A program made the position numbers and the translations under genes. Positions 1-64,000 of a DNA stretch of 64,000 bases are shown here, one piece after another. The notes beneath the pieces are model-generated. The model worked only from the letters and a program-made list of their open reading frames with translations, did not search any database and was not told the DNA's origin. How positions within the stretch are numbered: position 1 is the first letter of the stretch; every line of letters starts with the position of its first letter. This DNA comes from an aff. Roholtiella sp. LEGE 12411. GTDB taxonomy: Bacteria; Cyanobacteriota; Cyanobacteriia; Cyanobacteriales; Nostocaceae. The stretch lies in the NCBI RefSeq assembly GCF_015206995.1, contig NZ_JADEXR010000008.1, positions 1 through 64,000 on the forward strand, given 5' to 3'.

Positions 1-29
1 GGGGATGGGGGATGGGGCATTGGGCATGG
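1..29. repeat. Heptanucleotide STRR at the window edge
   Basis: Degenerate tandem heptamers of the form GGGGATG, GGGGATG, GGGCATT, GGGCATG. This is the short tandemly repeated repetitive DNA typical of filamentous cyanobacteria. It is cut by the left edge, so its full length is unknown. Confidence 0.7.
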
Positions 30-131
30 CTTAGATGTCCTATGGGTTAATGAAGAACACAAAACTACATAATTCGGTAAAATTGGGTAAAGCAATTTTT
101 GCGCTTGTTAAATAAAGGCATCAGCAAACCC

Positions 132-1202
132 ATGCAGCTGAAACTCAGTGAGTCCCGATTTCCCTTTGCTCCCCTATTGTTAATCGCCCCGTTTTTCCTA
201 TGGGGAACGGCAATGGTAGCGATGAAAGGAGTAATACCCCACACGACACCGTTATTCATGGCTGGAGTGCGTTTGCTACCAGCTGGAGTGTTAATTTTGA
301 TCGCAGCGGCATTAATGGGTAGACCCCAGCCCAAGGGTTGGTCAGCATGGTTGTGGATTACCTTATTTGCCTTGGTCGATGGGACACTATTTCAAGGCTT
401 TTTGGCAGAGGGATTAGTCAGAACTAGTGCTGGGTTAGGGTCTGTGATGATTGACTCGCAACCTTTAGCTGTCGCCTTGCTGTCGTTGTGGCTATTCCAA
501 GAACACATCGGTTTTTGGGGATGGCTGGGGTTAGGATTGGGAGTCACAGGTATTAGTTTAATTGGTTTGCCGGATGAGTTGATTTTAAATTTTCTGGACT
601 CAGGTGCAAATATCACACTAGGTAACTGGCAAGATTTATTTGCTAGTGGTGAGTGGTTGATGCTGTTAGCAGCGCTGTCAATGGCTGTGGGAACGGTAAT
701 GATCCGATTTGTGTGTAAATATGCTGATCCGGTATCTGCTACAGGATGGCACATGATTTTAGGTGGATTACCGTTATGGGGAGTTTCCTCAGTTGTTGAA
801 TCCCAGCAGTGGCAAAATCTGGGAGCGTCTGAGTGGATGGCTTTGGGTTACGCTACCATATTTGGCAGTGCGATCGCTTACGGATTGTTTTTCTACTTTG
901 CCTCTAGTGGTAGTCTCACCAGTCTCAGTTCCCTCACCTTCCTCACACCGATTTTTGCTCTGCTTTTTGGTAATCTCTTCCTCTCAGAAGTTCTCAGTCT
1001 GTTGCAGTGGATGGGAGTAGGCTTGACTTTAATCAGCATCTATCTGATCAACCAACGCGATACCTTATCTGGGCAAAATAACACGGTTCCTGTCAATGAA
1101 AAAATTACTACACAGCAGCAACAGCTTTTAGAAGCATCGGCTAATAAGCTAAATTCCGTAACCCTAACAGTGAGAGAATCTGAATCAGAAATCTTGCCCT
1201 AA
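132..1202 (+). CDS. DMT/EamA family transporter
   Basis: Inner-membrane protein of the drug/metabolite transporter superfamily, about 356 aa. It has two EamA repeats (roughly residues 10-140 and 175-310) and about ten hydrophobic helices; the first reads LLLIAPFFLWGTAMVAMKG. The last 45 residues are polar and probably cytoplasmic. An in-frame TTG at 99 is possible, but the ATG at 132 begins just before the first helix and matches family length, so I chose it. The substrate cannot be predicted; family members export amino acids, nucleotides or drugs. It stands alone, and no operon partner is visible. Confidence 0.85.
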   Translation: MQLKLSESRFPFAPLLLIAPFFLWGTAMVAMKGVIPHTTPLFMAGVRLLPAGVLILIAAALMGRPQPKGWSAWLWITLFALVDGTLFQGFLAEGLVRTSAGLGSVMIDSQPLAVALLSLWLFQEHIGFWGWLGLGLGVTGISLIGLPDELILNFLDSGANITLGNWQDLFASGEWLMLLAALSMAVGTVMIRFVCKYADPVSATGWHMILGGLPLWGVSSVVESQQWQNLGASEWMALGYATIFGSAIAYGLFFYFASSGSLTSLSSLTFLTPIFALLFGNLFLSEVLSLLQWMGVGLTLISIYLINQRDTLSGQNNTVPVNEKITTQQQQLLEASANKLNSVTLTVRESESEILP

Positions 1203-1359
1203 CCAACAACAAATGAAGAGATGGGCAAAGGAGTAACTAATAACAACTGAATACGGACAAGATTTTTTGTGTCACGTTATTAGTTAACATTTAGACCACT
1301 GGAAGTTATTGTTGTATCCATGACTTCAAAAGCACGTTCAGGCTGAGACTTCCAAAATT

Positions 1360-2259
1360 ATGAGGCTGCGCCGTTGCTCAATCTTAATATTTACCTGTTT
1401 CTCTTGCCTAGTTTACCCAAATCGGGCAAGTACAGCTACACCTAACCTACCACCTAAAATCATTGTTACTTCTGCGATTATTGCTTCTCCAATTTTTGCT
1501 TTTGCTAATTCAACTCCCCAACCAATTGCTAAGCCTAAGCCAACTCAGCGAGGTTTAGTTTGGTGGTCACTATTGGGACTTGGGTCTTTGGGGACTATTG
1601 GCGCAATGCTATATCTGATGAAATGGGTTCGTCAGGTCAGATTAGCGCAAAATTTCAAAACTTTAAGTGAAGCTAACAAAGACCGAATTGTAACGCCGTT
1701 ACCATCAGAGACGACACCAAATCAGCATCAAGATACATCTGTAACTAGTTCACACACATCATCAACTACAAATCTGCTGCTACCAGAAAAAACCTCTCGT
1801 CTTGCTAAAGTCAATATTTTTGACGAATTGATTAAAGACTTAGGTAGTCACGACCCAACAAAGCGGCGCAAGGCTATTTGGGATTTGGGTCAGCAGGGAG
1901 ACTCACGAGCAATTCAGCCACTGATGGAGTTGATGATTGATACAGATTCTCAACAGACTAGCTTAGTTTTGGCAGCTTTAGCAGAAATTGGTGTCCGCAC
2001 ACTCAAACCGATGAACCGTGCTTTGGCAATTTCAATGCAAGATAAAAGTCCACAAGTGCGCCAAAATGCGATTCGTGATTTGACTCGTGTTTATGACATG
2101 GTGAGTCAAATGAGTCAGGTGTTGCGTCATGCTCTGGAAGATCCCGATGCTGAAGTGCAAGCAACAGCAAGGTACGCTTTGACTCAGATCAATCGAATAC
2201 GTAGCTTGTCTGAACAAAAGAGTTTACCAGAAGATTCACACCAAGATTCACGACAATAA
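1360..2259 (+). CDS. Membrane-anchored HEAT-repeat protein
   Basis: 299 aa. A hydrophobic N-terminal stretch (residues 5-20) looks like a signal segment. A second clear transmembrane helix lies at about 65-90, followed by a low-complexity Ser/Thr-rich linker and HEAT-like alpha-helical repeats from about 150 to 285 (for example KRRKAIWDLGQQGDSRAIQP). Such repeats act as protein-binding scaffolds. In phycobilisome lyases the same fold is catalytic, but nothing here marks it as a lyase. It converges with the DUF2141 gene and ends 2 bp before it. The specific function is unknown. Confidence 0.7.
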   Translation: MRLRRCSILIFTCFSCLVYPNRASTATPNLPPKIIVTSAIIASPIFAFANSTPQPIAKPKPTQRGLVWWSLLGLGSLGTIGAMLYLMKWVRQVRLAQNFKTLSEANKDRIVTPLPSETTPNQHQDTSVTSSHTSSTTNLLLPEKTSRLAKVNIFDELIKDLGSHDPTKRRKAIWDLGQQGDSRAIQPLMELMIDTDSQQTSLVLAALAEIGVRTLKPMNRALAISMQDKSPQVRQNAIRDLTRVYDMVSQMSQVLRHALEDPDAEVQATARYALTQINRIRSLSEQKSLPEDSHQDSRQ

Positions 2260-2261
2260 GC

Positions 2262-2714
2262 CTAAAAATATTTCAACTGGATTTGAATATTGGTGTTCGG
2301 CCCTGCTACCAAAAACGCTGCTTCGCCAAACTTGGGCGCACTTGTGCGAATTTCTGGGTTTCTGGAAAACCCAAAGCCTTCGATGGGCATACCAAGACCA
2401 TTAAGGTTGAGCGTACTGTCATTATTTTGATCGTGGATGACAGCAACGGCGTAGTTACCTGCTTTCAAGTTATCAAAGCTCATTAGTAAGGGAGTTTCGT
2501 TAATTTTAGTACACTGTGTTTGCAAAATGCGATCGCGATTATTGGGAAATCCTTGACTACTAGCAAAGATACTAACGCAGACTTGTCCTTGTTTGTTTTT
2601 TAATCCATCAATTTCTACGGCGAGTTTACTCTTAAAACCTGCCTTGGCGCTAAGTGGCAATGCCAGTCCCATAACTGCTAGCAGTAGCATACTAAATCCC
2701 AATCTTTTGACCAT
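2262..2714 (-). CDS. DUF2141 domain secreted protein
   Basis: 150 aa from the ATG at 2714. That start gives a clean signal peptide (MVKRLGFSMLLLAVMGLALP, cleavage after AKA); starting at 2819 would add 35 unlikely residues. The mature part matches DUF2141: an Ig-like beta domain with VCVSIFASSQGFP near the front and YAVAVIHDQNNDSTLNLNG in the middle. The conserved HDxNxD segment may bind a metal, which is inference. Periplasmic or outer-surface location is expected. The biochemical role of the family is unknown. Confidence 0.8.
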   Translation of the reverse strand: MVKRLGFSMLLLAVMGLALPLSAKAGFKSKLAVEIDGLKNKQGQVCVSIFASSQGFPNNRDRILQTQCTKINETPLLMSFDNLKAGNYAVAVIHDQNNDSTLNLNGLGMPIEGFGFSRNPEIRTSAPKFGEAAFLVAGPNTNIQIQLKYF

Positions 2715-2881
2715 AAAATTTTCAGTGGTATCGTTTTTAATAGTGCTTAGTCCGCACTGACTGTAGTTTATTGGCTTTATTTTGAAAATGCAAATATAAC
2801 TTAAGATTGCATTAAGCAATTAACTATTTCCAGCTATAAGTCATATAAAATACTTATCATAGATGACTCCCTCAAAGATTG

Positions 2882-3673
2882 ATGCCACATCATAAAATTC
2901 ACGAATTTCTTGAAAATAACCAGGCTTGGGTTACAGAAAAGCTGGCTATAGACTCAACTTACTTTGAAAAGTTGAGCAATGGACAAAAACCACCTTTTCT
3001 CTACATTGGGTGTTCTGATAGTCGTCTGCCCTTAACAAATTTTACTCGCAGCGAACCCGGAGAATTTTTTGTACATCGTAATATTGCTAATCAAGTTTCT
3101 CTGACGGATATTAACTTTTTATCCGTTTTAGAATATGCAATTTCTCATCTAGAGGTTAAACACATTATTGTTTGTGGTCACTATGATTGTGGTGGGATCA
3201 AGGCGGCGTTAGAAGGCAGAACAACCGGAATTATTGATAACTGGGTGAATCCAATTCGGGAGCTTTATTTACAAAATCAAGACGAAATTAATGTCTTAGC
3301 AACAAGAAAAGAGCGTCTGAATCGCCTAGCGGAAATCAATGTTCTGGCACAGGTTAAAAATCTCTACCAAACTTCCATTATGCGTAAGGCACTCCACGAC
3401 CAAAAAGCACCTATGGTTCATGGCTGGGTGCTAGATATCAGCACTGGATTAATCAAAGATTTGAAGATATCAACTGTAAAATGGCAATTGCCTTCATGTC
3501 CTTTGTTTATTAAAGAGCCTCTAATTACTTTGACTGATTTTAAACCAACAGATGGGGTTGCAGGTTGTTGTTGTGAAGAACCAGATGAGGTCTTACCTGC
3601 GGTTGTCCAACAAATTAACCCGAAGCAAATTTATATTTCAGTGGTTGAGTCTGAGGGAATAGTTGACAATTAA
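2882..3673 (+). CDS. Beta-class carbonic anhydrase
   Basis: Interconverts CO2 and bicarbonate. About 263 aa from the ATG at 2882 (a TTG directly before it is also in frame). Zinc ligands are visible: C44 with the Asp/Arg dyad in CSDSR (D46, R48), and H100/C103 in CGHYDCGG. The core ends near residue 205. Beyond it lies a tail of about 55 residues with three consecutive cysteines (GCCCEEPDE), unusual for short beta-CAs. No signal peptide is seen, so it is probably cytoplasmic. No carboxysome genes are adjacent. Confidence 0.92.
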   Translation: MPHHKIHEFLENNQAWVTEKLAIDSTYFEKLSNGQKPPFLYIGCSDSRLPLTNFTRSEPGEFFVHRNIANQVSLTDINFLSVLEYAISHLEVKHIIVCGHYDCGGIKAALEGRTTGIIDNWVNPIRELYLQNQDEINVLATRKERLNRLAEINVLAQVKNLYQTSIMRKALHDQKAPMVHGWVLDISTGLIKDLKISTVKWQLPSCPLFIKEPLITLTDFKPTDGVAGCCCEEPDEVLPAVVQQINPKQIYISVVESEGIVDN

Positions 3674-3740
3674 ACTTGCCCATACATTCTTTTTCACAGA
3701 TGTCTAATTTCTAATAGCCGGGTATATTTGCAAAGTCAGG

Positions 3741-4805
3741 TCAGGTTCTCAGAATTATTTGTAACCATTCTTCAACGCGATCGCCCATAGCTTCTGAAGA
3801 GTATTCAGTTTCTGCTTTCTGGCGACAAGCTTGGCGATCAAGTTGATCTAGACGCTTTGTAGCTTCGACTAAACCTTCGACACTATCAGGTTCCACCAAA
3901 AAGCCAGTTTTACCTTCCTGGATAATCTCTGTTAAACCACCCCGACGATAACTAATCAAAGGTACACCGCAAGCAAGCGCCTCTAATGCCACATTAGGAT
4001 AAGCCTCTATCCATCTGGGAGTGATTAATAATGCTCGACACTGACCTAATTCCTCTTGAAGTTCGTGTGTTGGTAAAAATCCTCTGTATTCTATTGGAGC
4101 ATTAGGGTATTCTCGATTAATTTGCTCCCAGTAGGGTACATCCTGTATTAATCCAAAGATTTTCATCGGTATACCCGTAATCTGGGCTGTTGCTACAGCA
4201 TCTTCTAGCCCTTTTTCTGGTGCTATGCGACCTACCCAAGCCAGGTAAGAACCAGGTTGACTGCAAAAGTGATAAACAGACAAATCCAAACCATTTACTA
4301 AACATCTACATTTATCTGCAAATGTAAAAGTAGCTGCTTGGGTTTGACCATGAACGCCAATAGTACCTGGAAAATTATTTGCTACCTGTTCAATCATTTG
4401 ATCCATAACATCTGTCAAAGAACCCATACTGATGAGATGGGCGATCGGACGATTAAAAAATGGTGTTAAATACAGTGGCAGCCAATCATAAGCAAAATTC
4501 ACAATTACATCATAGTCTGCTTGCACTTGGCGAGCATAATCCCACATATTCCCCAAAACAGAATTTTTCGGGATGAAAATTGGCTCAGTACGTGTCTGAT
4601 TTTGGGCTGGTATCTGGAGTTCTCCAGGAATTTCCTTAATAGGTAATGAACTGCTAACAGATCCCTGGGGTGCGACGATTTCTAATTTGTTTCCTCGCCG
4701 CAGCATTTCTTTAGCAATGTTAGAGAGGGTCAACTCCACTCCGCCACCCAATCCTGAACCTAGTGAACCAATTGGGGTAGACATAAATAATAATTTATGG
4801 TGCAT
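3741..4805 (-). CDS. GT4 glycosyltransferase, probable pterin glucosyltransferase
   Basis: 354 aa GT-B fold glycosyltransferase of family GT4. The N-terminal acceptor domain has STPIGSLGSGLGGGVELTL. The C-terminal donor domain has WVGRIAPEKG and the EX7E motif in EAYPNVALE. The N-terminus and the stretch NFAYDWLPLYLTPFF resemble, from memory, the UDP-glucose:tetrahydrobiopterin glucosyltransferase of unicellular cyanobacteria; that assignment needs an alignment. If right, it makes cyanopterin-type glucosides linked to light responses. It is divergently placed to the next GT gene across 293 AT-rich bases. Confidence 0.75.
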   Translation of the reverse strand: MHHKLLFMSTPIGSLGSGLGGGVELTLSNIAKEMLRRGNKLEIVAPQGSVSSSLPIKEIPGELQIPAQNQTRTEPIFIPKNSVLGNMWDYARQVQADYDVIVNFAYDWLPLYLTPFFNRPIAHLISMGSLTDVMDQMIEQVANNFPGTIGVHGQTQAATFTFADKCRCLVNGLDLSVYHFCSQPGSYLAWVGRIAPEKGLEDAVATAQITGIPMKIFGLIQDVPYWEQINREYPNAPIEYRGFLPTHELQEELGQCRALLITPRWIEAYPNVALEALACGVPLISYRRGGLTEIIQEGKTGFLVEPDSVEGLVEATKRLDQLDRQACRQKAETEYSSEAMGDRVEEWLQIILRT

Positions 4806-5098
4806 TTTCGTCGTTAATTTATATTCATAAACATCATTTTTTCTGCTAACTTGGTCTCTATAGTTTATGGAAAATATCCAAAATATTGTACATGACGCTT
4901 GAAGTCAAATGAACTTTATAAAAAGGTAATTAAGTAAAAATACATGGTAAATTATACCATAAATGTGTGTCACCATGAACTCAACATATTCTCCTTTAAA
5001 ATAAAAATCTAATCGCTTTAGTTATTAAAAATCGTGAATACTGAGACAAAATCGTAGTATTATTGACCCATAATTTCTTAAACATCAGAGATTCCTTC

Positions 5099-6067
5099 AT
5101 GAAAATTGCCTTAGTTGCAGGAGGTTATGTCCCTGCACCTCCCTTATCAAATTCTATTTTGACTCTGATACAAGAGTATAAATATTTTTTAGATAACATT
5201 GGACATCAAGTAGATATTTTTAACTATAAAGATGTTAATGAAGTTATAGATAAAATCAATAATAACAATTACGATTTTGTGCATCTACACGCCTATCAAT
5301 TTGTTAGTCAATTCAATCAAAGCCTTAAACAGAAGTATTGTTTTAGCTGTCATAATGGTTATTTCCTAAAGGAAGATAAATGGGAAGAAGATTTTAAACA
5401 AGGATTTCAACATTTCTTAAGTATACCTGGGATAATTGCCCTTTCTCAGGTAACAAAAAATTTTTTCCTGCAAACAGGGTATTCTGGATACATATCAGTG
5501 CAAGTGAATGGTATTGATACTCAAAAAGTAAATTTTCAAGAGCAAGGAAATAATAAAGCTATTTGTTTAGGTTGGATTCAACCAAGAAAACAGCAGAAGA
5601 TACTGGCACAAATCATAGATGGAAAGCTTGAAATAGATTTTGTCGGCCCTGTAGATGATCCTGATTTTGTAGAAGGCTCAACGACAAAACATTTAGGCGT
5701 ATGGAGTTTAAAACAAGTTTATTCTCAACTCACCAATTATAGTTGTTTAGTTTTAATTAGTGATGGAGAAGTTGCACCACTCGTAGTACTAGAAGCAATG
5801 GCAGCAGGTTTATGTGTTGTTGTTTCCGAATCTGCTAGTGCTAACTTGCACTCTAAAGATTTTATCAGAGTTTTGCCAGATGATATATTAACTAATGCTA
5901 CTACCGAAAACCAAAAAATTGTTTGTGACGCAATCATTGATTTGATTGACAAAAACAAATATGTTCGCCAAGAAATTGTAGAATATGTTAGAGCAAATTT
6001 TGATTTTAGTCACATCACCAAAAATTATATTCAGATGATTGACGAATTTAACAATTTTTATATTTGA
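5099..6067 (+). CDS. GT4-like glycosyltransferase
   Basis: 322 aa from the ATG at 5099; the upstream TTG at 5063 would add 12 residues without a better ribosome site. GT-B fold: the N-terminal Rossmann part starts MKIALVAGGYVPAPP, and the C-terminal part contains CLGWIQPRKQ and the EX7E motif EVAPLVVLE followed by AMAAGLCVVV. Residues 50-75 are rich in Asn and Asp and the gene is more AT-rich than its neighbours. Acceptor and donor sugars are unknown. It converges with the GT2 gene, suggesting a local glycosylation or cell-surface group. Confidence 0.75.
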   Translation: MKIALVAGGYVPAPPLSNSILTLIQEYKYFLDNIGHQVDIFNYKDVNEVIDKINNNNYDFVHLHAYQFVSQFNQSLKQKYCFSCHNGYFLKEDKWEEDFKQGFQHFLSIPGIIALSQVTKNFFLQTGYSGYISVQVNGIDTQKVNFQEQGNNKAICLGWIQPRKQQKILAQIIDGKLEIDFVGPVDDPDFVEGSTTKHLGVWSLKQVYSQLTNYSCLVLISDGEVAPLVVLEAMAAGLCVVVSESASANLHSKDFIRVLPDDILTNATTENQKIVCDAIIDLIDKNKYVRQEIVEYVRANFDFSHITKNYIQMIDEFNNFYI

Positions 6068-6126
6068 CTTTTAAAAATCTCAAGGTAAAGATTCCCAGTT
6101 GTTCAAATCAGTCAAGAATATCATTA

Positions 6127-7857
6127 TTAAATATTACTTGTTTCCAGATCTGCAATTTGAGACTTTGCTCTTTCTAATTCTACCTGAGCTTGGTGAAGTT
6201 GGGATTGCAAGTGTTGCTGAGATTGCAAAAGTTGTTGTGTAGCAGTCAGCAACATGTATATATGGCGATGAGAATAATTTGATGGTTCTATTTGAGATAA
6301 GTAGCGTCGAAGATGATACTTATCGCGGGCATGATTTTTCTGAGAATGAATCATTGAATCAGGGCGCAGCCTGTAAAAGTAAAGAGGATATGTGTAATAG
6401 CCTATTTTTTCACTAGTTACAGATGTAGCCACCATAATTTGCCAATCATGACTTACTATACCTCTGTCTTCAGGATGTTTAAATTTACGTAAAATTCTTA
6501 TAGAAAACAGCGAAGCAGCATCACCCCAACAATTTTCTTGCAACATGGTAGGTAGTAACCCACCAGTGAAAGAATAAATCGAAGTATCACGTTTAACGCC
6601 AATAGTATGGGTTCCAAAAGCCATCATTGGAGAGTTAACAATAGCAGTATTAGAACTCAGTGCTGCTTTGACATATTTTTCTACCATGAAAGGTAATGCT
6701 ATATTATCAGCATCAAAAGGGATGAAATAATCCCCTTGGGCAATTTCAACTAAGTAGTTACGAGCCGCACCTAACCCTATATTTATATTAGATTTAATAA
6801 ATTTAAAATTGGGAAACATCAACTGAGCTTGATTAATAACCTCCTGTGTATGTTCATCTGTAGAAGCATCGTCTAGAACAATTATTTCTAAGTTTTTATA
6901 TGTCTGTACATTGAGGCTATTAAGACAGTCTAAAAGGTATTTGCCCAAGTTATAGCATGTTACTCCAATAGTCACCTTTGGTAGAGTGTCAGTTTGTGGA
7001 GATGATTTAACAACTAGTTCTTCAAGATACTTGATTTGATGAAGCTTGAATTGTTCGTTAATTTGAAATAAGCTGCTCTTTTCTGGTATTTCTAGCTTTT
7101 CTATATTTTCAAGTATGGGTGTAGAATAGGGAAGATATAGTGAGTGAGACGTTTTCCATCCGTAAGATTCTACTTTCGATTTAAGTTGGTAAGACGTGAA
7201 AAAGGCTAAATCAGCATTTTCAAAAGAATACTGTTCGTAATAGCAAATTTGCCAGAACACATAAGGATCATTTTCGATATATTTTTTGTTAGTCTCAGAT
7301 ATCCACTCATGTCCACCGTGCATGGTTACAGCGAGCAAACAGTTAGCTTCTAAGATGTTTGCTCGTTTTGCTTGAACACTACGGTAGCCAATACCGCAAT
7401 ATTCATGAAATTCCACATAAACAAGAGAGTTTTTAAAAGTAGCAGTAACAGCTTGAGTGAAAAACAAACAACAATAGCTTGTGTAATCAATCGGATTACT
7501 ATATTGAAGTTGGGATAAAATTGCTGAGTGAATAGGCTGAAGATTTAAAACTTGCTCTAACTCACAAATAGAGAATATATGTTTGACATGAGGTATATTT
7601 GATTTACCCTCAATTTTACTTGGAGCACAGCAGAGTAGCAGGATTACATCCCATCCGTTTTGCGAAAGTTTTTGACTTAAAGTGTTGTAATAGGTTCCAA
7701 TTCCACCATTCCCCAAAATACCTTCATATTCATTAGTAACTAGTAAGGCAACTTTGTCAGATGGGGATTGAAGAAAGTTGGAAACAAATACATCTTTAAA
7801 ATTAATATCAAAACTTTCATCTGAACTGACACTTAGCATTAATTCATCATCAATCAT
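6127..7857 (-). CDS. Chimeric GT4-N/GT2 glycosyltransferase with coiled-coil tail
   Basis: 576 aa. Residues about 34-270 resemble the N-terminal half of a GT4 synthase (NEYEGILGNGGIGTYYNTL) but no GT4 donor half with an EX7E motif follows. Instead, residues about 290-500 form a GT2 (GT-A) domain: VTIGVTCYNLGKYL, IIVLDDAST and the metal-binding FDADN. The final 45 residues are a Gln/Leu-rich coiled coil. Only the GT2 part should be catalytic. It lies 3 bp downstream of the methyltransferase gene in the same direction, so the two are probably co-transcribed. Confidence 0.8.
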   Translation of the reverse strand: MIDDELMLSVSSDESFDINFKDVFVSNFLQSPSDKVALLVTNEYEGILGNGGIGTYYNTLSQKLSQNGWDVILLLCCAPSKIEGKSNIPHVKHIFSICELEQVLNLQPIHSAILSQLQYSNPIDYTSYCCLFFTQAVTATFKNSLVYVEFHEYCGIGYRSVQAKRANILEANCLLAVTMHGGHEWISETNKKYIENDPYVFWQICYYEQYSFENADLAFFTSYQLKSKVESYGWKTSHSLYLPYSTPILENIEKLEIPEKSSLFQINEQFKLHQIKYLEELVVKSSPQTDTLPKVTIGVTCYNLGKYLLDCLNSLNVQTYKNLEIIVLDDASTDEHTQEVINQAQLMFPNFKFIKSNINIGLGAARNYLVEIAQGDYFIPFDADNIALPFMVEKYVKAALSSNTAIVNSPMMAFGTHTIGVKRDTSIYSFTGGLLPTMLQENCWGDAASLFSIRILRKFKHPEDRGIVSHDWQIMVATSVTSEKIGYYTYPLYFYRLRPDSMIHSQKNHARDKYHLRRYLSQIEPSNYSHRHIYMLLTATQQLLQSQQHLQSQLHQAQVELERAKSQIADLETSNI

Positions 7858-7860
7858 CTA

Positions 7861-8751
7861 TCAAATATCTTCTTTAATCACAGTTTTGGTTACTAGCTCT
7901 GCTTGCAACTGTTGTACTTGCAGTTGCGATCGCTTCAATTCAGCATCAATTTGTTGATATTCTAATTGCAAAACTTTTATTTGTTGCTGCATTTCATTAG
8001 CTTTGTAAGCCAATTTTGCTTTGTCATATTGTAGCTGCACTAAATTAGCTTCAATCTGAGTGGAAACTTGATCAATGTCAACAGTGACTTGAGCATCTAA
8101 TGTTTCAACACCCATTTTTTTTATGGCAACATCGTGATAGCCATTGGGAGATAAAGCTAAGAAGATAAACTCCCATCCTTGGGTTAAGCAAAACTCATTT
8201 ACAGCTCTTGAAACCCCGTATGGATATGCTTCAAGTGGGGACCATGAAGTATAATCATTGAATACTATAATTCCATTGGATTTCAGCTTTTGATAAGCGC
8301 ATTGTATATCTCTAGAAACGCCATTATATGAATGGTCTGCATCAATGTATATCCAATCGAAATGTCCATCAGGAAACTGGGAAAGTCTTTCTACCGAATC
8401 ACCTTCGTGAATTTGTATAACTCCACTTTCCATTTCCTGTAAAAATTTTTCTTTTTCAAAAATAGACCAGTTTATATCTATGGTATGCAGTGTTACTGGT
8501 TGAGTAACATCGATGATCATTCTTGCAAAATAACCTGTTTGAGTTCCAACTTCAGCAACAACTGCATTTTTGGGCAAGTAATTTAACAGATTCTCCCTAG
8601 CTGAAATTAACTTGCATTGCTTGACATGTATTTCTTTTAGAGGCTGAGCAAATTCAAAAAAATTATGATTATTTTGTTTACATTCTTCTATTGCTTCTAA
8701 GAAGTTATCTCTGGCTAACCAAAATTTTTGTTGGAAATCTGCACTATCCAT
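7861..8751 (-). CDS. Class I SAM-dependent methyltransferase with coiled-coil tail
   Basis: 296 aa. The Rossmann methyltransferase domain (Methyltransf_24 type) spans about 45-205: motif I VAEVGTQTGYFARM, then FDWIYIDADHSYNGV and IIVFNDYTSW. From about 215 to the end the protein is a long coiled coil (QQIKVLQLEYQQIDAELK), mirroring the tail of the glycosyltransferase encoded just downstream, so the two products may bind each other (inference). Enzymes of this type often methylate sugars or peptides. The substrate is unknown. First gene of a two-gene operon. Confidence 0.8.
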   Translation of the reverse strand: MDSADFQQKFWLARDNFLEAIEECKQNNHNFFEFAQPLKEIHVKQCKLISARENLLNYLPKNAVVAEVGTQTGYFARMIIDVTQPVTLHTIDINWSIFEKEKFLQEMESGVIQIHEGDSVERLSQFPDGHFDWIYIDADHSYNGVSRDIQCAYQKLKSNGIIVFNDYTSWSPLEAYPYGVSRAVNEFCLTQGWEFIFLALSPNGYHDVAIKKMGVETLDAQVTVDIDQVSTQIEANLVQLQYDKAKLAYKANEMQQQIKVLQLEYQQIDAELKRSQLQVQQLQAELVTKTVIKEDI

Positions 8752-9040
8752 ACTTGACTATTACTTAAAATTTTGTGATTATTCTGAACATTTGACGAGC
8801 GAAACTTAATAAGTATTTTTAGTCGCTGATATATCAGCTTACAGCATCTCCATATAATTTTCGACATTATTTTAGTACCCGTATTTCTTACAAAATGTTG
8901 CTCCTGTTCAGATGTCTTCTCTTCTGTAAGGACAAGCCGCCCAAATTGGATCAATGGGGGAGCGATCGCAGCCTTATAATTTTGGCAAGACCGATTACTA
9001 AAGATGGTTCAGCATCAATTTGGGATTCCCTGCAATCTAG

Positions 9041-9937
9041 ATGAAATCTAAAATTTTGCCATTACCTCTAAAACCTGGTGATTTGCTTCGAGTCATTGCT
9101 CCTAGTGGTGCTTTACGAGAATTGGCGGCGTTTGAGCAGGGTGTAGAAATTTGGCGATCGCGCGGCTATCGCATAGAAATACCTCCAAAGATAGATGACA
9201 AATGGGGCTATTTAGCAAATAGCGATGAAAATCGCCGTAACCAGCTAGCCACAGCCTGGAAAGACCCAGATTGTCGAGGTATTCTCTGCGCTAGAGGTGG
9301 TTTCGGCAGTACCCGCATCTTAGAAAATTGGAATTGGCACTCAGACAGTTCTGCACTCCCAAAGTGGTTAATTGGCTTTTCTGACATCACCGCTCTCTTG
9401 TGGAGCCTTTACAAAGTAGGGTTTTCTGGCGTTCACGGCCCTGTGTTGACAACTCTCGCCGATGAGCCAGATTGGTCACTTGAGCGATTATTTAATTGGG
9501 TGGAAGGGCGTCCCCTTGAACCTCTCAAAGGTTGCGCTTGGGGTGGCGGTATTGCTACTGGCGTTTTGCTACCCGGTAATCTGACTGTGGCAACTCATCT
9601 TTTAGGTACACCACTGCAACCCAATCTGGATGGTGTAATTTGGGCAATAGAAGATGTCACAGAAGCACCTTACCGCATCGACCGAATGCTGACACAGTGG
9701 CGTTTAAGTGGTGCTTTATCAAAAGTCCGGGGGATTGCTTTAGGCAGTTTTACTCGCTGTGAAGCACCGCCAAATGTACCTAGCTTTAGGGTAGAGGAAG
9801 TTTTGCGCGATCGCTTAGGCAATTTAGGAATTCCTGTTGTCTCTAACCTGCCTTTTGGTCACGACGGGCCGAATGCAGTTTTACCAGTTGGTGTGGAAGT
9901 TACTTTAGATGCAGACCAGGGAACATTGAATTTCTGA
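9041..9937 (+). CDS. LD-carboxypeptidase (peptidase S66)
   Basis: 298 aa. Trims the terminal D-alanine from murein tetrapeptides during cell-wall recycling. The S66 triad is visible: nucleophile S114 in IGFSDIT, a Glu near 204 in AIEDV, and H274 in LPFGHDGPN. The nucleotide-like loop ARGGFGSTRILE (84-95) is also typical. There is no signal peptide, as for cytoplasmic LdcA. It starts from the ATG at 9041 and converges with a membrane protein gene 3 bp away. Confidence 0.92.
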   Translation: MKSKILPLPLKPGDLLRVIAPSGALRELAAFEQGVEIWRSRGYRIEIPPKIDDKWGYLANSDENRRNQLATAWKDPDCRGILCARGGFGSTRILENWNWHSDSSALPKWLIGFSDITALLWSLYKVGFSGVHGPVLTTLADEPDWSLERLFNWVEGRPLEPLKGCAWGGGIATGVLLPGNLTVATHLLGTPLQPNLDGVIWAIEDVTEAPYRIDRMLTQWRLSGALSKVRGIALGSFTRCEAPPNVPSFRVEEVLRDRLGNLGIPVVSNLPFGHDGPNAVLPVGVEVTLDADQGTLNF

Positions 9938-9940
9938 TGA

Positions 9941-10690
9941 TTAACTAGAAATTCCAGTGTGGCGCTGAGAGTTTCTTTTTAAGGTACACAAGCCAATTGC
10001 TGGTATAACTCCCAGAATTACTGCTGCAAATCCTTGTCCACTCCAATAGAGAATGGAAGTACGGCTTGCTTCTGGAATCAAATCTTGTACAAGCGAAAGT
10101 AGCCAAATCAAGATACTGATAAACAAGAAGGAGATTGAGGGAAGAAAACTCCACCACCAAACGCCTGCTGTGTATCGTCTTAATACCAGCCATTGACAAA
10201 GACCCAGCCAAATTCCCGAAATAATATATGCAATAGTTGACAAAAATCCATAAATAAGAACTTTTTCAGGAGATAAAGTTTCATTTAATGATGAGGCAAT
10301 GGATGAAATGTAGTTAATCCAGTTTGTAGAAACGCTGTTGGTAATCAGCCAGCCGGCGCTGGTAGCAATTATCCACAGCCAACCAGGTAAATAACTGTAA
10401 ATGATTAACGCTTGGTCGGCGGCGAAAATCACTGCAAATACAACATTGCTAAGAAATCTGACAAAAATGCTCAATGTTGGTTGTTGAGCAATACTAAGTG
10501 GCAAGCTTTCTAAAATAATTTTTTCTAACGCTATACTGGCAATGCCACCCACAACCCATCCAACAACGCTCATCAAGGTAAACTGGAGAAAGAAGCTTTG
10601 TCTGTGGGAGCGCGGAATCAAAAATTTTCCTGGGTTGGAATCGCTGTGAGTAGATGCAACTTGGTAAGGACTGTCAGAGTCAGATTGCAT
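9941..10690 (-). CDS. Polytopic membrane protein of unknown function
   Basis: 249 aa with five or six hydrophobic segments after a polar N-terminus of about 33 residues, including SVVGWVVGGIASIALEK, PGWLWIIATSAGWLI and ISFLFISILIWLLSLVQ. Trp- and Gly-rich membrane proteins of this kind recur as hypotheticals in filamentous cyanobacteria. No catalytic or binding motif is seen. It is divergent from hemE, with 116 bp between the starts. Confidence 0.65.
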   Translation of the reverse strand: MQSDSDSPYQVASTHSDSNPGKFLIPRSHRQSFFLQFTLMSVVGWVVGGIASIALEKIILESLPLSIAQQPTLSIFVRFLSNVVFAVIFAADQALIIYSYLPGWLWIIATSAGWLITNSVSTNWINYISSIASSLNETLSPEKVLIYGFLSTIAYIISGIWLGLCQWLVLRRYTAGVWWWSFLPSISFLFISILIWLLSLVQDLIPEASRTSILYWSGQGFAAVILGVIPAIGLCTLKRNSQRHTGISS

Positions 10691-10806
10691 ATAAAGTTTA
10701 GTAAAGAAGCGAATAGTACTTTTGCTGTGAACCTGCTGAAAAAGCGTAATCCCAGAATGATAAGCTAAACAGTGGCATAAAAAAGTGACTTAGGATGAAG
10801 TGATAA

Positions 10807-11868
10807 ATGGGTGTTTCCTCAACGACTCCTCATCTGTTACGGGCTGCTCGTGGTGAAGTAGTAGATCGTCCCCCTGTATGGATGATGCGACAAGCGGGAC
10901 GATATATGAAAGCTTATCGAGACTTACGGGAGAAGTATCCTTCATTTCGCGATCGCTCGGAAATCCCCGAAGTAGCGATTGAAGTTTCTTTGCAACCTTG
11001 GAGAGCTTTCCAGCCAGACGGAGTAATTTTATTTTCCGATATTGTGACTCCATTGCCCGGTTTGGGCATTGAAATGGACATTGCGGAAGGTAAAGGGCCA
11101 ATTATTTACTCCCCTATCCGCACTCAAGAACAAATTGATCGCCTGCGTCCCTTAGAGCCAGAAGCAGATCTACCATTTATCAAAACAATTTTGCAGGCGT
11201 TGCGCCAAGAAGTGGGCGACAAATCAACTGTGTTGGGCTTTGTGGGTGCGCCGTGGACATTAGCGGCTTATGCGGTGGAAGGGAAAGGCTCTAAAACCTA
11301 CTCCATCATCAAAAACATGGCATTCTCTGACCCGACAACACTACATCAATTGTTAGCTAAATTAGCAGATGCGATCGCTGTTTACATGCGCTATCAAATT
11401 GACTGCGGTGCTCAAGTTGTGCAAATGTTCGATTCTTGGGCAGGGCAACTGAGTCCTCAAGATTATGACATTTTTGCTCTCCCCTATCAGCAAAGAGTTT
11501 TCCAGCAAGTCAAGCAAACTCATCCCGATACACCTTTGATTTTGCTGGTTAGCGGTAGCGCTGGTGTGTTGGAAAGAATGGCAATATCCGGCGCTGATGT
11601 CGTCACCGTAGATTGGGCGGTGGATATGGCAGAAGCAAGAGCCAGATTAGGCAAGCACGTGAAAGTGCAAGGAAATCTTGACCCAGGAGTGTTATTTGGT
11701 TCCAAACAGTTTATCCGCGATCGCATTCTCGATACGGTTCGCAAAGCTGGCAATTGGGGTCATATTCTCAATCTTGGTCATGGTGTACTCCCAGAAACTC
11801 CAGAGGAAAATGTCGCTTTCTTCTTTGAAACGGCAAAGCAACTTGATGCGGCAGGAGTTAGGGGTTAG
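10807..11868 (+). CDS. hemE: Uroporphyrinogen decarboxylase
   Basis: 353 aa, full family length. Decarboxylates the four acetate side chains of uroporphyrinogen III to give coproporphyrinogen III in heme and chlorophyll synthesis. The N-terminal signature [14 protein letters not shown] is intact, with the catalytic Asp in [12 protein letters not shown] and the later segment [16 protein letters not shown]. Cytoplasmic. Ends just before a heptamer STRR. Confidence 0.97.
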
Positions 11869-11876
11869 GAGGCAGA

Positions 11877-11918
11877 GGGTCAAGGGTCAAGAGTCAAGGG
11901 TCAAGAGTCAAGGGTTAT
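11877..11918. repeat. Heptanucleotide STRR after hemE
   Basis: Five near-perfect tandem heptamers alternating GGGTCAA and GAGTCAA, then GGGTTAT. The same heptamer, or its complement TTGACCC, recurs at 21372-21397 and 25737-25826, so it is a dispersed family in this genome. Confidence 0.85.
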
Positions 11919-12057
11919 TTTCTCACCCTCCTCCCCCTCTTCCCTCTGCTTTTCTTAGTAATTTACAGTTAGGTTTTTATGAGAACTTTTACCGCGATCG
12001 TCGAACGCGATTCTGATACAAATTTATTTTTAATTCCTAACTTTTAAAACACCCAAA

Positions 12058-13014
12058 ATGAGCCAGAAACGGATTTTAGTCACCGGAGCAAGCGGCTGTA
12101 TTGGTCACTATATCTCAGAAACTTTAATTCAAAATACAAATCATGAGTTATTTCTACTAGTTAGAAATCCCAATAAGCTGCAAGTTGATATTCAAGCACG
12201 TCCAGGTATCACCGTATTGCAGGGCGATATGCAGAAAATTAGCCATTTTGCTGATTTGCTGCAAACAATTGATATAGCAGTACTCACAGCCACAGCTTGG
12301 GGTGGTGATGAGACATTTGATATTAATGTAGTCAAAACTATAGAGTTACTCAAGCTGCTAGATCCAGACCGCTGCGAACAGGTAATTTATTTTTCTACAG
12401 CTAGTGTTTTGGATCGCCACAATCAACCATTAAAAGAAGCAGGGGAAATTGGTACAGATTATATCCGTTCCAAATATGAATGCTTACATCAAAAATCGAA
12501 GTTAGCGATCGCATCTAAAATTACTGCTGTTTTTCCTACTTTAGTTTTAGGTGGCGATGCCAATAAACCCTATTCCCATGCTACATCTGGCATTCCAGAA
12601 ATTACGAAATATGTTAATCTAATTCGTTTTTTAAAGGTAGACGGCAGTTTCCACTTTATTCACGGGCGAGACGTTGCCACTGTAGTACAATATTTGATTG
12701 ATCATCCTCCCCAAACAAATGAACCACGTCAGTTTGTTTTAGGTCAAGCGCCGTTAACTGCTAATCAAGCAGTGAAAGAACTTTGTGCTTATCTGGGCAA
12801 AAAGATTTACTTTCGCATTCCCCTATCTTTAGGGTTGGCTAATTTAATTATTGCTGTATTTCGTATACAGATGGCTGCTTGGGATAGATTCTGCATGAGC
12901 GATCGCCATTTTACTTATGAAAAAGCAATCAATCCCGATAGTTTTAATTTACCAAATTACTGTGCAACTATGAGTGATGTTTTGAAAATTAGCGGTATTA
13001 AAAGTGCTAAATAG
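12058..13014 (+). CDS. NAD(P)-dependent epimerase/dehydratase (extended SDR)
   Basis: 318 aa. The Rossmann nucleotide-binding motif TGASGCIGHYI lies at the N-terminus and the SDR YxxxK pair is in YIRSK (about 139-143). Extended SDRs of this kind act on nucleotide sugars, sterols or flavonoid-like ketones. The substrate here is unknown. It ends 1 bp before the convergent ABC ATPase gene of the guanidine operon, and nothing suggests it belongs to that operon. Confidence 0.85.
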   Translation: MSQKRILVTGASGCIGHYISETLIQNTNHELFLLVRNPNKLQVDIQARPGITVLQGDMQKISHFADLLQTIDIAVLTATAWGGDETFDINVVKTIELLKLLDPDRCEQVIYFSTASVLDRHNQPLKEAGEIGTDYIRSKYECLHQKSKLAIASKITAVFPTLVLGGDANKPYSHATSGIPEITKYVNLIRFLKVDGSFHFIHGRDVATVVQYLIDHPPQTNEPRQFVLGQAPLTANQAVKELCAYLGKKIYFRIPLSLGLANLIIAVFRIQMAAWDRFCMSDRHFTYEKAINPDSFNLPNYCATMSDVLKISGIKSAK

Positions 13015-13015
13015 T

Positions 13016-13813
13016 TTAGTTTATTAAAGGTAGCGGTTCTGTACTGTCACTTAACTGCTCCCCATCATTATGTAATAGACTCATTACTTTATCCTTGTAT
13101 TTCTGAAATATGGGATAACGCTTAACTTGAGGATCAGATTTGCTTGGCAATTGGATTTGCAATTCTTGCTTAATTGTGCCTGGTCGGGCGCTTAACACGT
13201 AGATGCGTTGAGATAGAAAAATTGCTTCCTCAACATCGTGAGTAATCATAAAAATTGTAGTGTTTGTGCTACGCCAAATTTCTAGTAGAAATTGCTGCAT
13301 GACTTCTTTTGTCTGCACATCCAACGCACCAAAGGGTTCATCCATGAGTAAAATTTTGGGTCTTGATGCTAAAGCACGAGCGATCGCTACTCGTTGTTTC
13401 ATCCCACCAGAAAGTTCCTGTGGTAGCGCTTTAGCGAATCCCGACAACCCCACCACTTCTAAATAATCAGCGGCTTGTTGTCGTCGCTTTAGTTTAGGCA
13501 CACCTTGCAGCTTTAAGCCAAATTCCACGTTTTCCATGACACTCATCCAGGGATAGAGAGTGTAGCTTTGAAATACCATACCGCGATCGCACCCTGGCCC
13601 TGTCACGCGCATCCCATCAACTAGGATCTCCCCTGCTGTTGGAGTCTCTAAGCCTGCAATTAACCGCAATAATGTTGACTTACCAGAACCACTTTCTCCT
13701 ACTGCACAGACAAACTCACCCTCTTCTACGTGCAAATTGATATTTTTAAGTGCAGTCAATAAACCGTGTCTAGTTTTAAATTGTTTGTGGAGTTGATTAA
13801 CTTCTAAATGCAT
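13016..13813 (-). CDS. ABC importer ATPase, guanidine operon
   Basis: 265 aa ATPase of the nitrate/sulfonate/taurine class. Walker A is GESGSGKSTLL, the signature is LSGGMKQRVAIARAL and Walker B is ILLMDEPFGALD. Last gene of the leftward operon that starts with the guanidine hydrolase. From established knowledge, Synechocystis has the same order (sll1077-sll1082), where the transporter genes accompany guanidine hydrolase. Guanidinium import is therefore the best guess, although sequence alone would only say SsuB/TauB-like. Confidence 0.88.
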   Translation of the reverse strand: MHLEVNQLHKQFKTRHGLLTALKNINLHVEEGEFVCAVGESGSGKSTLLRLIAGLETPTAGEILVDGMRVTGPGCDRGMVFQSYTLYPWMSVMENVEFGLKLQGVPKLKRRQQAADYLEVVGLSGFAKALPQELSGGMKQRVAIARALASRPKILLMDEPFGALDVQTKEVMQQFLLEIWRSTNTTIFMITHDVEEAIFLSQRIYVLSARPGTIKQELQIQLPSKSDPQVKRYPIFQKYKDKVMSLLHNDGEQLSDSTEPLPLIN

Positions 13814-13844
13814 AAAGCGTCTTTAAATACGAATTACGAATTGC

Positions 13845-14693
13845 CTAATCTTTAGCCCACTTGCAACAAACGCGCAGTAACAACCGAAACAAAAGGTCAA
13901 TTGCTAAACCAATCAAGCCAATAACAATCAATCCAGCAAAAATTTCATCAGTTTTAAGATATCTTTGAGCAACACTAATCCTCCGACCTAAACCCTCTGT
14001 CGCTGCTACTAATTCCGAAACAATCACTAAGTTCCAAGATGCTGCCATGTTAACCCGACAAGTATCAATAATATTAGGCAGAATAAATGGAAAAATAACT
14101 TGTAGTAAAACTTGTTTTCTTTGACCCCCTAATGTATAGGTAGTTTCTAATAAGTGTTTAGGAACAAATTTGACTGCATCCATCACCATTAAGGTGTTAA
14201 AAAATAGAGTGCCGATAAAAATCAGCATTATTTTTGGAGTTTCTCCCAGCCCAAGATATAGAATTAGTAAGGGAATAAAAGCCGGGGCTGGCATATAGCG
14301 AACAATACCAATGATTGGTTCTAGCAATGCTCGGAAGCTAGCAAAAGTCCCCATTAAAGTACCTAAAGGAATGGAAACCATTGCCGCCAAAGAAAAACCA
14401 GCCACGACGCGAAACAAGCTAAAAGCAATATCTTTTTGTAAATCGCCACTTGCTAAAAGTCTTTGAAACGCACTCCAAACTTGACCGGGAGTAGGAAGAA
14501 ATAAAGGTGGAATTAATTCAGTATTAGAAACGATCCACCACACAAGTATAGGGACAGTAATGGACAAGAACATTAAAGTCCAAGCCAAGTTTTTAGGGAT
14601 ATCCTCAGCGATGCGCCAAAAAACGGTTTGTGGTAATATTTTCTGAGGACGCTTAGAGTTTATTTCCTGTAAATCTTCAGCGTATTGGTTCAT
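13845..14693 (-). CDS. ABC importer permease, guanidine operon
   Basis: 282 aa inner-membrane permease with about six helices and the cytoplasmic coupling loop (GGQRKQVLLQVIFPFILPNI) that docks on the ATPase. SsuC/TauC-like. It overlaps the stop of the upstream binding-protein gene by 4 bp (ATGA), showing translational coupling, and is followed after 31 bp by the ATPase. Substrate guanidinium is inferred from the operon. Confidence 0.88.
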   Translation of the reverse strand: MNQYAEDLQEINSKRPQKILPQTVFWRIAEDIPKNLAWTLMFLSITVPILVWWIVSNTELIPPLFLPTPGQVWSAFQRLLASGDLQKDIAFSLFRVVAGFSLAAMVSIPLGTLMGTFASFRALLEPIIGIVRYMPAPAFIPLLILYLGLGETPKIMLIFIGTLFFNTLMVMDAVKFVPKHLLETTYTLGGQRKQVLLQVIFPFILPNIIDTCRVNMAASWNLVIVSELVAATEGLGRRISVAQRYLKTDEIFAGLIVIGLIGLAIDLLFRLLLRVCCKWAKD

Positions 14694-15727
14694 GATTTCT
14701 GTTTCGCGGCGTAGGCTTTGACAAAGCGATCGTCAAGGATTTGGTTAAGATTAGGTGCTTGTTTTGTCAAACCAGCTTCAACAAGAAATTTACTAATTTC
14801 CCCAGCAGCGTAACTCAAGGATTTCATGTCCTTACCGGGACTAAAAGCTTGCAAATTGTCTTCTATTGAAAAGATTTTAGTGCCTGCGTCGTATGCCTTA
14901 TATTCGGAAACTGAGACGCCGGCGCGTTTCGCCATAATTTCGTAAGCTTTGTCTGGGTTTGCTTTGATGAAATCTAAAGTAGTAAACCAAGTATTGACTA
15001 AAGCTTGTACATCTTGCGGACGTTCGTTAATAAGTCTGCGGTTGACAACTAAATGGTCGGGAATCGCACCGGGAAAGTCTTTAGAACTAAATAATTCTTT
15101 GCTACCAGAACGTGATAGAGCTTTTGTGGTAAAAGGTGCAAAAACTCCCACTGCATCAACTTGACCAGCCACAAAAGCTGCTGCTGCTGCGCCTGTTTCT
15201 AGTGGTTGAAATTGAATATCAGCTTGGGTTAAACCTGCTGTTTTCAAACCTAGTAATAACAGAAAATGGTCAACTGTTCCTTCTTCAGCAGCAACTTTTT
15301 TACCTTTGAGGTCAGCAATGCTGTTGATTCCTTCTCGGACAATAATTTTGTCGTTACCAGTTGAATTATCGTTGACTAAAACAATTACTTGATCTGAACC
15401 TGCTGCAACTGAGCTAATCGTATCATTCAAGGTTTGGGTGTTGGCGTTAAGTTGACCTGCTCGCAGGGCATTAATAGAATCTAAATAGCCATCAAACCAC
15501 TTCAAATCTACATTGACTTTGTTTGCCTCAAATAACTTTTGCTCTTGAGAAACTTGCCACGGAAACCAGCCTGGCCAAGCACTAAAACCAACCAGAACTG
15601 GTGCAGTATTAACTGAGGTAGTAGAATTGCTCGGCGTAGAATTTTGCTGGTTGGGAGTACAACTAATTGCGATAATAAGACTGAGTAAAAAGACTGTGAA
15701 TAGAGATGATAACTTGCGAATATTCAT
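14690..15727 (-). CDS. ABC importer substrate-binding lipoprotein, guanidine operon
   Basis: 345 aa. A lipoprotein signal ends in LIIAISC, so C23 is the likely lipidated residue, followed by a Ser/Thr/Asn linker. The fold is that of NMT1/SsuA periplasmic binding proteins (VGFSAWPGWFPWQV, then LKGKKVAAEEGTVDHFLL). It sits 132 bp downstream of the hypB-like gene. Relatives bind nitrate, sulfonates or thiamine precursors; the operon suggests guanidinium. The Trp/Phe-rich start of the mature domain (AWPGWFPW) could stack on a flat cation, which is speculation. Confidence 0.85.
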   Translation of the reverse strand: MNIRKLSSLFTVFLLSLIIAISCTPNQQNSTPSNSTTSVNTAPVLVGFSAWPGWFPWQVSQEQKLFEANKVNVDLKWFDGYLDSINALRAGQLNANTQTLNDTISSVAAGSDQVIVLVNDNSTGNDKIIVREGINSIADLKGKKVAAEEGTVDHFLLLLGLKTAGLTQADIQFQPLETGAAAAAFVAGQVDAVGVFAPFTTKALSRSGSKELFSSKDFPGAIPDHLVVNRRLINERPQDVQALVNTWFTTLDFIKANPDKAYEIMAKRAGVSVSEYKAYDAGTKIFSIEDNLQAFSPGKDMKSLSYAAGEISKFLVEAGLTKQAPNLNQILDDRFVKAYAAKQKS

Positions 15728-15859
15728 TATATTTAACTCGGGCTTACGCTTCGTTGTAAGGGACTTTAGCTGGGAGATATTTACGTCTATGTTGTTATAA
15801 AGTTAATTAAAATCGATATTTAATGATCTATTTGTGAAGTATGGAAATGCTACTAATTG

Positions 15860-16585
15860 CTAATGAATATCTACAACATTGGGGATTGCTGCTGTAGATA
15901 AAGAATTTTGTTGTGGCTTCCCAATTCGGGAACGCACCCAATTAAACCAAACTTCTAATCCCTCATTTGCTTTAGTAGAAACAGGAATAATCTCAACATC
16001 AGGATTCATCTGACGGACGTTTGCCTCAATGCGGCTAATATCAACGTCTAGATAGGGAGCTAAATCTGTTTTCGTAATCACCAGACAATCTGCTTCTTGA
16101 AACATAATCGGGTATTTCAGTGGTTTATCTTCGCCTTCAGTAATACTTAACAAAGCGATTTTAGCGTGTTCTCCTACTTCAAATTCAGCGGGACAGACTA
16201 AATTACCAACATTCTCCACTAGTACTAAATCAAAGTCTGAGGGATTGTATTTGTGCTCCAGTTGATGAATTCCGCCTGCTACCATTTTGGAATCTAAATG
16301 ACAGGAACGACCTGTATTAATTGCAATGACAGGAACATTGTATTTTCGCAGGCGTTCTGCATCTAAATCAGTTGTCATATCACCTTCAATGACAGCTATT
16401 TTTAACTCTTTAGTTAAAGCTGCAAGGGTACGTTCTAGTAGTGCCGTTTTACCAGCACCGGGACTACTCATGATGTTGAAACAGGTAATTCCCCATTCAT
16501 CAAAATGCGCTCGGTTGTGGTCAGCGCCTTGTTGATTGGCGTGGAGCAAGTTAATTCCTAATACCGCGTCAAACGTTTGATGCAT
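15860..16585 (-). CDS. hypB: HypB-like nickel-insertion GTPase (GhaB type)
   Basis: About 241 aa from the ATG at 16585; an alternative start lies at 16606. G domain: P-loop SSPGAGKT, then [26 protein letters not shown] and ITKTDL. The metal-site CHLD is present ([11 protein letters not shown]), but there is no His-rich or CxxCGC nickel-storage N-terminus. It overlaps the hypA-like gene by 17 bp. No hydrogenase genes are nearby; with GdmH it should deliver Ni2+ to guanidine hydrolase rather than to hydrogenase, as shown for the Synechocystis homologues. Confidence 0.9.
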
Positions 16586-16931
16586 AAGCGTATTCAATCC
16601 TATCAATTTTCAACTCTCTACCTGAGCGAATATCATCCATTGGAGAATTACACTCAGGACAAGCGTACTGTAAACCAATTTGTGGTAAATATTCTTGTTG
16701 GCAACGATGACAAAAGGCAATTAGTGGTGTTTCCTGAATTATCAGTTTTGCTTTTTCTAAAAATGTGTTACGCGTTTGTACTTCAAAAGCAAATTGCAAA
16801 CTTACAGGTTCAACACAAGTGAACTTCCCGACAATTAAGTGAACTTGAGAAATTTCTGGTCGCTCAGTTTGGGATTCCCACCAATCTTTTACTGTTAAAA
16901 TTAGTGCCTTTGTCATGTCAGTTTCGTGCAA
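16569..16931 (-). CDS. hypA: HypA-like nickel chaperone (GhaA type)
   Basis: 120 aa, normal HypA length. The nickel-binding N-terminus reads MHETD (canonical MHE), and two CxxC pairs form the zinc site (CHRC and CPEC, about residues 84-105). It lies 3 bp downstream of gdmH and overlaps hypB, a tight three-gene unit. It hands Ni2+ with HypB to the client enzyme, here most likely GdmH. Confidence 0.9.
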
Positions 16932-16934
16932 AAT

Positions 16935-18128
16935 TTACCTCCATTCCTCAACTAACTCTGGTTCTGCTGCGGGATGAATATATACAGGTTTTTGTTTGCG
17001 TGGTAATTGACCTGATACAACTAAATGCGCCATCGTATCACAAATTACTCGCGCCGCCATTAATGATGTCATATCACTAATGTCATAAGGCGGTGAAACT
17101 TCTACAACTTCTAGTCCACAAACAGGTGCCTTTTGGATAATTTTGCCTAACAAATACAGCGCTTCACGCGGTAATAATCCACCGGGTTCAGGCCAGCCAG
17201 TTCCAGGGACAAATCCAGCATCAATGCAGTCAATATCAAAACTGACATAAACGCAATCTGTACCGTCTAATGCTCTTTCTAAAGCAAAGTTGACGGCTGC
17301 ATCTAGCCCCATTTCAGTGATGTCTGTCACTGTTAAAATATTCGTGGCTCTTTCTCGACAAACTTTTACACCTTGACGCGGTACTTGCCAACCACCAATT
17401 CCTAATTGAACTAAGTTTTTTGCTGGTGCATTTTTGATATTTGTGGCATGAAACCAGGGACAAGTATGCATTCTTTCATCCAGGTCTGTTTCCTGGGTAT
17501 CCACATGGCGATCAAAGTGAATAATACCCACTTTTTTATCGCCTAAATGACGACAAATACCACGGACTGTGGGAAAACCAATTGAGTGATCACCTCCCAT
17601 AATTATGGGGAATGCACCAGAGCTAAAGATATGTGCAATACCTTTAGAAATCTGATCAAAGGACTTTTCATTATTAGCTGGAATGGTGAAAATATCACCA
17701 ACATCGCATAGAGTAATCTGCTCGCGTAAGTCTACACCCAATTCAAAGTTATAAGGGGTGTATAATGCAGAGATTCGGCGGATTCCTTGGGGGCCAAAAC
17801 GCGTTCCGGGTCGATAAGTCGTTCCAGAATCATGAGGTACACCAACGATCGCAACGTCATATTCACCAACTTTCCGCACATCTTCTAAGTAAGGTGCTTT
17901 TAAGAAAGTATTAATCCCGGCAAAGTGGGGAAGTTCCCCACGGGAAAAGGTGGGAATTGAGCGATCGCGTATACTTTCTGCTGCTTCTAACCCATATTCT
18001 AGTCCTTTGGAAACTTCCTGCTGCCACCCTGTTAGCGGTAAATGTGCTTCTTTTTCCAGCGCCCGGCCTGCTTGCGTAGAAGGTGGTTGGAAATGAGAAT
18101 TGGAATCAGAAGAAGATTGTTCAGTCAT
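16935..18128 (-). CDS. gdmH: Ni-dependent guanidine hydrolase (ureohydrolase family)
   Basis: 397 aa. Hydrolyses guanidine to urea and ammonium. Ureohydrolase metal ligands are all present: H181 in GGDHSIG, D206/H208/D210 in HFDRHVD, and D298/D300 in SFDIDCID. It differs from agmatinase in having an extension of about 85 residues before the core, DRHVD in place of the usual DAHxD, and W313 in GTGWPEPGG where agmatinases have a small residue. Downstream hypA/hypB and the riboswitch upstream support guanidine over agmatine. Older annotation would call it speB. Confidence 0.9.
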   Translation of the reverse strand: MTEQSSSDSNSHFQPPSTQAGRALEKEAHLPLTGWQQEVSKGLEYGLEAAESIRDRSIPTFSRGELPHFAGINTFLKAPYLEDVRKVGEYDVAIVGVPHDSGTTYRPGTRFGPQGIRRISALYTPYNFELGVDLREQITLCDVGDIFTIPANNEKSFDQISKGIAHIFSSGAFPIIMGGDHSIGFPTVRGICRHLGDKKVGIIHFDRHVDTQETDLDERMHTCPWFHATNIKNAPAKNLVQLGIGGWQVPRQGVKVCRERATNILTVTDITEMGLDAAVNFALERALDGTDCVYVSFDIDCIDAGFVPGTGWPEPGGLLPREALYLLGKIIQKAPVCGLEVVEVSPPYDISDMTSLMAARVICDTMAHLVVSGQLPRKQKPVYIHPAAEPELVEEWR

Positions 18129-18172
18129 ATTTCGGGAAGTTTAAATTTTAAGATTTGCTAGGCAAAACTATA

Positions 18173-18220
18173 GCCCGGGTAATCCATAACAGATAATATT
18201 CTGCTATGTATCTCCCGGGC
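18173..18220 (-). terminator. Riboswitch expression platform, terminator hairpin
   Basis: On the minus strand GCCCGGG at the 3' end of the aptamer pairs with CCCGGGC about 40 nt later. The sequence between also folds (AUACAUAGCAGA with UCUGUUAUG), giving one long stem, followed by the weak U-rich UAUAGUUUU. The 5' arm is also the 3' part of the aptamer, so ligand binding and the terminator should be mutually exclusive: an ON switch. Confidence 0.75.
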
Positions 18221-18320
18221 TTTTTTCCCGCCGTGTGACCAGTTTTTGATAAACTGGGTGCTTCTCTTGGACCAGTCATTTAACTTCAAAAGTGTTAAAC
18301 CGGAACCCTAGAAGCTATTA
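18208..18320 (-). promoter_or_regulatory. Guanidine-I (ykkC) riboswitch aptamer
   Basis: The minus strand carries the conserved ykkC blocks in order: CUAGGGUUCCG (about 18312-18302), ACUGGUCCAAGAGAAG (about 18276-18261), ACACGGCGGGA (about 18236-18226) and AAAGCCCGGGAGAUA (about 18223-18209). This is an essentially full match to the family consensus (Rfam ykkC-yxkD, subtype 1, guanidine). It sits in the leader of gdmH and predicts induction of the whole operon by guanidinium. Confidence 0.95.
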
Positions 18321-18378
18321 ATTTTTACCCAATTGCTAGTAGTTGTTTTTGGCACTTGGTTTTTTATACTCAAGCTTA

Positions 18379-18420
18379 TAAATATCAAAAAGCATTGAGA
18401 TAAAAAGTATCAGAAGTTAC
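18379..18420 (-). promoter_or_regulatory. Putative NtcA-activated promoter of the guanidine operon
   Basis: GTA-N8-TAC at 18407-18420 (GTATCAGAAGTTAC on the plus strand), the consensus of the nitrogen regulator NtcA. On the minus strand it is followed 22 nt later by a -10-like TATTTA (18384-18379), the spacing of class II NtcA promoters. Transcription would start near 18372, about 50 nt before the aptamer. Nitrogen-limited expression with a guanidine gate is the prediction. Confidence 0.6.
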
Positions 18421-18605
18421 AAAAAATCTTAAATTTACAAAATGTTTGATCAAAAGTGACAGCGTTACTGTTATGAAAGCGCGATTCTCCCAAGACTGGG
18501 CAACAGCACAGGACATTTTGGGCATCTGGTGCAAAAGTATTGTATTATTTAGCCTTTAGGCTCTTTTTGTAATTATGATGTTAATGCAATCGGACTAACA
18601 GCCAA

Positions 18606-21113
18606 ATGTTACGCTTTCTTTTAATAGATGACAACCCAAACGATCGCCTCTTAACAATTAGTCAACTGGAACGGGAGTTTATTGACCTCCAAGTAGAACA
18701 ACTCACTACAGCAGAACAACTAACTCAGACATTAGAAAGGGGGGAGTTTGACTTGGTTGTCACCGATTATCAGTTGCGCTGGAGCAATGGTTTAGACGTG
18801 CTACGGACAATTAAAGCGCGTTATCCTCACTGTCCAGTGATTATGTTTACCAACAGCGGTACTCAGGAAATTGCAGTAGAGGCAATGAAGTCTGGATTGG
18901 ATGACTATGTTGTTAAGTCACCTCTGCATCACGTACGCTTGAGTGCGGCTATTCGCTCTGCCTTAGGACAAGTTGAAGCTCGTCAAAAAGCAGCAGATTT
19001 AGAGGCGCGTTTCCAAACTCTGCTCAATCGGTTAAATGTTGGGATTTATCGGGCAAGTTTTGATGGTACTTTATTAGAGTGCAATCCAGCATTTCTGCGT
19101 CTGATTGGACTGGGAATATTGCCCCAAGAACAGACGAGTCAGTTTAGAGAGCCTTATTTTCAACTAGAAGACCATGCTCAACTAATCAGCCAATTGCAAC
19201 AAATTGGTGAGGTGCGCGATCGCGAAATGCAACTGCGACCAGCAGATGGTACTCTGATTTGGGTGCGTGTCAGTCAGACCTTCACCAAAATGAATGGCAA
19301 CAGCATCATTGACGGTTTGATAGAAGATATTAGCGATCGCAAACAAGCAGAGTTAGAACTAGAACAACTGCTGATCCGTGAACAAGAAGCCCGGATGGAA
19401 GCTGAGACCCAAAGGCAAAACTATAGTTTATTGTCTGAAGCTAGTCGGTTACTAGCATCTTCGCTCGATTACCACAAGACTCTAGCCAACTTAGCTAACT
19501 TAGTAGTTCCCACTTTAGCTGATTGCTGTTTTATTGATGTTGTCGAAAGCAATCTTACAGTCTTTGAAGAACCAGTTATTGCTGCTGCTACCCCGGAAAT
19601 GGAAGCGTTAGCGCTTGTGCTAAGACGGCTTTATTCCAACTCAATTGATGCTGATTTTGGCGTGCGAAATGTTCTCACAACAGGTAAGCCAAAGTTAGTT
19701 AGTGATGCACCAGATGCGTTTTTACTTTCAACGAACCAGGATGCAGAACCTCTGCGGCTGATGCGCCAGATAAACATTCAATCCTATATGATTGTGCCGC
19801 TAGTCGCTCACGATGCCTACGGCGGGCTGCACCTACGCAAACTAGGTACGATTACTTTTCTAACAAACCAGCCGAATCGTCGCTACAGTAGAGCCAATTT
19901 AGTAATAGCTAAAGCACTGGCTCAACGAGCAGCTACCGCAATTGATAATGCTCGCCTTTACCAGCAAGCACTAGACGCCAATCGAATTAAAGATGAGTTT
20001 CTAGCTATTCTGTCTCATGAAATCAGAACTCCATTAAATCCCATCTTGGGTTGGGCAAAACTTCTGCGTAGTAACAAGCTAGATCAACAAAAGACTGCTT
20101 TGGCTCTTGAAACCATTGAACGGAATGCTCAGTTACAAACTAAACTCATTGAAGACCTACTGGATATCTCCCGTATCTTGCGAGGTAAACTAAGCCTCAA
20201 TATTTGCCCAGTTGATTTAGCAACCATTATTAGAGCCGCGATGGAAACAGTCCGGCTATCAGCTGAAGCCAAATCGATTCAAATTCACTCTGATCTCGAT
20301 TCCACTGTTGGTCAAGTATTTGGGGATTCGGGGCGTTTGCAGCAAGTCGTCTGGAATCTGCTCTCCAACGCGATTAAGTTTACCCCAGAAGCCGGACAAG
20401 TTGAGATTTATTTAAAGCCAGTTGATTCCCAAGCTCAGATTCGGATTACAGACACAGGTAAAGGAATCAGCCGAGATTTTCTCCCCTATGTATTTGACAC
20501 CTTCCGTCAAGCTGATAGTGCAACAACCAGAAAATTTGGCGGCTTGGGATTGGGACTAGCAATCGTCCGTTATTTAGTAGAAATGCACGGTGGAACTGTA
20601 TCAGCAGAAAGTTTAGGAGAAGGTCAAGGAGCAACCTTCATTGTCATGTTACCCATGATAGTTTCTGATGCACTGATGAGTAGCGAAAAAAGTAATGCAA
20701 CGGCTGCTTGTGCTTCAGCTTTTGATGGTCTTCAAATCTTAGCTGTAGATGATGATCCTGATTCTTTAGAGTTAGTTACCTTCATTTTGGAAGAGTGTGG
20801 AGCAACAGTCAGGGCTGTGTCATCAGCAATAGAGGTATTAGAAGTCTTAGCACAGTCAAAACCAGATTTACTGGTGAGCGATATCGGTATGCCAGAAATG
20901 GATGGTTATATGCTGTTGAGACAGATTAGGTCACTTCCTCCAGAGCAAGGAGGGCAAATTCCAGCGATCGCTCTTACAGCTTATGCTGGAGAAACAAACG
21001 AGGAGCAAGCAATTTCAGCAGGCTTTCAAGCCCATATTTCAAAGCCAATAGACCCAGCCCAGTTAATTACAACGATTGCTAACCTAGCAATTAACCACAA
21101 AAAGTTTCCCTAG
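18606..21113 (+). CDS. Hybrid histidine kinase REC-PAS-GAF-HisKA-HATPase-REC
   Basis: 835 aa, soluble. N-terminal receiver with phospho-acceptor D54 (VVTDYQLRW) and acidic pocket DDNPNDR. PAS about 125-245, GAF about 270-455. HisKA has H471 in SHEIRTPLNP. The HATPase N box is near WNLLSNAIKFTP and the G boxes are DTGKGIS and GGLGLGLAI. The C-terminal receiver has D759 in SDIGMPEMDG. This points to a multi-step phosphorelay taking input from an upstream kinase and the GAF ligand. No DNA-binding regulator is adjacent, so the target is unknown. Its start is 478 bp from the gdmH start, divergent. Confidence 0.93.
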   Translation: MLRFLLIDDNPNDRLLTISQLEREFIDLQVEQLTTAEQLTQTLERGEFDLVVTDYQLRWSNGLDVLRTIKARYPHCPVIMFTNSGTQEIAVEAMKSGLDDYVVKSPLHHVRLSAAIRSALGQVEARQKAADLEARFQTLLNRLNVGIYRASFDGTLLECNPAFLRLIGLGILPQEQTSQFREPYFQLEDHAQLISQLQQIGEVRDREMQLRPADGTLIWVRVSQTFTKMNGNSIIDGLIEDISDRKQAELELEQLLIREQEARMEAETQRQNYSLLSEASRLLASSLDYHKTLANLANLVVPTLADCCFIDVVESNLTVFEEPVIAAATPEMEALALVLRRLYSNSIDADFGVRNVLTTGKPKLVSDAPDAFLLSTNQDAEPLRLMRQINIQSYMIVPLVAHDAYGGLHLRKLGTITFLTNQPNRRYSRANLVIAKALAQRAATAIDNARLYQQALDANRIKDEFLAILSHEIRTPLNPILGWAKLLRSNKLDQQKTALALETIERNAQLQTKLIEDLLDISRILRGKLSLNICPVDLATIIRAAMETVRLSAEAKSIQIHSDLDSTVGQVFGDSGRLQQVVWNLLSNAIKFTPEAGQVEIYLKPVDSQAQIRITDTGKGISRDFLPYVFDTFRQADSATTRKFGGLGLGLAIVRYLVEMHGGTVSAESLGEGQGATFIVMLPMIVSDALMSSEKSNATAACASAFDGLQILAVDDDPDSLELVTFILEECGATVRAVSSAIEVLEVLAQSKPDLLVSDIGMPEMDGYMLLRQIRSLPPEQGGQIPAIALTAYAGETNEEQAISAGFQAHISKPIDPAQLITTIANLAINHKKFP

Positions 21114-21241
21114 TACGTAGTCGCTTTTGGATTGAACTACCAGATTTTGTAGAGACACGTAGATATTTCAGCATTAGTAAGATAGCTTCAAACGAAAACG
21201 GCTATAGGCTAAAAATATCAATGGTAAAATAGAACAACTTT

Positions 21242-21434
21242 CAGGACTTACGCAAGTGTCATATTTTTAACGCCAGAGGTTGTCCAGAGTCAAAGGTCAA
21301 AAGTCCAAAAAACCTTGATTCTTGAACGCCACTTGCTTTAAGTCAAAAGAGCCGCAAGGGCGCAGTGGCTCCCCTTGACCCTTGACCCTTGACTCTTATA
21401 CCAGAAGCCTTGTGTGCCAGTTGCGTAAGTCCTA
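21242..21434. mobile_element. MITE with AGGACTTACGCAA terminal repeats
   Basis: Perfect 13-bp inverted ends: AGGACTTACGCAA at 21243-21255 and its complement at 21421-21433. AACTTT lies just outside both ends (21236-21241 and 21435-21440), a possible target duplication. Inside there is no transposase, only TCAA-type and TTGACCC heptamer STRRs (21290-21310, 21372-21397). It fills the gap between the kinase and radical SAM genes. Confidence 0.75.
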
Positions 21435-21508
21435 AACTTTAATAAAAAGTCAATAGCTCTTATTTTCGTTAGAGTGAGATAACAATCAAAGTGTGAGGGT
21501 TGATACTG

Positions 21509-23107
21509 ATGCGAGTCTTGCTAGTGTATCCGATATTTCCTAAAACCTTTTGGTCATACGAAAAGATTTTGGCATTAGTTGATCGCAAGGTTTTGTTACC
21601 ACCTTTAGGTTTAGTAACAGTGGCAGCGATTTTGCCTCAAGAGTGGGAATTTAAGCTGGTTGATCGCAACATTCGCCCAGCCACAGAGGAAGAATGGGCA
21701 TGGGCAGATGTAGTAGTTCTCTCTGCAATGATTGTCCAGAAACAAGATTTACTTGACCAAATCACAGAAGCAAAGCGGCGTGGTAAGTTAGTTGCGGTGG
21801 GTGGGCCATATCCTACTTCTGTTCCTCACGAAGTTCAAAATGTTGGTGCAGATTTTCTGATTTTGGATGAAGGAGAAATAACCTTACCGATGTTTGTAGA
21901 GGCAATTCAAAAAGGAGAAACCTCTGGGACGTTCCGCACCGCAGAAAAACCTGATGTCACAAGTACACCAGTACCCCGTTTTGATTTATTAGAATTAGAT
22001 GCATACGACATGATGTCGGTGCAGTTTTCGCGCGGGTGTCCTTTCCAGTGCGAATTTTGCGATATTATCGTTCTTTACGGTCGCAAGCCGCGCACCAAAA
22101 ACCCTGCACAGTTGTTAGCAGAGTTAGATTATCTCTACGAGTTGGGTTGGCGGCGGGGTGTGTTCATGGTGGATGATAACTTTATTGGCAACAAGCGGAA
22201 TGTCAAGTTGTTGCTAAAAGAGTTAAAAGTCTGGATGGCAGAACATAAGTATCCCTTCAAGTTTGACACTGAAGCTTCAATTGACCTAGCCCAAGACCCA
22301 GAATTAATGGAGTTGATGGTTGAATCTGGCTTTGCTGCGGTGTTTTTGGGAATTGAAACACCGGATGAAGACAGTTTGCAAATGACCAAGAAGTTTCAAA
22401 ATACTCGCAGTTCGCTGACTGATGCAGTACAAAGCATCATTAAAGCTGGGTTGCGGCCAATGGCTGGGTTTATTATTGGGTTTGATGGTGAAAAAGCTGG
22501 TGCAGGCGATCGCATTGTCCGTTTTGCTGAACAAGCAGCAATTCCCTCTACTACTTTCGCCATGTTACAAGCGTTACCCAATACCGCGCTGTGGCATCGT
22601 CTGAAAAAAGAAGGACGACTCCGGGAAAATCAAGATGGCAACATCAACCAAACAACTTTGATGAACTTTGTTGCCACCCGTCCCTTAGAAGATATTGCCC
22701 GAGAATATATTGAAGCCTTTTGTGCTTTATACGACCCAATACAGTATTTGGATCGCACCTATCGCTGTTTCTTAATGATGGGTTTACCGAGTTGGAAAGC
22801 GCCAGCCAAAAAGCCAGAGTTGGTGGTTGTCAAAGCGCTGCTAATTGTGATTTGGCGACAAGGAATCAAACGTGAAACCCGCTGGAAGTTCTGGCATCAT
22901 TTGTTTAGCATCCTCAAGCGTAACCCTGGAGTTGTGGAGCATTACCTCTCCGCCTGCGCTCACAACGAGCATTTTCTAGAGTATCGCCAAATTGTGCGCG
23001 ATCAAATTGAAAGTCAGCTAGCTGAATATCTAGCACAAGGTGCAGAAACACCGTATGTGCTGGTTAAGAAAAAAGTCGAAGAAAAAGCTGAAGCGGTAGT
23101 TAGTTAA
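21509..23107 (+). CDS. B12-binding domain radical SAM protein
   Basis: About 532 aa from the ATG at 21509 (a TTG at 21500 is in frame but weaker). An N-terminal cobalamin-binding Rossmann domain (about 1-140; MRVLLVYPIFPKTFW, VAVGGPYPT) is followed by a radical SAM barrel with CxxxCxxC at C177, C181 and C184 (GCPFQCEFC) and a DUF4070-type C-terminus. The cobalamin domain lacks a clear DxHxxG. Relatives include methylases and hopanoid-pathway enzymes, but no neighbour gives the pathway away. Monocistronic by spacing. Confidence 0.88.
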   Translation: MRVLLVYPIFPKTFWSYEKILALVDRKVLLPPLGLVTVAAILPQEWEFKLVDRNIRPATEEEWAWADVVVLSAMIVQKQDLLDQITEAKRRGKLVAVGGPYPTSVPHEVQNVGADFLILDEGEITLPMFVEAIQKGETSGTFRTAEKPDVTSTPVPRFDLLELDAYDMMSVQFSRGCPFQCEFCDIIVLYGRKPRTKNPAQLLAELDYLYELGWRRGVFMVDDNFIGNKRNVKLLLKELKVWMAEHKYPFKFDTEASIDLAQDPELMELMVESGFAAVFLGIETPDEDSLQMTKKFQNTRSSLTDAVQSIIKAGLRPMAGFIIGFDGEKAGAGDRIVRFAEQAAIPSTTFAMLQALPNTALWHRLKKEGRLRENQDGNINQTTLMNFVATRPLEDIAREYIEAFCALYDPIQYLDRTYRCFLMMGLPSWKAPAKKPELVVVKALLIVIWRQGIKRETRWKFWHHLFSILKRNPGVVEHYLSACAHNEHFLEYRQIVRDQIESQLAEYLAQGAETPYVLVKKKVEEKAEAVVS

Positions 23108-23287
23108 GCCAAATTAGCAGAATATAAATAATCGCGATCGCTTTTTAAGCTGAGGAGAAATTTACGAGCGATCGCTTTCTTTTGGAATTTTATTGGATAA
23201 ATACTTTCTTATGTCTTATTGTTACCTACTAGCATCGCTACCATTAAATGCAATTTTAAAGAATATCATCACTTGAGAAAAGTGTCT

Positions 23288-23566
23288 CTAAATCCCGGTA
23301 TCCACGATTTCAGCCTCAGCACGCCGGATATCTTCTTCAATTTCTGCAAACACCTCTTCGCCATCGACTACTTCACCACGCTCTGAGGCTTCTAGACCTT
23401 CTCTGATTTTAGCTTTCAATTCTGCTAGACGCTGTTCTTGGAGGCGATCGCGTTCTTCTAGCAATCGCAATGCTTCACCAATCACCTCATTAACTGAGTG
23501 GTATCTACCACTAGTAACTTTATCCTTAACCAACTGCTCCAGTTCTGGGGTCAAAGGTACATTCAC
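23288..23566 (-). CDS. ParD-like ribbon-helix-helix antitoxin (orphan)
   Basis: 92 aa. N-terminal RHH DNA-binding part MNVPLTPELEQLVKDKV and SVNEVIGEALRLLEERD, then an acidic helical tail that would wrap a ParE toxin. ParE normally follows ParD directly, but the 180 bp downstream, up to the radical SAM stop, hold no toxin reading frame, and none lies upstream. So it is an orphan antitoxin or the remains of a module. Confidence 0.8.
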   Translation of the reverse strand: MNVPLTPELEQLVKDKVTSGRYHSVNEVIGEALRLLEERDRLQEQRLAELKAKIREGLEASERGEVVDGEEVFAEIEEDIRRAEAEIVDTGI

Positions 23567-23629
23567 AACCTATTACCTCATTCCATTTACATTTACTTTA
23601 TATGCTAGCCGAACGGGGTTAGAGCAAGC

Positions 23630-25690
23630 TTAATTCGCCGCTGTTTGCGCTTCTTGATAAATTATTTCCTGAAACTGGATCATGTCTTTTTGCGGATCAG
23701 CGTGGCTAACTTTCACTAATATCTGTTCGCCCAAGTTCACAGAACGTTTGAAAATCATTGGTAACTGCAAGCCCAAATCTTCTAACAGAATTAGTGCTAA
23801 GTTGCTATCTTCCCGCAGCCACATCAATACTGTCACATTCCAAGTCTGCTCTGGATGACGGCGCAGATATTCTAAAGCCCAATATCTATTAGTTTGCCGT
23901 TCTACCATCGTCACCTCTTGGGTGGTACTAGTGACAGTCATCATCACTTCTTTGAGTTGTTCTGCTGAGAATGGCAGCATTTCACCGCGCAAGTGGGCTT
24001 TAAGTTGAAAATGGGTTAGTAAGTCACTGTAGCGGCGGATGGGAGAAGTCGCTTGGGTGTAAGTATCCAAGCCCAAACCAGCATGACGCAAAGGCGTGAT
24101 GCTCATTTCACTCTTGGGCATACAACGACGCATAGCGCAAGCCCTAACAAATCCTGCCGGTAGCTGGAGTAATTCCTCTTCTGGGGGCAATTCTGGCTGT
24201 GGCTGACCACGAAATGGCAAAGGTATGTTATGAGCTTGACCGTAACGGGCAGCAACTTCACCGGCAAGAATCATCATCTCTGCTACCAGTTGCCGCGATG
24301 GCGAATCATCTAAAATATCAATGTTGATCTCGTCACCTTTGACTTTGATCATCGCCTCTGGCATATTAATGCTAATTGCGCCTTGAGCATACCGCCAGGT
24401 TCTGCGCCGCTGTGCCCAAGTAGCGATCGCCTCAATTTCTGGTTCTGCTTGCACGCCTAATTCCAGCACTTCATCTGCATCTTCATAAGTGAGGCGATAA
24501 GTCGGTTTAATCAAGCTGGTATGAATACTGTAATCTTCTACTGCTCCAGTTATATCTAGAACAATTCCAAAGCTCAGAGCGCAACAAACCCGTCCCTGTA
24601 CTAAACTCATCGGCCCAGTTGCCAGTAACTCTGGAAACATGGGAATCATCCCAGTCGGCAAGTAAACTGTACTACCCCGCTTTCTGGCTTCTAAATCTAA
24701 ATCATCTTCTGGCGCTAACCACCGTGTGGGATCGGCTATATGCACCCACAACCGCTGTCGTCCATCAGGTAGTAATTCCCAACTCAGACCATCATCTATC
24801 TCCGTGGTACTTTCATCATCAATAGTGTATGCCTTCAGGTGAGTCAAATCCAGGCGATTTGCATCTAAGTCGGTCGGTGGAAAATCCAAACGCTGTTGCG
24901 CCACTTCTAATACCTTATTAGGAAACTGAATCGGAATTGAAGAACGACGCAGGAACAAGTTCTCATAAGGACTCCACCAACCTAAGTCCACCAAAAGTTG
25001 AAATGCTCCTGGGGGAGTTGTGGGGCGTCCCAGCATGGTCATAGTTTCTAAAACTGGAGCCGGGGGAGGATAGGCACGAGCCAAAGAGTCATAATTGACC
25101 CCCATCCGCACGGTGTCAGCAAGCAGCGCTGCATATTTTTCCAGTCCTTCTAAGCGCTGGAGATCGTGGCGTTGCCACTCTACTGCTTCACCTTTTAGCG
25201 CCTGCTCTACACGAGCTAAAAATTCCTGCTGTCCCTTAGCTTTTAGAGCCTCTACTTCCATCTGGTGCTTGCGCTCTGCTACCTGAGCAGTAGTTCGCGG
25301 CTCGTAAGCCTCTGCTTTTTGCTTGAAATAGAGTTTGTCCTCTGATAACAAGCAGTGAGCAGCATAACAATAAAGCGCGTCTGATTCAGAAAAAAGCAGA
25401 TTCGCCATTTGGTCTGAGGTAACTGTTTCCCCATCCTCAACCAGTAATTCCCAAGCTACTTCTAAGCTAGATGGATCTAAATAAGCCTGGGCTTGCTCCA
25501 AAAAGCTGGGAATCTCAGATGGCTTGTAAGTTTGTCCGTTAACTGTATAGGTAATTTGTCTAGGCGCGAGGCTGTGGGATTGACCGCGTTCGTCTACCAC
25601 AAACCAGCGGGTTTTGCCGTCTGGGCGATCTACGACACCCAGACGACGATCGCCTTGAACCCTAAATTCAACTAGCGTCCCCTTCTCCAC
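23630..25690 (-). CDS. RNase II/R-family 3'-5' exoribonuclease
   Basis: 686 aa. The RNB catalytic domain carries the Asp cluster TIDDESTTEIDDGLS and the C-terminal RRYSDLLTHFQLKAHLRGE. The N-terminal part is shorter than in E. coli RNase R, and the C-terminal S1 domain is weak. Cyanobacteria usually carry one such enzyme (called zam in Synechocystis). It degrades mRNA and structured RNA. It sits upstream of the parD-like gene on the same strand with a 63-bp gap. Confidence 0.9.
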   Translation of the reverse strand: MEKGTLVEFRVQGDRRLGVVDRPDGKTRWFVVDERGQSHSLAPRQITYTVNGQTYKPSEIPSFLEQAQAYLDPSSLEVAWELLVEDGETVTSDQMANLLFSESDALYCYAAHCLLSEDKLYFKQKAEAYEPRTTAQVAERKHQMEVEALKAKGQQEFLARVEQALKGEAVEWQRHDLQRLEGLEKYAALLADTVRMGVNYDSLARAYPPPAPVLETMTMLGRPTTPPGAFQLLVDLGWWSPYENLFLRRSSIPIQFPNKVLEVAQQRLDFPPTDLDANRLDLTHLKAYTIDDESTTEIDDGLSWELLPDGRQRLWVHIADPTRWLAPEDDLDLEARKRGSTVYLPTGMIPMFPELLATGPMSLVQGRVCCALSFGIVLDITGAVEDYSIHTSLIKPTYRLTYEDADEVLELGVQAEPEIEAIATWAQRRRTWRYAQGAISINMPEAMIKVKGDEINIDILDDSPSRQLVAEMMILAGEVAARYGQAHNIPLPFRGQPQPELPPEEELLQLPAGFVRACAMRRCMPKSEMSITPLRHAGLGLDTYTQATSPIRRYSDLLTHFQLKAHLRGEMLPFSAEQLKEVMMTVTSTTQEVTMVERQTNRYWALEYLRRHPEQTWNVTVLMWLREDSNLALILLEDLGLQLPMIFKRSVNLGEQILVKVSHADPQKDMIQFQEIIYQEAQTAAN

Positions 25691-25736
25691 AACTCTCGCG
25701 CTTTATTTGGTGAACAGTTTAAATAGTTTATAAGGT

Positions 25737-25826
25737 AAAAGTCCAAAGTCCAAAGTCAATAGTCAATAGTCAATAGTAATACTTCTTGACCCTTGACCCT
25801 TGACTCTATGACCCTTGACTCATAAC
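25737..25826. repeat. STRR tract between RNase and ribosomal protein genes
   Basis: Mixed heptamers: AGTCCAA and AGTCAAT units (three AGTCAAT in a row), then TTGACCC units. Same repeat family as after hemE and inside the MITE at 21242-21434. Confidence 0.85.
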
Positions 25827-25831
25827 TTTTT

Positions 25832-26047
25832 TTAGCCTTCTGCATTGATAAATGGCAATAAAGCCACAATCCGCGATCGCTTAATCGCTAATGTCAAGTC
25901 TCGTTGTTGTTTACAGGTCAGTCCAGTAATCCGGCGCGGTAATATCTTGCCTCGCTCGGTGATAAACTTACGTAACAAATCAACATCTTTGTAATCGATT
26001 GGTTCTCCCGGCTTAATTGGAGACAGGCGACGACGATAATAGCTCAT
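25832..26047 (-). CDS. rpsR: 30S ribosomal protein S18
   Basis: 71 aa, standard bacterial length. Signature segments [20 protein letters not shown] and [19 protein letters not shown] match S18. Encoded 2 bp downstream of rpmG, the usual cyanobacterial pair. Binds S6 and 16S rRNA in the 30S platform. Confidence 0.97.
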
Positions 26048-26049
26048 CT

Positions 26050-26244
26050 TTACTTAATTTCCTTGTGAACGGTATGTTTGTTGCAGTGGGTACAGAACTT
26101 TTTCAGTTCTAACCGATTGGTTGTATTGCGACGGTTCTTAGTGCTGGTATACCGTGAAACACCAGCAGAGCGCTTGTCTAGGTTAGTGCGACACTCAGTA
26201 CATTCTAGTGTCACTATTATGCGGGCACCTTTGCTCTTAGCCAT
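26050..26244 (-). CDS. rpmG: 50S ribosomal protein L33
   Basis: 64 aa. Zinc-ribbon form of L33 with both CxxC pairs intact (CTEC near 15-18 and CTHC near 51-54), meaning a Zn-bound paralogue. First gene of the rpmG-rpsR pair. Confidence 0.96.
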
Positions 26245-26287
26245 AATCTTACAAACAGTAAAGCCTGAAGAGAATTAACACAAATGA

Positions 26288-26845
26288 CTATCTTCTCACA
26301 TTACGACGCAAATTTCCAACTAATCGCTTAACTTTTATATCTAGCGAGTAGCCACGACGCGACGAAACTATGAAAGTTCCTGTATAGCGATCGTGCAAAG
26401 CTTGCCGCATCTGGATATCAGAGAAGGCAGTAGCACAATCGATTGCCAGAGGAAGTACAAGAAGTATAGCAGTAGGATTGACTCTAATGTTACTCAGGGC
26501 AATTGATACTAAAAGTGCCCCAAAACCAGCGATCGCCTCGCGCTTCAGCAGCGATCGCAAATCTGGAATTCTGCCCACTACCTGTCCATCTTCGACTTCC
26601 AGCACTTTCAAATCGAACGCCCAACGCCCTAAACTTTGCCCTTGATTGTTGTATACCAACACTACTCGCAAAACCAGCCAAGCGATCGCAAAAACTAGAA
26701 TCTGAGCAAATTGAATACCGGGGTTGTTACCTCCTAGCAAGGAACTGACTAACCAGACAACCAGAAAATCAAGCCCCAATGCCATACCTCGTCGGCCAAT
26801 CTCAGCCTTGGGATAGTGTTTTTCGGTAACTCTTTCGATACTCAT
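26288..26845 (-). CDS. RDD family membrane protein
   Basis: 185 aa. An RDD domain with three or so hydrophobic helices begins RRGMALGLDFLVVWLVSSLL; the R-D pair is in RGMALGLD. A later segment reads NQGQSLGRWAFDLKV, the conserved SLGK-like motif. Some RDD proteins carry ions, but most have no known substrate. It lies 43 bp upstream of rpmG on the same strand. Confidence 0.85.
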   Translation of the reverse strand: MSIERVTEKHYPKAEIGRRGMALGLDFLVVWLVSSLLGGNNPGIQFAQILVFAIAWLVLRVVLVYNNQGQSLGRWAFDLKVLEVEDGQVVGRIPDLRSLLKREAIAGFGALLVSIALSNIRVNPTAILLVLPLAIDCATAFSDIQMRQALHDRYTGTFIVSSRRGYSLDIKVKRLVGNLRRNVRR

Positions 26846-26934
26846 ATAAAATTAATTATTTTATTTAGGGGGTGGGAGTACTACAAAATGGAACTAGAAA
26901 TGTTTAAGTTAGCAAGTAATCAGAGGCGATCGCT

Positions 26935-28209
26935 ATGCTATCAGTCAACGATGCAGAAGCAATTATTTTAAATTTAGTGCAACCATTGGATGCTCAGCGG
27001 GATATAGAAGTTGTAGATTTATTGACAGCAAATAATCGTATTCTGGCAACGCCTGTTACTAGTTTGCTAGATTTTCCCCATTGGGACAATTCGGCAATGG
27101 ATGGGTATGCTGTACGTTATGAAGATGTGCAGCACGCCAGCGCCGAGCCTGTCATTTTGGAAATTATTGAAGAGATTACTGCTGGATATCAACCCAAGTC
27201 TACGGTTCAACCGGGACAAGCGGCACGAATTTTCACAGGTGCGGTGATCCCCGCAGGTGCAGATACTATAGTCATACAAGAGAAGACACGCCGAGAAGAA
27301 AACCGAGTTTTTATCCTGGCTGCACCGCAACCACAAGAATTTATTAGACATAAAGCATCTTTTTATCAAGCTGGAACATCACTACTACCAGCAGGAATTA
27401 GGTTAAATGCTGCGGAACTTGCGGTGTTGGCAATGGCACAGTGTCCCCAATTAAATGTTTACCGTCGTCCGCGCGTGGCGATTTTTTCTACGGGTAATGA
27501 GTTAGTAACGCCTGATCAACCGCTGCAACCTGGTCAAATTGTAGATTCTAATCAGTATGCTCTAGCAGCGTTGGTAAAGGAAAGTGGTGCAGAACCCATA
27601 TTGTTAGGAATTATTAAGGATGAGCCAGATGCCCTTCAAGAAGCGATCGCATCTGCTATTGCTAAGGCCGATATAGTTATATCTTCCGGTGGGGTTTCGG
27701 TAGGAGATTACGACTATATTGACCAAATTCTGGAGTCACTAGGGGCAAAAATCCACATTCGTACGGTGGGTATGAAGCCAGGAAAACCCCTCACTGTCGC
27801 CACTTTCCCAACTCAGCACTCCTCTACAGAGGCGATTAATGGCGTCTGTAATCCTCACTTTGCACTCTACTTTGGTTTACCAGGAAACCCTGCTGCGGTT
27901 TTGGTGGCTTTCTGGCGGTTTGTGCAATCGGCAATTAAGAAATTTTCTGGAGTTACTGAAGGTTGGAAACCGATATTTGTAAAAGTGCGATCGCATAATG
28001 AGTTACGAGCTGATGGCAAGCGTGAAACTTACCTTTGGGGAAAATTACATTTAATTGATGGAATTTACGAATTTCACAAAGCTGGTGGTAGTCACAGTTC
28101 CGGTAATTTAATTAACCTAGCTCAAACCAACGCCTTAGCTATTTTACCCATAGGTCAAACATTAATTTCTCCAGGAGAAGAAGTGGAAATTTTGCAGGTA
28201 AGTAATTAG
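26935..28209 (+). CDS. moeA: Molybdopterin molybdotransferase
   Basis: 424 aa. Inserts molybdate into adenylylated molybdopterin to finish the molybdenum cofactor, needed for nitrate reductase. MoeA signatures: DNSAMDGYAVR, FTGAVIPAGADTIV, ISSGGVSVGDYDY and GLPGNPAA. AGAGG lies shortly upstream of the ATG. No other moa or narB gene is within the window. Confidence 0.96.
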   Translation: MLSVNDAEAIILNLVQPLDAQRDIEVVDLLTANNRILATPVTSLLDFPHWDNSAMDGYAVRYEDVQHASAEPVILEIIEEITAGYQPKSTVQPGQAARIFTGAVIPAGADTIVIQEKTRREENRVFILAAPQPQEFIRHKASFYQAGTSLLPAGIRLNAAELAVLAMAQCPQLNVYRRPRVAIFSTGNELVTPDQPLQPGQIVDSNQYALAALVKESGAEPILLGIIKDEPDALQEAIASAIAKADIVISSGGVSVGDYDYIDQILESLGAKIHIRTVGMKPGKPLTVATFPTQHSSTEAINGVCNPHFALYFGLPGNPAAVLVAFWRFVQSAIKKFSGVTEGWKPIFVKVRSHNELRADGKRETYLWGKLHLIDGIYEFHKAGGSHSSGNLINLAQTNALAILPIGQTLISPGEEVEILQVSN

Positions 28210-28210
28210 T

Positions 28211-28276
28211 AAGCTACAACATATTTAAATTGCCTAATCATTTATGAAGGTTGTCCTTTGTCATTAGTCATTTACC
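28211..28276. repeat. Dispersed repeat, copy 1
   Basis: About 65 bp beginning AAGCTACAACATATTTAAAT and ending in STRR-like GTCATTAGTCATTTAC. A diverged second copy lies at 39090-39156 in the same orientation. No coding content. Confidence 0.6.
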
Positions 28277-28468
28277 TATTTTTAGGTTAAGTGTCTTAAC
28301 TGTCTTGTAAAAGCCTAAATTTTGATTATTTTGTCGTAATTATTTTGTTAACTGTCTTATCTGTCGTTGCATTTATTTGATGATAGTGAAAAAATACAAA
28401 CGTGACAGGGAAAACCCGTTTTCAACATCAAAATTATCTCAACAATTTCTATTCCTAGGAAAAAAATA

Positions 28469-28846
28469 ATGAGTACACTTGACGAAACACAGACATACAT
28501 CTTAACAAAAGGGCAAAACATTCAACTGTCAGATAAATCCATCCAAACCGAAAATTTTTATGTTGCAAAGACCCTACGGCATGGAGGCAAAATCCGATTC
28601 AAAATTCGTTATCGTGCCGAACTACAAGGTTTTTGCCTACTCGAAATTCTTCTGATAAAAGCACAGATTGGAACAATGCATTCTAGTATGAGCATTCCCA
28701 ACGGTGCTTTGACAACTAGTGTTCAACAAACAGTGCGAGAGTTTAATATTTGGGAGACAGGAGATTATTACTTCTTGTTCAAGATGTCTGCTAATGTTGG
28801 AAAGTTTTATATCGACGACTATCAACTTGATTGGGCAGCTAGTTAA
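28469..28846 (+). CDS. Hypothetical protein, beta-rich
   Basis: 125 aa, not recognised. The predicted character is beta-sheet: alternating polar/hydrophobic stretches such as KIRFKIRYRAELQGFCLLEI and YYFLFKMSANVGKFYIDDY. No signal peptide, no cysteine pairs, no known motif. It starts at an ATG with a purine-rich leader (AGGAAAAAAATA). The reading frame is open for its whole length and codon use fits the neighbours, so it is probably a real gene. Function unknown. Confidence 0.55.
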   Translation: MSTLDETQTYILTKGQNIQLSDKSIQTENFYVAKTLRHGGKIRFKIRYRAELQGFCLLEILLIKAQIGTMHSSMSIPNGALTTSVQQTVREFNIWETGDYYFLFKMSANVGKFYIDDYQLDWAAS

Positions 28847-29144
28847 TTAGTTTTGAGCATAAATCAATCCCAAAATCAGCAACACCCAACGAGCAAGTAG
28901 CAACTTCTGTACTTTTTCCTTTGATGATGTGGAATCAAGTTTAGTAAGTTTAAACTACTAGAAAACCGCAGATATCTGAATGCGATCGCCTTGCTAAAGC
29001 TAGGTTAATTATGGTGTCAATAAAACGTTATTTTTCCTGATTTAGCAATTGCGATCGCTATATAAATATTATCTTATTTAGACTATTTTTCAGGTAGCAA
29101 TATCACGAAAATCCTTACTTATTCTAAATCGATGTAAGGTTAAA

Positions 29145-29798
29145 TTATGATTTTTTCCCACGGTCAATCCAAATACCTCTTAGTCCAGCAGCTTTAGCAC
29201 CGTTGTAGTCTTCTGTGATGCTGTCACCAATATGCCATGCTTCCTCTGGCTGACAGTTATGTTTTTTTAAAGCAATAGCAAAAATCTGAGGATCAGGTTT
29301 AGCTGCACGTGCCTGAGTAGAAATGGTAACAGATTTGAAAAAATCTCTCAATCCTAAACTTTGCAATACTGAGTAAATCCGAGAATCAAAATTGGATAGT
29401 ACTCCTAATTCAATTCCCAAGCGCCGCCAGTTGACCAAAGCTGCTAAAACATCAGGATAAACAAACCACGGTTGAGCAGTGCCAAAGTGGATGTATAGTT
29501 CACTAAAGAAAGCTGGAAAGTCAGAAAATTGCTTGAGAACACCTGCATTTTCAAAAGTGTCTAAGGCAATTATCCGCCACCAATCAAACTCACGCTGGGG
29601 AATATCTTGGGTTTCTGCATCTAGAAATATCGGCGGTGGCGCTGCTTTAAAGCTTTTGATAAACGTTTTATCCAGTGTCTCGGCTGAAACTTTAACGCCA
29701 AATTCTCCGGCTATTTGACTATAAATTTCACCCACACTACCTTTGACATCGAAGAGTGTGCCCACAGCATCTAAAAAAATAACTTTCGGTTGTTCCAT
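29145..29798 (-). CDS. HAD-superfamily hydrolase (HAD-IA, REG-2-like)
   Basis: 217 aa. HAD motifs in order: motif I FLDAVGTLFD (nucleophile Asp and GTLF), motif II LSNFD, motif III lysine in AAKPDPQIF, and motif IV HIGDSITEDYNGAKAAG. The first-motif general-acid Asp (DxD) is replaced by Val (DAV), so it may be an unusual phosphatase or may act on another bond. An alpha-helical cap lies between motifs I and II. Substrate unknown. Confidence 0.88.
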   Translation of the reverse strand: MEQPKVIFLDAVGTLFDVKGSVGEIYSQIAGEFGVKVSAETLDKTFIKSFKAAPPPIFLDAETQDIPQREFDWWRIIALDTFENAGVLKQFSDFPAFFSELYIHFGTAQPWFVYPDVLAALVNWRRLGIELGVLSNFDSRIYSVLQSLGLRDFFKSVTISTQARAAKPDPQIFAIALKKHNCQPEEAWHIGDSITEDYNGAKAAGLRGIWIDRGKKS

Positions 29799-30152
29799 AG
29801 TATTAAGTGCTAAGTTGAGAGGATATTAAAGTATTGAGCAAATATAATTCGCTACTACACAAGCAAAGTCCACCTCCGTAGACTAATGAATCAAGAGGTT
29901 TAGAACCTGCAAAGGCAAGTTTTGTGTGTGTAGACGCCACTTCTAGTCGCCAAGGCTAGTAATAAATTAGACTTGACAAACATCCTTTGAGACAACTAAC
30001 GTTTACCTAACCGGGTTTGTATCATTATTAAACAGGTAGGGAAGAAAAATTAAAATCAATTTAATTCAAAATTTTTGACGATTATAATCATTACAAATTT
30101 GGGTTAATAACAATATAGGTAGGGCTTAAGCCCTACCTACAGATCTAAAGTT
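29799..30152. other. Intergenic 354 bp with a palindrome
   Basis: No gene seen. A palindrome GTAGGGCTTAAGCCCTAC centred near 30128 lies about 15 bp past the NDH-2 stop on the minus strand. It could end that transcript but lacks a run of U. The rest is AT-rich, with fragments like common cyanobacterial interspersed repeats (GTGTAGACGCCACTT). Confidence 0.5.
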
Positions 30153-31346
30153 CTATTTAGAAAGTGTTTCTATAATAGGACGAACTAACCAGTTAAAACC
30201 AACTTTGAGTTGATGTTCTAAAGTTGGCAACCGATAGAGATAAGCAACACGACGGGCGACGTATGCTAAGGGGCCGTCTAGTTTCATTCCTAAACCGGTC
30301 AAAGTGGCGTTGTCTATTCCTAGTGCCATCATTTCCCCTAACTGTTGGTAGCGCAAGGGAAGTAAGGGGCGATTAGTTAAAGAAGCCCATATATTCCAAG
30401 CGGCATAATCAGATTCTTGAAAAGCTGCTTGTGCAGTGGCGGGGACTTGCTGTCCTTCTACGTCATAACACTCTGCCAAATCTCCCAAAGCAAAGATTTG
30501 GGGATGGTCAAGAACTTGCAGGGTAGGTGTGGTAATGATTTGACCGCGCTGGTTTTGCTTTAAAGGCAAGGATTTGACTACGGGAGCAACCCGTGTTCCT
30601 ACAGTCCAAATTACTAAATCTACAGGAATCGTATCTATCTGGCTTTTGTATTCTAGGGAGATAGTATCTTGGTCTATTGATTCCACTTTGGTTTCTAAAT
30701 CAATAAACACACCACGCGCATCTAAAGCTTTCTTTGCTGCTTCACGGTTAAACTCTGGCGAAGTTCGCAATATTTGATCAGCGATTTCAATTATCCGAAA
30801 GCGTCCTCTTTCCCCTAGTCTGTCTGCTAACTTACAGGCTAACTCTACACCACTGTAGCCAGCCCCAACAATTGCCACGCGAATTTTGTCAGCAGCCGAT
30901 TCTTCCAATAATCGCAGGCGTTCTTCTAGACGATAGGCGTCAGATATTGTGCGAAACGGGTAGGCGTAGGATGTCGCACCAGGGACTAAATCCAATGGTG
31001 TTTCTCCACCTAACGCCAATACTAATCGGTCGTAGGGGATTTCCGGCCCATCCTGTAAATGTACCCTTTGCTGGTCGAGGTCAATTCCAGACACAACTGC
31101 TTGATAAAAACGTACACCTGTACCTTGTAAAAGTTCTTCAAATGGGGGAGCAATTTCCCAGGTTTGCAATTCACCAGTGAGTAATTCGTATAATAAAGGA
31201 GAAAATAGGAAGCGATCGCTTTGATCAACCAGAACTATTTCAGGTTTTTGCGTAGATTCCCAAGGTAACTGGCTCAAACGCAAAGCAGTGTAGAGACCAC
31301 CAAAGCCTCCACCGAGAATACAAATTCTAGGAGTTTGTTGAGTCAT
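30153..31346 (-). CDS. Type-2 NADH dehydrogenase-like FAD oxidoreductase
   Basis: 397 aa. Two dinucleotide-binding folds: GGGFGGLYTALRL (FAD, N-terminus) and VGAGYSGVELACKLADRLG (NADH, near 160), plus the FAD-closing ALGDLAECY. Matches NDH-2, which passes electrons from NAD(P)H to quinone without pumping protons. The C-terminus (VGFNWLVRPIIETLS) is amphipathic and suits membrane attachment. Monocistronic. Confidence 0.9.
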   Translation of the reverse strand: MTQQTPRICILGGGFGGLYTALRLSQLPWESTQKPEIVLVDQSDRFLFSPLLYELLTGELQTWEIAPPFEELLQGTGVRFYQAVVSGIDLDQQRVHLQDGPEIPYDRLVLALGGETPLDLVPGATSYAYPFRTISDAYRLEERLRLLEESAADKIRVAIVGAGYSGVELACKLADRLGERGRFRIIEIADQILRTSPEFNREAAKKALDARGVFIDLETKVESIDQDTISLEYKSQIDTIPVDLVIWTVGTRVAPVVKSLPLKQNQRGQIITTPTLQVLDHPQIFALGDLAECYDVEGQQVPATAQAAFQESDYAAWNIWASLTNRPLLPLRYQQLGEMMALGIDNATLTGLGMKLDGPLAYVARRVAYLYRLPTLEHQLKVGFNWLVRPIIETLSK

Positions 31347-31702
31347 CGGTCGATATATGTGGGACGGTCAATTCCAGCAGGGCAACTAACTTCAGTGTAA
31401 TGATTTCTTTCGGTTTATTGCCATGAGCCAACAATCTGGATGGTGTCCTTCATGCAGTTGATGTGCATTTAATAACTTCACTTTCACCAAACCACATTGT
31501 TCATCAGCACGAGCTACGCGAGCCGCTCGAATTCTCTCAGGCTAAGCGTCCCAGTGACTTCGGCATCAGTAGAGAAAAGTGGCTCTTGATGATTAATACA
31601 GTTTGCTAGGTTTGGCCATACTCCAGTATGTCAAAATAAAAATACCCGATACCTCAAGGTGAGCGATCGCGCTTAAAGCTAGACAAAGGATTGACCTGAG
31701 CA
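31347..31702. other. Intergenic 356 bp between divergent genes
   Basis: Separates the divergent NDH-2 and DUF2996 genes. One HIP1 octamer lies near 31663. I see no RNA or gene here; promoters must lie here but none is clear by eye. Confidence 0.4.
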
Positions 31703-32350
31703 ATGGCAGAAGCAAAAAATCATGATGAAGCTGGCGAAGTGGCTCCCAGCACAGTTGACAAGCAGGCTCCCAGTATCGCAGAAGAAAACGCTCCTAGTAA
31801 AGACTCACCCGAAGCGACCGACCTTCCTACTGCCAACGCCCCAGACCCGGAAGCCGCGAACCCAGAAACTAACCCAAATACTGCAAAACTTGCTGAACCC
31901 CCCAAGCGAGAAAAACCCGCAGCCGCAGCAGGCGAAAAACCCGCAGCTAAAGCTGCAAAAAAGGAAAAAGCTCCCGCTGTGGAAGATAAGCCTTTTGTAG
32001 AGTTTATACAGCAAGACTACTTGCCAGCTTTACAAAAAGCGATCGCTCAGCAAGGTGTGCAAGACTTACAAGTATCTTTTGCTAAACAGAAAATACCGAT
32101 TACTGGCTTTGAATCAGCTGAAGAATACTGGCAAGTTATCGGCAGTTGGTCGGAAAACGGTTTGCGTCAGTTTAATCTGTATTTCCCCGAAGAAGATATT
32201 CAAGGGAAAAAGGGATTTTCCTGTAATGAAGGCAAAAAACCTAGCACTCTTGAGTCATTCTTAATCGATGAGCGCAAAATTACACTTGACCTTTTGGTAT
32301 ATGGTTTAGTGCAGCGCTTGAACGGTCAAAAGTGGCTAAGTAGAAATTAG
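31703..32350 (+). CDS. DUF2996 family protein
   Basis: 215 aa. The first 95 residues are Ala/Pro/Glu/Lys-rich and surely disordered (EKPAAAAGEKPAAKAAKKEK). The conserved DUF2996 domain follows (about 96-215; FVEFIQQDYLPALQKAI, GSWSENGLRQFNLYFPEEDI). The family is confined to cyanobacteria and plastids as far as I know, function unknown. The end overlaps the convergent TM2 gene by 4 bp. Confidence 0.85.
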   Translation: MAEAKNHDEAGEVAPSTVDKQAPSIAEENAPSKDSPEATDLPTANAPDPEAANPETNPNTAKLAEPPKREKPAAAAGEKPAAKAAKKEKAPAVEDKPFVEFIQQDYLPALQKAIAQQGVQDLQVSFAKQKIPITGFESAEEYWQVIGSWSENGLRQFNLYFPEEDIQGKKGFSCNEGKKPSTLESFLIDERKITLDLLVYGLVQRLNGQKWLSRN

Positions 32351-32844
32351 TTAAGTTCATGAAAGTGGTAGGTAACGGCTCCAGTAATGGGGTCGTTATC
32401 TATTTTCACATAACCTGATTTGAACATTTCCTTAAGAGTAGCTTCCACTTCCGCAAAGCTGGCTCCTGTTGCCTTAACACCTTGAGTCACAGTTAAGCTA
32501 CCGCCTTTGTTTTCTGCGGCTTCAATTAACTCAACCATAAGCCGATTACCAGTTGAGCGGCGGACTTGAGAGGTAACTACTGCTTGGTTGAGGGGTACAC
32601 CCAAGGGAGATAAACCCGCTTTCATTCTGAGTTGATGGTCATATTCGTCAACCATACCAGGTATGAGTAACAGATCCACGATCTGTCCTATGTACAATAA
32701 ACCACCAGTACACAGCCATAACAAACCTGTCCCGATTTTGCCATTGTATAAGCGGTGCAGCCCTCCCAAGCCGAAAAACCCAACCGCACACAAAATGTAA
32801 GAGACAAGAAGTCTGTCTTTATGCTGATTGTTTTCAGGATTCAT
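32347..32844 (-). CDS. TM2 domain protein
   Basis: 165 aa. N-terminal TM2 domain (about 10-60): two helices around FGLGGLHRLYNGKIGTGLLW and IGQIVDLLLIPGMVDEY, with the conserved Gly-His-Arg-Tyr and Asp. The C-terminal half is a soluble winged-helix-like domain (MVELIEAAENKGGSLTVTQG). Function unknown. The stop overlaps that of the DUF2996 gene. Confidence 0.85.
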   Translation of the reverse strand: MNPENNQHKDRLLVSYILCAVGFFGLGGLHRLYNGKIGTGLLWLCTGGLLYIGQIVDLLLIPGMVDEYDHQLRMKAGLSPLGVPLNQAVVTSQVRRSTGNRLMVELIEAAENKGGSLTVTQGVKATGASFAEVEATLKEMFKSGYVKIDNDPITGAVTYHFHELN

Positions 32845-33117
32845 CTTGTTTTCAACCCCTTAGATTCGCTCTTATTGTCTAAAGATGCTTTTCTCTTACT
32901 GTTTTGTTTCATAAGCTAATGTGCGTCCAAGGATCACTACAAATTCTCAATTCTCGATTCCGTGAAAATTGAAGGATGTTGCAACTCTTAACGTTTAATT
33001 TATAGTTTCTAACCTGCACCTTGGTAGACTTATTTTTATACAAATGGATTATTGTCAGCTATTGCGCCTTGCCAAAGCATTACCTTTGGCTTTCTGGTGA
33101 GACAAGTCCAGTCTTCC

Positions 33118-33162
33118 ATACCAGAGGCTGCGCCTTCGCGGAGCGTCTCGTAGAGAAGGGGG
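33118..33162. repeat. Interspersed GC-rich cyanobacterial repeat
   Basis: The block GCGCCTTCGCGGAGCGTCTC followed by GTAGAGAAGG is a common interspersed element of Nostocales genomes. It sits in the 389-bp gap ahead of acsF. The small open frame crossing it (33021-33209) is not a gene. The rest of the gap shows nothing recognisable. Confidence 0.6.
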
Positions 33163-33233
33163 TTTCCCCAACCAGGAACTGCCTCACCCAAAGGGTGTAC
33201 TCAAGATAATAAAGACAAAAGAGCAATCAAGAC

Positions 33234-34310
33234 ATGGTAGATTCCCTTAAAAAACCAGGCTTTGAAGAAATGCGGCCAGGGATTAAAGTCCCGGCAAGAG
33301 AAACCCTGTTAACACCTCGGTTTTATACTACCGATTTTGATGAAATGGCGCGGATGGACATCTCCGTCAACGAAGACGAGTTAAGAGCCATTTTGGAAGA
33401 GTTTCGCGCTGACTACAACCGCCATCACTTTGTTCGGGATGCAGAGTTTGAACAATCCTGGGATCACATTGATGGGGAAACTCGCCAGTTATTCGTTGAA
33501 TTTCTAGAACGTTCTTGTACTGCTGAGTTTTCCGGCTTTTTACTGTATAAAGAACTCGGTCGTCGCCTGAAGGGCAAAAGCCCCGTATTAGCAGAGTGTT
33601 TTAACTTAATGTCACGGGATGAAGCTCGTCATGCTGGCTTTTTGAACAAAGCCATGTCGGACTTTAACCTGTCCCTAGATTTAGGGTTTTTGACTAAGAG
33701 CCGCGACTATACATTCTTTAAGCCGAAATTTATATTCTACGCTACTTATCTTTCTGAGAAGATTGGTTATTGGCGGTATATCACCATTTATCGGCATTTA
33801 GAAGCACATCCGGAAGACCGAATTTATCCGATCTTCCGGTTCTTTGAGAACTGGTGTCAGGATGAAAACCGTCACGGTGATTTCTTCGATGCGATCATGA
33901 AGTCTCAGCCGCAAATGTTGAATGATTGGAGAGCACGGCTGTGGAGTCGGTTCTTCCTATTGTCGGTATTTGTGACAATGTATCTCAATGACATCCAACG
34001 CAAGGACTTCTATGCCTCAATTGGACTGGATGCGCGAGAATACGATATCCATGTAATTCAGAAGACCAATGAAACCGCAGGTAGAGTTTTTCCAGTAATG
34101 CTGGATGTAGAGAATCCAGAGTTCTATCAACGGTTGGATCTTTGTATAAAGAATAACGAAAAGCTGAGCGCGATCGCTAACTCCAACACTCCCAAATTCC
34201 TGCAATTTTTCCAGAAGCTACCACTTTACATTTCCAATGGCTGGCAATTCTTGCGGCTTTATCTGATGAAACCGATTGATGCTGTTTCTGCTCAAGGAGC
34301 AGCTCGTTAA
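33234..34310 (+). CDS. acsF: Mg-protoporphyrin IX monomethyl ester oxidative cyclase
   Basis: 358 aa, standard length. Aerobic di-iron enzyme that forms the fifth ring of chlorophyll. Both iron-binding helices show E/DExx[12 protein letters not shown] (near 130) and [10 protein letters not shown] (near 225). N-terminal [18 protein letters not shown] is the family signature. Thylakoid-associated. A good terminator follows. Many cyanobacteria have a second, low-oxygen copy; which one this is cannot be told here. Confidence 0.97.
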
Positions 34311-34336
34311 GTAACAACACGTTTGTGAAAGCTTTA

Positions 34337-34367
34337 ATGGTTCTGTTTAAGGCAGAACCATTTTTTT
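34337..34367 (+). terminator. Rho-independent-type terminator of acsF
   Basis: Stem ATGGTTCTG / CAGAACCAT with a 7-nt loop, followed by TTTTTTT. 27 bp after the acsF stop. Confidence 0.9.
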
Positions 34368-34788
34368 AAACTCTTATCTAGAAGGCACTGTCTAATTTAA
34401 TTTGATGGACAATGTACTCCTGAGAAAACAGGTTTTTAGTCAAGATGATACTGCATAGACACTAGTTACTCATTGAGTAGCTATCCCAGCCTGATATAAT
34501 TTACTGGCGAGACAGCTAGAATTACAACAATTATTTATAAGTCTTATGTATCATCCAGTGTCTACCATATTTCCGTATTTAGATATAAATCGTTAATATA
34601 ACTTTTTATAACAGTTTTTCAATTCAATTTCCCAGATAGTTTGTTGTTATGTTAACCTAGATGATGAAATGAGAATTAATTCGGCGATAGCGTTTGTGTT
34701 TAGTATTGACAGGTTTTTCCCTTTTGGTATTTACAGACTTCTCTCCGAAATCTAAATCTCTACACTCTTATGGTTTTGGAGACATTTT
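34368..34788 (+). promoter_or_regulatory. Long leader region of the RNA-binding protein gene
   Basis: 421 bp without a gene. Cyanobacterial rbp genes often have long, cold-responsive 5' leaders, and this gap fits that (inference). It is AT-rich; no clear promoter boxes are picked out. The stretch just before the ATG (GGTTTTGGAGACATTTT) contains the ribosome site GGAG. Confidence 0.4.
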
Positions 34789-35100
34789 ATGTCGATTTAC
34801 GTAGGCAACCTCTCTTATGAAGTTACCCAAGATGCTCTGAGCGCCGTTTTTGCAGAATATGGTTCTGTAAAGCGGGTTCAGTTACCTACTGACCGTGAAA
34901 CAGGCCGCTTGCGTGGTTTTGCTTTCGTGGAGATGGGTACAGAAGCTGAAGAAACAGCTGCTATCGAAGCTCTTGATGGTGCTGAGTGGATGGGACGTGA
35001 TCTTAAAGTTAATAAGGCTAAGCCCAAGGAAGATAGAGGAGGTTCATTTGGTGGTAATCGTGGTGGCGGCGGTGGTTACAACCGCAACAACCGTTACTAA
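34789..35100 (+). CDS. RRM RNA-binding protein (Rbp type)
   Basis: 103 aa. One RRM: RNP2 IYVGNLSYEV at the N-terminus and RNP1 RGFAFVEM near residue 42-49. A short Gly/Asn/Arg-rich tail follows (GGGGGYNRNN), the form of the cold-induced Rbp class of cyanobacteria. Binds single-stranded RNA; some members help carry mRNA to thylakoids. Followed by a terminator at 35277. Confidence 0.95.
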   Translation: MSIYVGNLSYEVTQDALSAVFAEYGSVKRVQLPTDRETGRLRGFAFVEMGTEAEETAAIEALDGAEWMGRDLKVNKAKPKEDRGGSFGGNRGGGGGYNRNNRY

Positions 35101-35276
35101 TCGAAATAGACTAAACCCTTTTAGATCTAAAAGTCTCCTACTTCAAGTTTTAGCAGGCTAAAAACTTTCTAAGACAGCGGTCATAGCATTAACTTGCTTT
35201 ACAGCCGTATTTTAATGAGAAGATAGATGCTGTTTATCAGTCCATCATTCTTAGAAACTTAGTAAAATTTGAGAGA

Positions 35277-35305
35277 AGCTCGGGCATAAGTGCCTGAGCT
35301 TTTTA
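35277..35305 (+). terminator. Terminator of the RRM gene
   Basis: Stem AGCTCGGGCA / TGCCTGAGCT (one G-T pair) with a TAAG loop and a TTTTT start of tail. It lies 176 bp after the stop, so the transcript has a long 3' region. Confidence 0.85.
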
Positions 35306-35582
35306 TATACAAAACTTAGTCTTTTGTTTGCCATAGTAAGCTGTCGCACATCTAATTTGCACATCATTTGGTTTAAGTGATTAATGGGATTACCGCAAAT
35401 TTTGATTAGCCTCAAGATTTCGTCCAAATTTAACCACTATAAAATTGCTTTGATAGTTGCGATCGCATTCACTGCTTAATACTGAAATTAATTGAGCTAA
35501 TTGTTTTAATTCAGATTCCCGATGAGTACAAAGAATAACTCGGTGAAGGGGATGATATTAAAGTAATTGTTTTGGTAAACAA

Positions 35583-35740
35583 AAAATATCTCAGAAAAGA
35601 GACATAATTGATGAATTGACTGAGAATCCCATTCAAGTAAATGGTGTACTCAGCCGTGAGGAAAATTCTAGCCGCTAGTTATGATGAATGGTGCATCTTT
35701 TATTGATACTAATGTTTGGCTATATCGTTTAACAGATTAA
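35583..35740 (+). pseudogene. Remnant of a VapBC-like toxin-antitoxin pair
   Basis: 35583-35678 encodes an antitoxin C-terminus (RDIIDELTENPIQVNGVLSR, then a stop) with its front part missing. Three bases later, 35681-35740 starts a PIN-domain toxin (MMNGASFIDTNVWLYRLTD) that stops after 19 codons. The DTNVW motif is that of VapC. Only stubs remain, so it is not functional. Confidence 0.75.
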
Positions 35741-35808
35741 CTCCTCTTGCTATCTCAAAATAACCGAACGCACAGTAATAAGTTTTAGCGACACAACCAA
35801 TACTCTAG

Positions 35809-36438
35809 CTACACTCGCTTTGCTCGCGTTCGGTATGCAGCCGCCTTAGAACGGTTACCACATAGGGACATACTACACCAACGGCGGGCGTGACTCTTTG
35901 TTGTGTCGTAGAACCAGAGCGTGCAGGTTGGGTTTTCACAGCGGCGCATCAGTGTAAAATCAGCAGTACAAACGTAGTTGGCAATTTCCTCGGCAATGAT
36001 CTGTAGCAACTGCTCCGGTTGCGTCAAGTAGCGATGTTTTTTGCAGACTAGTGCATTTACTGCATTCTGCTCTGAGCGTGCCGCCTCAATCTGCTGGAAA
36101 GCTTTATCTCGCTCCAAAAGCTGGTTCAACAGATCCAGTTCGGCAAGCACAGACACGCCAATCGGGTGACCTGCATGACGGGTAACAAACCCACGCATCC
36201 ATTCCCTTAACTCGCGCGCCTCTTTAGCAACTGAATCGAGGATATCAGAACTGTTCTCAGTTCGGAAGCGTTGCTTTACCTCAACATCAAGCATCTTGGC
36301 ACGTTCTAGCCAGTCGAGCAAGTCCAAGCCACTGGAAAGCCACTCAATTGGTTCACCTTGTGGCGCGGCTATGGTGTTCAGAAAGTCTAATGCTAGGTGA
36401 CCTGCTATGAAAAATGGTGCTGGACGCAGTTTGACCAT
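35809..36438 (-). CDS. CGNR zinc-finger regulator (ABATE domain)
   Basis: 209 aa. N-terminal ABATE domain (FIAGHLALDFLNTIAAPQGE) and C-terminal CGNR zinc finger: CENPTCTLWF then RRWCSMSLCGNR, supplying four cysteines. A predicted transcription factor that senses a stress or small molecule. GC-richer than the flanking genes. It points away from the alpha/beta hydrolase gene across 887 bp, and such regulators often flank hydrolase genes in horizontally moved cassettes, so that operon is its likely target. Confidence 0.88.
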   Translation of the reverse strand: MVKLRPAPFFIAGHLALDFLNTIAAPQGEPIEWLSSGLDLLDWLERAKMLDVEVKQRFRTENSSDILDSVAKEARELREWMRGFVTRHAGHPIGVSVLAELDLLNQLLERDKAFQQIEAARSEQNAVNALVCKKHRYLTQPEQLLQIIAEEIANYVCTADFTLMRRCENPTCTLWFYDTTKSHARRWCSMSLCGNRSKAAAYRTRAKRV

Positions 36439-37190
36439 TCATAATGCATCAATAATGATGCTTATAGTTTATTTATATTTTAGTCAGCTAACTCAGTTTT
36501 CAATGCTTCTTGCATAAGAATGCTAGGTTAGGTTTCTGAACCCAAACTTACGCCTGAAGCCTGAAATGTATTGACTCAGTTTTATATTTTACTGTGTAAT
36601 GTACGAAATATATCCTCATCTTCGTGTAATACACCGTAGACTTACCATTTTTAATGCTAAGTAACATTTCGCTAACGATGTCCCGATCTTACAAAATCAC
36701 GTTGCTCTTTGAGCCGATACAATACTAAGTACTTATTTACCGCTTTCCTTACCTCGACTTTATCCAAAATTAAGAACTCGGTTTTCTTTATCCATCAAAA
36801 AACTGGCTTTTTGCAATACCTTAGCCAAAAAAAGAAGTAGCCTAGTTTTTGCCGAAATAGCCCAACACAAGACCATGCTTGATTATTAGGCAAAACGTCA
36901 AACCCTAGTCCAGACGTATACGGCTTTCATTATTACTTCCACAAAAACCATACAGGATTTTATTGGCTCAGTTTTTTTGCCATCCGGCAAAAACAAGCGT
37001 CTAAAATCTTAAATTTGTTCTATGATCAAGCCTCGTAAATAGGCGAAGGTATTGTTTTTGGCAAATACTTTTTCTATTCCATAGATTATCGATGAAGTCC
37101 TTAAAGTAAAACTACTGCCCCACATAGGTTTCAGCGATTGCAATCGTGCAACGACTCCGCAGGAGTATCGCGTTGCGAAAAAAATGGATA
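36439..37190. other. Long AT-rich intergenic region
   Basis: About 750 bp with no gene I can support. The minus strand near 37020-37100 reads a short frame ending YGIEKVFAKNNTFAYLRG..., which might be a transposase scrap, but I cannot name it. One HIP-like GC-rich repeat lies at about 37147-37178. Confidence 0.4.
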
Positions 37191-37275
37191 AGGTTAAACT
37201 TGTATAACCTATAAAAACTATGTTGACAGGTTACTTGTTATTCTGATAACCTCTATAATAACTTTTAAAAGGTTA
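37191..37275. promoter_or_regulatory. AGGTTA inverted-repeat operator array
   Basis: Five half-sites: AGGTTA at 37191, TAACCT at 37205, AGGTTA at 37228, TAACCT at 37247 and AGGTTA at 37270. The first two form the 20-bp dyad AGGTTAAACTTGTATAACCT, and the next two a 25-bp dyad. A TATAAT lies at 37254-37259. This sits 50-135 bp before the hydrolase start and looks like an operator for a dimeric regulator, possibly the nearby CGNR protein. Confidence 0.55.
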
Positions 37276-37325
37276 TCAACTATTGGCGTAGTTGTTTATT
37301 CCGATACACAAGCTCATACAAGCTA

Positions 37326-38210
37326 ATGCACAAGAGTACCCCTATGGTAACCTGTAACTATAAGAATATCGATGGACTAAGCATCTTCTACCGTGAAGCT
37401 GGACCGAAGGACGCCCCTGCAGTGATGCTGCTACACGGTTTTCCTACCTCCTCGCATATGTACCGTAACCTAATCCCATTGCTTTGTGATCGCTACCGCT
37501 TGGTGGCACCTGATCTGCCGGGGTTCGGCTTCTCGGATGCGCCTGACCATACACAGTTCGCATACACATTTGATCACCTGACTGAGATAATAGACCGTTT
37601 CACTATGGCTGTGGGGTTAGACCGCTATGCTCTTTATGTCTTCGACTATGGGGCCCCAATCGGCTTTCGGCTAGCGAACGCTCATCCTGAGCGAATCACT
37701 GCTTTGATTTCACAGAACGGCAACGCATATGAAGAGGGATTAAGCGAGGGCTGGAACCCAATCCAACGCTACTGGCAAGACCCAACACTTGAAAACCGAA
37801 TGGCACTACGCGACTTCCTCAAGCCTGACACGACCAAATTTCAGTATACCCACGGTGTTGCAGATGCAACGCTGGTTGCTCCTGAATCTTATACCCTTGA
37901 CCAAGCACTTTTGGATAGGTCGGGTAACGATGAGATCCAGCTGGACTTATTCCTGGACTACCAGAGCAACCTTGCGCTCTACCCAAAATTTCAGGAGTAT
38001 TTCCGCACTCACCGTCCACCCATCCTCGCCGTTTGGGGCAAGAACGACCCGTTCTTTTTACCCGCAGGTGCCAAGGCCTTCACGCGCGATAACCCGGCAA
38101 CAGAGGTGCGCTTTTACGACACCGGACACTTCGCACTCGAAACACATGTAAAAGAGGTTGCATCTGCGATTCGTGACTTCTTTGACTACAAAGTTTTTAT
38201 GATGCGCTGA
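37326..38210 (+). CDS. Alpha/beta hydrolase (epoxide hydrolase/haloalkane dehalogenase-like)
   Basis: 294 aa. Oxyanion motif HGFPTSSHMYRN (37-48), nucleophile elbow YVFDYGAPIG with Asp (D107) as nucleophile, and catalytic His H268 in DTGHFALE. An Asp nucleophile points to epoxide hydrolase or dehalogenase, not esterase. The coding sequence is clearly more GC-rich than the surrounding chromosome, suggesting recent transfer. A SnoaL-like gene follows 56 bp downstream, probably one operon. Substrate unknown. Confidence 0.9.
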   Translation: MHKSTPMVTCNYKNIDGLSIFYREAGPKDAPAVMLLHGFPTSSHMYRNLIPLLCDRYRLVAPDLPGFGFSDAPDHTQFAYTFDHLTEIIDRFTMAVGLDRYALYVFDYGAPIGFRLANAHPERITALISQNGNAYEEGLSEGWNPIQRYWQDPTLENRMALRDFLKPDTTKFQYTHGVADATLVAPESYTLDQALLDRSGNDEIQLDLFLDYQSNLALYPKFQEYFRTHRPPILAVWGKNDPFFLPAGAKAFTRDNPATEVRFYDTGHFALETHVKEVASAIRDFFDYKVFMMR

Positions 38211-38266
38211 CTTCATTCTACTCTCGTATCCGCATTTTCTAACCTCAATGAACAGGAGAAAGTTGA

Positions 38267-38659
38267 ATGAATGCACCCCTAAATTTAGTAAAGGCCTTTT
38301 ACACGCGCCTCGCATCTGGCGATCTTGATAGTGCCCTCAGTTTACTTGCAGATGATGTTGAGTGGATCGCTGTCGAGGGTTTTCCTACTGGTGGTTCATA
38401 CCATAGCCCTCAGTCCGTCCGTAATGGCGTATTTGCTCGTCTCGCTGCTGATTGGACAGAATTTGTCGTGGTGCCTGAACGGTTCATTCCGGCAGACGCA
38501 ACGGTTGTAGTTATTGGGCGCTACATGGGCGTGTACCAAGGGAGTAGCCGACACCTAAATGCAGTATTTGCACACGTTTGGGAGGGTACAGATGAAAGGC
38601 TGTCCCGGTTCTTGCAAATATCAGATACAGCGTTAGTGCGTGATGCCATGTGTCCTTAA
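38267..38659 (+). CDS. SnoaL-like/NTF2-fold protein
   Basis: 130 aa. Starts MNAPLNLVKAFYTRLASGD and continues LLADDVEWIAVEGFPTGGSY, the NTF2-like (SnoaL) pattern of ketosteroid-isomerase relatives. The strong ribosome site AGGAGAAAG precedes the ATG at good spacing. Probably co-transcribed with the upstream hydrolase. May isomerise or dehydrate a small ligand or act as a binding partner; unknown. Confidence 0.82.
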   Translation: MNAPLNLVKAFYTRLASGDLDSALSLLADDVEWIAVEGFPTGGSYHSPQSVRNGVFARLAADWTEFVVVPERFIPADATVVVIGRYMGVYQGSSRHLNAVFAHVWEGTDERLSRFLQISDTALVRDAMCP

Positions 38660-38779
38660 AGTTTTGCTGGTCAATGCCCAGTAAACCAGTTTGAAATATG
38701 ATTAATGCACAAAAAGACCAGAGCGGCAAAGCTTGCTAGAGGGGGTCACATCTGTTAAATCCCACATTCCGCAGGTCTA

Positions 38780-38951
38780 TTAGGTCAACAGATAATATTT
38801 TCGGCAACGAGCACCGAGAAACTGAAGAATCCAACGTCGTTCATCGGTAAGATTAGCAATCTGTTTAACGCCGATGATCGTTAACAGATAAATCAACATG
38901 AAATACTGAAATACCCAACGTAGAGTGGGAGTGTGAGTCGGCTTACCCCAC
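38780..38951 (-). pseudogene. Transposase C-terminal remnant (IS1634/ISAs1-like)
   Basis: The minus strand reads WGKPTHTPTLRWVFQYFM then IGVKQIANLTDERRWILQFL and ends ...KYYLLT with a stop at 38782-38780. An in-frame stop lies directly before WGKP, and no N-terminal part is seen upstream. This is the tail of an IS4-superfamily transposase (IS1634 type by memory of the PTLRWVFQ motif). Confidence 0.75.
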
Positions 38952-39089
38952 TAGACTCCAATAGCGAAATTCAGTTCTCATCACCACCTGATTGGAACCA
39001 AGCTGTATAAATTGCACTTGAATCTATTTTCCCTCAAATAATTGTGTCTTTTTTTACTTGAGATTGAACGATTAATTTTTCTTACACAT

Positions 39090-39156
39090 AAGCTAAAACA
39101 CATTTAAATTGCACAATAATTCATGAGGGCTGTCCTTTATCATTTGTCATTAGTCA
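39090..39156. repeat. Dispersed repeat, copy 2
   Basis: Begins AAGCTAAAACACATTTAAAT, diverged from the copy at 28211-28276. Lies in a region of nearly 800 bp (38952-39745) where I see no gene. Confidence 0.55.
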
Positions 39157-39745
39157 AAAGTATTTACAAAGGAAAGATTACAAATGATTAATGACGATCT
39201 TAGCCAGTGAGTGTGCAACTTGAACGCAGATTAGCTTCGTTGTGGTTTTACATTCAGATTTTCAGGTGAAAGATGTGAGTAGATTAATAAACCATAACTA
39301 AGACAATTTAAACATAGCTTTAGCCATTCTTAATCTGCTTTTGAGCGAAAGACTGTATAGTGTCAAAAATAGACAAGTTATTTTTCCTGAACTCTAATCT
39401 AGAAGAAGTTAAGACAAAGCCTCAAGAAATGGGCTAATAAATTCACAAATTTAATACTTTTACTAATTCCCAAATCAATAATAGTAATAACGTGTACACA
39501 TGCAATTTAGTAAAAGAAGGCAATCGTTATCTTCATATTGCTGTTGTATAACCAAACCCTATTATTAAACTATTTGAGCATTAGTGAGAGAGAGAACAGC
39601 ATTTTTTTCCTGAAGTTTAAACATCATGGATGACACGAACGCATCATGATTTTTATCGCTAATAATTTCTTTATTGCAAAACATGTAGAAGTCAATAATT
39701 AGAGTTTATGCTCTAATCAAAAGTAATAAAGGAAAGGTAAAACTT

Positions 39746-41545
39746 TTGAAACTACCTTGGAGCAGTATTTACGTGGTGAAGAGATTTAATTCCAAGATTT
39801 TCCTGGTGGTGGCGATCGCAGCTACAGTCAGCAGCTTGAGTGCTTCTGTAGTTCTAGGTGATGTGTTAGTGAGCAGTTTGGCAACAAATGAAGTATTGCG
39901 ATTTGATGAAACGACAGGACAATTTATTGGTGCATTTGCAACTAAAGGTAGCGGTGGTCTAAATTCTCCCTTCGGTTCGAGGTATGGACCAGATGGCAAC
40001 TTCTACGTTAGTAGTTTTAATACCGGCCAAGTGCTTCGCTACAACGGTATAACTGGACAATTCATCGATGCATTTGTACCAGCGCGTAGTGGTGGACTGA
40101 CTAATCCTAGAGCGGTAACCTTTGGTCCTGATGGGAATGGCTATGTTGGTGACGCAGCTACTAACAGCATTCTGCGTTACAACGGTAAAACTGGGGAATT
40201 CATTGATACATTTATAGCACCAGGTAGTGGTGGTCTATCTGATCCTTTCATCATAAATTTTGGGCCTGATGGTAACATATATGTCGCCAGTTCAGGCACT
40301 AACAGTGTCTTGCGTTACAACAGGAAAACTGGAAAGTTTATTGATGCCTTTATCCCTTCCGGCAGCGGCGGATTGAAAGCACCTGTGGGTATAGCATTAG
40401 GGTCTGATAACAACTTTTATGTCTCCAGTTCAGGCACTAGCAGTGTTCTACGGTATAACGGTAAAACTGGAAAGTTTATTGATGCCTTTATCCCCTCCGG
40501 CAGCGGCGGATTGAAAAACCCTAGAGCAGTAGAATTTGGCGGTCCAAATAATGATCTGTTCGTTGGCAGTCTTGATACTAACTCTGTCCTACGTTATGAT
40601 GGCAGAGATGGATCTTTTCTAGGTGTGTTTGCTTCTAACGCTACTAGTAGCTTGACTAACCCTAGAGGTATTACTTTTACTCCTTCAATCAATGGTGTTG
40701 GTGCGGGCGCTACAACCCCCTTAAATAACAAATTCTTCAGAGAGCGTGGTGCTAGCTTTACTGTGAACGGTAGTGGTACAGGCCGTGCTGCTTTCAAAGC
40801 TGGAACGGCCGATTTGGGATCTGGTTCGGTTAATATAGACTTTGTGTCAACTGCGGTAGCTCCCAACCAATCTATCTCTGACTTTTACCCTGATAGCAAA
40901 GAGGTAGTACGTATAAACAATCTTGACTTCGCTGTCGGATTTCCTTACAACGTCCCTGGTTTCAAGGGTAAGCTTAATTCAAAGCAAGTTTGTGGTCTCA
41001 TTAGTGGTACTATCTCTAATTGGAGTGAAGTAGGTGGTCCCAATCTACCTGTTAAACGCGTTTATCCTGGAGATCCTAGCGGTCTTAGCATTACTATTAA
41101 TAACGGATTCACTAAGCCAGTCTGTAAGTTCTCCTTGGTAGATAGTAGTGGAAACGTTGTTCTCCTCAATCCTAATCCAGCAAATGACATTGCTATTGCA
41201 CCTCCTAATCCCATTGTTTTTAACTCTGATAATCTAAAGGGTTTTGCTGGAGGTATCGTTAGTAAAGTTGCAAGTACCCCAGGGGCAGTTGGCTATGCTG
41301 AAGATGTTATAGCTAAAAATGCAGGGCTTCCACTTATTACCAAGGCTAGGTCAAGAAAGCCGTTTTCTGTATCTGCTCAGAATTATATTGTTTTTCGTAC
41401 TTCTTACTCCACTCGGACACAAGCAGATCATGCCAGAGTAGTGTGTTTGTACATTTCAGATTCTAGTAAAGATTACGCACAAAGTATTGGTTATCTTCCG
41501 CCATCTGGATCTTCAGATAGCTGTGATAATATCCAAAAATTATGA
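39746..41545 (+). CDS. Secreted beta-propeller (NHL/Vgb-like)-PstS-like fusion protein
   Basis: 599 aa. TTG start at 39746 with AGGAAAGG 8 bp upstream; a GTG at 39776 is the alternative. A signal peptide follows (KIFLVVAIAATVSSLSASVV). Residues about 40-315 hold six or so 46-residue propeller blades (NSVLRYNGKTGKFIDAFI, GSGGL). Residues about 318-599 resemble the phosphate-binding protein PstS (GAGATTPL, GSGTGRAAF, KQVCGLISGTISNWSEVGG). Blades 4 and 5 are near-identical at DNA level. Probably secreted or surface-bound; ligand unknown. Followed by the haloperoxidase gene. Confidence 0.82.
   Translation: MKLPWSSIYVVKRFNSKIFLVVAIAATVSSLSASVVLGDVLVSSLATNEVLRFDETTGQFIGAFATKGSGGLNSPFGSRYGPDGNFYVSSFNTGQVLRYNGITGQFIDAFVPARSGGLTNPRAVTFGPDGNGYVGDAATNSILRYNGKTGEFIDTFIAPGSGGLSDPFIINFGPDGNIYVASSGTNSVLRYNRKTGKFIDAFIPSGSGGLKAPVGIALGSDNNFYVSSSGTSSVLRYNGKTGKFIDAFIPSGSGGLKNPRAVEFGGPNNDLFVGSLDTNSVLRYDGRDGSFLGVFASNATSSLTNPRGITFTPSINGVGAGATTPLNNKFFRERGASFTVNGSGTGRAAFKAGTADLGSGSVNIDFVSTAVAPNQSISDFYPDSKEVVRINNLDFAVGFPYNVPGFKGKLNSKQVCGLISGTISNWSEVGGPNLPVKRVYPGDPSGLSITINNGFTKPVCKFSLVDSSGNVVLLNPNPANDIAIAPPNPIVFNSDNLKGFAGGIVSKVASTPGAVGYAEDVIAKNAGLPLITKARSRKPFSVSAQNYIVFRTSYSTRTQADHARVVCLYISDSSKDYAQSIGYLPPSGSSDSCDNIQKL
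40325..40521 (+). repeat. Recent 138-bp duplication of a propeller blade
   Basis: The stretch starting AAAACTGGAAAGTTTATTGA at 40325 recurs at 40463 with nearly no change over about 60 bp, offset 138 bp (46 codons, one blade). Indicates blade amplification by slippage or recombination. Confidence 0.8.
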
Positions 41546-41736
41546 TCACGGCAGATGATATTTACTAAATGAGGGTAATAGAGAGTTGATATTCAGCCCT
41601 GTGTAAAAGCCTTACTAACCAATAGTGCTAGTGGAGAAAAGCAATAAAGCTCACAAATGCTAGTAAATATGAAACTGTAACTGGCAGCAATACTCATCAA
41701 TACAACTAATACCTGGTTGCAGTCACATATACAACT

Positions 41737-41788
41737 TGTCATCCTGAACTACGCTAACACTATCTTGCGGGGTATGTTCAGAATGACA
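41737..41788. repeat. Imperfect inverted repeat upstream of the haloperoxidase
   Basis: TGTCATCCTGAAC (41737-41749) pairs with GTTCAGAATGACA (41776-41788) with one mismatch. Possibly an interspersed hairpin element, possibly a terminator-like structure for the upstream gene. The rest of the 324-bp gap shows nothing else. Confidence 0.5.
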
Positions 41789-41869
41789 TCTTTAAACGCA
41801 GCTTGGTATGAATTCATCTTTTCCTCTGGATAGAGTGGTAAAAAAGATTAATTAAGGGAGCAGAGATTT

Positions 41870-43705
41870 ATGTTACGAAATCAAGCAGATCTCGATATTA
41901 AGTTCGATAGTGTGTCTCAAGCACCTACAATGCTTCCTGATAAACAGGGGAAAGTAAGCCTTGTTATTACTAATGAAGGTAAAGCAAAGTATCGCAGACA
42001 TTCATTAAATCTCAACATCTATGCATCACCAGACGCAATCCTTGATAAAAGTCCTCTCAACACCCCTAAAAACCTTACTAAACTCTCAAATGGTTCATTC
42101 ACGTCTAAAGATCCTCTAGAGGGTACAGATGAGCTATTGGGTACTCTACGCATCCCAAATATTAAATTGAAACCGGGTCAGTCTCAAAAAGTTACCGCAG
42201 ACTTTACTAGCCCGGATTTGCGTAATCCAAGTGTTGTGGCACCGGGAGCCTACTATCTGATAGCCGAGATTGACCCAAACACTCTCTCTTCTAAGACTAC
42301 TGACAAGGGACTTCCAGCCAGTCAATTCATTTCTACTGGTGATCCTGTTATTGTTTGGAATGCAACAACTTTGAATGCCACAATAGCTGCGGGAAAGGTT
42401 TTGCGTGATGAAGATGGTACGATTATAAAACGTCAGATTGGAACTGGACCTACATTAGTTTCACGTAATCAAGCGATTGTTCATGCAGCAATCTATGATG
42501 CCGTTAACGCAATTTCCCGAAGTCATAAGTCTCTTTATGTGAACTTTGATGCTTCCGACCCCCGGGTTGTAAATGCATCCCCTGAAGCTGCAGTTGCGGG
42601 AGCCGCTTATACAGCGCTGGTCAATTTATATCCCGATCAAAAAGCTACATTCGATGAACAACTGAGCAGGTCTTTAGCGCAGATATCGGATGGTACAGCA
42701 GAAGACAAGGGTGTTGCTTTAGGAACAATTGTTGCTAAGCAAATACTAGAATTACGAAGTAATGACGGTTCTGCTGAAGCAGGACAAATACCTTATAAAG
42801 AAGGATCTAACCCAGGTGAATGGCGATTAACTCCCCCGGATTTTGGAAAACCAGTATCGCCAGGGTGGGGTCTAGTTACTCCTTTTTCACATGATATACC
42901 TGATCGTCAAGTAGGAGATGATCCGATTCCTCGCCTGCAACAATTCAACCTGACTGGCCCTGTAAAGTTTGGTAGCAAACAGTTCGTGGACGAGACAAAT
43001 TTTGTTCGACAACATGGCGGTCTTGAGAATACTAACACTACTAAAATTGTTCGCACTGCCGACCAAACGGAATCTGCTTTATTCTGGTCTCTTGATCGCC
43101 CGGACACTTTTAAACCTGCGGGTCAGTGGAACGAGTTTGCACAAGAACTCGCCTTGGAGAAGGGTAATACGTTAGAGGAAAATGCCCTCTTGTTTGCCCA
43201 ACTGAACATTGCGGAAGCTGATGCAGCCATCCTTACATGGGATGCCAAGTACACGTACAATCAATTGCGACCAATTACCTCAATCCGGCAAGAATTACCA
43301 GTAGATCAGTCAAACGCAGTTCAAGATCCTGACTGGAAACCGCTGTTAGTGAATTTAAAGCCTGAAGAATACGGTGATTTTCCCTTAACTCCAGCGTTTC
43401 CAGACTACTACTCAGGACATGCTGGATATGGTAATGCAGCAGGTCAAGTTTTGATTAACTTCTTCGGTAACAACACACCTTTAACCCTCGTTTCGCAAGA
43501 TTTACCCGGTGTGTCTCGCTCATACAATACTATTATGGAGGCCATAGAGGATAATGCCGCAAGCCGGATCTATGGTGGAGTTCATGTTCCGTCGTCTACA
43601 ATCACCCAGATACCAACATTAGGTAGTGTAGATCCGAACCTGGCCATTAATCCCAGCGTTTTTTTAGGTGGTCAAGTAGCAGACTTAGTGAGCAGTATGT
43701 TCTAG
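41870..43705 (+). CDS. Vanadium-dependent haloperoxidase with CARDB-like N-domain
   Basis: 611 aa. Vanadate site complete and correctly spaced: K460 and R467 (KYTYNQLRP), S515-G516-H517 (YYSGHAGYG), R566 and H572 (SRIYGGVH). The K-R gap (7) and R-H gap (6) equal those of the fungal chloroperoxidase. Residues about 1-125 form an Ig-like CARDB-type domain (VSLVITNEGKAKYRRHSLNL), rarely joined to this family. No signal peptide is evident. Oxidises halides with H2O2. AAGGGAG precedes the ATG. A MITE is inserted at the stop codon. Confidence 0.93.
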   Translation: MLRNQADLDIKFDSVSQAPTMLPDKQGKVSLVITNEGKAKYRRHSLNLNIYASPDAILDKSPLNTPKNLTKLSNGSFTSKDPLEGTDELLGTLRIPNIKLKPGQSQKVTADFTSPDLRNPSVVAPGAYYLIAEIDPNTLSSKTTDKGLPASQFISTGDPVIVWNATTLNATIAAGKVLRDEDGTIIKRQIGTGPTLVSRNQAIVHAAIYDAVNAISRSHKSLYVNFDASDPRVVNASPEAAVAGAAYTALVNLYPDQKATFDEQLSRSLAQISDGTAEDKGVALGTIVAKQILELRSNDGSAEAGQIPYKEGSNPGEWRLTPPDFGKPVSPGWGLVTPFSHDIPDRQVGDDPIPRLQQFNLTGPVKFGSKQFVDETNFVRQHGGLENTNTTKIVRTADQTESALFWSLDRPDTFKPAGQWNEFAQELALEKGNTLEENALLFAQLNIAEADAAILTWDAKYTYNQLRPITSIRQELPVDQSNAVQDPDWKPLLVNLKPEEYGDFPLTPAFPDYYSGHAGYGNAAGQVLINFFGNNTPLTLVSQDLPGVSRSYNTIMEAIEDNAASRIYGGVHVPSSTITQIPTLGSVDPNLAINPSVFLGGQVADLVSSMF

Positions 43706-43706
43706 T

Positions 43707-43834
43707 GTGGCTTTGTTGCATGAATACCTCAAATCCTTGCACAGCAATAATCGTTAATTATACACCCTTATTGAGAAAGCCTTGTATTGCAAGAGTTTTG
43801 AACGAAAGTCGGACTAATTATGCAACAAAGCCTC
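43707..43834. mobile_element. 128-bp MITE inserted at the haloperoxidase stop codon
   Basis: Inverted ends of 15 bp with one mismatch: GTGGCTTTGTTGCAT (43707-43721) and ATGCAACAAAGCCTC (43820-43834). Flanked by CTAGT on both sides (43702-43706 and 43835-43839), fitting the YTAR-type target duplication of IS5 elements. The left CTAGT contains the TAG stop of the haloperoxidase gene. No coding content. Confidence 0.8.
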
Positions 43835-43849
43835 CTAGTATAGCAAACC

Positions 43850-44145
43850 GAGAGTTTAAGAGGGTGGTTGAAAAGTCCAATAGGTTGTAAAAAAGCTCTC
43901 TCAGTATACGCTGTAAATAGATAGTGGACAGCACCGAGAGAGCAACATAAAGCATACCCCAGCAATCTGATCCTCGCTCAATATGAATTTCTGACTTGAT
44001 GATTCCAGAACCAAAACCCGGTGGTGCAAGCGTGAAGTTGATATATGGGAAGTCTTGAACGCAATTTTCTATGTCCTGGTAGAAGGAGTTAGATGGCGAT
44101 CGCTCTTGGTTAGGACAAGTCTGCTATGGATAGCTATGACACACC
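43850..44145 (+). pseudogene. Decayed IS5-family transposase, N-terminal part
   Basis: Starts with the IS-end-like GAGAGTTTAAGAGGGTGG (43850). Pieces of one transposase appear in three frames: AYPSNLILAQYEFL from 43952, then LMIPEPKPGGA from 43996, then REVDIWEVLNAIFYVLVEGV from 44031 through RWRSL. At least two single-base frameshifts, and the catalytic part is missing. Confidence 0.8.
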
Positions 44146-44317
44146 CGCTCTCTTATGACTTGCTATGTCCTAAGCTATTTAATCACTGCATATCGCCGAC
44201 TGATTCTTTCTCTAACTGCTTACCTCATAGCTCTTTCTAGTAATTTTGAATCAGAATATTGCGTAAAAAGATTCGTGAAACTCAATAAGTTCAATCTAAA
44301 TCATAGAGGGTATGAAG

Positions 44318-45313
44318 ATGGTAGAACTAACAACAATTGAAAAGTTATCGAGTAAAGCCTCTTTTACAGAATTGTTTCAAGCGGGAGATTTGGAGAATCT
44401 CATCTGGGAAGTAAAGTTATTTGCCCATAAAGCATTCAAGAACAAGAATAGTGCAGATTGGAGAGAGCTTCAGTTCATGCTATTCGAGATGAATTTATAT
44501 CTAATGCAGAATGGTTATGGACTAGGTACATCGCGTTCACTGAAAGAATGGGTAATACGTGATACCATTGAACGGGTCGAGAAACAATACCAGTTGCAAG
44601 AGCAAATCTCCAGCGAACCCAATAATGATGCAGCAGCCTTCATATCATGGCTAAAAGAGCGCATTAGCACTCATAGAGTCAACCATCATCCTTTATTTGT
44701 CCTGTTTGACAACGACGATTTGAGTGCCGAGGAAGTACGTTACTTTCTATCAAATTATCGGGTTAATATGCAACGATTTCATCTGCATGTTGCTGCTTAC
44801 AGTCTAATTGTGCCATTTGAGATGCGAGAAGAGCTTTACCACAACTTGTATGATGAGTTTGGTCAGGGTGATTTTTCCCAGGCACACCCGAATCTGTTTG
44901 AGCCACTCATGAATTACTTTGGTGGCGCACGTGAAGAGGACATTAACCCGGAAACTTGTCACTTATTAAATACCAAAATTAGTTTGTGCTGGTTTGCAGA
45001 CGGATTACATTACGGTATTGGTGGCATGGGTGCTTTAGAGTTGGCAATTCCACTACAGCAACGCCATATTTTAGCACATTTGCGTAGGCGCGGATTAAAC
45101 GAAGAAATGGTGAAGTTTTTTGTTGTACACTGCGAACTTGATGAAGACCACGGTGAAGGGTGGTTCAATGCCGGATTACCATACATACGCACAGATGAAG
45201 ACCTTCAGAAAATTTTCGACAGTGCAATGCGGATGTTAGAAGCTAGAGCTGGGGTGTATGACGGTATTCTCAGAGGCATTCTTTCACGGCGGATGGAAAG
45301 ACAAGCTAGGTAA
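44318..45313 (+). CDS. Heme-oxygenase-fold iron-containing oxidase (HDO type)
   Basis: 331 aa from the ATG at 44318, which has GAGGG 7 bp upstream; the ATG at 44312 is too close. TenA/heme-oxygenase-like helical fold of the iron-containing redox enzymes (relatives: UndA, BesC, SznF core). Possible metal ligands, numbered from 44312: E174xxH177 (ELYHNLYDEFG), H192, E243 and the HxExDxxH run H273-H280 (HCELDEDHGEGW). Such enzymes cut or oxidise fatty acids, amino acids or N-groups with O2. First gene of a four-gene operon; the ligase starts 17 bp later. Substrate unknown. Confidence 0.82.
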   Translation: MVELTTIEKLSSKASFTELFQAGDLENLIWEVKLFAHKAFKNKNSADWRELQFMLFEMNLYLMQNGYGLGTSRSLKEWVIRDTIERVEKQYQLQEQISSEPNNDAAAFISWLKERISTHRVNHHPLFVLFDNDDLSAEEVRYFLSNYRVNMQRFHLHVAAYSLIVPFEMREELYHNLYDEFGQGDFSQAHPNLFEPLMNYFGGAREEDINPETCHLLNTKISLCWFADGLHYGIGGMGALELAIPLQQRHILAHLRRRGLNEEMVKFFVVHCELDEDHGEGWFNAGLPYIRTDEDLQKIFDSAMRMLEARAGVYDGILRGILSRRMERQAR

Positions 45314-45329
45314 TATTGAGGTACAGCAA

Positions 45330-47009
45330 ATGCACTCTTATCAAGCTTTGAACCCTACCACTTTCTTAGAAAGGAGTGGTCGAGCATTCTCTCATAAAAA
45401 AGCTGTAATTCACTCTGGGGGTGTAATTACTTATGGCGAACTGTTGCAGCGTTCACGTCGCTTAGCACAGGCACTGAATCGGCTACAGGTAAATTATGGC
45501 GATCGGGTGGCAGTATTAGCAGAAAATAGCCCACAAGTTATAGAAGCCCACTTTGGCATTCCAGCAATAGGTGCTATTTTGGTAATGCTCAACCCTTGGT
45601 TGACAAATACTGACCTGATGTATGCGCTGAGCTACTGTGAAGCAAAAATTTTAGTTGTGGATGCTGACTTTGCTGATAAGATATCCCCAGAAGTTCGTAC
45701 TGCTCTCACCCACCTACAACACGTAATTATCTTCAACAACGCGATCGCACAGGCATACCCCGGAGCGATCGATTACGAAGCCTGCCTAGCAGCAGAGGAT
45801 GGGAACTGGGTTTTAGATCAAACTGTACGTGAAGAACTAGACCCTTTAGCCATTAACTTTACATCTGGTACAACCGGGCGTCCAAAAGGCGTGATCTGCA
45901 CCTATCGGGGAGCCTATCTCAATGCAATTGGTCAGGTGCTGATGATTGGACTCAACAAGGGATCAAAATACTTGTGGATGTTACCGATGTTTCATGTCAA
46001 TGGCTGGGGGCACATCTGGGCAAATACAGCAGTAAGTGCAGTACAGGTTATTCTCTCACACAATGACAGAGGAAATGAAGCAGAACTGATTAGTATGCTC
46101 GTAAAGCATGGCATTACTCATCTGTGTGGTGCACCACGCTTTGTTAGGTTGCTAATCGAGACACCAGTGGACAAACAAGCCTTTAAAGGACTGACCATCA
46201 CAACCGGTGGTGCGGCTCCATCACCAACACTAATTCAGCGTTTGCAAGAGAGGGGTGTGCATTTTGTCCATCAGTATGGTTTGAATGAAACCTATGGTCC
46301 CTATGTAGTGTGCGAACAGCAAGATGAGTGGCGGGATCTGCCGCCCGATATCCATGCTACTCATCTTGCACGCCAAGGTGTGGCAACTATTCATGCAGGT
46401 ACAGGACTACATGTGGTGGATAAAGAAATGAACGATGTTCCCCACGATGGGCAGACATTGGGTGAAGTAGTAATGGCAGGGAATACAGTTACACTGGGAT
46501 ACTACAAGAATCCTGAGGCGACTGAAAAAGCATTTCGCGATGGGTGGTTCCACAGTGGAGATATGGCAGTTGTTCATTCAGATGGTTACTTAGAAATTCG
46601 AGACCGTATTAAGGACTTGATCTATGTAGAAACCGACTATGGTTGGGAGAACATATCCTCACTCGAAATCGAGAGGGTTTTATGCCGACATGAACAGGTA
46701 CGTGAAGCAGCAGTGATTGGAATATCAGTAGGCAATAAGGCCAAAAACTCCCCTGTTTTAATGGCATTTGTAGAGATACTAGATAAGAGTTTGATTACAG
46801 AAGATAACTTGTTAAAGTTTTGCAGCTATGAACTAGCTCCATACAAGCAGCCCCATGTAATCAACTTTGTTGACTTACCCAAGACTGCAACTGGTAAAGT
46901 CCGTAAGGATCTGTTAGTAGCAGATGCCGCGAAAATTGCCGTTTCCTTCAGTGATTTAGAGCATCCCGAAAATTCTTTGATCCGACCCTTGGCAAAAAGC
47001 AAAGAGTGA
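45330..47009 (+). CDS. Acyl/aryl acid-CoA ligase (AMP-binding)
   Basis: 559 aa from the ATG at 45330. ANL adenylate-forming enzyme: P-loop NFTSGTTGRPKGVI, A5 YGLNETYGPYVV (usual YGLTET), GWFHSGDMAVVHSDGYLEI, and the A10 lysine in LPKTATGKVRKDLL. The hinge-side segment reads KDLIYVETDYGWENIS where relatives have KDIIISGGENIS, a few extra bulky residues near the pantetheine tunnel. Forms an acyl-AMP and probably an acyl-CoA. No carrier-protein gene is near, which favours CoA. Should act before or after the upstream oxidase. Confidence 0.9.
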   Translation: MHSYQALNPTTFLERSGRAFSHKKAVIHSGGVITYGELLQRSRRLAQALNRLQVNYGDRVAVLAENSPQVIEAHFGIPAIGAILVMLNPWLTNTDLMYALSYCEAKILVVDADFADKISPEVRTALTHLQHVIIFNNAIAQAYPGAIDYEACLAAEDGNWVLDQTVREELDPLAINFTSGTTGRPKGVICTYRGAYLNAIGQVLMIGLNKGSKYLWMLPMFHVNGWGHIWANTAVSAVQVILSHNDRGNEAELISMLVKHGITHLCGAPRFVRLLIETPVDKQAFKGLTITTGGAAPSPTLIQRLQERGVHFVHQYGLNETYGPYVVCEQQDEWRDLPPDIHATHLARQGVATIHAGTGLHVVDKEMNDVPHDGQTLGEVVMAGNTVTLGYYKNPEATEKAFRDGWFHSGDMAVVHSDGYLEIRDRIKDLIYVETDYGWENISSLEIERVLCRHEQVREAAVIGISVGNKAKNSPVLMAFVEILDKSLITEDNLLKFCSYELAPYKQPHVINFVDLPKTATGKVRKDLLVADAAKIAVSFSDLEHPENSLIRPLAKSKE

Positions 47010-47036
47010 AGAGCAGCCCTATGAAAAGCACAAAAT

Positions 47037-48209
47037 ATGAAACGTAATACAATTTGGGTTATGGCAATTACTGCTGGAATTGCCGTAGCAAACTTGTACT
47101 ACAACCAACCGCTACTTGCAGAGATGGGACGGAGTTTTCATGCTTCCGCTCAACAGGTAGGTTTCATCCCGATGCTCACACAAATCGGCTACGCACTAGG
47201 AATACTCCTGTTTGTTCCATTGGGAGATCTGCTCGAACGTCGAAAACTAATTGCCACTATGTTGGTTGCGACAGCCTGTGCTTTGGTAACTGCTGCTGTA
47301 TCTCCCAGCCTAGTCTGGCTGGCTGGTGCAAGCCTAGCAATTGGGATCACCACAATTGTGCCTCAACTAATTCTTCCGTTTGCTGCCCATCTTGCTAAAC
47401 CAACAGAGCGAGGAAAAGTTGTCGGAAACGTGATGAGCGCCTTGTTCATCGGTATCCTTTTAGCACGAACTGTAAGCGGGTGGATTGGAGAAACATTAGG
47501 TTGGCGAGCAATGTACTGGATTGCAGGCGGGCTAACAACTATCCTTGCAGTTGCGATCTTAAAATTGTTGCCCAAAAGCCAGCCATCGCTGGAGCTGTCT
47601 TACCAAAAATTGATCCAGTCTTTGCTAGGATTAATTCGCTCTCAGCCCGTATTACGTGAAGCTTCAATCATTGGATTCCTGTCATTTGGAGCATTTAGTG
47701 CCTTCTGGAGTACACTAGCATTTTTGCTAGAACAACCACCTTATCACTATGGTAGCCGAGCGGCGGGTATGTTTGGCTTGGTAGGCATAGTTGGGTCGGC
47801 TACTGCTCCTGTGATCGGGAGGTTTGCAGATCACAACAGTCCTCGTCTGACGGTGGGATTGGGTGTTTCCATTACAGCTTTAGCGTTTGTTGTGTTTTGG
47901 TTTTTTGGGCATCAGATGTGGGGGCTTGTGAGCGGAGTCATATTATTGGACTTAGGAGCACAATCTACTTTAGTGTCGAATCAAGCACGCATTTATAGCC
48001 TATTACCAGAAGCTCAAAGCCGTTTAAACACAGTCTATATGGTATCTAATTTCATGGGTGGATCTCTAGGGTCGATTTTGGGTGTCTATGGGTGGAGTTG
48101 GTTCCAATGGAATGGAGTTTGCTTAGTCGGATTCTCAATGCTGGTTGCATCCTTCGCTATCTTTTGTGGAGGCTACAAGCGTTCAGTTTCAGCTCCATCA
48201 CAAGAATAA
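47037..48209 (+). CDS. MFS efflux transporter
   Basis: 390 aa with twelve hydrophobic helices. Begins MKRNTIWVMAITAGIAVANL; motif A-like GDLLERRKLI follows helix 2, and a second one (GRFADHNSPRL) is mid-protein. Drug:H+ antiporter type. It lies 27 bp after the ligase and before the halogenase-like gene, so export of the cassette's product, or self-protection, is the likely job. Confidence 0.88.
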   Translation: MKRNTIWVMAITAGIAVANLYYNQPLLAEMGRSFHASAQQVGFIPMLTQIGYALGILLFVPLGDLLERRKLIATMLVATACALVTAAVSPSLVWLAGASLAIGITTIVPQLILPFAAHLAKPTERGKVVGNVMSALFIGILLARTVSGWIGETLGWRAMYWIAGGLTTILAVAILKLLPKSQPSLELSYQKLIQSLLGLIRSQPVLREASIIGFLSFGAFSAFWSTLAFLLEQPPYHYGSRAAGMFGLVGIVGSATAPVIGRFADHNSPRLTVGLGVSITALAFVVFWFFGHQMWGLVSGVILLDLGAQSTLVSNQARIYSLLPEAQSRLNTVYMVSNFMGGSLGSILGVYGWSWFQWNGVCLVGFSMLVASFAIFCGGYKRSVSAPSQE

Positions 48210-48298
48210 AGTGTTCCGATTCTGTTACGAAAAAGTCAGCATGAAATTTACGGTGCTAATCAAAACTTACAAACTTATACAATTGTGGAGAAAGCGAA

Positions 48299-50005
48299 AT
48301 GTTTGATGTTGTAATATTAGGCTCAGGGATGTCTGGTGCGATTCTGGGTATGATTCTTGCCAAGAATAATGCTCGTGTATTAATCATTGATGCAGCGCAA
48401 CACCCAAGATTTGCAATTGGTGAATCTACTGTCCCCGATACAACAAAACTGCTAAAAATTCTGAGTGAACGCTTTGATATCCCTGAAATCAATAATGTAT
48501 CAGGCTTTGTTGAAACAAGACACAATGTCACATCAAGTTGTGGAATCAAACGCAATTTTGGCTTTGTATATCATCGTGAAGGTCAGGAACAGAACCCTAA
48601 TGAGGTCTATCAAGTAGTCATTCCAGATGCTTTTGATGGTCCAGAAGTTCACTACTTTCGACAGGATGTAGATTCTTATCTAATCAATGTTGCTAAAGAT
48701 TATGGAGCAACAGTTCGTGAGAATACACGAATTGCCAATATTGACATTTCCACAGCAGGTGTTTGCTTAGAAACAGAACAAGGAGAGAAGTTTGAGGCTC
48801 GATACGTTGTTGATGGTACAGGTTATCGTTCGGTTGTTGCGAGCAAATTTGGATTGCGGGAAACTCCTCCTCGGTTTCAGACGTATTCGCGTAGCATTTT
48901 CACTCACATGATAGGTGTCAAGCCTTTTGAAGATTGTATGCCGGAGGGAATTTACAAAGTACCTAGAAAGTGGTCCCAAGGGACACTACATCACTGTTTT
49001 GATAGTGGTTGGATGTGGGTGATTCCATTTAACAATGGACCAGACCCGGAAAATGCCTTGGTTAGTGTTGGACTACAATTCGATTCACGAAAATTTCCGA
49101 ATCAGAATATTCCACCAGAAAAGGAATTTAAAGACTTTATTGCTCGCTTTCCGAGCATGGCAAGACAATTTGAATCTGCAAAGTCGGTGCGTAACTGGGT
49201 TTCTACGGGCGATCGCGTGCAATACTCTAGCAAGCGAACTATCGGTTATCGCTATTGCCTGACATCTCATGCCGCAGGGGCACTTGGCCCACTGTATTCC
49301 CGTGGTTTGGCATCAACTATGACTGCTATTTTACCCCTAGCTGAGGAGCTTTTAAGAGCGATCGATGATGGTGATTTCTCTGAGGAGCGCTTTGAGCACA
49401 TCGATCTGTTACAACAACGTACACTAGATAACGTTGATGCCATAGTGCGAGGCTCTTACATATCCTGGCGCAATTATGAGCTCTGGAACGCTTGGGTACG
49501 GGTCTGGTACGCATCAGTTAGTCTTAGCCGTCTTCACATGGACGCTGTACATAAAAAATACAGTCAGTTCAAAGATCCAGAGATTCTCAGAGAATTACAC
49601 TTTCCCCATGTTGGTACATTTTGTCCATCCATTGAGGCTTATCAGGAATTTTTTAGCACAGCAGTGAAAATTATCGATGCAGTTGCAGCTGGGGAAGTTT
49701 CTGAATCGAATGCCACAACTGAGTTATTCAGGTTGTTCAAAGAAGCAGATTTCTTGCCACCTGTCTTCAACCTCGATAAACCAGAGGTCAAACATAGTGG
49801 TCAGTACGACCTTGAGCATTGGTTAAACCTGGTTACATGGGGATATTTTAAATCTCCCCAACAAGTGAAGGATAAGCTTTTTCCTGGTTCAGGGGAAGAA
49901 AATCTTACCAAATTCAAGAACCGTTACGAGGAATCTATCAATGATCCTCGCCTAAATGAGATCAGAAAATTCCTCGCAGATACAGTTAATAAGCAAGCTA
50001 TATAG
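48299..50005 (+). CDS. Flavin-dependent halogenase-like oxidoreductase
   Basis: 568 aa. FAD site GSGMSGAILGMILAK at the N-terminus, then ARFAIGEST-like PRFAIGESTVP, which follows the first fold in tryptophan-halogenase relatives. The halogenase motif WxWxIP is exact (WMWVIP, about 242-247). The FxxPxxSxG motif appears as ALGPLYSRG, with Ala for Phe. The C-terminal 230 residues are longer than in most such enzymes. It halogenates or hydroxylates an activated substrate, using a separate flavin reductase. Starts 89 bp after the MFS gene. Confidence 0.85.
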   Translation: MFDVVILGSGMSGAILGMILAKNNARVLIIDAAQHPRFAIGESTVPDTTKLLKILSERFDIPEINNVSGFVETRHNVTSSCGIKRNFGFVYHREGQEQNPNEVYQVVIPDAFDGPEVHYFRQDVDSYLINVAKDYGATVRENTRIANIDISTAGVCLETEQGEKFEARYVVDGTGYRSVVASKFGLRETPPRFQTYSRSIFTHMIGVKPFEDCMPEGIYKVPRKWSQGTLHHCFDSGWMWVIPFNNGPDPENALVSVGLQFDSRKFPNQNIPPEKEFKDFIARFPSMARQFESAKSVRNWVSTGDRVQYSSKRTIGYRYCLTSHAAGALGPLYSRGLASTMTAILPLAEELLRAIDDGDFSEERFEHIDLLQQRTLDNVDAIVRGSYISWRNYELWNAWVRVWYASVSLSRLHMDAVHKKYSQFKDPEILRELHFPHVGTFCPSIEAYQEFFSTAVKIIDAVAAGEVSESNATTELFRLFKEADFLPPVFNLDKPEVKHSGQYDLEHWLNLVTWGYFKSPQQVKDKLFPGSGEENLTKFKNRYEESINDPRLNEIRKFLADTVNKQAI

Positions 50006-50019
50006 AAGCAACTTACATC

Positions 50020-50472
50020 CCCCTCTTTGCACCCGAGTTATGTTGATGGGCATAGGCAATTGTGGAGTCAATCATCGCATATTCGTTGTCGGCATCATCT
50101 GCCAACTACTGAAACACCTGCTCCCACACGAAAGAGTTTTTGACCATCGACTGAAGCGGGTGTAAATCACCCCAAATCCCCGAATCGTGCTGGCAAGTCA
50201 TGCCAGAAAATGCCTGCTCGATAACGACATAAACCCCGTCTATTTTGAAACCTGGAGTTTTTAAGGAGAGTGTATTATTCTTTTGTGGCTTGAGTTCTGA
50301 GCTTTACTCTAATTCCAAAAAACTATGGTTTTCAAGGTAGACGCGGTTTAACACTGCTTAGACAAACAATCGATTATCTGTCTTCCGTGACTCCCATATA
50401 GCCCTTTCGCCCAGATAGAAAATCTTTGATTCTCTTCCACTGGTCATCTCGTAGTGCGTACCGGCGCGTCAT
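50020..50472 (-). pseudogene. Decayed IS5-family transposase (IS427-like)
   Basis: The minus strand from 50472 reads MTRRYALRDDQWKRIKDFLS then GRKGYMGVTEDR and a stop. Further on come HTRFSRWSK-like, VFQ-LADDADNEYAMIDSTI and AHQHNSGAKRG in shifted frames down to about 50020. Several frameshifts and stops, with an AT-rich replaced segment in the middle. Dead. It lies just past the halogenase stop. Confidence 0.8.
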
Positions 50473-50524
50473 CGTTTTCCTGTTGTTTATTCTTCAGCAG
50501 TTCTGATTCCAGTTTACTTAATTG

Positions 50525-51172
50525 ATGACACGCCCTGAGACTTTAGACCAACCACCAACAACGGGGAGAAAACACAGAAAAAAACCAAAATTTAACAATA
50601 CCTACGAAAACTGGAGATTTGTCATGTTAACAATGGATATGCCATTATCGGCTAACACTTTGGGATTTATATCATTAATTGCTTACGTTATTACATTAAT
50701 ACCCACAAGTATTAAAATCGTTTTTCCTCATACAAAAGAAACTGGTATTCCTCAATTTTTACTAAAATACCGCCGTTTTATAGGTATTATAGCCTTCTTT
50801 TTTGCCTTTGGACATACTTTCCTATTAGTCAGAAAAAGAAACTTGGATTTTTTAGATTTGAAGACATTTTGGATTTATATACAAGGAATTACCACTCTTA
50901 CTATTTTCACAATTTTGGCTCTTACCTCTAATAATTGGAGTATTAAAAAACTGAAAAAAAACTGGAAGAAATTGCATCAACTGACTTACTTCGCTATGTT
51001 TTTATTAACTTGGCATATTTGGGATAAAATGTTGGGACACTGGACATATTTAACACCAATTGGAATTTCTATTATTACTGGAACAGCAGTTTTATCTTTT
51101 ATCCGAATATGGATTCAATTCCAAGATGGAATAACAAAAAATAAACGGAAAGTAAGAAAATTAAATAATTAG
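50525..51172 (+). CDS. Ferric-reductase-like membrane protein (MsrQ/YedZ-like)
   Basis: 215 aa from the ATG at 50525. Ferric-reductase transmembrane domain with about five or six helices. Histidines suited to heme b lie in FFAFGHTFLLV and in LHQLTYFAMFLLTWHIWD. In E. coli MsrQ feeds electrons to the methionine sulfoxide reductase MsrP, but no msrP is next to it here. Very Lys- and Asn-rich, AT-rich codon use unlike the cassette upstream. Partner unknown. Confidence 0.78.
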   Translation: MTRPETLDQPPTTGRKHRKKPKFNNTYENWRFVMLTMDMPLSANTLGFISLIAYVITLIPTSIKIVFPHTKETGIPQFLLKYRRFIGIIAFFFAFGHTFLLVRKRNLDFLDLKTFWIYIQGITTLTIFTILALTSNNWSIKKLKKNWKKLHQLTYFAMFLLTWHIWDKMLGHWTYLTPIGISIITGTAVLSFIRIWIQFQDGITKNKRKVRKLNN

Positions 51173-51301
51173 CAAAACCAAAACTAAATAGTATTTAAGT
51201 TAGAGAATGTTTGAATAAAATAACAAAAAAACTGAACCCACATTTTTACTCATAACCAAACATATTCTTTATGACTTTCAAAAACCAAATCTAATTTCTA
51301 T

Positions 51302-52363
51302 ATGATGTTAAGAATATTTTTTTACAAAGCGTTAACAATATTAATAATCACCATAACAGGAATTTTTGTTTGGTTCTGTCTAACTAGAACGCTTTTACAA
51401 CCAACCTCATTTGCATCAGTCTCTCAATCAATATTTGCTACTCAATCTCTTAAAACCCTTCAAGGACATTCAGCATGGATTTATACAATTGCCATTAGCC
51501 CAGATGGTAAAACTTTGGCTAGCGGTAGTTATGATGGCACAATTAAGATTTGGAATCTGCAAACCGATAAATTATTTTATACTATTCATGGTCATGCCAA
51601 TGCAGTTAAATCCCTCGCCATCAGTTCTGATGGGCATATTTTTGTTAGTGGCAGCTGGGATCGTCGGATTAAGTTGTGGAATCTAGAAACTGGCAAACTA
51701 ATTCGTACTTTATCAGGACATGAAGACGATGTAGAATCTGCTGTCTTTACGCCAGACAGCAAAGTTTTAGTTACTGGCAGCTGGGATAAGAAAATTAAGC
51801 TTTGGAATGTGCAGACTGGAGAGGTGATCCGTACTTTGAATCAAAAAGACGGAGTTAGATCAGTTGCTATCAGCCCGGATGGAGAGCTTTTAGCTAGCGG
51901 CACTGATAACGGCAGAATTATGATCTGGCAGTTGAAAACGGGCAAGTTAAAAATTTCCTTAGCCGCCCACAATAGGGCAGTTTGGTCAGTTGCTTTCAGT
52001 CCTAGTGGCAAGCAGCTTGCTAGTGGCAGTCATGACCATACGATCAAGTTGTGGAATCCTCAGAATGGTCAATTATTAGGCACTCTTATAGGACATAGTA
52101 AAGCAGTTTGGTCAGTTGCTTTCAGTCCTAGTGGCAACCAGATTGCCAGTGGCAGTTACGACCGTACGATTAGGTTGTGGAATTCCCACGATAGGCGATT
52201 GCTAGGCACTCTTGTCGGACATAGTAAAGCAGTTTGGTCAGTTGTTTTCAATCCTCTTGATCATACGCTTGTTAGTGGCAGTGCAGATGAAACTATCAAG
52301 ATTTGGCAAGTGCCTTTACCCATTCCAGAATTTGAAGAACTAGATGAAGCGACCAAATTATAA
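51302..52363 (+). CDS. Membrane-anchored WD40 beta-propeller protein
   Basis: 353 aa. One N-terminal helix (about 10-28; ALTILIITITGIFVWFCLT) then seven WD40 repeats, enough for one closed propeller. Typical units are HSAWIYTIAISPDGKTLASG and TIKIWNL. Units 5-7 are very alike (HSKAVWSVAFSPSG), a sign of recent duplication. Probably exposed outside the membrane as a protein-binding platform. Partner unknown. Start could also be the ATG at 51305. Confidence 0.88.
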   Translation: MMLRIFFYKALTILIITITGIFVWFCLTRTLLQPTSFASVSQSIFATQSLKTLQGHSAWIYTIAISPDGKTLASGSYDGTIKIWNLQTDKLFYTIHGHANAVKSLAISSDGHIFVSGSWDRRIKLWNLETGKLIRTLSGHEDDVESAVFTPDSKVLVTGSWDKKIKLWNVQTGEVIRTLNQKDGVRSVAISPDGELLASGTDNGRIMIWQLKTGKLKISLAAHNRAVWSVAFSPSGKQLASGSHDHTIKLWNPQNGQLLGTLIGHSKAVWSVAFSPSGNQIASGSYDRTIRLWNSHDRRLLGTLVGHSKAVWSVVFNPLDHTLVSGSADETIKIWQVPLPIPEFEELDEATKL

Positions 52364-52423
52364 GTAAAACATACATGACAAGAGTTGAAAATCGCAAATT
52401 TATTTTACGTTTAGAAAAACTGC

Positions 52424-52936
52424 ATGAATAAAATACTCAGTTCTACAGCAACACTTTTCGGAATGCTCATTGCTTTACCAACCCAGGCGCAAGTGGGAGC
52501 CGGAGGCTATACTTTAACGCTTGATCTTGCAATTGAAGCGGCGAGGGAAGCTGTGCGATCTTGCGAAGCCTCAGGCTATAAAGTGTCTGTGGTCATTGTT
52601 GATCCGTCAGGGCTTATTAAGGTTCATCTCAAAGGCGATCATAGCGTAGTGCATACAAAGGATACTGCATTCCGCAAGGCCTACACCGCCGTAACAATGG
52701 GGCCGATATTCAACCTAGAAACTGGTACTCAGTTCACCGCTTTTTTAAAAACCAATCCCAACGCTTCATCCTTTTTAACCATACCGAACATCATTTCGTT
52801 GCCAGGAAGTATTGCTATCAAAGCTAAAGGCCAAATCGTTGGGGCTATTGGCGTTGGGGGTGCGCCTGGCGGCGAGAAGGATGAGGTTTGTGCACAGGCA
52901 GGCGTTACGAAGATTTTCAAGAAGCTTCCCAAATAG
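52424..52936 (+). CDS. GlcG/HbpS family secreted protein
   Basis: 170 aa. Signal peptide (ILSSTATLFGMLIALPTQAQ). The mature part matches the GlcG/HbpS heme-degrading-like fold: LTLDLAIEAAREAVRSCEA, then VVIVDPSGLIKVHLKGD and the C-terminal GAIGVGGAPGGEKDEVCA. Members bind heme or small metabolites in the periplasm. It is the last intact gene of the island before the purK fragment. Function unproven. Confidence 0.88.
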   Translation: MNKILSSTATLFGMLIALPTQAQVGAGGYTLTLDLAIEAAREAVRSCEASGYKVSVVIVDPSGLIKVHLKGDHSVVHTKDTAFRKAYTAVTMGPIFNLETGTQFTAFLKTNPNASSFLTIPNIISLPGSIAIKAKGQIVGAIGVGGAPGGEKDEVCAQAGVTKIFKKLPK

Positions 52937-52950
52937 GTAGGTGTTCAGCC

Positions 52951-52963
52951 GGCTTTGTTGCAT
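52951..52963. repeat. Solitary IS-end sequence
   Basis: GGCTTTGTTGCAT, identical to the MITE end at 43709-43721 and in the same orientation. No matching inverted end is seen nearby. Probably the scar of an IS or MITE at the island's right border. Confidence 0.6.
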
Positions 52964-53031
52964 AAAACAAAAAAACATCCTTTCTCTCAACAGAGTTCGT
53001 AATTAGTCTTCCACTGTAACTGCCTAGCTAG

Positions 53032-53223
53032 GCAGAACTGTGCCAAAACGGGAAAATTGCACACGTTCATTGGTACGGTAAGACTGAATCACGTCCTGGG
53101 CGAAAGCTGGGACATGTCACCGTTTTGCTCGATCATCAGCACCAGGATAAGTTAAGTGCGATCGCCAACGGCATCAGTGCAGCCATCGCCCACACCATAG
53201 AATCCATCTGGTATCCCAGTTAA
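53032..53223 (+). pseudogene. purK: purK C-terminal fragment
   Basis: 63 codons and a stop, reading GKIAHVHWYGKTESRPGRKL then GHVTVLLD and ending ...IESIWYPS. This is the C-terminus of N5-carboxyaminoimidazole ribonucleotide synthase (the WYGK and R.GRKxGHV blocks). A stop codon precedes 53032 in frame and the ATP-grasp body is absent from the window. It lies directly before the 6S RNA candidate, the position purK holds in other cyanobacteria. Either native purK was cut by the island or a duplicated tail came with the insertion. Confidence 0.85.
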
Positions 53224-53271
53224 ATTTTCTAGAAAGTTTCGAGATAGAATACACAACATCTTTTGGAAGGC

Positions 53272-53277
53272 TATAAT
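53272..53277 (+). promoter_or_regulatory. -10 box of the 6S RNA gene
   Basis: Perfect TATAAT ending 6 nt before the predicted RNA start at about 53283. No good -35 is seen; the region at 53249-53254 is ATACAC. Confidence 0.6.
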
Positions 53278-53282
53278 GAATT

Positions 53283-53466
53283 AGTTGCACTACGATGTTG
53301 GTGACTGCCATCAAGTTTTTTGATCTATGCCTTTAAAGACAAGGGAGTCAAACAGTTCTCGTGGCAGTAGACCGGGCATGTACCCGGAAACTTTAAACGA
53401 TAAATTTCGGTTCCCACCTGGTTTAACCAGGTCATAAACTTAGGTAAAACGGCGTCGCGGTGAACT
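53283..53466 (+). ncRNA. ssaA: Probable 6S RNA (ssaA)
   Basis: About 184 nt, close to the 185 nt known for cyanobacterial 6S. The ends pair: 53283-53301 (AGTTGCACTACGATGTTGG) with 53448-53466, a closing stem of some 16 pairs counting G-U. Inner hairpins include CCGGG-CATGTA-CCCGG (53372-53387) and ACCTGG-TTTAA-CCAGGT (53416-53432). TATAAT sits at the right distance upstream. purK-then-6S is a conserved order. 6S binds RNA polymerase holoenzyme and tunes promoter use. The weak hairpin AGCTCCCAA / TTGGGAGCT at 53477-53506 may end transcription. Confidence 0.75.
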
Positions 53467-53742
53467 TAAAACTTCTAGCTCCCAAAGTTATTAAAACTTG
53501 GGAGCTTTAAACATTCAAATTAGTACTACTGGTAGCAGAAATAAAAAATTAAAAACTAAGAATATTAGACGAATAGTACGCATTTAGGCTATACAAATCA
53601 AACAAATTTAATCTTCTTTAACTTAAGAATTAGCAATGCCTATTTATGAAAATAAAATCTGTATAAATTGATTCTAATTTAGGTATCGTTCAGAGTTAAA
53701 ATTGGCAAAATGGCGTCAAATTGTGGTTAAAGCTACAAAAAA

Positions 53743-55008
53743 TTGTCACAAAAACTAACTAATACAGTGTTTCCAGCCTCGGTTTTTCGACTCGACAATG
53801 GTTTAACATTTATTCATCAAGAAATTCCCACTACCCCTGTAGTTGTGGCAGATGTTTGGGTGCGTGCTGGAGCTACCCTAGAGCCAGAACCATGGTTTGG
53901 GATGGCACACTTTTTAGAACACATGATTTTTAAAGGTACGGCGACGCTACCCGCTGGAATGTTCGATCACAATGTTGAAAATAGGGGTGGCGTGAGTAAT
54001 GCCGCTACTAGCTATGATTATGCTCATTATTCCCTCACGACAGCAGCCCCTTACCTGAAAGATACTCTGCCACACTTGGGCGAAATACTGTTGAATGCAG
54101 CTATTCCAGAAGATGAATTTCTCCGCGAACGGGATGTAGTATTAGAGGAAATCCGCTCTTGCCAAGATGACTCTGACTGGATAGGATTTCAATCTCTAAT
54201 CACAAGCATTTATCAACATCACCCTTATGGACGCTCAGTTTTAGGTAGTGAGCACGACCTGATGCAGCAGTCACCAGAAGCAATGCGCTGTTTTCACCAC
54301 GCCCACTATCAGCCAGAAAATATGACAGTGGTGATTGTCGGAGGCATTGCCCAGCAGCCAGCTTGGGAAATGGTAAATCGCTCATTTGTTGATTTTGCCG
54401 AACGTCCTGATTGTCCACAGTCTAAAAAAGTGGCAGAGCCAGCAATAAAAGAAATCCGCCGTCAAGAATTGTGTTTACCACGCATGGAGCAAGCGCGGCT
54501 ATTGATGGCGTGGCTAGTACCAGGAGTAGAGGAACTCCGTACCTCTTACGGGTTAGATTTGTTGTCAGTGTTATTGGCAGAAGGGCGGACTTCGCGCTTA
54601 GTACGTGATTTGCGCGAAGATATGCAATTGGTGCAGGGAGTTTGCAGTAATTTTTCTCTACAACGAGAATCGAGTTTATTTACCATTACTGCCTGGTTAG
54701 AACCAGAAAATCTGGAGCAAGTTGAATCCCTGATTTGCACTCATTTGGATGATTTGCAAACTATAGGAATTAGCGAACAGGAACTTGCTCGCACAAGCAG
54801 GCTGCTTTGTAATGAGTATGCGTTTTCTACCGAAACGCCAAATCAGCTCACAGGGCTTTATGGGTATTACAATACCATTGCTCAAGCTGAATTAGCAGTG
54901 ACATATCCTCAGCAGATTTTGTCATTTGATACCCAACAGCTGCAACAATTAGCTAAACAATATCTTTCACCACAGAATTACGCAGTTACCGTACTAAAAC
55001 CTTGTTAG
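53743..55008 (+). CDS. M16 zinc metallopeptidase, active subunit
   Basis: 421 aa. TTG start at 53743; no ATG fits. Zinc motif HxxEH is intact in MAHFLEHMIFKGT (about residue 57-61), with the downstream Glu in the helix following (ERDVVLEEI). Two M16 half-domains make the peptidase shell (C-terminal half near 200-421). Pairs with the inactive paralogue encoded next, as in PqqF/MPP-type enzymes. Probably degrades peptides in cytoplasm or periplasm; no signal peptide seen. Confidence 0.92.
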   Translation: MSQKLTNTVFPASVFRLDNGLTFIHQEIPTTPVVVADVWVRAGATLEPEPWFGMAHFLEHMIFKGTATLPAGMFDHNVENRGGVSNAATSYDYAHYSLTTAAPYLKDTLPHLGEILLNAAIPEDEFLRERDVVLEEIRSCQDDSDWIGFQSLITSIYQHHPYGRSVLGSEHDLMQQSPEAMRCFHHAHYQPENMTVVIVGGIAQQPAWEMVNRSFVDFAERPDCPQSKKVAEPAIKEIRRQELCLPRMEQARLLMAWLVPGVEELRTSYGLDLLSVLLAEGRTSRLVRDLREDMQLVQGVCSNFSLQRESSLFTITAWLEPENLEQVESLICTHLDDLQTIGISEQELARTSRLLCNEYAFSTETPNQLTGLYGYYNTIAQAELAVTYPQQILSFDTQQLQQLAKQYLSPQNYAVTVLKPC

Positions 55009-55079
55009 TCATTAGTCATTGAGTCAAGGACAAAAGACAAATGACAAAGGACTAATGACAAAGGACTAATGACTAATGA
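55009..55079. repeat. STRR between the M16 genes
   Basis: Heptamer-like AGTCATT and a 16-bp direct repeat ACAAAGGACTAATGAC twice, running into the ATG of the second peptidase gene. So its ribosome site lies in repeat DNA (AAAGGACTAATGACTAATG). Confidence 0.8.
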
Positions 55080-56347
55080 CAACCTTACGACAAAACTCTC
55101 CTATCCATCGCACCGTATTGAACAATGGCATTGTATTGTTGGTGGCAGAAAATCCGGCTGCGGATATCATTGCAGCGCGAATCTTTGTGCGTGCCGGTAG
55201 TTGTTGCGAAAACCGGGAGCAAGCGGGGTTAGCGCATTTGCTGTCAGCAGTGATGACAAAGGGATGTGATGGACTTTCTAGCTTGGAAATTGCCGAAAAA
55301 GTAGAATCTGTGGGAGCCAGTTTAAGTACAGATAGCTCTAACGATTATTTTTTGCTGTCTTTGAAAACGGTAACATTCGATTTTGCTGAAATTTTAGCAT
55401 TGGCAGGGCAGATTTTGCGATCGCCCACATTTCCCGAAGCCCAAGTTGAACTAGAACGGCGTCTGGCACTACAAGACATCCGCTCACAACAAGAACAACC
55501 GTTTACAGTAGCCTTTGGGCAAATACGGCAGATCATGTACCAAAATCATCCCTATGCCATGTCGGTGCTAGGCGATGAAACAACTATGAGCAGTTTATCT
55601 CGTGCAGACTTAGTTCAATATCACCAAACTTATTTTCGTCCAGATAATGTGGTAATTAGTATTGCTGGTCGAGTCACACCAATAGATGCTATTGACTTGG
55701 TAAAAAAAGTTTTTGGGGATTGGCAAATTCCACCACAAGCGCTACCCATACTAAATTTGCCTGAAATTAAGGTGGAACCGCAGCCAAGGCTTAAGCCCAT
55801 ACACACACAGCAATCAATTGTGATGCTAGGTTACTTGGGGCCGTCGGTAAATTCTCCTGACTATGCCCCACTGAAGTTACTTTCTACCTACTTGGGAAAT
55901 GGACTTTCTAGCCGCTTGTTTGTCGAATTGCGGGAAAAGCGAGGTTTAGCTTACGAGGTATCCGCATTTTACCCAACAAGACTGTTTCCAGCATCATTTT
56001 TGGTTTACATGGGCACGGCAGCGGAGAATACCAGTATAGCTCTGGAAGGACTGCGGACAGAAGTAGATCTACTGTTTACTACGGAAGTATCAGAAAGCGC
56101 ACTGCAATCAGCTAAGAACAAAATATTAGGTCAGTACGCCTTGGGTAAACAAACGAACGGGCAAATTGCTCAGATATATGGTTGGTATGAAATTTTGGGC
56201 TTAGGAATTGATTTTGACAAGAAGTTTCAAGAACTGATTGCGGCTGTAAGTGTCAAAGATGCCATCGCCTCAGCTGGTAAGTACTTAAAGGAACCTTATT
56301 TGTCTTTAGTCGGTCAAGATGAAGCAATTAATAGTGCGATCGCCTAG
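55076..56347 (+). CDS. M16 peptidase paralogue lacking the zinc motif
   Basis: 423 aa. Same fold as its neighbour, but the HxxEH position reads GLAHLLSAVMTKG: the first His is kept, while Glu and the second His are lost. So it is the non-catalytic partner that completes the chamber. The Arg-Tyr pair near the C-terminus (substrate-binding) reads LREKRGLAYEVSAF. In an operon with the active subunit, 67 bp apart across an STRR. Confidence 0.9.
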   Translation: MTTLRQNSPIHRTVLNNGIVLLVAENPAADIIAARIFVRAGSCCENREQAGLAHLLSAVMTKGCDGLSSLEIAEKVESVGASLSTDSSNDYFLLSLKTVTFDFAEILALAGQILRSPTFPEAQVELERRLALQDIRSQQEQPFTVAFGQIRQIMYQNHPYAMSVLGDETTMSSLSRADLVQYHQTYFRPDNVVISIAGRVTPIDAIDLVKKVFGDWQIPPQALPILNLPEIKVEPQPRLKPIHTQQSIVMLGYLGPSVNSPDYAPLKLLSTYLGNGLSSRLFVELREKRGLAYEVSAFYPTRLFPASFLVYMGTAAENTSIALEGLRTEVDLLFTTEVSESALQSAKNKILGQYALGKQTNGQIAQIYGWYEILGLGIDFDKKFQELIAAVSVKDAIASAGKYLKEPYLSLVGQDEAINSAIA

Positions 56348-56437
56348 TGTGAATTATACGCGATCGCACTATTATCAGCTGTTTTCTCAACCAAGCGGCT
56401 GTACCATATAGCATCATAAGTTTCCGGTGGAAATTCC

Positions 56438-57481
56438 ATGAAAGGCAGCCTGAAAGCAAGTATATTGAACTACTTACGCGCAATAGATCCCACGGTAATT
56501 TGCCGTAGAATAGAAAACGGGCAACAACACAGGTGGACAAAGAGGTCTAAATTTCTATCAAGGATTGAAATAGTCCTGTTCTCCTGTACGCCTTTGCTCA
56601 TTGGCTCCTTCGGTGTAGTGTCAATTGCAGCGCCACAAAAAATTGCTCAAGTAAGTTCTGGAGATAGCATTAACCGCCCTACCCTCAAAGTTGGTAGCCA
56701 AGGAGAACGTGTGTCTGAACTTCAGGCAGCTCTTAAACTTTTGGGCTTTTACTCAGGTGCAGTAGATGGCATTTATAACGATAATACGGCTAGTGCTGTT
56801 TCCCGGTTTAAGCAAGCAGCTGGCTTGAGTCCAGATGGTATAGTTGATGCCAGCACTTGGCAAAGACTTTTCCCTAACGAACCGATAGTGACATCAACCG
56901 CTTCTTCACCTCAAGCAACATTTAATTCAGCAACCAATTTTCCGGTTCCAACTCAGCCTAGCAACGTCACCAGAGTTGTGAATTCCAGCCCAAACCCCCC
57001 AAGACCGGCTGCAAGTCAAATTGTGAATTCCAGCCCTGAGCCAAAACCCACTAACCCAAGGCAGCAGAAACCGCCGCGTCGTACTACATCCACTACTGCA
57101 AATTCCAACCCTGAGCCAAAACCTTCTAACCCAAGGCAACAGAAACCGTCTTCTCGTACTACATCCACTACCCGAACTCAATCAGCCACACGTAGTAGGC
57201 AAACTACCCAGATTCAGCCAACCCCAATTAGTAAGCGAAACCCAGGTATTCAATACACCTCACAAGGTTGGCCAATTTTGCGTGTAGGGATGCGTGGTTC
57301 TGAAGTTGTCAAGCTGCAAGAAAGACTGCAAAAGCTTGGTTTCCTGGATAGTGGTATAGATGGAGATTTTGGCGAGACAACCGAGGCGGCGGTGAAAGCT
57401 GTACAAAAGCGCTATGGATTAGAAGCTGACGGTGTAGTTGGTGGCTCTACCTGGGAAATTCTTGTGCGGCGTTATTCTTAA
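56438..57481 (+). CDS. Peptidoglycan-binding protein with two PG_binding_1 domains
   Basis: 347 aa. Hydrophobic segment near 44-62 (VLFSCTPLLIGSFGVVSIA) anchors or exports it. Domain 1 about 82-142 (LKVGSQGERVSELQAALKLL) and domain 2 about 281-346 (LRVGMRGSEVVKLQERLQKL) are three-helix murein-binding units. The linker is Pro/Ser/Thr-rich and includes a 25-residue repeat (PEPKPSNPRQQKPSSRTTST) doubled at DNA level at 57020-57169. No catalytic domain, so probably a cell-wall adaptor. The start at 56438 is set by length. Confidence 0.88.
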   Translation: MKGSLKASILNYLRAIDPTVICRRIENGQQHRWTKRSKFLSRIEIVLFSCTPLLIGSFGVVSIAAPQKIAQVSSGDSINRPTLKVGSQGERVSELQAALKLLGFYSGAVDGIYNDNTASAVSRFKQAAGLSPDGIVDASTWQRLFPNEPIVTSTASSPQATFNSATNFPVPTQPSNVTRVVNSSPNPPRPAASQIVNSSPEPKPTNPRQQKPPRRTTSTTANSNPEPKPSNPRQQKPSSRTTSTTRTQSATRSRQTTQIQPTPISKRNPGIQYTSQGWPILRVGMRGSEVVKLQERLQKLGFLDSGIDGDFGETTEAAVKAVQKRYGLEADGVVGGSTWEILVRRYS

Positions 57482-57666
57482 CAAAGACGCCTCTTTGGGG
57501 TTTGGTGCTTCGGATGATTTTTTTAGTTCATTTCATGTTACACCCTACAATACGATCAAGATACCCCGATTAAGAAGTATCAATCAGTGCCAATGCTGAA
57601 AAATTACATTCCTTTTGGGTTGACAAAAGAGGACGGCAACTTTAAAAGTCGTAAAGCGCGATGTCT

Positions 57667-57883
57667 GTAGGATTAGCCCTTTCAAGGTGAACATTTGTAC
57701 TATCAAAGAAATGATGTTTTTAACCCAATTTTGGGACTTTGGCTCAGGCGATCGCTTAATTTACAGTCCAAAAATTTGGAGGTGAATGCATAAATTCCTT
57801 GTTCAATTCCAGCCGATGCTTTAAATGCCGTAAAAACTTTGATAGTACAATATGCTCACCTTGAAAGGGCTGGTAAGTCCTAT
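57667..57883. mobile_element. MITE-like element with about 34-bp inverted ends
   Basis: AGCCCTTTCAAGGTGAACAT onward (57675-57708) is matched by the inverse of 57837-57871 with few mismatches. The outer part TAGGACTTACCAGCCC at the right end is shortened on the left (TAGGATTAGCCC). About 200 bp, no transposase. It fills most of the 510-bp gap between the PG-binding and cytochrome b genes; the rest of the gap shows nothing else. Confidence 0.75.
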
Positions 57884-57991
57884 ATAAATTCAATTGAATC
57901 ATAGAATGGGAAAATAAAGGTGAGCAATGCCCAATTTGCTGAGCTATTAGCCTGAGACAGATAAACAGAAAATTTTATCAGTCAATATTCT

Positions 57992-58591
57992 ATGACTTCG
58001 ACCATTCCCGCTAAAACTCGGAAGTTCCCAATCCAAGCGATAGGAGCTAAGCTTTTCCACTCGTGTAACATCATTAGCCTGCTGCTCATGGTAACAAGTG
58101 GACTACAAATCTACAACGCTAACCCTGTTTTTGGTGGACGTGCAGGTTTACACGTTCCTCCAATATTTACTTTAGGGGGTTGGCTTGCGGGAGGTAGACA
58201 CTGGCATTTTGCAGCAATGTGGTTATTCTCGCTGAATCTGTTATGGTATGGAATTTATGTTTTAGTTACCCGACGTTGGCTACATCGATTTGTGGGAATC
58301 AATGACCTCAAAGCATTGCAAAAAAGTCAAAATCCCCAGCGTTTAGTTTATGCTTGGCATCGCATTGCCTATACAGCCATTATTCCTATCTTAGTACTGG
58401 CGTTATTTACAGGAATAGGAATGTATAAACCTGCCCAATTTCCCTGGATTGTGGATATCTTTGGTAGTTGGGAAGCACTGCGAATTGTTCACTTTGCATC
58501 AGTACCAATGTTTATTCTCTTTGCAGTGATTCACTCTCGATTAGCGCGTCAAGCCGGAGGTTCCCAACTTACAGAATCAATGTTTTGGTAA
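57992..58591 (+). CDS. Cytochrome b-type membrane subunit
   Basis: 199 aa with four main helices and several histidines in helices suited to two hemes b: FHSCNIISLLLMVTSGLQI, GRHWHFAAMWLFSLNLLWYG, AWHRIAYTAIIPILVLALF and IVHFASVPMFILFAVIHS. Matches the thiosulfate-reductase/Ni-hydrogenase cytochrome b superfamily. Such subunits pass electrons between quinone and a periplasmic molybdoenzyme, but no partner oxidoreductase is next to it in this window. Confidence 0.82.
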   Translation: MTSTIPAKTRKFPIQAIGAKLFHSCNIISLLLMVTSGLQIYNANPVFGGRAGLHVPPIFTLGGWLAGGRHWHFAAMWLFSLNLLWYGIYVLVTRRWLHRFVGINDLKALQKSQNPQRLVYAWHRIAYTAIIPILVLALFTGIGMYKPAQFPWIVDIFGSWEALRIVHFASVPMFILFAVIHSRLARQAGGSQLTESMFW

Positions 58592-58653
58592 ACGAACCAC
58601 GCAAATAAAAAGGGGAGATTGGGAGCAAAAGAGCAAAATAAGAAAATAATTAA

Positions 58654-58774
58654 TAGACCTCTTGCATAAATCAAAAATAAGAACCCCACCTTTGACTTTC
58701 AAACATCCTCTTACATCAAAGTCTGCCCTCCACGCGAGCGGGGTGAGGTGTTAGGGACTTTTGCAATAGGTCTA
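58654..58774. mobile_element. 121-bp MITE with TAGACCTCTTGCA ends
   Basis: TAGACCTCTTGCA (58654-58666) is the inverse of TGCAATAGGTCTA (58762-58774) with one mismatch. The inside has no gene, only a short GC-rich palindrome-like CCACGCGAGCGGGGTG. No target duplication is clear. Confidence 0.7.
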
Positions 58775-58889
58775 AGTACTTATAATCATGTCTCTACTCC
58801 TATCTCTTATCTCCTGCCTTTAGAGAGTAGAGATTTATTGATTGTGAACTTAATTATCTAGGCATTTACCTTTTTTTAAACCTACAAAA

Positions 58890-60323
58890 ATGAACTTTTT
58901 TGATAAATTAAATGGTAGTATCTCACAAAATCAAAGCTTACTATTTGTAGGACTTGACCCAAATCCAGAGATGATGCCTAAGCGTTTTGAATCTGAAGAT
59001 CTCATCGCTGGGTTGGAGAAATGGTTGCGATTCATTATTGCTGAAACTGCTGATTCTGTCTGCGCTTATAAACCGACATTTGGCTTTTATGAAGCTTTGG
59101 GGATTCCAGGTTTAGAACTGCTGCATAAAACTTTAGCAGCGATTCCAGCCCACATCCCAATTATTTTAGATGCTAAACATAGTGACTTAAATACTAGTAC
59201 CATTTTTGCTCGCGCTGTGTTTACAAAATGGCACGTCGATGCAATCACTCTCAGTCCCTATACCGGGCAAGATCATGTAGCTCCTTTTTTGGTATATCCT
59301 GAGAAAGCGGTGTTTATTTTATGCTGTACTTCTAATCCAGGTGCAGAAACTTTACAGCAATATCCGACAAACGAGTCACCCCTTTATTTGCAGGTGGTAA
59401 AAGAATCAAAAACCTGGGGGACTCCAGAACAATTGGGTTTGGAAGTGGGAACCACAAATCCTGAAGTTCTGGCTCTGATTCGGGGAGTTGCTCCTGAAAG
59501 AATTATCATGGCGCGTAGTATCTGGGCGGATGGTGGAAACCTGAAGCAAATTTTAGAATCAGGCTTGAATACAAGCGGTGATGGTTTGCTGATTCCGGTT
59601 CCTCAAGATATGTTGGTTAACATACATTTATCTGAGCAAATCCAGTCTTTGCGGGCAGAAATTAATCAAATAAAAACTGAAATTATTCAGGAAAATTCTA
59701 CATGTTCTGTGTGGTTGCCTAATGTTTGTTTTCTAAATCAGCATCCTCAGCAGGATTTAATTTTACAACTTTATGATATTGGCTGCATTATGTTTGGTAA
59801 ATTTGTCCAAGCATCAGGAGCCATATTTCCTTATTACATTGATTTACGCAAAATCATTTCCAATCCCCAAGTTTTTAGTCAAGTTATCACTTCCTATGAG
59901 GAGATTTTGAAAAACCTCAACTTTGATAGGTTAGCAGGTATTCCCTACGGTTCTTTGCCTACTGCAACTGGTTTAGCTTTACGTCTTCACTGTCCGATGA
60001 TTTTTCCTCGTAAAGAGGTGAAAGCCCACGGAACTCGGAGAGTAATTGAGGGTAACTTTCAACCTGGTGAAACAGTTGTAGTGGTTGATGACATTCTCAT
60101 CAGTGGCAAAAGTGTAATGGAAGGGGCAGAAAAGTTAAAATCAGCAGGATTAAACGTTAATGATATTGTGGTATTTATCGATCATGAACAAGGGGTAAGA
60201 GACAGGTTAAAAAATAATGGTTATTGCAGCCATGCGGTTTTAACTATCTCGGAAATTACTACAACTCTACATCAAGCAGGAAGAATAAATGATGAGCAAT
60301 TGTTAGCTTTCAACGAAAGTTAG
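58890..60323 (+). CDS. pyrF-pyrE: Bifunctional OMP decarboxylase/orotate phosphoribosyltransferase
   Basis: 477 aa fusion. Residues 1-270 are a type-2 OMP decarboxylase (catalytic ILDAKHSDLN; start FVGLDPNPEMMP). Residues about 290-477 are an orotate PRTase with PRPP-loop VVVVDDILISGKSV. Carries out the last two steps of UMP synthesis in reversed domain order (F then E) compared with the animal enzyme. Fused forms occur in several cyanobacteria. Cytoplasmic; upstream gap holds a MITE. Confidence 0.93.
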   Translation: MNFFDKLNGSISQNQSLLFVGLDPNPEMMPKRFESEDLIAGLEKWLRFIIAETADSVCAYKPTFGFYEALGIPGLELLHKTLAAIPAHIPIILDAKHSDLNTSTIFARAVFTKWHVDAITLSPYTGQDHVAPFLVYPEKAVFILCCTSNPGAETLQQYPTNESPLYLQVVKESKTWGTPEQLGLEVGTTNPEVLALIRGVAPERIIMARSIWADGGNLKQILESGLNTSGDGLLIPVPQDMLVNIHLSEQIQSLRAEINQIKTEIIQENSTCSVWLPNVCFLNQHPQQDLILQLYDIGCIMFGKFVQASGAIFPYYIDLRKIISNPQVFSQVITSYEEILKNLNFDRLAGIPYGSLPTATGLALRLHCPMIFPRKEVKAHGTRRVIEGNFQPGETVVVVDDILISGKSVMEGAEKLKSAGLNVNDIVVFIDHEQGVRDRLKNNGYCSHAVLTISEITTTLHQAGRINDEQLLAFNES

Positions 60324-60406
60324 AGTTGCGATCGCCTATTATATCGTATCATTCTCAACAGTGAACGTATTTAATGCTCAGGCAATGCTTAGGCATCAAA
60401 ATAATT

Positions 60407-61507
60407 ATGATTTTTTCTCTCAAACAACTACTTAAATGGTTAATTTTGACGCTGCTATTTCCTCTAGTTTTTCTCAATGGTTGGCTAGCATTTCGGCTGG
60501 TTCAAAATTTTCAACCCCTGGTGACAATTCTTGTTTTAGCTACTTTATTTGCTTTTATTTTAAATTACCCTGTTTCGGTTTTGCAGCAGCGGGGAGTTAA
60601 ACGTAACTATGCGGTATCTTTAGTTTTTATATTAGCGTTGATAATTTTAGTTGCTTTAGGTATTACTTTAATACCGATTGTTTTAGAGCAATTTCATGAA
60701 ATGGCTAAGTTACTCCCCCAATGGATTGATTCTAGTGAAGAAAAACTCCAGAAATTAAATAATTGGGCTTTTAGTCATAAATTAAAGGTGAATTTCAGCC
60801 AGATATTAACACGAATAACTGAAGGTCTACCTGATGAATTTGAGTACCTTTCAGATAAACTTTTAGGAATTATTAGAGATACTATTGATAGTATTTCTGA
60901 AGCATTAATCATAATAGTGCTGACTTTTTATCTTTTGTTAGATGGGCCAAGACTTTGGGATGGGCTATTTAAAAAATTGCCTGGGACTTTTTCCCAGGGT
61001 GTAAGTCAATCTATTCAGCAAAACTTTCAAAATTACTTGATTGGTCAAGGAACTTTGGCCTTGCTAATGGGAGTTTCAGAAACATTAATGTTTTTAGTTT
61101 TTCAAGTCCCGTTTGGTTTACTATTTGGTTTTGGAGTTGGGCTTTTGAGCTTAGTTCCCTTTGGGGATGTGGTTAGTCTTGTTGTAATAACTTTAATCAT
61201 AGCCTCACACAACTTTTGGTTAGCAGTGAAGGTTTTTGCAGTGGCTGTTGTCATTGACCAGTTAATTGATCAGGCGATCGCACCACGTCTTTTAGGTAAA
61301 TTTACTGGGCTTCGACCAATATGGGTGTTAATCGCCTTGCTTGCAGGAACCAATATTGGAGGGGTATTAGGTTTGCTAATTGCGGTTCCTGTGGCTGGTT
61401 TTATCAAAGATGCAGCAGATGGTTTTTCTAAATCTGATTATCCTGAGAATGTAGCAAAGAGTGAAACGACATCAGAATTATTAGCAAAGGAATCAATATC
61501 GCAATGA
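60407..61507 (+). CDS. AI-2E family (PerM-like) permease
   Basis: 366 aa from the ATG at 60407; the frame opens at 60374 but the first 11 residues are unlikely. Seven or eight helices, a central soluble region with EKLQKLNNWAFSHKL, and the family signature near the C-terminus (DQLIDQAIAPRLLGKFTGLR, IWVLIALLAGTNIGGVLGLL). Members export signals or exchange Na+/H+; the substrate is unknown. It is the only transporter near the small peptide genes that follow. Confidence 0.88.
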   Translation: MIFSLKQLLKWLILTLLFPLVFLNGWLAFRLVQNFQPLVTILVLATLFAFILNYPVSVLQQRGVKRNYAVSLVFILALIILVALGITLIPIVLEQFHEMAKLLPQWIDSSEEKLQKLNNWAFSHKLKVNFSQILTRITEGLPDEFEYLSDKLLGIIRDTIDSISEALIIIVLTFYLLLDGPRLWDGLFKKLPGTFSQGVSQSIQQNFQNYLIGQGTLALLMGVSETLMFLVFQVPFGLLFGFGVGLLSLVPFGDVVSLVVITLIIASHNFWLAVKVFAVAVVIDQLIDQAIAPRLLGKFTGLRPIWVLIALLAGTNIGGVLGLLIAVPVAGFIKDAADGFSKSDYPENVAKSETTSELLAKESISQ

Positions 61508-61561
61508 TTTACGGATGCCATGAAATATCGTAATTATTAGGTTGAATATTCGCTTGCAAAA

Positions 61562-61666
61562 CTAACATAAAACGTTAACTTTGGGGTTTAATTTATCAAA
61601 AAAAACATCCAATTCATCGTCAGATAAATGCATGAAATCAGGTTTGTTTATTGAGACTTTAAACAT
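61562..61666 (-). CDS. Small ORF resembling a peptide-precursor leader
   Basis: 34 aa: starts MFKVSINKPDFMHLSDDELD and ends ...KLNPKVNVLC. Divergent from the 76-aa peptide gene. The pattern L-x2-F-x3-L-x-P-(x)-K-V is shared with that peptide's leader (LETFLHELAPAKV and LDVFFDKLNPKV), so the two may be paralogous leaders; this one ends before any core, at a single Cys. Too short for certainty. Confidence 0.4.
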   Translation of the reverse strand: MFKVSINKPDFMHLSDDELDVFFDKLNPKVNVLC

Positions 61667-61788
61667 TTAATTATGTCCTAAAACTTTGATAAAAAATTTG
61701 TATTTAGCTAAAAATTGGTATTTTGCAATTTTGACTATAACTGTAAAATTGAGGAGTCAGATTAACTCATAATTCCAAGAATAATACA

Positions 61789-62019
61789 ATGGCTAAAATA
61801 TTAATTTCCGACTTTGAACTTATTGATCTAGAAACATTTTTGCATGAACTGGCTCCAGCCAAAGTGGATACTGTACAGGGGGGTTATTTCGAGCCTTGGG
61901 AAAATTTTTTGCAGCCTTGGGGAATTTTTTCGGGCGGGAGGTTTCTTTCTAGCCCTGATGGAGTTATTTCAAATCCTGGAGGAGTTCTTTCTACACCCGC
62001 GGGAATTCTCCAATATTGA
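61789..62019 (+). CDS. Putative peptide precursor with GG motif and heptapeptide repeats
   Basis: 76 aa. The leader-like part (residues 1-32) is acidic and helical and ends KVDTVQGG, a double-Gly cleavage-like site. The rest splits into near-heptads: FEPWENF, LQPWGIF, SGGRFL, SSPDGVI, SNPGGVL, STPAGIL, then QY. That pattern (S-x-P-x-G-hydrophobic pair) is in protein and DNA. No maturase or C39 exporter lies within the window. A ribosomally made secreted or modified peptide is the best guess. The DNA copy TTGGGAAAATTTTTT/TTGGGGAATTTTTTC shows duplication. Confidence 0.6.
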   Translation: MAKILISDFELIDLETFLHELAPAKVDTVQGGYFEPWENFLQPWGIFSGGRFLSSPDGVISNPGGVLSTPAGILQY

Positions 62020-62040
62020 GTCCAGGTAGAGATACACCAT

Positions 62041-62090
62041 GTAGAGACGTTGCATTGCCATGTAGAGACGTTGCATTGCAACGTCTCTAC
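62041..62090. repeat. GTAGAGACGTTGCA repeat and hairpin
   Basis: A direct repeat GTAGAGACGTTGCATTGC (62041-62058) then the same unit at 62062 folding with TGCAACGTCTCTAC (62077-62090), 14-bp arms and a 1-nt loop. A common interspersed palindrome of filamentous cyanobacteria. It may also end the peptide transcript. Confidence 0.8.
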
Positions 62091-62254
62091 CAAAGGATTT
62101 GTTGCAACCGTTAATTGAATCGGTATAAGAGGCGAATTCAAATCTTTTCCAATGAGGTACGTGTTTAGTGCTGAAATGGTCGAAAAAGAGGGATTTTCGA
62201 GGTTGAAAGACTGTACTTCATAACATCAGGAAGCGCTGTAAATAAACCATATTG

Positions 62255-62365
62255 CAATACGGTTCAGTTAAGGTCAGTAATTGACATTATTCTCAATATT
62301 TAAACCTAAGAATAAGTCTTTCAGCATTAGAAAAATTGGGATTTTTCGTTAACTGAACCGTATTG
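62255..62365. mobile_element. 111-bp MITE with 17-bp ends and 10-bp target duplication
   Basis: Perfect inverted ends CAATACGGTTCAGTTAA (62255-62271 and 62349-62365). Flanked by perfect 10-bp direct repeats AACCATATTG (62245-62254 and 62366-62375). No coding content. A 10-bp duplication and these ends suit mobilisation by an IS4-family transposase encoded elsewhere. Confidence 0.92.
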
Positions 62366-62407
62366 AACCATATTGAGTGTTAAGCCTTCTGTTCGCCAAA
62401 GGCGGAT

Positions 62408-62436
62408 AAAAAAGCCCCCAGCATTTCTACTGGGGG
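62408..62436 (-). terminator. Terminator of clpC
   Basis: On the minus strand CCCCCAG-TAGAAATG-CTGGGGG then CTTTTTT: a strong GC stem and U tail, about 130 bp after the clpC stop. Confidence 0.93.
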
Positions 62437-62564
62437 TTAGAATTAATACCATTTCACTTTATGTTTGCCGGAGATGCCCCCGTCTGCGCCTCTGCCTAAG
62501 CAAGAGGCTGGAGTGTTTATCAAATATTACAGCAAAAAGTGATCAGGTATAAATGGTATAAACG

Positions 62565-64000
62565 TTAGCCAACATTTGCTAATAGCAATTCTCGTTTTTC
62601 TGACTTTTGGACTCTCACTTGACCATCATCGTCAACATCAACAATGGCTGTGTCTCCATCTAGGATTTGACTAGACAGCAGGGCTTCAGCAAGAGAATCT
62701 TCTAAAAGGCGCATAATTGCGCGACGCAATGGTCTAGCACCATAGCTGGGATTATAGCCTTCTTGTACCACAAGCTCTTTGAAGCGTTCGGTGACTTCTA
62801 AGCTAATTCCTCTTTCAGTTAAGCGAGTTGAAACATCGCGGAGCATAATATCAGCGATTTGCTTGACTTCATTCTTAGAAAGCTGGGTGAAGACGATAAT
62901 CTCATCAACACGGTTAAGAAACTCAGGACGGAAGTAAGCTTTTAACTCCTCATTTACCAGGGTGCGGATACGGTTGTAACTAGCTTCGGGTTGATTGTCG
63001 AACTCAAACCCTAAACTACTGCCACCTTTTTCAATTACCTTAGAACCAATGTTAGAAGTCAAGATAATTAGTGTGTTCTTGAAGTCTACTTTCCGGCCTT
63101 TGGCATCGGTGAGATGCCCGTCATCCAAAATTTGCAGTAGCATATTGAATACATCGGGGTGCGCTTTTTCGATTTCATCGAATAGCAGTACCGTGTAAGG
63201 TTTACGCCGCACAGCTTCGGTAAGTTGTCCACCTTCATCGTATCCGACATAACCAGGTGGCGAACCAATGAGCTTGGAGACGGTATGGCTTTCCATAAAT
63301 TCGGACATATCCAAGCGAATCATTGAGTCTTCTGAACCGAAGAAGTAAGCAGCCAATGCCTTCGCCAATTCTGTTTTACCGACTCCAGTAGGCCCAGAGA
63401 AGATAAAGCTAGCGATGGGACGATTGGGGCTTTTTAGTCCCACTCTGGCACGACGGATACCGCGAGATACAGCCGAGACTGCCTGTTCTTGACCGATTAG
63501 CCGTTGATGAAGAGTGTCTTCCAAGTGTAATAACAATTCTGACTCCGATTCAGTCAGCTTGTTAACTGGTACGCCAGTCCACGAGGCAACGATTTGGGCG
63601 ATGTCTTCCTCGTCAACGATAGTAGAACTGACAGGCTTATCGTCTTGTGGAAATGTTGCCTGTAATTGTGTTGTGAGTTCCAATTCCTGGTCGCGCAGTT
63701 GTCCAGCTTTGTCAAAATCCTGGACTCTTACAGATGCTTCTTTGGCTTTGGTAACACCAGTGAGTTCACGCTTGAGTTCTTTATTGGGAGAAACTTGGGA
63801 GTTCCGCAGACGAACGCGAGAACCAGCTTCATCAATCAAGTCAATTGCCTTATCTGGCAAAAAGCGATCGCTAATGTAGCGGTCTGACAACTGTGCTGCT
63901 GCGACAATCGCTGCATCAGAAATAGTCACTTTATGGTGTTGCTCATAAGCTTGACGCAAGCCGTAGAGAATTTCAATAGTTTCTTCTACTGAAGGTTCCC
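62565..64000 (-). CDS. clpC: ClpC ATPase, C-terminal part (cut by window edge)
   Basis: The last 478 or so residues of a Clp/Hsp100 unfoldase. The reading frame runs on past 64000 ([14 protein letters not shown] precedes RQAYEQHHK), so the start is outside. Visible: end of D1, the UVR-type middle region ([18 protein letters not shown]), D2 Walker [15 protein letters not shown], Walker [11 protein letters not shown] and the sensor/arginine region [15 protein letters not shown]. Works with ClpP/ClpR in protein turnover. A terminator follows at 62408-62436. Confidence 0.97.

What the first reader, a model, noticed from the sequence alone, without database searches (positions are those of the whole stretch)
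61789..62019. Repeat-built peptide precursor with double-Gly leader
A short acidic leader ending QGG, then five to six heptads with conserved Pro and Gly (S-x-P-x-G-hydrophobic pair) and two PW units. This looks like a multi-copy core that might be cut or modified at each repeat. I cannot place it in a named RiPP family.
Basis: partly seen in the sequence, partly recalled or inferred. Interest (0 to 1): 0.65.

Follow-up and report, generated by a model that had tools for sequence, protein, structure and literature searches.

The report
Orphan secreted-peptide gene with repeat core
A cyanobacterium carries a small gene whose front half is a standard export tag shared with about a hundred sister genes, but whose back half, the part that would be released, is a one-of-a-kind chain of seven-residue proline/glycine repeats.

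Summary
ORF 61789-62019 (76 aa) is an acidic leader ending QGG plus a 44-residue tail with 7-residue periodicity (0 of 50,000 shuffles reach it). The leader belongs to a Nostocaceae family that no Pfam or NCBIfam model covers (MAKIxIxDFHxxDxxTFLHxLAPAQxETVLGG; 95 distinct precursors gathered by motif). It carries the V-4/V-7/L-12 anchors that C39 peptidases bind. DNA homology runs from about -61 nt and stops within 5 bp of the Gly-Gly codons, the signature of conserved-leader/variable-core precursors. In 10 of 45 loci, sister genes lie within 10 kb of a long C39-peptidase ABC exporter (about 0.9 expected). The host genome has the orthologous exporter (78-84% identical), in a cluster with HlyD, rotamase and a kinase-HopA1 pair of the class V lanthipeptide dehydratase type. 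The window gene is an orphan on an ~890-bp segment absent from four congeners. Its core has no homologue. Most likely it is a double-Gly precursor cleaved once after GG and exported in trans. Cutting or modification at each repeat has no support: no constant cleavage motif, no Cys, no enzyme nearby. It is a new variant of a known kind (cyanobacterial group I/II bacteriocin precursors). Product and function are untested.

The parts
61789..62019 (+). precursor ORF, 76 aa
   Evidence: intact ORF; leader homologues
61789..61884 (+). double-Gly leader (residues 1-32), hydrophobic at -4 (V), -7 (V), -12 (L), -15 (L)
   Evidence: profile match 70.6 bits, E 1.3e-18, profile includes this sequence; position analysis
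61885..62016 (+). 44-aa core: Tyr, six repeat units, Gln-Tyr; no Cys, six Ser/Thr
   Evidence: lag-7 periodicity, 0 of 50,000 shuffles; no homologue in 218 family or 391 order genomes, best other match E 0.0045
61888..61929 (+). PW heptads FEPWENF and LQPWGIF
   Evidence: 21-bp tandem repeat, 89% matches
61930..61947 (+). degenerate 6-residue unit SGGRFL
   Evidence: sequence
61948..62010 (+). three heptads SSPDGVI, SNPGGVL, STPAGIL
   Evidence: 21-bp direct repeats
61728..61788 (+). upstream region shared with sister genes (contains ACTATAACTGTAAAATTGAGGAGTCA, promoter-like)
   Evidence: 73-74% DNA identity to paralogues from -61 nt into the leader; alignment
61517..62405 (.). about 890-bp segment carrying the ORF, absent at the same site in four congeners
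   Evidence: flank alignment
62041..62130 (.). palindromic interspersed repeat downstream of the ORF (GTAGAGACGTTGCA...), high copy in the genus
62248..62372 (.). MITE-like element with 17-bp terminal inverted repeats (62255-62271 / 62349-62365), three other copies at 97-98%

Best explanation
A stand-alone (orphan) double-Gly precursor gene of a Nostocaceae peptide family. The leader is recognised in trans by a long-type C39-peptidase ABC exporter (best candidate in this genome: the contig C68 system with HlyD and a SurA-type rotamase), cut once after Gly32, and the 44-residue Pro/Gly-heptad peptide is exported whole. The core is a recent, lineage-specific replacement built by 21-bp repeat expansion behind a kept promoter and leader. 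Shown: leader homology, peptidase anchor residues, exporter co-localisation of sister genes, presence of the orthologous exporter. Inferred: expression, cleavage, export, and the route by which the core arose. Unknown: activity (most likely an extracellular signalling, matrix or antagonistic peptide).
For: Leader homologues in own genome, in 18 of 218 family genomes at E<=0.001 by single-sequence search and in 62 of 391 order genomes by profile. V-4, V-7, L-12 match the pockets of the LahT C39 peptidase (PMC6363468). DNA homology starts at about -61 nt and ends at the GG codons. Leader dN below dS against the nearest relatives (about 0.18-0.27 vs 0.41-0.98). 10 of 45 sister loci within 10 kb of a C39 exporter, 0.9 expected, binomial P 2e-8, not corrected for shared ancestry. 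Inspected clusters hold precursor, HlyD, long exporter with cNMP domain, HTH protein and usually rotamase. Own C68 exporter is 78-84% identical to those and its cluster has the same genes.
Against: No exporter or modifying gene beside this ORF; the sister genes of the four congeners and three of the own sister loci are also unlinked. No homologue of the core, so no comparative selection test on it. Weak ribosome-binding site. The ORF sits among multi-copy repeats on a segment absent from relatives, so a non-functional gene is possible. Several other exporters could be the partner.
Confidence: 0.72

Rival explanations
1. Multi-core precursor: after leader removal the chain is cut (or cyclised) at each heptad into 6-8 residue Pro/Gly peptides, as in cyanobactin-like multi-core RiPPs.
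For: Clear 7-residue units; rotamase and other enzymes exist elsewhere in the genome.
Against: No invariant cleavage motif between units; units vary at positions 1, 2 and 4 and one is six residues long; no gene suggestive of a dedicated protease or cyclase next to the ORF; no relative with the same core.
Confidence: 0.07
2. Dying or accidental gene: a leader copy captured with a 21-bp minisatellite on a repeat-rich segment, translated or not but without function.
For: Lineage-specific ~890-bp segment holding multi-copy repeats; core without homologue; a comparable 21-bp minisatellite encoding SSPEGLM heptads occurs without a leader in another genome.
Against: ORF intact, upstream region and leader both kept at 73-79% with leader dN below dS; break point coincides with the GG codons rather than falling at random; among units 4-6 synonymous differences exceed non-synonymous (pS 0.43-0.69, pN 0.23-0.33; weak, and not seen for units 1-2).
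Confidence: 0.2
3. Dehydrated repeat peptide (a refinement of the main reading, not exclusive with it): the kinase and HopA1 lyase of the C68 cluster act in trans on the Ser/Thr that start each late heptad, giving a Dha-rich peptide.
For: Kinase-like and HopA1 genes in own C68 cluster, the pair that dehydrates Ser/Thr in class V lanthipeptides (PMC9486802); related leaders are next to that pair in other genomes; six Ser/Thr in the core.
Against: The precursors directly beside the kinase-HopA1 genes have a different core type (hydrophobic, often with a late SF motif and Ser/Thr/Asn) and more distant leaders; no Cys for rings; no test of leader recognition by the kinase.
Confidence: 0.1

Closest known systems
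Cyanobacterial bacteriocin gene clusters of groups I/II (Wang, Fewer, Sivonen 2011, PMC3140520)
   Same: Long C39-peptidase ABC exporter, HlyD, SurA-type rotamase, HetP-like neighbour, short double-Gly precursors, some distant from the cluster
EbfG1-4 / PteB of Synechococcus elongatus (PMC4997328)
   Same: Small GG-motif proteins processed and secreted by a C39-peptidase transporter, cores without homologues elsewhere
   Different: EbfG genes are clustered next to pteB and act in biofilm formation; nothing is known of the function here; sequences not compared directly
Class V lanthipeptides (cacaoidin, CaoK/CaoY, PMC9486802)
   Same: The own genome's exporter cluster carries the kinase-like plus HopA1 pair beside related double-Gly leaders
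   Different: No enzyme next to this ORF, core has no Cys, modification not shown
HetC exporter of Nostoc PCC 7120 (PMC10986499)
   Same: Long C39 exporter with N-terminal cNMP domain, substrate unknown
   Different: No link between this ORF and hetC was tested

Membership tests
Double-Gly (C39/PCAT) precursor | N-terminal leader ending GG/GA/GS with hydrophobic -4, -7, -12 | tested here: met
   QGG end; V-4, V-7, L-12, L-15, anchors as in PMC6363468
Double-Gly (C39/PCAT) precursor | Leader homologous to other precursors while cores diverge | tested here: met
Double-Gly (C39/PCAT) precursor | C39-peptidase exporter in the genome | tested here: met
   11 C39 matches, 8 of them near full length; C68 orthologue of exporters beside sister genes
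Double-Gly (C39/PCAT) precursor | Cleavage after GG and export | not testable with these tools
   needs protease assay or MS
Cyanobacterial bacteriocin group I/II cluster precursor (Wang 2011) | Gene within 20 kb of the exporter-HlyD-SurA cluster | tested here: not met
   no C39 match anywhere on contig C330 (78,950 bp); sister genes in other genomes do meet it
NHLP / N11P (proteusin, Nif11) precursors | Nitrile-hydratase-like or Nif11 leader | tested here: not met
   no Pfam or NCBIfam match up to E 10
Multi-core RiPP (cyanobactin-like) | Conserved recognition/cleavage sequences flanking each core copy | tested here: not met
   units vary, no constant spacer
Class V lanthipeptide | Kinase + HopA1 in the gene's own cluster, Cys and Ser/Thr in the core | tested here: not met
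   pair is on C68, not here; no Cys

The most novel reading that the evidence does not exclude
A repeat-expanded core under an orphan leader, modified in trans: the C68 kinase-HopA1 pair dehydrates the Ser/Thr of the heptads and the long exporter releases a Pro/Gly turn polymer with regularly spaced dehydroamino acids, a RiPP type not described in the papers read here.
Probability: 0.08. Interest if true: 0.75.

Novelty: new variant of a known kind. Interest (0 to 1): 0.42.

Why it matters
It shows a conserved leader and promoter carrying a newly made, repeat-built core found in one genome only: a snapshot of how double-Gly peptide repertoires gain new cores. The leader family itself, unnamed in Pfam and NCBIfam, can be used to collect orphan precursors and assign them to long C39 exporters, including clusters with a kinase-HopA1 pair in cyanobacteria.

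Tried and rejected
Pfam and NCBIfam on the ORF: nothing. PDB sequences: nothing. Plasmid tblastn: nothing. Named-genome scan: one locus, Komarekiella atlantica, leader only. Core searches in 218 and 391 genomes: best other match E 0.0045; the two best (L039, L040) are ORFs over 21-bp tandem repeats without a leader; the many repeated hits near E 0.4 look like one conserved multicopy locus and were not followed; DNA hits of the core are chance matches, not arrays. Idea that the tail is a frameshifted sister core: no DNA similarity beyond the GG codons. AlphaFold single-sequence model: mean pLDDT 43.5, not used beyond noting a weak helix at 14-25. Rfam over 61400-62600: only sub-threshold matches.

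Full report
What is there. The ORF at 61789-62019 is real and intact. It falls into a 32-residue acidic leader (net charge about -4.4) and a 44-residue tail. The tail repeats with a period of seven: FEPWENF, LQPWGIF, SGGRFL, SSPDGVI, SNPGGVL, STPAGIL, then QY. Twelve of 36 residue pairs at lag 7 are identical; none of 50,000 shuffles reached this at any lag from 3 to 14. The period is also in the DNA as 21-bp units.

The leader is one of a family. In the same genome the leader profile finds strong matches on C113, C180 (three genes) and C54, and a weaker one on C68. A single-sequence search finds matches in 18 of 218 family genomes, a leader profile in 62 of 391 order genomes. Sister cores are quite different (IHDGIN...DNN...SIDNS and DFSRLTINLI types), and neither the ORF nor six sister and related precursors match a Pfam or NCBIfam family above cut-off. 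Of 95 distinct precursors gathered by motif, only the window gene has a 7-residue repeat core; one other (C68) has a triplet repeat core, and one (C54) a weaker lag-4 signal.

The leader reads as a C39-peptidase substrate. Counted back from GG, the window has Val-4, Val-7, Leu-12 and Leu-15; in 23 aligned leaders -4 is hydrophobic in 23, -12 and -15 in 22. These are the residues that sit in the hydrophobic groove of the LahT peptidase (Val-4, Leu-7, Leu-12; PMC6363468). That fit was made on a leader already chosen for its GG end, so it supports rather than proves.

Homology stops at the cleavage site. DNA similarity to sister genes begins about 61 nt upstream of the ATG and ends at the GG codons, within 5 bp. 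The first genes of several sister arrays share the upstream stretch (window ACTATAACTGTAAAATTGAGGAGTCA). Leader dN is well under dS for the nearest relatives. A conserved promoter-plus-leader with a swapped core is the usual pattern of double-Gly precursor families (inference from established knowledge).

Exporter link. In 17 genomes, 10 of 45 sister loci lie within 10 kb of a C39 exporter, against 0.9 expected; the genomes are related, so the independent events are fewer than ten. Seven clusters were read: all hold the long exporter, a HlyD-like gene and sister precursors close to them; most also have a SurA-type rotamase, and four (G002, G003, G041, G056) a kinase-like and a HopA1-like gene, assigned by Pfam in G041 and by matching protein starts in the others. 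The own genome's C68 cluster has all of these by Pfam, and its exporter is 78-84% identical to those beside sister genes, the other own long exporters 66-76%. Group I/II clusters with long exporter, HlyD and SurA, and precursors far from their cluster, were described in 2011 (PMC3140520). Kinase plus HopA1 is the class V lanthipeptide dehydratase (PMC9486802); whether it touches this leader is not tested.

Origin of the locus. In four congeners the flanking genes (AI-2E-type transporter and clpC-like, named from their sequence) are conserved at 88-94%, and the ~890 bp between 61517 and 62405 are missing or replaced by unrelated DNA; in two the flanks meet within 2 bp. The segment also carries a palindromic repeat and a MITE-like element with other copies in the genome. 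No target-site duplication was established, so the mode of gain (insertion here or loss there) is not proven.

Mechanism. Most likely the precursor is exported in trans by a long C39 exporter and cut once after Gly32. Cutting at each repeat is unlikely: units share no constant cleavage site. A dead gene cannot be excluded (20%).

Limits. The core has no homologue, so its function, expression and modification are open. The co-localisation table was compiled by hand from search outputs, which list only the best matches, and the sister loci were merged by eye.

Noticed in passing
window 41870-50005: Natural-product-like gene run: vanadium-chloroperoxidase-like/DUF6851 protein, haem-oxygenase-like iron redox enzyme (PF14518), AMP-binding ligase, possible MFS transporter, FAD-dependent Trp-halogenase-like protein.
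   Followed up: partly
L155 and L171 (own genome C68: 4.2-21.4 kb): Exporter cluster with kinase-like gene, HopA1, several double-Gly precursors, rotamase, HlyD, long C39 exporter with cNMP domain and an HTH protein; similar gene sets in four other genomes.
   Followed up: partly
L080 (G000:C90:11312-11425): Another double-Gly-type precursor with a repeated Pro-rich core (PTPPVFLPP twice) in the same genome.
   Followed up: no
window 62248-62372: MITE-like element with 17-bp perfect terminal inverted repeats, three further copies at 97-98% in the genome.
   Followed up: partly
window 62041-62130: Palindromic interspersed repeat GTAGAGACGTTGCA..., dozens of copies in the genomes of the genus.
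   Followed up: no
L039 1384-1600: 21-bp minisatellite of 10 copies encoding SSPEGLM-like heptads, without a leader, in another Nostocaceae genome.
   Followed up: no
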